Assembly: GCA_945876305.1 (NCBI GenBank)
Contig: CAMCOB010000003.1
Location: 1 to 40,295 of the forward strand
Direction of reading: 5' to 3'
DNA: 40,295 nucleotides
Source: Bifidobacterium breve
Lineage (GTDB): Bacteria; Actinomycetota; Thermoleophilia; Miltoncostaeales; Miltoncostaeaceae
The notes below the pieces were generated by a model. The model had not been told where the DNA came from and made no database searches. It saw nothing but the letters and a program-made list of their open reading frames with translations. This document shows positions 1 to 40,295 of this stretch, in pieces; positions within the stretch are counted from its first letter, which is position 1, and each line of letters begins with the position of its first letter. The position numbers were made by a program, and so were the translations under genes.

Positions 1-1028
1 TCCACGTGGTGGTCGGCCAGCTCGGAGATATGCACCAGGCCCTCGACGCCTGCGTGAATCTCCACGAACGCACCGAAGGTGACCACCTTGGTGACCTTGC
101 CGGGAACGATGTCGTTGATCTGGTAGGTCTCGATGACGCTCTGCCACGGATCGGCCTGAGTCTGCTTAAGGCCCAGAGAGATCCGCTGGCGGTCGCGATC
201 GATTTCGAGCACTTTCACGTCCACCTTCTCGCCGACGTTCAGCACCTCAGACGGGTGATTGACGTGGCTCCACGAGAGCTCGGAGATGTGAATGAGGCCG
301 TCGATGCCGTCGAGGTCAACGAACGCACCGAAGTCGACGATGTTCGAGATGACGCCCTCAACGACCTTGCCGGGCTCCAGGTCGTCGAGGATGCGCTGAC
401 GCACCTCACGGCGCTCGTGCTCGAGCACTGCGCGACGGGAGAGCACGACGTTGTTGCGGCTGCGGTTGAGCTCGATCACCTTGCACTCGAGCTTCTGGCC
501 GAGGAACTCGTCGAGGTCCTGGACGCGGCGGATGTCAACCAGCGAGGCGGGCAGGAAGCCGCGCACCCCGAGGTCGAGGATGAGGCCGCCCTTGACGACC
601 TCGATGACCGTGCCCTCAACGGTTTCGCCAGCGGTTGAGGCGGCTTCGATGCGCTTCCAGGCCTTCTCAAACCGGGCGCGCTTCTTAGACAGCACCAGGC
701 GACCGTCCTGGTCCTCCTTCTGCATGACCAGGGCGTCGATCATCTCGCCCAGCTGCACCTCATCGGCAACGTTGACCGACTTGCGGATTGAGAGCTCGCT
801 GAGGGGGATGACACCCTCGCTCTTGTATCCGATGTCGACCAGGATCTCGTCCTTGTCGATGCGCACGACCCGACCGGACACGACATCGCCCTCACCAAAC
901 TCCGGGATGGTGATGTCGTAGTTCGGAATCATCTGTCCGTCGACCTCGACGTACTCCGGCCCATCAAGCGTGAAGATGGGGGTATCGAGTGGGATGATGA
1001 CCACGTCGTCTGGGATTGCGGTGCTCAT
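1..1028 (-). CDS. rpsA: 30S ribosomal protein S1, C-terminus truncated at the left window edge
   Basis: Reverse strand reads MSTAIPDDVVIIPLDTPIF...GDVVSGRVVRIDKDEILVDIGYKSEGVIPLSEL...GTVIEVVKGGLILDLGVRGFLPASLVD...GVISNIVDFGAFVDLDGIDGLIHISELSW...KVTKVVTFGAFVEIHAGVEGLVHISELADHHV: repeated S1 domains. Absent from the ORF track because the stop lies outside the window. Confidence 0.95.
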   Translation of the reverse strand, partial: MSTAIPDDVVIIPLDTPIFTLDGPEYVEVDGQMIPNYDITIPEFGEGDVVSGRVVRIDKDEILVDIGYKSEGVIPLSELSIRKSVNVADEVQLGEMIDALVMQKEDQDGRLVLSKKRARFEKAWKRIEAASTAGETVEGTVIEVVKGGLILDLGVRGFLPASLVDIRRVQDLDEFLGQKLECKVIELNRSRNNVVLSRRAVLEHERREVRQRILDDLEPGKVVEGVISNIVDFGAFVDLDGIDGLIHISELSWSHVNHPSEVLNVGEKVDVKVLEIDRDRQRISLGLKQTQADPWQSVIETYQINDIVPGKVTKVVTFGAFVEIHAGVEGLVHISELADHHV

Positions 1029-1103
1029 GTTGTTGGTGTCCTTGGCTGAAACGGTGCCATCCAGACGCTGCAGATGACACCGGTCGAATTGGTGGAGCGC
1101 GGG

Positions 1104-1109
1104 AGTATA
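1104..1109 (-). promoter_or_regulatory. putative -10 element (TATACT) for rpsA
   Basis: Minus-strand TATACT in the roughly 100-bp leader upstream of rpsA; no convincing -35. Confidence 0.35.
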
Positions 1110-1124
1110 GGCGGGATCCGCGCC

Positions 1125-1355
1125 TCAGCCCGGGCGGTGAGGCGACATCAGCACCCGCCGCGCCCAATTCAGCCGGGCGAGCCAGCGGGAGCCGTCATTC
1201 ACGTCACTCGCAGCCATCTCCCGCAGCACGGTGAATGCCGCCTCAATCACCTCGGGGCGGGCATCCGTGTGTACCTCGAGCACTGCATATGGGTCGAGCC
1301 CGGGCTCGGGCGCGGGCGGATCCCACTGGGGGGTCAGGCCTTGGCCTTCAGCCAT
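1125..1355 (-). CDS. small J-domain-like hypothetical protein, overlapping the 3' end of polA
   Basis: 76-aa ORF: LDPYAVLEVHTDARPEVIEAAFTVLREMAASD...RLNWARRVLMSPHRPG. Resembles DnaJ helices I-III but lacks a clear HPD. Confidence 0.55.
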   Translation of the reverse strand: MAEGQGLTPQWDPPAPEPGLDPYAVLEVHTDARPEVIEAAFTVLREMAASDVNDGSRWLARLNWARRVLMSPHRPG

Positions 1356-3967
1356 GTGATGCCCTCCCCCGCGTCCACCGCCAGCGGCGGGTCCATCGCG
1401 TATGCACCCACCATCGCCTCAGTGATGAGCGATCGCACTGCCCCGCCGCTCTCCGGTGGGGCCTCCACGAGCAATTCGTCGTGGATCTGGAGCACGAGGC
1501 GGGCACCGAGCTCCGGCGCCGATTTCAGGGCAGTCGCCGCACGGATCATCGCGATCTTGATGATGTCGGCCGCCGACCCCTGAATGACCGTGTTGACGGC
1601 AAGACGCTCCCCCAGTTGCCGCTGCTGCTGCGTACGGGCCGTAAGCTCAGGGATCGGCCTGCGCCGGCCAAGCAGCGTGGTGACAAATCCATCAGTGGTG
1701 GCCCGCTCAATGACGCTGGCGATAAACGCACCCACCTTGGGATATCGCGCCAGGTAGGTGTCGATGTATTCGCGGGCATCCGCACGGGAGATGCCCAGTT
1801 GCTCTGACAGGCCGAAGTCGCTGATGCCGTAGACGATGCCGAAGTTGACGGCCTTCGCGCGGTCCCGAAGAGGCCTGTCCACCTCGGAACGGGGCACCCC
1901 AAATACCTCGGCGGCCGTAGCCGCATGCACGTCGAGGCCCTCGCGGAATGCGTTCTGCAGAGCAGTTTCACCGGAGCAGTGCGCGAGAATGCGCAGCTCA
2001 ACCTGCGAGTAGTCAAAGCTCATGAGGTGGGTACCCGGACTCGCCACAAAGGCATCACGGATCTCGCGCCCCGCCTCGGTGCGGATGGGAATGTTCTGCA
2101 GGTTCGGGTTGGTGGACGACAGCCGGCCGGTCTCCGCCACCGTCTGGTTGAAGGTGGTGTGAATACGCCCATCGACGGGATCCACCAGGTCGGGAAGCGC
2201 CGACAGGTAGGTGCTGTCCAACTTCACAAGTTCGCGGTAGCGGCCAATGAGGGGCACGATCTCGTGCTGGTCCTCGAGCGTCCGCAGCACCTTTCGGTCG
2301 GTTGAGTACCCGGTCTTTCCCTTGCGCTGAGCCGGCAACCCGAGCCGTTCAAACAGCACCTCAGCCAACTGCTTGGGCGAGTCAATCGTGAATGGGCCGC
2401 CAGCGAGGTCGTGGATGCGCGTGGTGAGCGAGTCGATCTCGATGCGGATGCGGTCACGAATCTCTGCGAGCCGGTCAACGTCAATAGCAACTCCAAGATT
2501 CTCCATTCCTGCAAGCACCCCGATGAGCGGCATCTCAATCTCGCGGTACAGATGTGTGAGCCCTTCCTCCTCCATGCGTCGCACCTGCACGGGGGCCAGA
2601 TCGCGCACGAGTGCAGCCTGCACCGCTGCGGCAGAGGCGTCCTCGTCCGGTCCCTCCGCCCGAGCCGATATCCCCTCATCGGCTGCGATCTCATCGAGTG
2701 GGTACCCACGCCGCCGGGGGTCGAGCAGATAGGCGGCCACCATGGTGTCGTGCGCCGGAAGTGGTGCATCCAAGCGGGCACGCCGTAGAAGCGCCTTGCC
2801 ATCGTGCGCTGTCCACGGGGCCGCACCGAGCACCGATCCGATTACAGGATCACCGGTGGGTGCCACGGCGAATGTTCGTGCCGGGCCCTCTCCGGCCACC
2901 ACCGCCACCCGGTCGCCCGACAGCCCCACAGCCGCGCCTGGCGTGCCCGCGAGCGACATCGCAAGCGACTCCGGCGCATCCTCCACAACAGCCATCGACG
3001 GCGCCGATGTGTGTGCCACAGCCGCTGGCTCGTCTCCGCCGCTGCCACCCTCTTCCGCGATCCGGCGCGCAAGGGTGCGAAACTCAAACCCCTCAAATGC
3101 CGCATGAAGAGCCTCGAGGCGCTCGCTATCGCGTGTGATGAACGGGACGTCGCCGGGATCGACGTCGAGCGGCACGTTGACGTCGATCACCGAGAGGTCG
3201 CGGCACATGCGCGCCATGTCGGCGAACTCGGTGAGGTTCTCCTTGCGCTTGGGGGTCTGCTCCCCGGCATGGGCCAGAACCTCTTCGAGCGTGCCGTACT
3301 TCTCCATCAGTTGCGACGCGGTCTTTGCCCCGATACCGGGCACGCCGGGGAGGTTGTCGCTCGAATCGCCAATCATCCCGCGCAGGTCCGGCATGAGCGC
3401 GGGCACCACTCCATACCGTTCCAGCACCATGGCCGGGTCGTACCGGGTGGTGTCGGTTACCCCCCGGCCCGTGGCAAGGACGCTGATGAAGTCGTCAACC
3501 AGTTGCAATGCGTCCCGGTCACTGGTGAGGATGGTGACCCGCATGCCAGCCGCGCCCGCTCGCTTGGCCAGCGTGCCGATGACGTCGTCGGCCTCAAATC
3601 CCGCCGCCTCCACGTTGACCGCCCCGAAGGCCTCCATCAGCGGCCGGAAGTGCGGCACCTGCGCCTTGAATCCCTCCGGAGTGGCACGTCGCCCCGCTTT
3701 GTATTCGGGGTAGATGGCATCGCGGAAGGTCGGGCCGGGGGGATCCCACGCCACGATAACCCGCGATGGCCGCTCCTCCTCAATAACCTTGATGGTCATC
3801 GCCGAGAGCCCATAGAGCGCGTTGGTGGGCATACCATCCGACCGGGTGATGGTTTCGGGGAGTGCAAAGAAGGCCCGAAACGCCAGACTGAAGCCATCGA
3901 TGAGAAGGATCTCGCCATCCGGGTTGACGGCGGCGTCGGTGGCATCGGTTCGGGGCTCAGAGGTCAC
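1334..3967 (-). CDS. polA: DNA polymerase I with 5'-3' exonuclease domain and degenerate 3'-5' exonuclease domain
   Basis: LLIDGFSLAFRAFFALP...GDSSDNLPGVPGIGAKTA (5' nuclease); FNQTVAETGRLSSTNPNLQNIPIRTEAGREIRDAFV...DYSQVELRILAH...RDRAKAVNFGIVYGIS...LQIHDELLVEAP (polymerase A motifs). GTG start at 3967 preferred over the track ATG at 4087. Confidence 0.95.
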   Translation of the reverse strand: MTSEPRTDATDAAVNPDGEILLIDGFSLAFRAFFALPETITRSDGMPTNALYGLSAMTIKVIEEERPSRVIVAWDPPGPTFRDAIYPEYKAGRRATPEGFKAQVPHFRPLMEAFGAVNVEAAGFEADDVIGTLAKRAGAAGMRVTILTSDRDALQLVDDFISVLATGRGVTDTTRYDPAMVLERYGVVPALMPDLRGMIGDSSDNLPGVPGIGAKTASQLMEKYGTLEEVLAHAGEQTPKRKENLTEFADMARMCRDLSVIDVNVPLDVDPGDVPFITRDSERLEALHAAFEGFEFRTLARRIAEEGGSGGDEPAAVAHTSAPSMAVVEDAPESLAMSLAGTPGAAVGLSGDRVAVVAGEGPARTFAVAPTGDPVIGSVLGAAPWTAHDGKALLRRARLDAPLPAHDTMVAAYLLDPRRRGYPLDEIAADEGISARAEGPDEDASAAAVQAALVRDLAPVQVRRMEEEGLTHLYREIEMPLIGVLAGMENLGVAIDVDRLAEIRDRIRIEIDSLTTRIHDLAGGPFTIDSPKQLAEVLFERLGLPAQRKGKTGYSTDRKVLRTLEDQHEIVPLIGRYRELVKLDSTYLSALPDLVDPVDGRIHTTFNQTVAETGRLSSTNPNLQNIPIRTEAGREIRDAFVASPGTHLMSFDYSQVELRILAHCSGETALQNAFREGLDVHAATAAEVFGVPRSEVDRPLRDRAKAVNFGIVYGISDFGLSEQLGISRADAREYIDTYLARYPKVGAFIASVIERATTDGFVTTLLGRRRPIPELTARTQQQRQLGERLAVNTVIQGSAADIIKIAMIRAATALKSAPELGARLVLQIHDELLVEAPPESGGAVRSLITEAMVGAYAMDPPLAVDAGEGITWLKAKA

Positions 3968-4087
3968 ACGGGCGAGTGTATCGGCGCCCATCGGCCGCCC
4001 CTGATCCGGAAGGGGACACCAGTCCGGGGGTGAATGAGCATTTCGTGGGTAGTCTGCCCGCGTTTGCAATCGGTCTTGGAGGACCAC

Positions 4088-5509
4088 GTGGGCGTCACAC
4101 CATCAGCGCAGTACAGCATCACCCTCCGCCTTGAGATGGCGCACGGCCTGCCCGGCCTCGCCGCCGAGGTGGCGAGCGCCATCAGCGCCGCCGGGGGGTC
4201 GATTACGTCGATGGAGGTAGTGGAGGCCGATCACCGACGCGTCGTACGCGAGATGGTGGTGAATGCCTCGAGCGTTGAGAACGAGGATGAGGTCATCGCT
4301 GCCGCTGGAGCAGTGGACGGGGTCACGGTCACCTCTGCCGAGGACCGCACCTTCCGTCTCCATAAGGGCGGGAAGATCGAGATGGTGCCCCGTGCACGTC
4401 TTGAGACCCGCGAGGACCTCTCCGTGGCCTACATGCCCGGTGTGGCAAGCGTGGCCCGTGCCATCGCCGCTGACCCCCTCGCCGCGTTCGACTACACCCT
4501 TAAGCGCAACATGGTGGCCGTAATCACCAACGGCACGGCAGTGCTCGGCCTCGGCGACATCGGGGCTGCTGCCGGCATGCCGGTGATGGAGGGCAAGTCA
4601 CTGCTCTTCAAGGAGTTCGCTGACGTGGACTCCTACGCCATCTGCGTGGACAGTAAGGACCCAAAGGAGATCATCCGGGTGTGCGAGGCCATCGCCCCGG
4701 CATTCGGTGGCATCAACCTCGAGGACATCGCTGCCCCTGTGTGTTTTGAGGTAGAGGACACCCTGAAGGAGCGCCTGGACATCCCGGTGTTCCATGACGA
4801 CCAGCACGGCACCGCCGTGGTACTGCTCGCGGCACTCATCAATGCCTGCAAGATCACCGGTCAGAAGATCGAGGACCTGAAGGTGGTCGTCAACGGCATC
4901 GGTGCCTCCGGGGTGGCCTGCTCGAAGATCCTGCTGAACGCTGGCGTGACCAACATCATCGGCTGCGACACCCGCGGCGCGATCTACCACGGCCGCACCG
5001 AGAACATGAACTTCATGAAGGACTGGTACGCGGATCACACCAATCCCGAGAACATCCGGGGGGACCTCACCGAAGCGGTAAAGGGCGCCAACCTATTTGT
5101 GGGTCTGTCTGGCCCGGGCACGTTCTCGGTGGACCAGCTGAAGAGCATGGGCAAAGACCCGATCGTGTTCGCCATGGCCAACCCGACCCCTGAGATCATG
5201 CCCGAGCAGGCCGCGCCGTACGTGCGCGTGATGGCCACGGGGCGGTCCGACTATCCAAACCAGATCAACAACGTGCTGGCATTCCCGGGGCTCTTCCGGG
5301 GTGCGCTCGACGTCCGGGCCACCTCTATCAGCGAAGGAATGAAGGTGGCCGCCGCGCAGGCGATCGCCGACACCATCAGCGACGACGAGCTGCACGAGGA
5401 CTACATCATCCCGAGCGTGTTCAACCCGGCCGTGGCGCCGGCCGTGGCGGCTGCCACCCGCCGTGTCGCCATTGATGAGGGATTGGCGCGGATCATTCCC
5501 GAGGAGTAA
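4088..5509 (+). CDS. NAD(P)-dependent malic enzyme with N-terminal ACT-like domain
   Basis: [40 protein letters not shown] (ACT-like), then [39 protein letters not shown]...[21 protein letters not shown] at 4088 preceded by GGAGG. Confidence 0.93.
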
Positions 5510-5523
5510 CCCTCCTCTGCCGC

Positions 5524-5606
5524 GGGGACGTGGCGGAACGGCAGACGCGGCGGTCTCAAACACCGCTCTGGGAAACCAGGTGTGGGTTCGACTCCCACCG
5601 TCCCCA
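5524..5606 (+). tRNA. tRNA-Leu (anticodon CAA)
   Basis: ggggacg...cgtcccc acceptor pairing, anticodon arm gcggt-ctCAAac-accgc, T-arm gtgggttcgactcccac, discriminator A; 83 nt; CCA not encoded. Confidence 0.9.
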
Positions 5607-5608
5607 TT

Positions 5609-5634
5609 GATGCCGGCGGGCACCCGCCGGCATC
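5609..5634 (+). terminator. GC-rich hairpin immediately 3' of tRNA-Leu
   Basis: gatgccggcggg-ca-cccgccggcatc: perfect 12-bp arms, 2 nt after the tRNA discriminator; no U-tract. Confidence 0.6.
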
Positions 5635-5652
5635 GCTCCATATCGTGACCCC

Positions 5653-6636
5653 ATGAAGGCGATCACATTCGACACGCCGGGCGGTCCAGAGGTGCTGCAT
5701 CTCGGGACGGTGCCGGACCCGTCCCCGGGAGACGGCGAGGTACTCGTGCGAGTGCGTGCCACAGCGGTCAATCGGGCCGACCTGATGCAACGTGCCGGCC
5801 ACTACCCCCCGCCCCCCGGCGCGAGCGAGATCCTGGGTCTCGAGTGCGCTGGCGAGATCATCGACATCCCGGCGGGCACCGACACGCACTTTGTCGTGGG
5901 GCAGCGGGTGATGTGCCTTCTGTCTGGCGGTGGGTACGCCGAGATGGTTGCCGTGCCCATCGGTCAGGTGATGGCCGTGCCGGATGGACTGAACTGGGAG
6001 CAGGCGGCGGCGATTCCGGAGGTGTTTCTCACTGCATGGATCGCTCTTGTGACACTCGGGAACGGTCGCCCCGGCGACGTTGCACTCGTGCATTCGATTG
6101 CCAGCGGCGTGGGCACGGCTGCGGCGCAACTGTGCGCGGCCATGGGAATCCGGTGCATCGGCACCTCGCGGTCGTTGGACCGGGCCGAGGTGGGTGCGCA
6201 CTGGGGCGCAGAGGCAATCGCCGTGGGCGATGGCGGCTTTGCAGACGCCGTCACCGCCATGACCGGACAGCATGGAGCGGACATCATCGTGGACCTTGTC
6301 GGAGCGAAGTACCTCGCTGAGAACGTGGCGTGTCTCGCCCGCAGCGGACGCATCATCCTCACCGGGCTCGTCGGGGGACGTACGGGCGAACTGGACCTCG
6401 GAACCCTGCTCGCGCGTCAGGGCCGCGTGATCGGCACCACCCTCCGTGGACGTACGACCTCCGAGAAGGCCGCCATCGTGACGGCGTTCTCGGTATGGGC
6501 CCTCCCCCGATTTGAGTACGGCACCCTCACGCCCGTGATTCATCAGGTACTGCCACTCGCACAGGCGGGCGACGCACACCACGTTGTCGGGAGCAACCTT
6601 GCCGTGGGCAAGGTCATCCTTACCGTACCGGGGTGA
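5653..6636 (+). CDS. zinc-independent quinone oxidoreductase (PIG3-like, MDR superfamily)
   Basis: MKAITFDTPGGPEVLHLGTVPDPSPGDGEVLVRVRATAVNRADLMQRAGHYPPPPGASEILGLECAGEI; cofactor-binding segment VHSIASGVGTAAAQLCAAMG. Confidence 0.92.
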   Translation: MKAITFDTPGGPEVLHLGTVPDPSPGDGEVLVRVRATAVNRADLMQRAGHYPPPPGASEILGLECAGEIIDIPAGTDTHFVVGQRVMCLLSGGGYAEMVAVPIGQVMAVPDGLNWEQAAAIPEVFLTAWIALVTLGNGRPGDVALVHSIASGVGTAAAQLCAAMGIRCIGTSRSLDRAEVGAHWGAEAIAVGDGGFADAVTAMTGQHGADIIVDLVGAKYLAENVACLARSGRIILTGLVGGRTGELDLGTLLARQGRVIGTTLRGRTTSEKAAIVTAFSVWALPRFEYGTLTPVIHQVLPLAQAGDAHHVVGSNLAVGKVILTVPG

Positions 6637-6727
6637 CCACACCCCCTCCCACCGGCGCTGACGCCATCTGACACAGCGTCAGACCCCGCGTGTTAGGTTT
6701 GCCGGGGCTCGCAAATCGAGGAGAAAC

Positions 6728-6889
6728 ATGAAGACCTTCATCAAGTTGCTGGCGCTCATTGGCATTGGCGCACTCGTGTACTGGTTCGTGCGCGAACGCC
6801 TTGGCGGTGAGCCCGACGAATTCACCTTCACGGAAGTGACCGACGCCGTGGCCGACGACGCCGCAGGCGCGGTCGCTGACGCCGCCTAA
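6728..6889 (+). CDS. 53-aa predicted single-pass membrane protein
   Basis: Strong SD (cgaggag) 4-5 nt upstream of ATG; MKTFIKLLALIGIGALVYWFVRERLGGEPDEFTFTEVTDAVADDAAGAVADAA; below the track length cut-off. Confidence 0.7.
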   Translation: MKTFIKLLALIGIGALVYWFVRERLGGEPDEFTFTEVTDAVADDAAGAVADAA

Positions 6890-6913
6890 ACGCGCTGCTG
6901 CGGGGTCTGTGCC

Positions 6914-7393
6914 GTGCCGGTGATCCATCCGTCCGGCGCGGACCCTGTGGGAGATCTCGACCCCGACCTGGCAGCCGCCGGGCGGGCGATCGGCATGGCG
7001 GTGGCCATGCGCTTGCGGGAGCTGGCACCAGCACTTCGGCCCGCGGACGACGATGGTCGTGAACCGACCCTCGTATTGGAAGAGGTGGCCCTTGTGCCGA
7101 CAGACCCTGCCGACGCACTCACGCTCGTGGCCTGCGTCGCCGCGCACGACGCGTATGTGAGCCATCGGCGGCGTCCGGGAGCCGTGAGCCCGGGAGCGCT
7201 TGCACTCGCCCGAGTGCTCGTCTGGGCATCCCGGGCGGAGATACTGGGACGGGCTCCGTCGATCGTGTGGATCGGACCCCCGAACCGCCGACCCGAGTCG
7301 GCTGACGGCTACCCGGTGACCGCATCAGTGCGCCTCACCGCGCCATCGGGCACCGTGCGCGCGACTGCATGCGGCGTGATGGCGCCCGTCTAA
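6914..7393 (+). CDS. hypothetical protein, 159 aa
   Basis: Fills the gap between the small membrane protein and dnaG; stop overlaps the dnaG stop by 4 bp. Confidence 0.6.
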   Translation: MPVIHPSGADPVGDLDPDLAAAGRAIGMAVAMRLRELAPALRPADDDGREPTLVLEEVALVPTDPADALTLVACVAAHDAYVSHRRRPGAVSPGALALARVLVWASRAEILGRAPSIVWIGPPNRRPESADGYPVTASVRLTAPSGTVRATACGVMAPV

Positions 7394-9126
7394 CCCTCGC
7401 CCCGAAGCACCACCTCAAGGCGCTTGATCATCGATTGCAGGCGCAGGTACTCCACGTCGTCCCCGGCCGTGCGCGCAGCCCCCATGGCGTCCTCCAGAGC
7501 CCGCTTCTCAACCCGGTAGTACGCGTCGCGCAGCCGTGCCTCGCTGCCACCATCGGCGGCCTCGGCGCGCAGGGCCGCCTCAAGGGGGCGAAGGACCTCG
7601 GGCCACTCGGTGGCGCCATCCACAATGAGCCGGAGCGCGTCACGGTGTGCCGGCGACCCGAGGTGATCCGCCTGCATTCCCGAGAGCAACGGACGGCCCA
7701 CCTCCGGCACCGCAAGCGCAAGCGCCAGCAGGCTGCGCTCGCGGGCCTCGTCCAATGAAGGTGCCGGGGGCGCGTCAGGGTGGAGTGCATTCGGAGTAGC
7801 GGCTGAACGCTTCGAGCCCCCTCCTGGCGCCTGAACCCGTCGCACGAAGCGATCGAGCAGCGCCGGGGACACACCGAGCGCGGTCACCCGCCGCAGCGCT
7901 TCGTCCTTGTCGGGCGACTCGGGCATGCCCTCAAGCAGCGCGCCAAGCTCCCCAAGCGTGCGTTCCCGGTCGGCAGGGTTGTCGGGGGTGCGTGCGATGC
8001 GACGGTCCACGAGCCACGGGATGAGGGGATCGGCATCCGCGACCGCTGTTGCCAGCACGCCGAGGCCCCCTGGCGTGCCCGCCAACTCGCCGGGATCCGA
8101 ACCCGGGGGCAGCGCCACCACCCCGAGGCGCAAGGGAATCCCCTTGGCAGCCTCAATGGTGCGGCGCGCCGCCTGCTCCCCCGCCTGATCGGCGTCAAAA
8201 CACAGGCGCACCTCTGAGGCCACCCGAGCCAGAAGTCGTAGCTGCGCCGCGGTGAGGGCCGTGCCCATGCAGGCCACCGCTCCCTCGATGCCCGCCATAT
8301 GCAAGCCCATCACGTCGGTGTAGCCCTCGCTCACCACCGCAAAGCCGGCCTTGGCGGCAGACTGCCGCGCCAAGTCGAGACCAAACAAGAGCTCGCGTTT
8401 GTGGAAGCCGTCGCGCTCCGCGCTGTTCACGTACTTTGCGCGCTCATTCGGGTCCATCGTGCGCGCACCGAATCCCTGCACCCTTCCCCGCGCGTCGCAG
8501 ATGGGAAAGGTGATCCGCCCAGTGAAGAAGTCAGCGGCCGTGCCCCCACGCAGCCGTGCGAGGCCCGCTGCCTCAAGTTGCTGCCGGGAGAAGCCCTCCT
8601 GAATCGCCCGTCCCGCCAATGCGGTCCCCGATGAGGGGGCCCACCCCACACGGAACCTGCGGATCATCTCCTCCGGAAATCCCCGGCCCAGAAGGTACTT
8701 ACGGGCAGGCTCGGCTTCGGGCGACTTCCAGAGCATTGCCTCATAGAAACTGCACGCGCGGTCGAGCAGTTCGCGAACCCGCTCGGATTCACGACGACGG
8801 GCCTCCTCCTCGGGAGATGCCTGGTCGTACTTGAGTTCCACCCCGAAGCGGTCGGCCAGCTGTTCGACCGCTTCCATGAACGACCCGGCGCCCTCGCGCT
8901 GTTGCATCCAGTCGAACGAATCGCCCGTGGCGCCACAGCCATAGCAGTAGTACGTGCGGTTCTCCGGCGGGATGAGGCAGAACGACGGCGTGCGCTCGTC
9001 GTGAAATGGGCATCTTCCCCACCACCTGCCACCGCGGCGTGCCAGCTGCACTTGGCCCCGTACGAGTTCCACGAGGTCGGCGGAGTGGCGCACCTCGTCG
9101 ATGCTCGCGTCGTGGATACGCGGCAT
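7390..9126 (-). CDS. dnaG: DNA primase
   Basis: CHC2 zinc finger CPFHDERTPSF..YYCYGCGATGDSFDW; Toprim VVSEGYTDVMGLHMAGIEGAVACMGTALT...CFDADQAG. Confidence 0.95.
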   Translation of the reverse strand: MPRIHDASIDEVRHSADLVELVRGQVQLARRGGRWWGRCPFHDERTPSFCLIPPENRTYYCYGCGATGDSFDWMQQREGAGSFMEAVEQLADRFGVELKYDQASPEEEARRRESERVRELLDRACSFYEAMLWKSPEAEPARKYLLGRGFPEEMIRRFRVGWAPSSGTALAGRAIQEGFSRQQLEAAGLARLRGGTAADFFTGRITFPICDARGRVQGFGARTMDPNERAKYVNSAERDGFHKRELLFGLDLARQSAAKAGFAVVSEGYTDVMGLHMAGIEGAVACMGTALTAAQLRLLARVASEVRLCFDADQAGEQAARRTIEAAKGIPLRLGVVALPPGSDPGELAGTPGGLGVLATAVADADPLIPWLVDRRIARTPDNPADRERTLGELGALLEGMPESPDKDEALRRVTALGVSPALLDRFVRRVQAPGGGSKRSAATPNALHPDAPPAPSLDEARERSLLALALAVPEVGRPLLSGMQADHLGSPAHRDALRLIVDGATEWPEVLRPLEAALRAEAADGGSEARLRDAYYRVEKRALEDAMGAARTAGDDVEYLRLQSMIKRLEVVLRGEG

Positions 9127-10094
9127 CAGAGCGGGCCGTCGTGGGGAATAAACATGTCGCGGTGCGCACGGAGCGCGTAGCGATCGGTCATTCCCGACAC
9201 AAAATCGGTGGCGCGGGTGACTGGATCGGGGTCGCCGGTGGGCGGCAGCAGCAATGGGTCATCGAGGTAGGCCCTGAACAGCGACTGCACCACGTACCTC
9301 GCACGCCGCGATTCGTCTGATGCCGGGGCCGCGAGATACACCTCGGCGAACATGTAGGCACGCAGCGACCTGAACGCCTCCCCCACCTCGTCGCTCTGGA
9401 CGATGACGGGGCCGTCACCCGAGGCATCCACGATGTCGGTGACCAAGCGCGTGATGCGCTGGGATGTGCTGCCGCCGAGCACGGCGATCTCGGCGGCCGG
9501 CAGATCGTCCTCGGTGATGATTCCCGCTCGGGTGGCGTCGTCGATGTCGTGATTGACGTAGGCAATGCGATCGACCAAGCGCACGATCTGGCCCTCGAGA
9601 GTTGCGGGCAGCCCCTCCCCCGTGTGATTGCGGATACCGTCTCTCACCTGGTCGGTGAGGTTGAGACCGCGCCCATCGCGCTCGAGCACCTCCACCACAC
9701 GTACGCTCTGCTCGTTGTGGAGAAACCGGCGGCCGTGCTCGTGGCGCAGGATGTCGTCGAGGGCGTGCTCCCCCGCATGACCGAACGGCGCATGGCCGAG
9801 GTCGTGCCCCATGGTGATGGCCTCGACCAGATCCTCATTCAGCCCCATCGCCCGTGCGACCGTCCGACCGATCGCGGACACCTCAAGCGTGTGGGTGAGG
9901 CGCGTGCGGTAGTGATCACCCTCAGGCGAGATAAAGACCTGGGTCTTGTGCTTGAGACGCCGGAAGGCCTTTGTGTGAATGACGCGGTCGCGGTCGCGCT
10001 GGAATGCCGTGCGGAGTGGGCACGGGTCCTCTGCCACACGTCGGGTCGCATCCTTCGCACGTGCGGCCCGGGGGCCGAGCGGGGGTTCCCTCAC
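9126..10094 (-). CDS. dgt: deoxyguanosinetriphosphate triphosphohydrolase-like protein (HD domain)
   Basis: RDRVIHTKAFRRLKHKTQVF...RLTHTLEVSAIGRTVARAMGLNEDLVEAITMGHDLGHAPFGHAGE; TGATG overlap with dnaG start; likely GTG start at 10094. Confidence 0.92.
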   Translation of the reverse strand: MREPPLGPRAARAKDATRRVAEDPCPLRTAFQRDRDRVIHTKAFRRLKHKTQVFISPEGDHYRTRLTHTLEVSAIGRTVARAMGLNEDLVEAITMGHDLGHAPFGHAGEHALDDILRHEHGRRFLHNEQSVRVVEVLERDGRGLNLTDQVRDGIRNHTGEGLPATLEGQIVRLVDRIAYVNHDIDDATRAGIITEDDLPAAEIAVLGGSTSQRITRLVTDIVDASGDGPVIVQSDEVGEAFRSLRAYMFAEVYLAAPASDESRRARYVVQSLFRAYLDDPLLLPPTGDPDPVTRATDFVSGMTDRYALRAHRDMFIPHDGPL

Positions 10095-10095
10095 C

Positions 10096-10911
10096 TCAGA
10101 CGGGCTGGGGGACGGCCTGCGCCAGCTGAATGGGGAACGACCACGGGCCCTGGGCGGCCTCGTCGGCCTTGCGCGGGTCGCCCACCCCGGCGATGCGCAC
10201 CGTGAGGTTTGAAGCGTCCCGGGGAATTGCGGGCCCGAGTGCGACTGCACCCTCAACCCGGTTGCCATCGCGTGAGGCATCGAGAATGGCCGTGCGGTAA
10301 CTACGACCAAGATCGTCAGTGACCTCGAGACCCACGAGGTTCAGATGCTTGCGCTTGCGCGACTCCCCGGTCTGGATCATGAATCGCAGCCGGGCTCCAT
10401 CGTGATAGCGCTCGAGCACCGTGAGCGAGACGGTGACCTCGCCGACCGAATCGGTCTGGTCGATCGCCACCACTCCGCGCAGCGTTCCGGGACTGAAGAT
10501 AACGGCACCCGGGAACGGCTCAACAACCTCGCTCCAATGATCCTGCTCATTTGGATTGGCCATCGGCGAGTCCTGCGCCATCTGGTGGATGCGGTCGGCG
10601 GACCGGTGCTTCCAGATGTGCGGGCACTCGCGGAACAGTGAGATGAGCGCACGGTGCGAGAACGCCTTGCCGTCGTCGGGGATGTAGATCCCGTACCGGC
10701 CCTGATCTGCCCGTGTGAGCTCGATAAATGCTGCGGGAACTGACCCGTGTGAGTCGTCGAGCGCCGAGTCCTCGGCGTAATGCAGGCGATCCACCTGCCA
10801 GCCGTCGACGATCAAATCGATCAAGTCTCCCAGGCTGCCAAGGCGGTAACGCTCCTCAGTGGCGATGACGCGGTCCTCCGGGGTCGCGATGCGCGAGCGG
10901 TGATCGTACAC
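10096..10911 (-). CDS. conserved-looking hypothetical protein with predicted C-terminal beta-sandwich
   Basis: Tightly packed between ppdK and dgt; VYDHRSRIATPEDRVIATEERYRLGSLGDLIDLIVDGWQVDRLHYAED...; GTG at 10911 preceded by gggggcg. Confidence 0.65.
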   Translation of the reverse strand: MYDHRSRIATPEDRVIATEERYRLGSLGDLIDLIVDGWQVDRLHYAEDSALDDSHGSVPAAFIELTRADQGRYGIYIPDDGKAFSHRALISLFRECPHIWKHRSADRIHQMAQDSPMANPNEQDHWSEVVEPFPGAVIFSPGTLRGVVAIDQTDSVGEVTVSLTVLERYHDGARLRFMIQTGESRKRKHLNLVGLEVTDDLGRSYRTAILDASRDGNRVEGAVALGPAIPRDASNLTVRIAGVGDPRKADEAAQGPWSFPIQLAQAVPQPV

Positions 10912-10934
10912 CGCCCCCGCATGGGTGGGTGTGG

Positions 10935-13613
10935 TTAGGCAGCGGCGCCGTGGGCGCCGCGAAGCGCTGCCTGGCCGGCGGCAATACGGGCCACCTGCAC
11001 GCGGAAGGGCGAGCACGAAACGTAATCGAGGCCCACGCCATGACAGAACTCGATTGACGCGGGATCGCCGCCGTGCTCGCCGCAGATACCCAACTTGATG
11101 TCGGGCCGAACCGGCCGTGCGTCGGCTGCGGCGATCCGGATGAGCCGGCCAACCCCATCCACGTCGAGCGTCTCGAACGGATTCGAGGTGAGCAGGTTCT
11201 CCCGCAGGTACGTGCCGAGAAACCCCTTCTCGGCATCATCCCGCGAGAAGCCCAGGGTGGTCTGTGTGAGGTCATTGGTGCCAAACGAGAAGAACTCGGC
11301 CTCGCGGGCGATCGTGCCCGACGTCAGGGCGGCCCGGGGCAGCTCGATCATCGTGCCCACCCGGTATTCCACGCGAGGGCCTTCGCTCATCGCCAGCACC
11401 AGCTCGACCTCGGCAACCACGATCGCGCGGGCGCGGTGGAGCTCCTCCTCGTACGCAACCAGTGGAATCATGATCTCCACCAGTGGCGCCTCGCCGGTTT
11501 CGTCGCGCACCGCGACCGCGGCCTCCATAATGGCCCCCGCCTGCATGCGCAGGATCTCGGGAAACTCCAGCCCAAGGCGCACGCCCCGGGTTCCCAACAT
11601 CGGGTTGACCTCGTGCAGATCCTTCGCGCGCGCCAGCTGCGCGATGACCTCGGGGTTCCGTACCCCATTTCGCACGTCATCCGCCGCGTGCAGCGACAAT
11701 TCGAGCAGGCTGGGCAGAAACTCATGGAGGGGCGGGTCGAGAAGGCGGATGGTGACGGGCAGGCCCCGCATCTCGCGGAATATGCCCGTGAAGTCATCCA
11801 CCTGAAATGGTCGCAGGAGTGCAAGCAGGCGACCGCGCTCGTCGTCGTTCTCGCTCAGGATCATCGCCTGCACCAGCGGCAGGCGATCGTCGCTGAAGAA
11901 CATGTGCTCCGTGCGGCACAGGCCAATACCCTCGGCACCGAACTCACGGGCTCGACGGGCATCTTCCGGGGTGTCGGCGTTCGTGCGCACCGTGAGCACG
12001 CGCGCGCGGTCGGCCCAGTCGAGCACCCGCATCAGATACGGGTTTCGGGGGTCGGAATCGGTGAGCGGCGCCGCCCCCGAATACACGCCGCCCCCGGTGC
12101 CGTCGATGGTGATGACGTCCCCGGGAGCAAACACCGTGTCGCCGATCGAAATCGCGTCGCCATCAAACCGCAAGAGAGACACCCCGCACACCGCAGGGCA
12201 TCCCATCCCCACGGCCACCACTGCGGCGTGGCTCGTCTTGCCCCCACGTGCGGTGACGATGCCCTGCGCGGCGATCATTCCGTGCAGGTCGTCAGGTGTC
12301 GTCTCGTCCCGCACAAGAATCACCTTCTCCCCTGCCGCGCCGCGCCGCTCCGCCTCATCAGCCGTGAGAACGATCGCGCCCGTGGCCGCACCCGGTGATG
12401 CGTTGACGCCCATCGCGAGGGGAACGAGACCCGAGATGCGCACGGCCCGGGCGTCGAGTTGTGGAAGAAGCAGTTGCGGGATCTGTGCAGGAGCGATGAG
12501 CCGCGCCAAGGCGTCGTCCTCGGTCACCAGCCCCTCGTCAACGAGATCACAGGCGATCCGCACCATTGCCAGCGCGCCCCGCTTGCCATTGCGCGTCTGC
12601 AGCATGTACAGGCGCCCATCCTCAATGGTGAACTCCACGTCCTGCATATCGCAGTACGTGCGCTCAAGCAGCGCCATGGTGTCCATCAGCTCGGTGAACG
12701 CATCGGGAAGAATCTCCTGGAGTTCCTCGAGTGGATTGGGCGTGCGGATGCCTGCCACCACGTCCTCACCCTGCGCGTTCATCAGGAAGTCGCCGAACGG
12801 ACGCCCCCCCTCGCCCGTCGTGTTGTTGCGCGTGAAGGCAACACCGGTTCCGGACCGCTCACCTGTATTGCCAAATACCATTCGCTGCACATTGACCGCC
12901 GTACCGAGGTCGTGGGGGATCCCGTGATGACGTCGGTAGTCGTACGCACGGCGGTTCTCCCAGCTCTCAAATACTGCTCGGACTGCGCCATCCAACTGCG
13001 CCCGGGGGTCCTCTGGAAATGCCTCCCCACGGTGCTCCGCGAAAATGGCCTTGAACCGGTCGCAGAGCCGGCGCAGATCATCGGCACTGAGATCGACGTC
13101 CGACTGCGCACCCCGCTCGGCCTTGAGGGCGCCGAGGGCGGACTCAAAATGATGCCTCCCCACCTCGCACACCACATCGGCATACATCTGGATGAAGCGC
13201 CGATAGGAGTCGAAGGCGAAGCGGGGGTTCCCCGTGACGGCCGCCAGCCCCTCCACGCTTTCGTCGTTCATCCCCAGATTGAGAATCGTGTCCATCATCC
13301 CGGGCATCGAGTCGCGCCCGCCGCTTCGCACCGACACCAGGAGGGGGTCGGAGGGGTCGCCCAGACGCTTTCCGGCGCTGGCCTCAAGCGCAGCGAGGTG
13401 GGTGTCGATCTCATCCGTGAGCCCGGCGGGCAGCACCCGGTCCGCGCCCAGAAACGCCATGCAGGCAGCGGTAGTGATCGTGAACCCGGCGGGCACGGGA
13501 AGCCCCAGGCGCGTCATGTCGGCCACATTCGCGCCCTTGCCGCCAAGCAGATCGCGTAAGTCCCGAGATCCTTCGCTGAAGGCGTAGACCCATTTGGTCA
13601 CGCCAACCGGCAT
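10935..13613 (-). CDS. ppdK: pyruvate, phosphate dikinase
   Basis: GGKGANVADMTRLGLPVPAGFTITT; SMPGMMDTILNLG; GGKTSHAAVVAVGMGCPAVCG; FSFGTNDLTQTTLGFSRDDAE; KLGICGEHGGDPASI. Confidence 0.96.
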   Translation of the reverse strand: MPVGVTKWVYAFSEGSRDLRDLLGGKGANVADMTRLGLPVPAGFTITTAACMAFLGADRVLPAGLTDEIDTHLAALEASAGKRLGDPSDPLLVSVRSGGRDSMPGMMDTILNLGMNDESVEGLAAVTGNPRFAFDSYRRFIQMYADVVCEVGRHHFESALGALKAERGAQSDVDLSADDLRRLCDRFKAIFAEHRGEAFPEDPRAQLDGAVRAVFESWENRRAYDYRRHHGIPHDLGTAVNVQRMVFGNTGERSGTGVAFTRNNTTGEGGRPFGDFLMNAQGEDVVAGIRTPNPLEELQEILPDAFTELMDTMALLERTYCDMQDVEFTIEDGRLYMLQTRNGKRGALAMVRIACDLVDEGLVTEDDALARLIAPAQIPQLLLPQLDARAVRISGLVPLAMGVNASPGAATGAIVLTADEAERRGAAGEKVILVRDETTPDDLHGMIAAQGIVTARGGKTSHAAVVAVGMGCPAVCGVSLLRFDGDAISIGDTVFAPGDVITIDGTGGGVYSGAAPLTDSDPRNPYLMRVLDWADRARVLTVRTNADTPEDARRAREFGAEGIGLCRTEHMFFSDDRLPLVQAMILSENDDERGRLLALLRPFQVDDFTGIFREMRGLPVTIRLLDPPLHEFLPSLLELSLHAADDVRNGVRNPEVIAQLARAKDLHEVNPMLGTRGVRLGLEFPEILRMQAGAIMEAAVAVRDETGEAPLVEIMIPLVAYEEELHRARAIVVAEVELVLAMSEGPRVEYRVGTMIELPRAALTSGTIAREAEFFSFGTNDLTQTTLGFSRDDAEKGFLGTYLRENLLTSNPFETLDVDGVGRLIRIAAADARPVRPDIKLGICGEHGGDPASIEFCHGVGLDYVSCSPFRVQVARIAAGQAALRGAHGAAA

Positions 13614-15712
13614 CAGTCGCCGCCAGCCGCGATCACCAGCACGGTGAAGTCGGCGACGCCCGCATAGGCGGACTCCGCCCTGCGTACGAGGGCGTGGCGA
13701 CGATCCCGATCGGCTGGGTCCTCGGCGTTCACCATGACCGCCTCAAAGAAGGCGTCAACCGGGGGAGCCAGCGCGGCGGCGGCGGCGATGGCAGCGTCTG
13801 GGTCGCCCGCGTCGCGTGCGGCGGCAATTGCCGGCTCGGCAGCGTCGAGGGCCGCCCCAAGGGCGTCTTCATCTGGGTCGCCAACCGAGACAAACCCTGT
13901 GAGCCCCGAATCCGACTTGGCGATGATGCGACGGCAGCGGGTTGCGGCCGTGGCGGCGCGTGCCAGATCGGCGTCGGCCCGTCGGGCATCCAGCGCGCGC
14001 GCCCACGATGCGGTGGTGGCCAGGCCGCCGGGCTTCGCGGCGATGGCCGCTCGTACTGCGTCCCCCATAACTCCCTCCTGCCCCAAGTGGTACGCGAGGC
14101 GATCGGCCATGAACGACTCAAGCTCGGCCAGCGCTGCGTGGTCGTCAAGCACCAGATCGGCACCTTGCGATCGCAGGCGTGCGAATGACGGCGGGAAGAT
14201 CTGGGCAGGAACAAGATCCCACCCACGCTCGAGCGCCAGGCGCACGAACCCGGCGGCAGCGCGACGAAGTCCGTATGGGTCTTTCGACCCGGAGGGGATT
14301 TCGCCGATCAGGAATGCCCCGGAGAGGTTGTCCACCTTCTCGGCCAGGGCGAGGAAGGCCCCGGCGGCCGTCGACGGCGACGGGGAGTCGGGCCCCTCGG
14401 GCAGGTACTGCTCGGCGATTGCGACGCACGTGGCCTCATCGCGCCCCGCAAGGCCCGCGTAGTGACTCGCCGCAAACCCTTGCAGCTCACTGAACTCGGC
14501 CACCAGAATTGCGCCCTGATCAACCTTGGCGAGCGATGCGGCACTCTCCGCCGTGCTGCGGATGCTGGCATCCACGCCTGCGGCCTCAGCCAGATCACCC
14601 ACGCCGGCGACCAGACGATCGCGCTTCTCTGCAAGGGTCCCGAGACGGGCATGAAACACGATGTCGTCGAGCCGCGCGTTCAAGTTGTCAAGCCCGCTGG
14701 CCACGTCGCGGTCGTAACTGAACGCGGCATCCTGAAGCCGGGCATCCAGCACGCCTTCGTTGCCGCGAACGATGATGTCGGCATGCGCCGGGTCGCCATT
14801 GGATACGGCAAGGAAGATGGGCATGAGCGTGCCGTCTGCCGCGCTCACAGGCATGTAGCGCTGGTGGCTCTGCATCGCAGTGACGAGCACCCGCTCGGGC
14901 AGTCGCAGGTGGTCCCCCGCGATGGACCCGGTGATCACGCTCGGCCACTCAACAAGGTGTACGACCTCCTCAAGCTTGTGTGCGGGGTCGCTCCACGCAC
15001 CTCCCGCTGCTGCAGCAGCAGCATCCAGCCCATCGGTGATCGTGGCCCGCCGTTCCAGGTGGTCGGCGAGCACCGCGGAGCCCCGAAGTTGTTCAAGGTA
15101 TGACCCGGCGTCGGACACCTCGACGGGGCCACCGAGGAATCGGTGACCACGGGTGACGCCTGACGCCGGCACACCGGCGACGTCGAATGTGCACGTCTCG
15201 GATCCCACCTTGGCGGTGATCCAGCGCACCGGGCGCGAGAACCGGAGCCCCGTTCCGTCGCCCCAGCGCATCGTCTTTCCAAACCGCAACCCCTCAAGCA
15301 CCCGACGGGCGATCTCGGGCACCAGATCGACCAGGGCAGAATCCTCGCCGGGCCGGTCAAACCATACGAAGTCACGGCCGCTCTCGGCGTCGGGTCGTGT
15401 GACGAGATCAGCCACCGCAACGCCCTGCCCGCGCGCGAACCCCTCACCGGCTTTCGTCGGCGCGCCATCCTCGCCAAACGCGGCAGTCGCCGCGGGCCCG
15501 CGTACTGCCATCGCCTCACCGGACTGGCGCGCAGGCACGTCTGTCACGAACACCGCGATCCGACGTGGGGCCACCCATGCCACGGGGTCGCCACCGCTCA
15601 GATGCAGCGCAGACAGCGCGTCACTCATGAGCCCGGGCGCTTGCAGAATGGCTTCGCGACATGCGCTCGATGGCAGTTCCTCGCACCCGATCTCGATGAG
15701 CAGGTCAGGCAT
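13613..15712 (-). CDS. glyS: glycyl-tRNA synthetase beta subunit
   Basis: [21 protein letters not shown]...; [61 protein letters not shown] overlap with ppdK. Confidence 0.94.
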
Positions 15713-16577
15713 CGACCGGCTCTCCCGTGGTTGCGGCAAGCCAGGCCTCGGCGCAACGGGCGGCGAGGGCGCGAACGCGCCAGATGTACGCGCCACGCTC
15801 AGTCACGCTCACAACCCCGCGCGCGTCGAGAAGGTTGAACGAGTGGCTGCACTTGAGCACCTGGTCATATGCCGGCAGCACCAACCCGGCGTCGAGGCAG
15901 CGATTGCACTCGCGCTCGTAGTCGTCGAAGTGGCGGAAGAGGGTTGCCGTGTCGGCGACGGTGAAGTTGAACGCGCTCCACTGCCGCTCGTTCTCCTGGT
16001 ACACGTCGCCGTAAGTCACTCCCGGCGCCCACTCGAGCTCGTAGACCGAACCCACACCCTGCAGATACATGGCAATGCGCTCAAGGCCGTAGGTGAGCTC
16101 GACCGAGATGGGCGCGAGATCGATGCCGCCCGCCTGCTGGAAGTAGGTGAACTGGGTCACCTCCATGCCGTCGAGCCACACCTCCCATCCAAGTCCCCAC
16201 GCGCCAAGAGTGGGCCCCTCCCAATCGTCCTCCACAAATCGCACGTCGTGAATGGCGGGATCGAGCCCCAGGGCGGTGAGCGACCCCAGATAGAGATCCT
16301 GGACGTCCTCGGGGGATGGCTTGAGGATGACCTGATACTGGAAGTAGTGCTGAAGCCGGAAGGGGTTCTCGCCGTAACGGCCATCGGTGGGACGGATGGA
16401 CGGCTCCACGTAGGCAACCCGCCACGGGTCGGGGCCGAGGCTGCGGAGGAGCGTCGCCGGATTGAAGGTTCCGGCCCCCACCTCGGTGTGGTACGGGTGC
16501 ATGAGCGAGCACCCGCGCGACGCCCAGTAGGCGTGCAGGTCGAGGATGATCTGCTGGAAGCTCGGGCCGCGGTTCAT
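15705..16577 (-). CDS. glyQ: glycyl-tRNA synthetase alpha subunit
   Basis: [84 protein letters not shown]; overlaps glyS by 8 bp. Confidence 0.96.
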
Positions 16578-16660
16578 CGGCCGGGGAGCATAGCCCGAGT
16601 GCCCGACTGACACCGCACCGCCACGCGTCCGAGGATGCGGGATAGGGTCACATCCTCCGC

Positions 16661-18241
16661 ATGCCCAGACGCACCACATCTCCGCCGCTTGCAGTGGGCG
16701 CGCTCATCGCGGTCCTCGCGGTCTCCGTGGGTGGGGGTTGGTACGCGGCTGACCACCTGAGCCATCCGGCGGCCCGCCCGGTGGTGGCCGCAGCACCGGC
16801 GGAGCCCACCTATGACGCCTCCGCGCCTGAGGATGCCGTCACGTCCCCCGAGACCCAGCCAACGCAGGCCCCCCCTGCGGTAACGATTCCTCCCGCGCAT
16901 AATTCCACCCAGTCATCCGGCACACCCGCCGAGCCGGTGGCGCCCGAGACAGAAACGGACCCCACCCCGGGGAGCCCCTCTCGCCAAGGACCACCGCCAT
17001 CTGCCGCCCCCACCCGACGACCCACTGTCCCGCCCCGGCCCGCACCCCGTCCTCCCAAGAAGACGGCCCCGACCACACTCGCCCAGTACGTGCGGCCGCC
17101 CACGGTGACGGTGGAAGAGGATCAACTCCCCGCGGAGGGCACCGCGTGGAGCGAGCTCGTGGCCCTGCGCAACCGTGCCGGCACCTCGTCACAGGAGCGC
17201 GCCGACATTGAATGGATTCTGGACCTCGCCCGGCTTGCCGCCGCGCCCGACGCACCCGATGGGCGCAAGGCGACCGCACGGCGGGCGCTGCGGTTCAATG
17301 CCTGGTGGTACCGAACCCACAACTCCCCCGCGCAACGGGTAATCGCGCGTGACCCCGATGGCGTGCTGCTCACGTATCGGAAAGGACACGGGTTCATGGT
17401 CAATCCCGTCGCCACCATGGGGCGCTGGCGCAATCTCAATGCCGACTGGGATGCACCCGCGCTCGCCGATGCCATTGAGGGAATGTTGGTCACCCGTGGC
17501 GATCGCATCACCGGGTGGGCTGCGCTGGAGTACTACGACGTACCGGGCGACCCAACGGCGGTGACCCCCGGCGTCTCCGGCATGGGGCAGGCACGTGCCG
17601 CCACACTTTTCTCGCGGGCCTGGCAGATGACTCGAATCCCTCGTTATGCCGAGAATGCGGCCCGCGTGCTTCGCGCCTTCACCGTGCCGGTGGACGACGG
17701 CGGCGTACTGGCCACTGTGCGAAACCCCGGGACCGGCGAAACGGGCCCGTGGTATCCGGAGCGGGCGTACCCCGGGAAGGAATCATGGACGGGCGCGGCA
17801 CTGAACGGGTTCATGGCAGCGATTCTGGGGTTGCGTGGCGCGGCGGACCAGTTGTCCGGCGCGCCCGATGCCGCGCCCGCCACGCCCATCACGACGCCGT
17901 CGGGTGCTCCCGCCGATGCGTCCCAGCCCGTGGCCCCCGACGCGGGCACAGTGAACGACGCAGCGGCTGCGAGCGAGATCGCCCGGACCGCCGCCGAGCG
18001 CGGAGTCGCCTCGCTCATCACATTCATGCCGCTGCACGATTCGGGCGCGTGGTCGTACTACGGGTTGCTTACGCCCGGTAAGCCGTGGCGCACATACTTG
18101 GCCGACCTCAACTACCACTGCTACCACGTGACCCTCCTGCGCGGCCTTGAGCCGCTGTACCCGGGCAGGGGCCTGGCGTCGGTGGCCGACCGGTGGCAGG
18201 GCTACGTCGATCAGCGCGCTGCGACATGTCCGGAGCGTTAG
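16661..18241 (+). CDS. secreted or membrane-anchored D-glucuronyl C5-epimerase-like protein with long Pro/Thr-rich linker
   Basis: N-terminal TM/signal; P/T/A-rich segment about aa 45-145; [58 protein letters not shown]...[23 protein letters not shown]. Confidence 0.72.
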
Positions 18242-18291
18242 CCGTGGGACCCTCGTCTAGTCTGTTGCCCGTCCACGAACAGGAGCATTCA

Positions 18292-18789
18292 ATGCCCGCG
18301 CTTCCGCCGCCCGCTGATCCGTCCAAGAAGTACATCGCTGTGTTCGACACCACCGATGGTGAGATCCGCTGCGAACTGTTCGCGGCCGACTCGCCCCAGA
18401 CCGTCGGCAACTTCGTCGGTCTCGCCCAGCAGGGGTACTACGACGGACTCGTCTTCCACCGCGTCATCCCGGAATTCATGATTCAGGGCGGCTGCCCGAG
18501 CGGCACCGGTACCGGCGGTCCGGGGTACAACTTCAAAGACGAGATCAATGATCACAAGCTGGTCAAGGGCAGCCTCGCCATGGCCAACGCCGGCCCCAAC
18601 ACCAATGGGTCCCAGTTCTTCATCGTGACCGCAGGGGCAACCCCGTGGCTCGACGGCAACCACACCAACTTCGGCAAGGTTGTTGGTGGCATGGACGTGG
18701 TAGACGCGGTCGGTACCTGTGCCACGGGTGGCGGCGACCGGCCGGTTGAGACGCGCACGATCAACTCGGTCACCATCGAGGAGAGCTAA
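18292..18789 (+). CDS. cyclophilin-type peptidyl-prolyl cis-trans isomerase
   Basis: FDTTDGEIRCELFAADSPQTVGNFVGLAQQGYYDGLVFHRVIPEFMIQGGCPSGTGTGGPGYNFKDE...NTNGSQFFIV; SD aggag upstream. Confidence 0.95.
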   Translation: MPALPPPADPSKKYIAVFDTTDGEIRCELFAADSPQTVGNFVGLAQQGYYDGLVFHRVIPEFMIQGGCPSGTGTGGPGYNFKDEINDHKLVKGSLAMANAGPNTNGSQFFIVTAGATPWLDGNHTNFGKVVGGMDVVDAVGTCATGGGDRPVETRTINSVTIEES

Positions 18790-18857
18790 CCGCCTAGCAC
18801 GAACGACACGCCTCGCGCCACTTTCGTCACCCCGCCGGGGCGCCTAGAGTGAGTGAG

Positions 18858-18882
18858 GTTGTCGTCGGTTCCCGACGACAAC
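18858..18882 (+). promoter_or_regulatory. perfect inverted repeat (hairpin) in the 5' leader of the sigma factor gene
   Basis: gttgtcgtcgg-ttc-ccgacgacaac: 11-bp arms, 3-nt loop; about 7 nt downstream of a TAGAGT -10-like hexamer (18845-18850). Confidence 0.7.
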
Positions 18883-18967
18883 AGCAGGAGAACGGGGCGT
18901 GCGGGATTCTCCCGATACGCCGAGGCGAGATCCCCCGGCATTGCGCCGGGAACCACACCGGAGACGG

Positions 18968-20053
18968 ATGACCACCTCACTCATGCAACTCGCCGAGCTC
19001 ATCGATCACGGTGAGTTCCGCACACTTCTCCAGCGCGGCCAGGACGTTGGCTTCCTCTCCATCGAGGACGTCGCCGAGATGCTGGACGCACTTGGTGTCG
19101 ACGCCGGAATGGCGGAGGACATCTACCAGCAGCTCGACGAGGCCGGGATCGAGTTGCTCGAGCCCACCGAGGCCGCGTCCCGCATGGCGGAGATCGCCGA
19201 GCAGGCCGACCGACCGCGCCGCCAGACGCAGGTTGAGGTCACGACCGATGCGCTTCAACTGTTCCTGAAGGACATCGGGCGCGTACCGCTGCTCACCGCC
19301 GCACAGGAAGTTGACCTCGCCAAGCGGATTGAGCTGGGCGACCAGACCGCCAAGACGCAGATGGTTGAGGCCAACCTCCGTCTTGTCGTGTCAATCGCGA
19401 AGGGCTACCGCGGACGCGGCCTGCCATTCCTCGACCTGATCCAGGAGGGCACCCTCGGCCTGGTGCGCGCCGTCGAGAAGTTTGACTGGCGCCGTGGCTT
19501 CAAGTTCTCCACGTACGCCACGTGGTGGATCCGCCAGGCCGTCACCCGCGCGCTGGCCGACAAAGGCCGAACCATCCGCATCCCCGTGCACGTCGTTGAG
19601 AAGCTGAACCAGATCAGCCGGGCCGAGCGCACACTCGTGGGCCAGCTCGGCCGCGAGCCCACCGCTGAGGAAATCGGTGCAGTTGCCGGCCTCCCCGCTG
19701 CAGAGGTTGAGGACATCCTCCGCAGCGCGCAGCCGATCGTGTCGCTCGAGAAGCCCGTGGGCGAGGACGAGGAGTCTGAGTTCGGCCGCTTCCTTGCCGA
19801 CGAGACCAGCATCGCACCCGAGATGGCTGCAGAGCAGTCGCTGCGCGACGAGGCCCTGCGTGATGTGCTCGACCAGCTGTCGTACCGTGAACGCCGGGTG
19901 CTTGAGCTGCGCTACGGCCTGGGTGGCGAAAAGCCGCGCACCCTTGACGAGCTCGGCCGTATGTTCAACGTCACCCGGGAGCGCATCCGACAGGTAGAGC
20001 ACCAGTCGCTGCAGAAGCTCTCGAGCATGGCCGAGGCAAACCGCCTCTCCTGA
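18968..20053 (+). CDS. rpoD: primary RNA polymerase sigma factor (sigma-70 family, region 1.1 present)
   Basis: [29 protein letters not shown]...[73 protein letters not shown]...[32 protein letters not shown]. An alternative GTG start at 18899 has a good SD. Confidence 0.95.
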
Positions 20054-20083
20054 TCATCACCGCCGCATCTGGGGACCCCTGCG

Positions 20084-20644
20084 CTAGTTGAGCAGCGGGT
20101 CCTCGGGTGCGGAGGCCATCAGTCGATACGACGCACCGGCGCGTTCGAGCACCACGCGCCAGAGGCCCTCTGGGTCGTCCGTGAATACGTCGTCGGGCAC
20201 TGGCTGGGCGTCGATCCAGGCATCCGCTTCGATCTCCCCCTCCAGTTGCCCGCCACCCCAGCCCGAATACCCGCCGAACGCACGGGCCCGCCGCACCCCG
20301 TCCGTACCGTTCTCCTCCGCCGCATCCGGGTCAAGGATGCCGACTGTGTCGAAGGTGATGCCGCCAGCGGTTGCGGTGTCGTCAAAGTCGGCCAGCACGA
20401 TGACCGTCCCGGGCTGCACCGGACCCCCCCGATGCACGGACGAGCCATCGGTGATGATCTCCGACAGCGGCTCGGGCAGCGCCTCGCTGGCCCGCACCTC
20501 CATCGGCTGGTTGAGCACGATGCCAAGGGCACCCTCGTCGGCGTGCTCAAGCACGAGCACCACCGCCCGGCGGAAGTTGGGGTCATCGTCCAGATGCGAT
20601 GCGGCGACGAGCAGCCGACCACGGCGCCAGCGCGGCGCGCTCAC
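20084..20644 (-). CDS. YqgE/AlgH family protein
   Basis: RGRLLVAASHLDDDPNFRRAVVLVLEHADEGALGIVLNQPM...VHRGGPVQPGTVIVLAD...RARAFGGYSGWGGGQLEGEI. Confidence 0.93.
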   Translation of the reverse strand: MSAPRWRRGRLLVAASHLDDDPNFRRAVVLVLEHADEGALGIVLNQPMEVRASEALPEPLSEIITDGSSVHRGGPVQPGTVIVLADFDDTATAGGITFDTVGILDPDAAEENGTDGVRRARAFGGYSGWGGGQLEGEIEADAWIDAQPVPDDVFTDDPEGLWRVVLERAGASYRLMASAPEDPLLN

Positions 20645-20660
20645 GAGGGGCGCCTGCGCG

Positions 20661-20903
20661 TCAGTGCTGCTCTGCGATACGGCGACGCGAGCGGAGGGTG
20701 TTCCAGATACCGCCGCCGATCACCAGTGCCAACGCCACCAGCACACAGGCCCACCACACGGAGTAGTGACCCCAGAGCGATTTGCCGGCGTCGTGCACTG
20801 CAAATCCGAGGCAGAACCACACGATCCCAAGGGTCAAAAACACGCCTGCGAGCGTGAATGGCCATGCCTGCGGGAGGTCGTCGTCGTCCGTCGCGTGCCC
20901 CAT
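20661..20903 (-). CDS. small two-TM membrane protein
   Basis: MGHATDDDDLPQAWPFTLAGVFLTLGIVWFCLGFAVHDAGKSLWGHYSVWWACVLVALALVIGGGIWNTLRSRRR: two hydrophobic helices. Confidence 0.6.
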   Translation of the reverse strand: MGHATDDDDLPQAWPFTLAGVFLTLGIVWFCLGFAVHDAGKSLWGHYSVWWACVLVALALVIGGGIWNTLRSRRRIAEQH

Positions 20904-20993
20904 GAATCCTCCGTGCAACTGATTGCCGAACGACGCTGAGGCTACCACGGGGCTCGGTGCGCTTGGGCACCTCGGTGGGGGCGGATGGTCCCA

Positions 20994-21656
20994 TCAGGAG
21001 GGCGGATCGTCACCGGACGAAATCTGGCGTGCCGCGCGACGCTCGCGTGCATCAACCGCAAAGTGCCCTCCGGCGGAGCGGTACAGACGCGCGGGACGTC
21101 CACGCCCCTCGGCGCGCACTTCGCCCGACTCATCAACCACCCCGGCAGCGAGCACGTCACGACGGAAGTTGCGCGAGTCGAGCTCCCGCCCGAGCAGGGC
21201 CTCGTACACGGCCTGCATCTCGCCCAGTGTGAACATCTCGGACAGCAGGTTGACTGCAACGGGTGCATAGGCGGTCTTGGCACGAAGCCGGGCAAGGCCA
21301 TACGCCACCACTGCGTCCTCCCCGTCGGCAAGCACCGGCAGGTCGTCGTGGGCGAACCACCGCACCTCCACGGCCCCGGGGCCAGGGGCCAGCGGATGGC
21401 GGCCCGCATCGATCAGCGCGAGGTACGCCACGCTCACCGCGTCCGGCAGGCGGTCGAAGGTGAAGAGCTGCTCCATTGAGATGCCCCGCAGGCCCGCGAT
21501 ATCGCGGGCGGCCGCGGCGGCGGCCTCGTCGAGCGGCTCATCCGAGCCCGTATCCCCCGCCGGAAGCAGCCACGCCCCACCGGGACCGCGCGCAAGAAGC
21601 ACCTGAAGCGCCCCGTTTCGCACCGTGAATACCGCAACCTCCACCTGGACCCTCAT
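20994..21656 (-). CDS. Nudix-domain protein with C-terminal winged helix (NrtR-like regulator)
   Basis: VQVEVAVFTVRNGALQVLLARGPGGAWLLPAGDTGSDEPLDEAAAAAARDIAGLRGISMEQLFTFDRLPDAVSVAYLALI...FTLGEMQAVYEALLGRELDSRNFRRDVLAAGVVDESGE...GRPARLYR. Confidence 0.85.
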   Translation of the reverse strand: MRVQVEVAVFTVRNGALQVLLARGPGGAWLLPAGDTGSDEPLDEAAAAAARDIAGLRGISMEQLFTFDRLPDAVSVAYLALIDAGRHPLAPGPGAVEVRWFAHDDLPVLADGEDAVVAYGLARLRAKTAYAPVAVNLLSEMFTLGEMQAVYEALLGRELDSRNFRRDVLAAGVVDESGEVRAEGRGRPARLYRSAGGHFAVDARERRAARQISSGDDPPS

Positions 21657-22567
21657 GGGGCTCCCGCCTCCCGCTGCACCATCGCCACGAGGCCCGGAAC
21701 GTTGTTATCGAGCCAGTTGAGCGCTGTCCAGCGGGCGATACTCTCAGGCGTGGAGAGCGCACCGGCGGAGGGCCACGCCGCCTCGATCGCGCGCCCGAGC
21801 GCCTGATCATCCCCGGGTGCCACAGCCCACGACGCGCGCGCGGCCTCACCGAGGGCTGTCTGCGACCGGCGCGCCTGATCAAAGGCCTCACCCGCATCGG
21901 CGACCGGGCCCGAGTGGCTCACGTACACACGCTCCGGCGCGAGGGCCTCGAGCACATCCAACGAGGTGAGCGCTGCATCGAGGTCGTACTCCGGTGGGGG
22001 AATTGACGGGTAGAGGTCTCCTCCGCCCAGTTGGAGGCCGATTGCGTCTCCGGCAAAGAGGATGCCGTCGCGTTCGTCCAGCAGCGCCATATGGTGGCGG
22101 GCATGCCCAGGGGCCCACACCACCCTGAGCGAACGATCGGGACCGATCGGAATGACATGGCCATCCTCGGCCACCACGATTCGGTCGGCATCCACCGCGG
22201 CGAGCCCGCCGACCACGGGCGCAAGCCGCCCGAATACGTCTGCGGTTGCCTGCACAAGGCGCTCCGGCTCCACGAGGTGCCGTGCGCCGCGCGGGTGCAC
22301 GACCACCGTTGCGCTCGGAAATGCCGCGCTGAGATCGCCCACGGCACCGCAGTGATCAAGATGGATGTGGGTGAGGACCAGCCATGCGAGGTCATCGGGC
22401 CCGAGCCCGGCATCTGCGAGTTCGCGGCGAACGACGTCCACGGTCGTCTGGGCCCCGCAATCGATTAACGCAGGGGATTCGCCACGCACAAGTTGCACGC
22501 TGGTCATGCCCGGGATACCGGCGAGCAGCGTGTCGATCTGGAGGATGTCCCCGGGGTGTACGTCCAT
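21653..22567 (-). CDS. metallo-beta-lactamase fold hydrolase
   Basis: LVLTHIHLDHCGAVGDL...WAPGHARHHMALLDERDGILFAGDAIG. Start at ATG 22567; the roughly 700-aa N-terminal extension in the track is antisense read-through over rpiA/murT. Confidence 0.9.
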   Translation of the reverse strand: MDVHPGDILQIDTLLAGIPGMTSVQLVRGESPALIDCGAQTTVDVVRRELADAGLGPDDLAWLVLTHIHLDHCGAVGDLSAAFPSATVVVHPRGARHLVEPERLVQATADVFGRLAPVVGGLAAVDADRIVVAEDGHVIPIGPDRSLRVVWAPGHARHHMALLDERDGILFAGDAIGLQLGGGDLYPSIPPPEYDLDAALTSLDVLEALAPERVYVSHSGPVADAGEAFDQARRSQTALGEAARASWAVAPGDDQALGRAIEAAWPSAGALSTPESIARWTALNWLDNNVPGLVAMVQREAGAP

Positions 22568-22595
22568 CGCCGCGAGTCTCGCATACCCTTGCGAT

Positions 22596-23255
22596 ATGTC
22601 GAATGATCGAGAGATGGCGTGGGCCGCAGCGGGGGCCGCGTGCGCATCGCTGGTGACCAACGGGATGCGGGTCGGTCTCGGTACCGGACGGGCCGCCGCA
22701 GCGGGGATCCATGCCCTCGGCGAGCGTGTGCGGACCGAAGGCCTCCTGATCGTGGGCGTGCCCACATCACCTCGTAGTGAAGAAGTCGCCCGAGCGGCCG
22801 GCATCGTGATCGGGCTCCCCGGTGATCCGCTCGATCTCGCATTCGACGGCGCAGACGCCATCGACCCCACCGGGCTGTGCGTCAAGGGCGCGGGAGGGGC
22901 GATGGTGCGTGAACGGGTACTCGCCGACTCGGCGCCCAGATTCATCGTGTTGGTCGATCCCCCGAAGATCGTTGGGTCGCTGGACGAGTGGGGTCTGCTG
23001 CCCATCGCAGTGGTGCCATTCGCCGCAACACGCGTCGTGGCACAACTGGCCGACCTGGCGCCCGTCACCCGCGAGGCCCCGAGCGACGACGACATGGTGC
23101 TCGTTGACCTGACCGTGCCACCAGGCGCCGATTGGCAGCAGCTGGCCGACCGGGTGCGAGCACTTCCGGGTGTGCTGGACCACGGCCTGTTCCAACTGCT
23201 GCTCGATGATGTCCTCATCGGACACAGCGATGGATCGGTGACGACCGCCGCGTGA
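22596..23255 (+). CDS. rpiA: ribose-5-phosphate isomerase A
   Basis: GMRVGLGTGRAAAAGIHALGER...VPTSPRSEEVARAAGIVI...LAFDGADAIDPTGLCVKGAGGAMVRERVLADSAPRFIVLVDPPKIV. Confidence 0.92.
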   Translation: MSNDREMAWAAAGAACASLVTNGMRVGLGTGRAAAAGIHALGERVRTEGLLIVGVPTSPRSEEVARAAGIVIGLPGDPLDLAFDGADAIDPTGLCVKGAGGAMVRERVLADSAPRFIVLVDPPKIVGSLDEWGLLPIAVVPFAATRVVAQLADLAPVTREAPSDDDMVLVDLTVPPGADWQQLADRVRALPGVLDHGLFQLLLDDVLIGHSDGSVTTAA

Positions 23256-24631
23256 GCATCGTGGCCTCCGGATCCGCCGCCATTGCCCGCGCCGCCGGGC
23301 GGGCATCCCGGGCGATGGGCCGTGGTGGTGGCACCTCGGTGCCTGGAGTGGTGCTGCTGCGCATCAACCCCCGCGCCGTTGACACCCTGGCCGCCCGACT
23401 CGGGGGCGGAAACATCCTTGTCTCCGCCACAAACGGCAAGACGACCACCACGCGCATGCTGGGCGGAGCACTTCGCGCCGACGGAGCCGAGGTCATCACC
23501 AACGGGGCCGGGGCGAACCTCCTGTCGGGCATCGCGTCGACCCTCGCCGATGCCCGGCTGGGCCGGCCCGAAACAGCGCGTGGGCTTTTTGAGTGCGATG
23601 AGGCCGCACTCCCAGAGGTGATGGCGCGCCTCACGCCCCGCGCGCTTGTCTTGATGAACCTCTTCCGTGATCAGCTGGACCGTCATGGGGAGCTCGAAGC
23701 CATTTCCGAGCGGTGGCAGGCAATGCTGCTGGCGCCCGGTGCTCTTCCCCGCCTGATCCTGGCCGCCGACGACCCGGCGATCGCTGCGCTGGGTGTTGGA
23801 CGCGAATGCCTCTGGTTCGGGCTGGACGACCCAGCGGTGGCAGCCGGCGCTCTCCCGCACGCCGCCGACTCCACGCGGTGCCGGGCGTGCAATGCCCCGC
23901 TCACCTACGACCACGTGTGGTTCGGGCACCTCGGCGACTGGCGCTGCCCCGCATGCGGAAGCTCGCGCCCGACCCTCGATGTGGCCGTCATCGACGCCGG
24001 GCTGCGGGGCGCCACGGGGTCGGATCCACGCATCCGTACACCCGATGGCGAGGTGACCCTGCATCTCACAGTCCCCGGCCTGCACAACGTGCTGAACGCC
24101 GCCGCAGCACTCGCCGGTGCACTGGCAATGGGCGTCCGCGCAGATGTCGCTGCTGCCGCTATCTCTCAGGTTCCCGCCGCATTCGGCCGTGCTGAGCACC
24201 TTGTGGTTGATGGCACCGATCTTGTGCTGCTCCTGGCGAAGAACCCTGCGGGGGCGAATGAAAACGTGCGCACACTGCTTCTTGACCCCGGCGAGCACCA
24301 CCTTCTGGTGGCGCTGAATGACCGCATCGCCGACGGTCGGGATGTGTCGTGGATCTGGGACGTCGACTGGGAGCCACTCCTGCCCCGCGTGAGCAGTGTC
24401 ACCGTCACCGGGGAGCGGGCGCACGACCTTTCGCTGCGCTTTCGCTATGGGGGTCTCGACCCCGACCGGCTGCATGTGATCCCCGACCATCGCGCTGCGC
24501 TGGCATCTGCGATCGCCGCGGTGCCGCCGGGGGGCTGTCTGGAAGTGCTCCCCACGTACACGGCCATGCACGACATCAGGGCGGATCTTGTTGCGCGGGG
24601 CGCTGCGTCGGAGTTCTGGGATGAGGGCTGA
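23252..24631 (+). CDS. murT: Mur ligase-like MurT subunit of lipid II isoglutaminyl synthase, with Cys4 zinc ribbon
   Basis: NILVSATNGKTTTTRMLGG...NGAGANLLSGIASTL...FECDEAALPEV...NLFRDQLDRHGEL; CRACN...CPACG insertion. Confidence 0.93.
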   Translation: MSIVASGSAAIARAAGRASRAMGRGGGTSVPGVVLLRINPRAVDTLAARLGGGNILVSATNGKTTTTRMLGGALRADGAEVITNGAGANLLSGIASTLADARLGRPETARGLFECDEAALPEVMARLTPRALVLMNLFRDQLDRHGELEAISERWQAMLLAPGALPRLILAADDPAIAALGVGRECLWFGLDDPAVAAGALPHAADSTRCRACNAPLTYDHVWFGHLGDWRCPACGSSRPTLDVAVIDAGLRGATGSDPRIRTPDGEVTLHLTVPGLHNVLNAAAALAGALAMGVRADVAAAAISQVPAAFGRAEHLVVDGTDLVLLLAKNPAGANENVRTLLLDPGEHHLLVALNDRIADGRDVSWIWDVDWEPLLPRVSSVTVTGERAHDLSLRFRYGGLDPDRLHVIPDHRAALASAIAAVPPGGCLEVLPTYTAMHDIRADLVARGAASEFWDEG

Positions 24632-25406
24632 GGTGGCTGTCATCAGCCCGGCCCGTGGCTTCATTGCGGAGCACGCGCATTACATGGACGATGCGGGCTT
24701 CTGGGAGGCGCATGCCGCCCGCCTGGGCGGGCCTGTCATCGACCTAGGAGCCGCGGCAGGCAGAACTGCGATTCCCATCGCGCTGCTCGGCATTGATGTG
24801 GTCGCGGTTGACAGCGACCCCGAGATGCTTGAGGTTCTCTGGGAGCGGGCCGAGGGAACTCAGGCCGCGGCACGGGTCACGATCGTCGAAGGACTGATGC
24901 AGCACGCGGCACTGCCGACAGGCGCTGCGCTGGTGATCGTGCCCATGAACACCCTGCAGGTGCTGGTCGACCCTGTTGACCGTGCGCAGTGCTTCGCACA
25001 TGTGGCGGCGAGCCTGCGCCCTGGTGGCGAGTTCATATTCGACCTCGCAGTCCCCGATCTGGATTCAATTGAATGGGCGATCGGCGACACCATTTCCACG
25101 GGCCGATCCCGGGACCCGGCCACGGGCGATGTGCTTGTGCACACCGCGGTCTTCGACTCTCTCGACCGCACCAGCCATACCCTCGACTTCAGGGTGATCG
25201 TTGAGCGTGCTAGTGCGGCTGGCAGTACCCAGCGCGTGGAGCGGCGCCATCTGGTTCACCAATACACGTACGACGAAGTGCAGGCACTCGTGGCGTCGGC
25301 CGGGCTCACGGTGCTCGCCGTGCACTCCGGGTTCCGGGGCGAGCGCTTTACCGATTCGTCCGAACGACAGGTGTGGCGCTGTGCATGTCAGGGGCCGACG
25401 GCATGA
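24621..25406 (+). CDS. class I SAM-dependent methyltransferase
   Basis: GPVIDLGAAAGRTAIPIALLGIDVVAVDSDPEMLEVLWERAEG (SAM motifs I-II); overlaps murT by 11 bp and gatD by 4 bp (ATGA). Confidence 0.88.
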   Translation: MRAEVAVISPARGFIAEHAHYMDDAGFWEAHAARLGGPVIDLGAAAGRTAIPIALLGIDVVAVDSDPEMLEVLWERAEGTQAAARVTIVEGLMQHAALPTGAALVIVPMNTLQVLVDPVDRAQCFAHVAASLRPGGEFIFDLAVPDLDSIEWAIGDTISTGRSRDPATGDVLVHTAVFDSLDRTSHTLDFRVIVERASAAGSTQRVERRHLVHQYTYDEVQALVASAGLTVLAVHSGFRGERFTDSSERQVWRCACQGPTA

Positions 25407-26176
25407 GTGCTGACGTGCGGCTCTGCCATCTCTACCCCGATGAGATGAACATCTACGCCGACCGCGGAAACATCGCGGTGTTCCAACGGCGGCTCGAATG
25501 GCGCGGACTCCGGCTCGAAGTACGGGGGGTTGGACCGGGCGAGACGATTGATCCGTCCGCCTACGACCTGATCTACCTGGGCGGTGGTCAGGATCGTGAT
25601 CAGGCCGTGGTGGCCCACGACCTGGCCGGCAGCAAAGGCGACGCCATCATCTCCGCTGTCGAAGACGGGGTGGCCCTATTGGCGGTGTGTGGCGGATACC
25701 AGTTGACCGGGCACGGGTACACCGGCGTCGACGGATCACGCATGCCCGGTATCAGGCTGTTCGATGCCGACACCATCGCGGGGAACACGCGCCTGATCGG
25801 CGACGTGCTGATCAACGCCACCCTCAACGGTCAGACCCGCGAGGTTGCTGGATTTGAAAATCATGCGGGCCGCACAGAGCTGGGGGCTGGCGCCACGCCC
25901 CTCGGCGCAGTACTCGCGGGCCACGGCAATAGCGGGGTGAGCGGCGGCGAAGGATGCACGCGCCTGCGGGCGATCGGCACGTACCTGCACGGCCCCCTGC
26001 TGCCACGCAACCCGTGGTTGGCCGACCACATTCTGGGGTGGGCCCTCGAACACCGCACGGGCTCTGCTGCAGAGCTCGTGCCGCTCGACGACACCATGGA
26101 GATGGCTGCGCACGCGGTGGCAGTGGGACGGGCTCACGGCGATCGCCGGGAGCGCCTGATGGGGCGCCGGGGCTAG
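25403..26176 (+). CDS. gatD: lipid II isoglutaminyl synthase glutaminase subunit GatD
   Basis: LCHLYPDEMNIYADRGNIAVFQRRLEWRG...DLIYLGGGQDRDQAVVAHDL...VALLAVCGGYQLTGHGY...ENHAGRT. Confidence 0.93.
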   Translation: MSADVRLCHLYPDEMNIYADRGNIAVFQRRLEWRGLRLEVRGVGPGETIDPSAYDLIYLGGGQDRDQAVVAHDLAGSKGDAIISAVEDGVALLAVCGGYQLTGHGYTGVDGSRMPGIRLFDADTIAGNTRLIGDVLINATLNGQTREVAGFENHAGRTELGAGATPLGAVLAGHGNSGVSGGEGCTRLRAIGTYLHGPLLPRNPWLADHILGWALEHRTGSAAELVPLDDTMEMAAHAVAVGRAHGDRRERLMGRRG

Positions 26177-26583
26177 CGCCCGCTCGAGCCGAAACCGCCC
26201 GTGCCACGCCCGTCTGACGTGGGCAACACGTCGCACTCCAGCGCCTGACCCAGGGCAACCGGCACAACCATCAACTGGGCGATGCGATCGCCCGCGGCGA
26301 TGGCCACCGGCGAATCACCCAAGTTGATGAGGATCACCTGCAGTTCGCCGCGGTACCCGCAGTCGATGAGACCGGGGGCATTCGCGACGGTCAGCCCCAT
26401 GCGCAGCGCATTCCCCGACCGGGGCACCACGAGACCAGCCATGCCATCCGGGATCGCCACCGCCCATCCAGTGGGCACCGCCGCCCGCATCCCCGGCAGA
26501 AGGGCAACGTCCGCGCAGGCTGCCAGATCGAGTCCCGCATCCCCGGGATGCGCCCGATGCGGTAACACCGCATCGGGATGCAT
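26173..26583 (-). CDS. dut: dUTP diphosphatase
   Basis: LPHRAHPGDAGLDLAA...VVPRSGNALRMGLTVANAPGLIDCGYRGELQVILINLG...GDRIAQLMVVP...GRGTGGFGSSGR. An upstream start at 26640 is also possible. Confidence 0.94.
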   Translation of the reverse strand: MHPDAVLPHRAHPGDAGLDLAACADVALLPGMRAAVPTGWAVAIPDGMAGLVVPRSGNALRMGLTVANAPGLIDCGYRGELQVILINLGDSPVAIAAGDRIAQLMVVPVALGQALECDVLPTSDGRGTGGFGSSGR

Positions 26584-26599
26584 CCTCAGAAATGGGATG

Positions 26600-27772
26600 T
26601 CAGGCGTCGACGAGACGCGCGATCCGCTCCGCAGCCTCAACCAGACGGTTGTCCGGCGTGGTGAGACTCATGCGCACAAACCCCTCACCGCTCCGCCCAA
26701 ATGCGGAGCCCGGTGAGATCACGACCGCAGCATCCTCGAGCACCTTCTCCGTAAAAGAGGCCGAGGTCTCGCCTTCCGGCACACGCGCCCACACGTAGAT
26801 CGCCCCCTTCGGGGGAGTGACACCGAGCCCGATGGCATTCAGGGCATCGACCAAGATGTCGCGGCGGCGGCGGTAGATCTCGCACATCTCGCGCACCGAC
26901 TCCTGATCACTTTCGAGCGCGGCAACGCTGGCCTCCTGCACCGCCTCAAACATGCCGCTGTCCACGTTGGTCTTCAACTGCCAGTAGGCGGCCACGACCT
27001 CGGGGTTGCCCACTACCGCACCCGATCGCCACCCGGTCATGTTGTAGGTCTTCGAAAGCGAGAACACCTCGATTCCCACATCCTTCGCTCCTGGGGTGGC
27101 GAGGAATGATGGCGCCACATAGCCGTCGTAACTGATCTCGGAGTACGCATTGTCGTGGATGACGATGAGATCGTTCTTGCGGGCGAAGGCGACCACCCGC
27201 GCGAAGAAGTCATCCTCGATCACGGCACCGGTGGGGTTGTTCGGGTAATTGATGTACATGATGCGCGCCCGGCGAAGGACGTCCGCCGGAATTGCCGCGA
27301 GATCGGGCTGAAAGCCGAGCTCCGGCACGAGCGGCATGGCCACTGGCTCCGCGCCCACGAGCAACGGGCCGTTGGTGTACACCGGGTACCCGGGGTCGCT
27401 CGCCAGCGCGACGTCGCCCGGATCGAGTAGCGCGAGGTTGAGGTTCGCGATGGCCTCCTTGGCCCCCAGTGCCGGGATGATCTCGGTCGCCGGATCCAGA
27501 TCAACGCCGAATCGCCGCCCGTAGAACCCTGCGACGGCGTCACGAAACGACTGCCGCCCGCGGTTGCTCGGGTACTGGTGAGTTCCCGGCTCCAACACCG
27601 CACTTCGCATGCGCTCGACAATGAGAGGAGGCGTGGGCGTATCGGGATCCCCGATCCCCAGCGAGATGATGTCCACGCCCGCAGCGCGCTTATCGGCGAT
27701 CTTCTGCTCGATCGCCGCGAACAAGTACGGGGGGAGGAGCCCCATGCGCGCTGCGCCGATTGGGCGGCTCAT
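26600..27772 (-). CDS. dapL: PLP-dependent aminotransferase, probable LL-diaminopimelate aminotransferase
   Basis: LPPYLFAAIEQKIADKRAAGVDIISLGIGDPDTPTPPLIVERM...YINYPNNPTGAV...HDNAYSEISYDGYVAPSFLATPGAKDVGIEVFSLSKTYNMTGWRSGAVVG; ATGA overlap with dapF. Confidence 0.82.
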   Translation of the reverse strand: MSRPIGAARMGLLPPYLFAAIEQKIADKRAAGVDIISLGIGDPDTPTPPLIVERMRSAVLEPGTHQYPSNRGRQSFRDAVAGFYGRRFGVDLDPATEIIPALGAKEAIANLNLALLDPGDVALASDPGYPVYTNGPLLVGAEPVAMPLVPELGFQPDLAAIPADVLRRARIMYINYPNNPTGAVIEDDFFARVVAFARKNDLIVIHDNAYSEISYDGYVAPSFLATPGAKDVGIEVFSLSKTYNMTGWRSGAVVGNPEVVAAYWQLKTNVDSGMFEAVQEASVAALESDQESVREMCEIYRRRRDILVDALNAIGLGVTPPKGAIYVWARVPEGETSASFTEKVLEDAAVVISPGSAFGRSGEGFVRMSLTTPDNRLVEAAERIARLVDA

Positions 27773-28584
27773 GCCGCCACCACCCGCGCGGTGAGGTCCA
27801 GAGACATGCGCCCCTCGTACACCGGCAGCGCCGGTCCGGTCATGGTGACCTCCAGGTCGTCGTTCACATCAATGATCAGGTCCCCACCGGCGAGATGCAC
27901 GGTAACGGGTGATGTTGCACCGTCCAGGCGCACTGCCGCCACTGCGGCGGCGCAGGCCCCGGTGCCACAGGCCAGGGTCTCCCCTACCCCGCGCTCCCAC
28001 ACCCTCATGGTGATCTCACCGGGGCCATCGCGGCGGACGAACTCCACGTTCGTGCGATTGGGAAACCGCGCATCCACCTCAATGAGAGGGCCCAGCGTGC
28101 GCACCACAGACTCCGGGTCGTCGTGACGGATGATTGCGTGCGGATTTCCCATCGAGATGTCGGCGAAGCGCACATCACCGAGGTCGGTCGCGAGGGACTC
28201 CTCGCCCTCACCCCATGGGAACACCGCGCGGCCCATCTGCACCGCCACCACCGGGCCATCAACGCTCACGTGCACCGGTCCGGCGCCAGTGGTGATGCGA
28301 CCATCAGCAGGAAGACGGCCGGTGCTGTGCAGATACTGCGCCACCATCCGGATGCCGTTGCCGCAGTTCTCCGCGTTACTTCCGTCGGGGTTCCACACCA
28401 CCATCTCCGGCCCATCACCATCGAGACGCACCTCCAGAATGCCGTCGCATGCGATACCGAAGTTCGGATCGCACGCCACCCGCGCACGCGCAGGCGTGAT
28501 GGGAACCGGCCACTGCGACGATTCGGTCACCACGTAGTGGTTGCCGAGGCCTTGCCACTTCTGAAATGGGATTTGATTCGCCAC
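27769..28584 (-). CDS. dapF: diaminopimelate epimerase
   Basis: FQKWQGLGNHYVVTE...WNPDGSNAENCGNGIRMVAQYL...SMGNPHAII...WERGVGETLACGTGACAAAVAAV (both catalytic Cys). Confidence 0.95.
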   Translation of the reverse strand: MANQIPFQKWQGLGNHYVVTESSQWPVPITPARARVACDPNFGIACDGILEVRLDGDGPEMVVWNPDGSNAENCGNGIRMVAQYLHSTGRLPADGRITTGAGPVHVSVDGPVVAVQMGRAVFPWGEGEESLATDLGDVRFADISMGNPHAIIRHDDPESVVRTLGPLIEVDARFPNRTNVEFVRRDGPGEITMRVWERGVGETLACGTGACAAAVAAVRLDGATSPVTVHLAGGDLIIDVNDDLEVTMTGPALPVYEGRMSLDLTARVVAA

Positions 28585-28595
28585 GGGGCGGGAGG

Positions 28596-29510
28596 CTATC
28601 CGACGCCCCCGCGGGCACGTCGCCATTCGGCCACCACGCGGGCCACGCCATCGGTGGCGGGGCCATCCCCGAGATCAATCATCACGTCGGGGGCCATCTT
28701 GCGCATCCAGGTGTCCTGCATGCGCGCGAGCCGCCGGGTACGGATGTTCAGCGCCTCCTCAAGTGCCGATGGGTCCATCTCGCCGCTGCGCATCGCCGCA
28801 ACCTCGCGCATGCCGATCACCTGCCCCGGCCCCCGTGCAAGGTCAGCCCGGTCGAGCGCCGCCTCGAGTTCCGCCACGAGACCCTCGTCGATCTCGCGGC
28901 GCACCCGGGAGGCGATGAGCCCGTGAATCACTCCACGGGGCCGGGTGATGCCCACCACAACGGCCGGGCGGCGAAACGGGGTGCTCCAGATGTCCCCGCC
29001 CCCATCTGCCGGCTCACCGATGGCTGCGCGCTCCAGCGCCCGGGCCATGCGCCGGGGATTCGCCCCGTCAATCGCGGCAGCCGCCGCCGGGTCGCGCGCC
29101 TCGAGCTCTTCCATTGCAGCCACGGTGTCGGTTGACAGCGCCTCCGCCCACTCCCGCACCTGGGCGGGCGGAGCCGGCCGCATTGCCATGTCGGTGAGCG
29201 CGGCGCGCACGTACAGCCCGGTGCCTCCCGCGACAATGGGCACCCCTCCAGACCCCGCCACCTGGTCAATCACCGCGTGGGCGAGCGCAGCGAAGGTGCC
29301 AGCGCTGGAATCCTCGGACAGATCGAGGTCACCAACCGCGTGATAGCGCACCTGCGCCCGGTCGGCTGCACACGGCCCGTCGGCGGCGATCTCGAGCCCC
29401 CGGTATCGCTGAAAGGGATCAGCGACGATCACCTCGCCCGCGAGTTCAACCGCCACTGCATGTGCCAGCGCACTCTTGCCTGTGGCGGTGGGCCCAAACA
29501 CGGCCAGCAC
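28596..29510 (-). CDS. miaA: tRNA dimethylallyltransferase
   Basis: MLAVFGPTATGKSALAHAVAVELAGEVIVADPFQRYRGLEIA...VPIVAGGTGLYVRAALTDM...NPRRMARALE. Confidence 0.93.
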   Translation of the reverse strand: MLAVFGPTATGKSALAHAVAVELAGEVIVADPFQRYRGLEIAADGPCAADRAQVRYHAVGDLDLSEDSSAGTFAALAHAVIDQVAGSGGVPIVAGGTGLYVRAALTDMAMRPAPPAQVREWAEALSTDTVAAMEELEARDPAAAAAIDGANPRRMARALERAAIGEPADGGGDIWSTPFRRPAVVVGITRPRGVIHGLIASRVRREIDEGLVAELEAALDRADLARGPGQVIGMREVAAMRSGEMDPSALEEALNIRTRRLARMQDTWMRKMAPDVMIDLGDGPATDGVARVVAEWRRARGGVG

Positions 29511-29524
29511 CTCAGGCGCGCGGG

Positions 29525-30856
29525 TCAGACCCTCACCGGGGCAGCCACGTCGGCGGTCCGGCCAGACAGGGTCGTGGAGGTCGCGCCGTCAATCAGCACC
29601 GGTACCAGCTCACCCGCGCGGCCGGTGCCCGCGAAGGTCACCATGGTGTTGTGGCGGGTGCGACCAGCCAAGCGGGAGGGGTCGCTGCGCGATGGACCCT
29701 CTACCAAGACCTGCGCCACGGTTCCCACATGGCGCGACAGGTGCTGCCGGGCCGTGGCCTGCACCGTCTCGATGAGTCGCTGGATGCGCTCGCTCTTTAT
29801 CTCTGGCGGCACGTCATCGGCCATCTGCTCCCCGGCCTCGGTACCGGGCCTCTGCGAATACACGAAGGTGTACGCCCCGTCGTATCCCACCTCAGTCACA
29901 AGTGAGAGGGACTCCTCAAAGTCTGCATCGGTCTCGCCTGGAAACCCCACGATGATGTCGGTGGTGAGGGCGATTCCGGGAACGCCCTCCCGGATTCGAT
30001 CGACGAGCGCCAGATACCGGTCGCGGTCGTAGGTACGGCGCATGGCCTTCAGCACACGGCTCGACCCCGACTGCGCCGGCAGGTGGATGTGCTCGCACAC
30101 CTCGGCGATATCCCGGTGCGCCTCAATGACATCGGCCCGAATGTCCTTGGGGTGCGGGCTCATGTACCGCACGCGCTCGATTCCATCCACGGCGCTCACC
30201 GCCGCAAGCAGCTCGGCAAACGATGCGCGGCCCTCGCCCGTGAGGTCGCGTCCATACGAGTTGACGTTCTGCCCAAGCAGCGTCACCTCCATCACGCCGT
30301 CCGCAGCCTGCACCGTGACCTCGGCCACCACATCGGCAAGGGCCCGGCTGCGTTCGCGGCCTCGCACGGCAGGCACGATGCAGTACGAACACACGCAGTT
30401 ACAGCCCACAGAGATCTGCACCCAGGCCTGATGCGGGCGCTCCCGGCGCGTGGGCAGTTCACCGCTGAACCTGCCATCGAGGGTGAACCCCCCGACCGGG
30501 GCCAGACGCTCACGTGCCAGAAACTCCCCGAGCCGGTTCACCTCACCCGGACCGAACGCGATATCCACAAACGGGAAGTCCGTGAACACCGTGTCCTTCT
30601 GGCTCTGGGCCCAGCAGCCACCCACGGCCACCACGGCGTCAGGTCGCTCGCGCTTGATGCGGCGGGCCTCTCCCAAATTGCCCATAAACCGCTCGTCTGC
30701 CGACCCGCGGATCGTGCACGTGTTGAACACGATCAGGTCGGCGTCATCGCGCTTCTCTGACGGCGCGTAGCCGAGTGATTCCAGAAGACCACGCATACGC
30801 TCTGAGTCGTGCGCGTTCATCTGGCACCCAAAGGTGGTCAGGTGGTACCGGGGCAT
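29525..30856 (-). CDS. miaB: tRNA-2-methylthio-N6-dimethylallyladenosine synthase (radical SAM)
   Basis: RYHLTTFGCQMNAHDSERMRGLLESLGY...NTCTIRGSADERF...VGGCWAQ; SVGCNCVCSYCIVPAVRGRERSR; TRAM domain. Start ATG 30856. Confidence 0.95.
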   Translation of the reverse strand: MPRYHLTTFGCQMNAHDSERMRGLLESLGYAPSEKRDDADLIVFNTCTIRGSADERFMGNLGEARRIKRERPDAVVAVGGCWAQSQKDTVFTDFPFVDIAFGPGEVNRLGEFLARERLAPVGGFTLDGRFSGELPTRRERPHQAWVQISVGCNCVCSYCIVPAVRGRERSRALADVVAEVTVQAADGVMEVTLLGQNVNSYGRDLTGEGRASFAELLAAVSAVDGIERVRYMSPHPKDIRADVIEAHRDIAEVCEHIHLPAQSGSSRVLKAMRRTYDRDRYLALVDRIREGVPGIALTTDIIVGFPGETDADFEESLSLVTEVGYDGAYTFVYSQRPGTEAGEQMADDVPPEIKSERIQRLIETVQATARQHLSRHVGTVAQVLVEGPSRSDPSRLAGRTRHNTMVTFAGTGRAGELVPVLIDGATSTTLSGRTADVAAPVRV

Positions 30857-30869
30857 AGCTCGTGATGCT

Positions 30870-30907
30870 AGCCGCGCCCCCGCCCCTGTTGGGGCGACGG
30901 CGCGGCT
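30870..30907 (-). terminator. GC-rich hairpin between recA and miaB
   Basis: agccgcgcc...gcccc-tgtt-ggggc...ggcgcggct: 9-bp outer stem, 5-bp inner stem; no clear U-tract. Confidence 0.55.
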
Positions 30908-30916
30908 GCACACAGA

Positions 30917-32524
<1,608 letters not shown>

Positions 32525-32553
32525 CGTGTCCTCCTGTTGGCGTTGCCGGGCGA

Positions 32554-32582
32554 AATATAAAGCGATGTCCGGCGTATGTCGA
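32554..32582 (-). promoter_or_regulatory. recA sigma-70 promoter (-35 TCGACA, 17-bp spacer, -10 TATATT)
   Basis: -10 at 32554-32559, -35 at 32577-32582, exactly 17 bp apart on the minus strand. Confidence 0.75.
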
Positions 32583-32593
32583 ACACATGTTCG
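32580..32593. promoter_or_regulatory. LexA/SOS box CGAACACATGTTCG
   Basis: Matches the Gram-positive/actinobacterial SOS consensus CGAACRNRYGTTCG; overlaps the recA -35. Confidence 0.88.
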
Positions 32594-32619
32594 CACCCGG
32601 GCCGGACGCTCCTGCTTCG

Positions 32620-32643
32620 GCACCGCACACGAACGCGCGGTGC
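32620..32643 (-). terminator. possible cinA 3' hairpin
   Basis: gcaccgc-(10 nt)-gcggtgc, 7-bp arms, between the cinA stop and recA promoter; no U-tract. Confidence 0.3.
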
Positions 32644-32714
32644 CCCACGCTATGGGCGAACACGCAACCGCAACACGCACGCACTGCACCGATGCGCACG
32701 CGTGCGGGTGACAA

Positions 32715-33935
32715 TCAGACGATGATGGCCTCGCGCAAGAGATGCAGCGCAAGTGTGGCGGCGCGCTGCCGCACCCGCTCGCGGTCTCCGTGCAGATGCA
32801 GTTCACGGGTCTCAGTGCCCGATGGCCCGGCGATGCCCACGTACACCAGGCCCACCGGCTTCTGCGGCGTGCCGCCACCCGGACCAGCAATGCCCGTCAC
32901 CGAGAGCCCCCATGTGGCTCCCAGCCGACCGCGCACGCCCTCGGCCATGGCGGCCGCGCACTCGGCCGACACGGCCCCATGGGCGGTGAGTATCTCCATC
33001 GGCACCCCAAGCGCGCGCTGCTTCACGGCATTGTCGTACGACACCACCCCTCCGCTGTACCAGGCGCTGGCACCGGGCACCGACGTAATGCGGGCGCCGA
33101 TGATTCCGCCGGTGCACGACTCAGCCGTGACGAGGGTTTCCACGCGGGCCGACAGGGCGCGTCCCAGCACCTCCTCCACGCCGGATCCGTCGCGCGAGAA
33201 GATCGCGCCCGGAAACCGGTCGTCAAGATGCGCCTCCAGGGCACGCGCGCCCGCGTTGTCGGGCCGGATTACCACCTCAAGTTCACCGGGTTTGGCGCAC
33301 ACGCCCACCTCAAGCGAATCGTCATGCCACCGCGGGTCATCCAGCGCCTCAATGAACTCCGACTCCACGACGCCCGCCAGCCGCAGGGTGATGGGTGCGG
33401 CGCCAGCCCCGCTCCCCAGCAGGGCCCGGATGGGACCGGTCTCGACGGCGCTCTGCCACGAGGCCATGCACTCCCACGGCGGCCCGGGAAGCACCACCAC
33501 GACACCGCCGGGATCTTCGAGTACCGCACCGGGCGCGGTGCCGGGCGGCGGAAGAGAGATGGCCCCGGCGGGAATGAGTGCCTGCTTGCGGGCGGCGACA
33601 TCCCGTGTCGCATCGCTCGCCCGCACGCCTACGCCCGACATCGCGTCCCGGATCAGCGCCAGTGCCCCGGGGTCCTCCTGAAGCGGCACGCTGCATGCGG
33701 CTGCAACAGCCTCCATGGTGCGGTCGTCGTGTGTGGGACCGAGCCCACCCGTTACCACCACCAGCTGCACACCGGCCGAAAGGGCGTCGCGTACAGCACC
33801 GGTGATCGACGCGATCGCGTCATCCACCACCACGGTGCCCGCAACACGTACCCCGCGCGCAGTGAGATCGGCAGCGATCGCCGCGCCATTCTCGTCACGC
33901 ACTCTGCCCTCCAGCACCTCGGTGCCGGTCACCAC
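32715..33935 (-). CDS. cinA: CinA (competence/damage-inducible family; MoCF-like plus NMN amidohydrolase domains)
   Basis: [27 protein letters not shown]...[49 protein letters not shown]...[26 protein letters not shown]. Confidence 0.94.
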
Positions 33936-33953
33936 GATGCGCGCGCGCAGGGG

Positions 33954-34679
33954 TCAGCCCCCCGGCTGCCGCACGGCGCCGTCGCGCGAGATGAGAAACT
34001 CCCCGGTGCCCCCATTGATCGCCAGGGGCGAACCATCGAGGGCCACCCGGAGCATCGCGGGGCTGCCAATGCGCACCCACGCGGCATCGGGGATGGTGAA
34101 GGTGCGGGTGGCCCCGGGCACGAGCACTCCGCTGTACAGCGTGGGGCCGGTTGCCGATCCGGTGCGCACCTCGAGGTAACTGCCACGGCCTGAGACACCG
34201 GTAAACGTCAGGTCAACCTGCCGATTGCGCGCGGTACTGGTGGTGAGCGCCTCCGATACGGTTGCGGTCGGAGCAGCAGGCGGGGTGCTCACGGAACTGC
34301 CGCCGATGCCGAGCCAGGTGAGCATCGCTACCCCGGCCACGCCGCCAATGGCAAGCCACAACAGTTGGGCCTCGCGCCTGCGCGGTCCACGCTCCGCCCG
34401 TTCGCGCGCGCGACGTGCCCCCTCGGGCGACAGCGAATGGGCCAGCTGGCCGTAGCGCGACTCGTACTCATCAAGCACAAGCGCGGGATCGAGCCCAAGG
34501 TACGACGCGTATGCCCGCAGGAACCCGCGCGCATACGACGGGTCGGGCAGAAGGTCGAATTCCTCATCCTCCATTGCCCGCAGGTACCGCGACCTGATCC
34601 TCGTGCCGGTTTCGGCGGTGGGATAGTCGATGCCCTGGCGGACGCGGGCCTCTCGGAGGCTTGAGCCGATCTCATACAT
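33954..34679 (-). CDS. RodZ-like protein: N-terminal HTH, TM segment, C-terminal beta domain
   Basis: IGSSLREARVRQGIDYPTAETGTRIRSRYLRAMEDEEFDLLPDPSYARGFLRAYASYLGLDPALVLDEYE; TM LLWLAIGGVAGVAMLTWLGI. Confidence 0.88.
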   Translation of the reverse strand: MYEIGSSLREARVRQGIDYPTAETGTRIRSRYLRAMEDEEFDLLPDPSYARGFLRAYASYLGLDPALVLDEYESRYGQLAHSLSPEGARRARERAERGPRRREAQLLWLAIGGVAGVAMLTWLGIGGSSVSTPPAAPTATVSEALTTSTARNRQVDLTFTGVSGRGSYLEVRTGSATGPTLYSGVLVPGATRTFTIPDAAWVRIGSPAMLRVALDGSPLAINGGTGEFLISRDGAVRQPGG

Positions 34680-34768
34680 GTGTGTGACCCGGAATCACCG
34701 GGGGGCCGACCGTAGCACTGGGCCGGGTCGTAGAGGTCCTGAAAACCCCCCGTTCGGCGTCACAACCG

Positions 34769-37309
34769 TTACGGGTTGTGGTCTCCTGAAACGTCAGCGT
34801 CAACGACGGCGATGCCGAGTACCCGTGGAATGTCATGCTCGGTGATCAGCACCGTGCGGGGCTTCGACCCCTCGTGCCCCGAGATCACGCCCAGACGCTC
34901 GAGCACGTCGACAAGCCGACCGGCACGGGCGTAGCCCACGCCGAGGCGCCGCTGCAGCAGCGACACCGATGCGGTGCCCTGCTGCACCACGGTCTCGATG
35001 GCGCGCTGCACCAGTTCGTCTGATCCCGCATCAACCGCCTCCTCCACCACCTCGGGGCGCTCAAGCAGTTCCTCGCGCATCTCCGGCCGGCCCTGCCGAC
35101 GCCAGTGATCGGTGATGGCGAGAATCTCGTCTTCACCCACGTACGCGCCCTGAAGGCGCTGAAGGCGTGAAGTGCCAACCGGGCGAAACAACATGTCGCC
35201 ATTGCCGAGCAGCGACTCGGCGCCGCCGGAATCGAGCACCACGCGGGAGTCCACCTGCGACGACACGGCGAATGCGATCCGCGATGGCACGTTGGCCTTG
35301 ATCATGCCGGTGATCACGTCCACCGACGGGCGCTGCGTGGCCAACATGAGGTGAATGCCCACCGCGCGGCTCTTCTGCGCAAGCCGGATGATGGCGTCCT
35401 CGACCTCGCCCGGGGCCACCATCATCAGGTCTGCGAGCTCGTCGATGACCACCAGGATGTGCGGCACGACGCTGAGCCCCTGGCCGCGCCGGATTGTGTT
35501 CCAGTCGTTGAGATTGCGCGCCCGGGAGGCGCCCATCAGCTCGTACCGCGACTCCATCTCCCCCACCATGTTCGAGAGCACCGCGGTGGCGTTCTTCATG
35601 TTGGTCACGACGGGCGTGAGCAGGTGAGGGATTCCCTCGTAGTGATTGAGCTCAACCTTCTTCGGGTCGATCATCACCATGCGCAGCTCCTCGGGGGTCG
35701 CCCGAAGGAGGATGGACGCCAGAAGAGCATTGAGGCACACGCTCTTTCCGGTTCCGGTGGAGCCGGCGATCAGGAGGTGCGGCATACGCGCGATGTCGAG
35801 AAACACGGCCTTGCCACCGATGTCCAGCCCCATCCATGCGGCCAGGGGGCCCGTTCCGTCGGGGAAGTCGCGAAATACGTCGCCCAGGGTGACCATGCGC
35901 GAGTTGGGGTTTGGCACCTCAACACCCACGGCCTGCTTGCCGGGGATGGGTGCCAGGATGCGGATCTCGTCCTTGGCAGCCAGTGCGTATGCCAGATCGT
36001 CGCGCAGGGCGCTGACCTTTGACACCTTGGTGCCCGGCGCAAGCTTCAGTTCGTACCGGGTGATGCGCGGACCCGACACGGCGTTGGTCATCTCGGCCTG
36101 CACGCCGAATTCGGCAAGGGCCTCAACCAGCCGCCGTGAGGTCTCCCGGATGGTCGCTGCCGAGGTTCCGCTGCCGCCCGTTGACCTTTGCAGGATCGAC
36201 TTTCGTGGCCGCTTCCAACCGCCCCGCGGCATGGTGCCCGGACCGCCGTGCACCTTGCCCTCGGCGGGGTCATCCACTGCTGCAGCCGCCAACCCAGCGG
36301 CGGCCGCGCCCGGCAGATCTACCTGTACAAACGGGTCGGCGACGTGTTCGTCGTCATCCGCCTCATCACCGTCAATGGGATCGTGGAACACATCGTGTGC
36401 GCCCTCGATAACGATGTCGTCGTCCTCGTCTAGGGCACCCGACCTCGCGCCGAGGGCGGGAGATGGCGGCAGATCGCCATCTTCGTCAAACAGATCGGGA
36501 TAGCGGTCGGCACCGTCAACCGGGTGCTCATCTGATCCCACCCCCCGGCGGGACGTCGGGGCGGCCACCGTCCGTGCGATGAGCCGCACCTCATCTGATG
36601 CCCGTCGGCTGCCCCGCACAGTGGTGACGGTTGCCGTTGCGATACCACGGCCCACGGCCGCACCCGCAACCGCGGCCCCACGCCCCGAGCCACGCAGCGC
36701 CTCGCCAAGCGAGGCCCCACTCATAAGCACCATGCCCGCGGCAATGCCGAGCACTGTGAGGAAGTTGGCCCCCACCGCACCGATGGTGCTGTCGGCGGCC
36801 CACCACAGGCCGGACCCCACCACGCCGCCATTGGCCTTCATCTCACGCACGCTCGACCAGCCGTATGACAGATCCATGCCCGGCCCGAACAGACCAGAGG
36901 CCAGGCCGAGGCAGATCGCCATGCCCACAACCAACGCCCCGATGCGAAATGCCCGCGCGTCAAATACCGGGAAGCGCACGACAAGGTGGACGCCCACAAT
37001 CACCATCACAAGCGCCGCCAGCCCCACCCCGCGGCCCACGCACATGCGGATGAGCGACTCGAGCGCCTGCCCGGCCACGCCGCCGCCCACGCCCGCGAAC
37101 ACGATGGCGGCGAGAAAGCCCCCCACCGCGATCATGACCATTCCGGCCATCTCGCGGCCGTACCCACCAACGCCTCCGCTGCGCTTCCGCGGCGAACGCC
37201 CGGAGCCCTTGGCAGGGCGCCTGGTGGCAGTGGTCTTTCGGGTTGCGGTGCGGGTGCGAGTAGCGGTTGCGGCCACGGTCTCCCCGGGGTCGAGGTGTAC
37301 GAGACCCAT
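34769..37309 (-). CDS. ftsK: FtsK/SpoIIIE DNA translocase
   Basis: Multiple N-terminal TM helices; PHLLIAGSTGTGKSVCLNALLASILLRATPEELRMVMIDPKKVELNHYEGIPHLLTPVVTNMKNA; C-terminal gamma winged helix. Likely ATG 37309; track start 37324. Confidence 0.95.
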   Translation of the reverse strand: MGLVHLDPGETVAATATRTRTATRKTTATRRPAKGSGRSPRKRSGGVGGYGREMAGMVMIAVGGFLAAIVFAGVGGGVAGQALESLIRMCVGRGVGLAALVMVIVGVHLVVRFPVFDARAFRIGALVVGMAICLGLASGLFGPGMDLSYGWSSVREMKANGGVVGSGLWWAADSTIGAVGANFLTVLGIAAGMVLMSGASLGEALRGSGRGAAVAGAAVGRGIATATVTTVRGSRRASDEVRLIARTVAAPTSRRGVGSDEHPVDGADRYPDLFDEDGDLPPSPALGARSGALDEDDDIVIEGAHDVFHDPIDGDEADDDEHVADPFVQVDLPGAAAAGLAAAAVDDPAEGKVHGGPGTMPRGGWKRPRKSILQRSTGGSGTSAATIRETSRRLVEALAEFGVQAEMTNAVSGPRITRYELKLAPGTKVSKVSALRDDLAYALAAKDEIRILAPIPGKQAVGVEVPNPNSRMVTLGDVFRDFPDGTGPLAAWMGLDIGGKAVFLDIARMPHLLIAGSTGTGKSVCLNALLASILLRATPEELRMVMIDPKKVELNHYEGIPHLLTPVVTNMKNATAVLSNMVGEMESRYELMGASRARNLNDWNTIRRGQGLSVVPHILVVIDELADLMMVAPGEVEDAIIRLAQKSRAVGIHLMLATQRPSVDVITGMIKANVPSRIAFAVSSQVDSRVVLDSGGAESLLGNGDMLFRPVGTSRLQRLQGAYVGEDEILAITDHWRRQGRPEMREELLERPEVVEEAVDAGSDELVQRAIETVVQQGTASVSLLQRRLGVGYARAGRLVDVLERLGVISGHEGSKPRTVLITEHDIPRVLGIAVVDADVSGDHNP

Positions 37310-37360
37310 TTGGACCCCGCACACCCCGATTCCTGCCTCGGGCAGACCGACTTCGGTTGC

Positions 37361-39046
37361 TTAGACCTCCACCACCACTGGGAGGATGACCGGACGCTTG
37401 CGCGTCTTGCGGTTGATCAGCGCGCCCACGGCGTCGTGGAGTTGCTTGGTGAGCACGTCAACCTCGTGGATGTGCTCCTCGGCGCTTTCGCGAAGACTTG
37501 CCACCACGGTCTCGCGGATGGCGCTGATCATCGCCTCATCCTCGGCGCCCGCAAATCCGCGGGTGACCACCTCGGGTGTACCTGAGAGCGTGCCGTCATG
37601 GGTGTCAATCTGCACCATCACCAGCACCAGGCCGTCCTCAGACATGTGGCGGCGGTCACGGAGGACCCCCTCCCCGAGGTCATTCACTCCGTACGAGTCG
37701 ACATAGGTGATTCCCGACTCAACCCGCTCACCGGTCACCACGCCGTCGGCCGACACCTCAAGCACGTCTCCGTTCTCAAGAATGACCGTGCGCTCGCCGA
37801 TTCCGAGCCCCCTCGCAAGCGCTGCGTGCGCCTTCTGGTGTCGCACCTCGCCGTGGATCGGAGCGAAGAACCGCGGGCGGATGAGTTGCAGCATCCACAT
37901 GAGGTCGTCGCGCACCCCGTGGCCCGATGCGTGCACCTCCGGACGATCATCCGGGGTCACCACCGTCGCGCCCGCAGCCACAAGGCGGTTGATGGTCTCG
38001 TCGATCGCCAGTTCATTGCCCGGGATACGGCGCGATGAATACACCACCGTGTCGCCCGGCTTGATGTCCACCTTGGGGTGGGCACCGTTGGCCATGCGAC
38101 GAAGCGCGGACAGAGGCTCGCCCTGGCTGCCGGTGGTCAGGAGCACCAGTTCGTCATCCGGCACACCGGCGATCTCCTTGTCGGAGATGATGACGCCATC
38201 GGGGGCCTTGAGGTACCCGAGGTTGCGCGCAATGGCCACGTTTCGCACCATTGAGCGACCCACCACGCCCACAACCCGGCCGTCGCGGTAGGCGGCGTCA
38301 ACCACCTGCTGCATGCGGTCGATGTGAGACGAGAAGGTGGTGACGATCACGCGTCCAGGCGATGTGGCGAAGAGCGCAGACATCGCCGGCCCCACCGATG
38401 CCTCGTACCGCTTGGCCGATGCCGGAACGTCTGCATTCGTGGAGTCAGCCAAGAGCACCAGCACTCCCTCGGCGCCGAGCCGTGCGAGCCCCGGAATGTC
38501 GCTGGCCTTGCCCGGCCCGCCAATGGGAAGGTGATCGAACATGAAGTCGCCGGTATGCACCAGCGTGCCCGCGGGTGAGTGGAGGGCAACTGCCACACAG
38601 TCGGGGATGGAGTGGGTCACGCGAAGGAACTCGGCCTCGAAGGGGCCGATACGCCGACGTGGCTCGCCGGCGGCAATCTCGATCATCTCGGCCTCGCCCA
38701 GCAGGCGGTGCTCGTCGAGCTTCCCCCGTACCAGCGCGAGCGTAAAGCGGGTGCCGTAAATCGGAACCGGCCCGACCGCACGGAGGAACCATGGCACGGC
38801 ACCGATGTGATCCTCGTGACCATGGGTGAGGATGAGCCCGTCAATGCGCTCACGGTTTTCGGCGAGCCAGGTCATGTCAGGCAGGATCAGATCGACGCCC
38901 GGCTGATCCGGGCCCGGGAACGTCACGCCGCAATCGATCACGACGATTCGATCGTCGTGCTCCACCACGTACATGTTCTTGCCAATCTCGCCAACGCCGC
39001 CAAGCGGGATAATCCGCAGGGCGGGTGCGTCGGTTGTGTTGCTCAG
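37361..39046 (-). CDS. rnj: ribonuclease J, with probable non-ATG start
   Basis: Upstream of the track ATG (38974) the frame continues LSNTTDAPALRIIPLGGVGEIGKN|MYVVEHDDRIVVIDCGVTFP; LTHGHEDHIGAVPWFLR; SGHG; C-terminus TRKRPVILPVVVEV. Confidence 0.9.
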   Translation of the reverse strand: MSNTTDAPALRIIPLGGVGEIGKNMYVVEHDDRIVVIDCGVTFPGPDQPGVDLILPDMTWLAENRERIDGLILTHGHEDHIGAVPWFLRAVGPVPIYGTRFTLALVRGKLDEHRLLGEAEMIEIAAGEPRRRIGPFEAEFLRVTHSIPDCVAVALHSPAGTLVHTGDFMFDHLPIGGPGKASDIPGLARLGAEGVLVLLADSTNADVPASAKRYEASVGPAMSALFATSPGRVIVTTFSSHIDRMQQVVDAAYRDGRVVGVVGRSMVRNVAIARNLGYLKAPDGVIISDKEIAGVPDDELVLLTTGSQGEPLSALRRMANGAHPKVDIKPGDTVVYSSRRIPGNELAIDETINRLVAAGATVVTPDDRPEVHASGHGVRDDLMWMLQLIRPRFFAPIHGEVRHQKAHAALARGLGIGERTVILENGDVLEVSADGVVTGERVESGITYVDSYGVNDLGEGVLRDRRHMSEDGLVLVMVQIDTHDGTLSGTPEVVTRGFAGAEDEAMISAIRETVVASLRESAEEHIHEVDVLTKQLHDAVGALINRKTRKRPVILPVVVEV

Positions 39047-39066
39047 TGTGTTTCCAGTCGTTGGGA

Positions 39067-39954
39067 TCAGGCGGGCAGAAGGCCCTGCGACACGAGGAGC
39101 GACCGGAGCGCGCTGCGCTCCCCGGCCGTGGCCTCCACGAGCGGCAGGCGCAGGACGTCGCCGGGGATGACCCCGAGCATGTCGAGCGCAGCCTTGATCA
39201 GGATGGGATTCGTCGTCTCAAAGAGGCCGCTCCACAGAGACGCGCACGACGCGTCGATTGCCCGCGCGCCCTCCACGTCGCCCGCGTTCACGGCGGCCAC
39301 CATCTGCTGCATGCGATCGCCCACCAGGTGAGAGGCCACGGAGATCACTCCGGCACCCCCCATCTCAAGGATGGGCAGCAGCATGTCGTCATTCCCGGCG
39401 TAGATCGCCAGGTCGGTCTCGTCGGCCACCCGTCGGGCCTCAGCCAGATCGGGGTTGGCCTGCTTCAGGGTTGCAACCCCGGGGATGCGTGCAAGTTCGG
39501 CGATGAGGTCGGGAGGCATGTTGATGCCGGTGCGGCCGGGGATGTTGTAGAGCACCACCGGCACGCCAACCTCGGCGATGGCCGCCACATGGCGGCGAAT
39601 ACCCTCAGCCGGTGGGCGGTTGTAATACGGGGTCACCACCAGCACGGCGTCAACGCCGATGCCCTTGGCCACATCAGTCAGATGCACGGAGTGCGCAGTG
39701 TCATTACTGCCGGTTCCGGCCACCACGGTGCCGATGCCGGCACACTCCTCGGCGGTCGATCGGAACAGGGCAATGCGCTCGTCATCGGTGAGCGTTGACG
39801 CCTCACCGGTCGTTCCAGCCACCACGATGCCATCCGACCCGTTGGCCAGCAGGTAGCGCACAAGCGCGCGATAGGCGGCGTCGTCCACTGCCCCCTCGGT
39901 ATCAAAGGGCGTGACGGCCGCGGTGAGAACGGCTCCCAGCACGGGCGGAAGCAT
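39067..39954 (-). CDS. dapA: 4-hydroxy-tetrahydrodipicolinate synthase
   Basis: GAVLTAAVTPFDTEGAVDDAAYRALVRYLLANGSDGIVVAGTTGEASTLTDDER...VTPYYNRPPAEGIRRHVAAIAEVGVPVVLYNIPGRTGINMPPD. ATG 39954. Confidence 0.95.
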   Translation of the reverse strand: MLPPVLGAVLTAAVTPFDTEGAVDDAAYRALVRYLLANGSDGIVVAGTTGEASTLTDDERIALFRSTAEECAGIGTVVAGTGSNDTAHSVHLTDVAKGIGVDAVLVVTPYYNRPPAEGIRRHVAAIAEVGVPVVLYNIPGRTGINMPPDLIAELARIPGVATLKQANPDLAEARRVADETDLAIYAGNDDMLLPILEMGGAGVISVASHLVGDRMQQMVAAVNAGDVEGARAIDASCASLWSGLFETTNPILIKAALDMLGVIPGDVLRLPLVEATAGERSALRSLLVSQGLLPA

Positions 39955-39971
39955 AGCGACGGGCTCCGGGG

Positions 39972-40295
39972 TCAGGTGGGCACGGCTGTCACGGGAAGCG
40001 GATCGGGCGTGCGTGCGGCGGTGAGCAGGTCGGGGCTGGCTACGTTCCAGTACCCCCGAACGGCATACCCCCGCATTCGGTGGCTGGACACAAACCGGGC
40101 GAATGTCGCAAATAATGGGTCGGGCAGCAGGTTCAGCGTCGTCTGCAGTCGACCGGGAATTCGGTTCCCCTTCGCGAGGGAGTTCACAAAGGCCCGGTAC
40201 GACGAAAGTGCCGCACCCAGACGCATCTCGCCCGGGCGCACACGCTCGGCGAGGGGCCCAGAGGACCCCCCGCACACAATCGCGTCGTACTGCTC
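39972..40295 (-). CDS. C-terminal part of an unidentified protein, truncated at the right window edge
   Basis: Open frame to the edge: EQYDAIVCGGSSGPLAERVRPGEMRLGAALSSYRAFVNSLAKGN...RGYWNVASPDLLTAARTPDPLPVTAVPT. Confidence 0.55.
   Translation of the reverse strand, partial: EQYDAIVCGGSSGPLAERVRPGEMRLGAALSSYRAFVNSLAKGNRIPGRLQTTLNLLPDPLFATFARFVSSHRMRGYAVRGYWNVASPDLLTAARTPDPLPVTAVPT

Follow-up and report, generated by a model that had tools for sequence, protein, structure and literature searches.

A conserved, uncharacterised methyltransferase gene between murT and gatD in some families of one actinobacterial class

MurT and GatD convert the alpha-carboxylate of the D-isoglutamate of lipid II into an amide. 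The window, by which we mean the whole stretch of 40,295 nucleotides that was analysed, carries the genes of both subunits with a third gene, for a methyltransferase (hereafter MT), between them. What does a methyltransferase do at this place, and how widely is the arrangement shared? The original prediction, made from the sequence, had recognized the run rpiA, murT, methyltransferase and gatD and had proposed that the methyltransferase may act on a cell-wall precursor or on the MurT/GatD complex. The features of the locus are the following.

22596..23255, forward strand: rpiA, ribose 5-phosphate isomerase A (PF06026, Rib_5-P_isom_A, E 2.5e-35; TIGR00021 above cut-off)
23252..24631, forward strand: murT, ligase subunit of lipid II isoglutaminyl synthase, GTG start (PF08353, MurT_C, E 2e-29; PF08245, Mur_ligase_M)
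24610..24613, forward strand: GGAG, Shine-Dalgarno-like, within murT and 7 nt ahead of the MT start
24621..25406, forward strand: class I SAM-dependent methyltransferase (MT) of 261 aa, ATG start (Methyltransf_25/11; PF13649, E 1.3e-11)
25403..26176, forward strand: gatD, glutaminase subunit of lipid II isoglutaminyl synthase, ATG start (PF07685, GATase_3, E 2.6e-33)

Pfam domains uphold the four predicted gene identities, and the overlaps that had been reported (4 bp for rpiA/murT, 11 bp for murT/MT and 4 bp for MT/gatD) are exact to the base. In a close relative (G002), the MT start codon lies at the same base and is TTG, not ATG, with the same GGAG ahead of it. Scans for promoters and terminators returned no match and were uninformative.

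Both subunits of the amidotransferase aligned end to end with the solved MurT and GatD of Streptococcus pneumoniae and Staphylococcus aureus. MurT aligns with 6fqb_A across 437 residues and retains the nucleotide loop TNGKT, the zinc ribbon with its four cysteines and the SWIWD motif. It possesses the Mur-ligase middle domain, the nucleotide-binding loop and the MurT_C domain. GatD aligns with 6gs2_A across 247 residues and is a glutaminase that retains the CGGYQ (cysteine) and TYLHGP (histidine) motifs. The NCBIfam MurT equivalog covers residues 10-449 of MurT, but at 211 of 800 bits, which is under the strict cut-off, and GatD also scores under its strict NCBIfam cut-off. Because the motifs of both proteins are kept, the amidotransferase of the window looks functional as judged from its sequence.

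Distribution and linkage of the methyltransferase gene

The original prediction held that murT and gatD are normally adjacent. Outside the class, the two genes lie less than 200 nt apart in 64 of the 69 sampled actinobacterial genomes that carry both, and are dispersed in five. None of these 69 genomes has a murT-gatD gap of the size of the MT gene. The window resembles the MurT/GatD systems of S. aureus and S. pneumoniae in having both subunits, with their motifs kept, encoded by neighbouring and translationally coupled genes, and differs from them by the MT gene between the subunits, which is absent from the 69 genomes sampled outside the class.

The neighbourhoods of murT were then surveyed inside the class. 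An MT profile of the window's family (f1) was searched against 299 genomes, and the matches were compared with the positions of murT in these genomes. The order murT-MT-gatD was found in all 27 loci of family f1 in which the surroundings of an MT match were read, and these come from many genera. The MT occupies the murT-gatD junction in 39 further loci, 23 in family f7, 10 in f5 and 6 in f9, counted when the MT lies between murT and gatD or adjoins murT at a contig end; their MTs have diverged from those of f1. This gives a total of 66 MT loci at the junction, in four families of the class, so that an insertion unique to the window's genome was rejected. In four sister families, murT is followed directly by gatD with no MT (4 loci in f3 and 2 each in f8, f6 and f11), and in one further f3 locus neither MT nor gatD adjoins murT. 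Among the genomes sampled, the murT-MT-gatD order thus occurs only within a part of one class. The carriers are a branch of actinobacteria from soil and freshwater, apparently of the class Thermoleophilia. Family f7 seems to be Solirubrobacterales-like, and one of its genomes (G197) is apparently that of Conexibacter woesei; a cultured, genome-sequenced type strain would thus appear to carry murT-MT-gatD.

The genes overlap or abut across these loci, with overlap sizes that are approximate as they rest on automatic choice of the start codon. In nearly all f5, f7 and f9 loci murT and MT share 4 bp, and in many f1 loci they share 8 or 11 bp; MT and gatD mostly share 4 or 8 bp. In one genome (G149), murT and MT are separate genes, 6 nt apart. 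Two genomes of the window's genus (G012 and G019) gave no MT match. Since rpiA and murT are absent from them too, there is probably an assembly gap for the whole block, and a loss of the MT in these genomes was rejected as evidence.

The extent of the conserved unit could be read from the upstream side. The gene rpiA stands upstream of murT in 8 of 8 murT-centred f1 loci and in none of the f3, f5, f6, f7 and f8 loci tested, where another gene takes its place. As the upstream gene varies while the MT stays, the conserved unit is murT-MT-gatD, and rpiA, which precedes murT only in the window's family, falls outside it. Of the predicted four-gene run, the overlaps stand and the tie of rpiA to murT holds for the window's family only. 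The linkage of MT and gatD was further seen in family f9. Two of its genomes carry a GGACT-domain gene inserted after murT and ahead of MT. In a third (G297) the locus is split: MT and gatD lie together, and murT is on a different contig. Purifying selection acts on the MT, whose dN/dS values are 0.17-0.22, against 0.10-0.12 for murT and 0.06-0.10 for gatD. Since the sister families have MurT/GatD without the MT, the MT is not needed for amidation. A correlation of the MT with a lack of AsnB/LtsA-type amidotransferases (PF00733) was looked for: 6 of the 7 nearly complete f1 genomes are without this domain, but the other families show a mixed pattern.

Sequence, fold and origin of the methyltransferase

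The MT has the hallmarks of a class I SAM-dependent methyltransferase. Motif I (D-x-G-x-x-x-G) and the acidic end of strand 2, represented by D41, G43, G47 and D64, are present in 90-100% of 67 relatives. AlphaFold2 models of the window's MT (pLDDT 92) and of the G197 MT (pLDDT 95) have the Rossmann-like fold of this class. In the 67 MTs compared from the four families, E17, D24, G43, G47 and R48 are invariant, Y21 is kept in 96% and W28 in 99%, with identical spacing. The motifs E-x3-Y-x2-D-x3-W and GxxxGR are thus conserved in all four families, and M109 and Q113 of an M-[NQ]-x-x-Q motif are retained in 94% of the 67 proteins. The nearest homologues that are not linked to murT and gatD (group A3) lack E, Y, W, M and Q at the matching places, and with them the E-x3-Y-x2-D-x3-W motif.

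Foldseek searches with the models gave E values down to 2e-20. The top matches were CcbJ, CypM/YunM, TylM1, DesVI and MtfA, together with C-methyltransferases. The antibiotic N-methyltransferases CcbJ, TylM1, DesVI and MtfA resemble the MT with TM-scores of about 0.54-0.77, and differ from it in their 12-28% identity and their genomic setting. The best NCBIfam match, for the window's MT and its relatives alike, was the daptide methyltransferase model NF041820. Its cut-off is 175 bits; the window's MT scored 83 and the relative scanned first scored 97. Daptide-type RiPP methyltransferases, CypM and YunM share the class I SAM fold with the MT and are among its best family and structural matches, yet the window's MT scores less than half of the NF041820 cut-off and has rpiA, murT and gatD as immediate neighbours, with no RiPP genes among those. 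No NCBIfam equivalog model reached its cut-off for the MT, and naming its substrate from family libraries was rejected for this reason. The possibility, raised with the original prediction, that the enzyme would group with a family whose substrate is known and unrelated was not borne out, given this absence of an equivalog at cut-off and the low identity of the nearest structures, which are mostly N-methyltransferases of antibiotics, peptides and amino-sugars. According to the models, the fold is that of a small-molecule or peptide methyltransferase, which would act most often at nitrogen; the fold does not fix the acceptor. That the closest solved structures (CcbJ, CypM, TylM1, DesVI and MtfA) are mostly amine N-methyltransferases was counted against ester formation.

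Did the gene enter the junction once or twice? Two related methyltransferases might have been recruited separately, one in f1 and one in f5, f7 and f9. Profile comparison placed f1 nearly as close to the unlinked A3 homologues (E 2e-38) as to f5/f7/f9 (E 2e-41), whereas f5/f7/f9 and A3 matched at E 8e-23. The C-termini of the two sets also differ. Two early trees of the MT were rejected as a test of single origin: the first, in which a clade of cluster MTs was not shown, is distorted by partial rows and long-branch outgroups, and the second is unrooted and shows only that three groups exist. In a tree rooted on more distant homologues, the cluster MTs form one clade, weakly supported (86/57), and a grouping of f1 with the unlinked homologues instead was not rejected (p-AU 0.30). 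Against separate recruitment stand this best rooted tree, the common E-x3-Y-x2-D-x3-W motif and the largely common M-[NQ]-x-x-Q motif, both absent from the unlinked homologues. The MurT tree has three groups, namely f1, the families without the MT, and f5/f7/f9, and is consistent with vertical descent. On these sequence comparisons, one ancient insertion seems likelier than two, which favours, and does not prove, orthology between the MTs of f1 and of f5/f7/f9. We consider two recruitments unlikely, though to be taken seriously; if they did occur, the functional link with MurT/GatD would be stronger, not weaker.

Candidate functions of the methyltransferase

The genome context points to lipid II, the substrate of MurT/GatD. 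We propose, with middling confidence, that the MT is a dedicated methyltransferase of peptidoglycan precursor synthesis that acts on the stem peptide of lipid II alongside MurT/GatD. The MT would be made together with MurT and GatD from their overlapping genes, and would use SAM to methylate the stem peptide, either on lipid II or on the UDP-linked precursor. While MurT/GatD amidate the alpha-carboxylate of D-isoglutamate, the MT may act on a further group of the same molecule. Its most plausible target would be a carboxylate that MurT/GatD leave free, such as that of meso-diaminopimelate (DAP), giving a methyl ester; an amine or amide nitrogen would be the alternative. The enzymatic activity, the lipid II stem peptide as substrate and the atom methylated are all predicted here. 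That the MT acts on a cell-wall precursor, as originally suggested, is the best-supported reading, and the support comes from genome context.

Stem-peptide methylation has been described in other bacteria. In mycobacterial muropeptides, the carboxyl functions are partly amidated, methylated or glycine-substituted (PMC4995902). Glu, mDAP or the terminal Ala is methylated in M. smegmatis, and O-methylation is reported in P. aeruginosa, with a function described as unknown (PMC9239049, PMC12632261). According to the available excerpts of this literature, such methyl groups have been seen by mass spectrometry since 2005 and their function was still unknown in papers of 2022 and 2025. The product predicted for the MT would be the same as the methylated stem peptides of M. 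smegmatis lipid II, of M. leprae and of P. aeruginosa (PMC4995902, PMC9239049, PMC12632261). These cases differ from the present one in that the excerpts of the three reports name no enzyme for the methylation, and in that murT-MT-gatD was not seen outside the class. Literature searches for an enzyme that methylates peptidoglycan, and for studies of muropeptides in Thermoleophilia, found nothing relevant. We know of no murT-MT-gatD arrangement in mycobacteria or Pseudomonas. The fact that the known methylated stem peptides come from these lineages, which are without this known arrangement, was counted against the stem-peptide reading, as was the existence of sister families with MurT/GatD and no MT.

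The cell-wall chemistry of C. woesei bears on the methylated atom. Peptidoglycan typing uses acid hydrolysis, and therefore a methyl ester or an N-methylamide would go unseen in C. woesei. Its peptidoglycan is of type A1gamma with ordinary meso-DAP, and members of the Solirubrobacterales give ordinary meso-DAP (PMC3035278). Full N-methylation of DAP in C. woesei would probably have been noticed, and the ordinary meso-DAP would fit an ester or N-methylamide lost in acid better than complete DAP N-methylation.

Methylation of a nitrogen, either the free amine of DAP or the amide made by MurT/GatD, is a sub-case of stem-peptide methylation with another chemistry. The best structural neighbours, which are peptide or amine N-methyltransferases (CcbJ, CypM, YunM, TylM1, DesVI and MtfA), and the daptide methyltransferase match speak for it, and E17, Y21, D24 and W28, which are conserved and either acidic or aromatic, could bind an amine. 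The identity to those enzymes is low, however, C-methyltransferases with this fold are ranked almost as highly, and the meso-DAP of the Solirubrobacterales (PMC3035278) makes complete N-methylation of DAP unlikely. We regard methylation at nitrogen as improbable and favour, with modest confidence, an O-methyl ester somewhat ahead of it. The tight coupling of the MT gene with those of both subunits could also mean that the MT methylates one of these two proteins, MurT or GatD, and thereby tunes amidation. Of the explanations considered this is the hardest to credit, as sister families run MurT/GatD without the MT, and as its nearest characterised relatives act on small molecules or short peptides, not on folded proteins.

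The MT might instead have an unrelated small-molecule substrate and keep its position by operon inertia, through expression shared with rpiA or other housekeeping genes. Class I methyltransferases differ widely in their substrates, and rpiA, which is unrelated to the cell wall, belongs to the same run in the window's family. Yet the MT stays at the junction in 66 loci of four families, although the gene upstream is not the same in all of them, and in the split locus of G297 the MT goes with gatD. Inertia poorly explains one interior gene kept while its neighbourhood turns over, and we hold it to be quite improbable. The upstream turnover, the f9 insertions, the G297 split and the purifying selection together favour a functional link between the MT and MurT/GatD, which accounts for the linkage facts better than operon inertia does and supports the stem-peptide reading.

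The murT-MT-gatD locus is a MurT/GatD locus of variant form: it includes a methyltransferase that is conserved and uncharacterised, in a linkage that is strict and old. The MT is a strong candidate for a cell-wall methylating enzyme. More tentatively, and short of an even chance, the MTs may form a dedicated family of stem-peptide methyltransferases, physically and functionally coupled to MurT/GatD, that yields methylated lipid II in part of the class. The MT is a concrete and testable candidate for the enzyme of stem-peptide methylation, an orphan modification of the cell wall, and its gene is locked between those of the two amidotransferase subunits in four families. If the stem-peptide reading is true, the MT would be, to our knowledge, the first enzyme assigned to this methylation. 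Lipid II would then undergo a further reaction that masks a carboxylate or an amine, in addition to amidation by MurT/GatD and AsnB/LtsA, with relevance for cross-linking and for the control of hydrolases.

Variation at the murT/methyltransferase junction

Loci read around these genes in three other genomes depart from the arrangement seen in the window. In genus member G007, the final 29 codons of murT appear, by tblastn, as two tandem copies at the junction with the methyltransferase gene; the coupled methyltransferase start is apparently retained. In two genomes of family f9 (same class), G139 and G225, murT and the methyltransferase gene are separated by an additional gene. The product would be a gamma-glutamyl enzyme, suggestively encoded next to the genes of a D-isoglutamate amidotransferase. 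The features are:

L019:1406-1495, apparent tandem repeat of the murT 3' end (G007)
L102:1536-2111 and L103:1717-2298, gene with a GGACT domain of the gamma-glutamyl cyclotransferase, AIG2-like kind (G139, G225)

Wider gene environment of murT and gatD

Upstream of murT lies rpiA in the window's family, whereas a diacylglycerol/lipid kinase-like gene, called by inspecting translations by eye, precedes it in several loci of families f5 and f7 (L073, L075, L076, L077). Outside the class, murT and gatD are frequently dispersed in family f23, with 5 kb to more than 1 Mb between them (G349, G370, G360, G419, G439), in contrast to the remainder of the phylum sample. Members of f23 also have a relative of the methyltransferase, which is unlinked.

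Distribution of peptidoglycan amidotransferases

Since no Asn_synthase-domain (PF00733) protein is present in six of the seven nearly complete genomes of the window's family (G018, G007, G002, G020, G022, G028), no AsnB/LtsA-type diaminopimelate amidotransferase was found in them. PF00733 presence is mixed in the sister families. Five members of families f2 and f4 from the same class (G037, G039, G042, G044, G049) gave no murT match at E 1e-60, suggesting that lipid II amidation has been lost or has strongly diverged in them.
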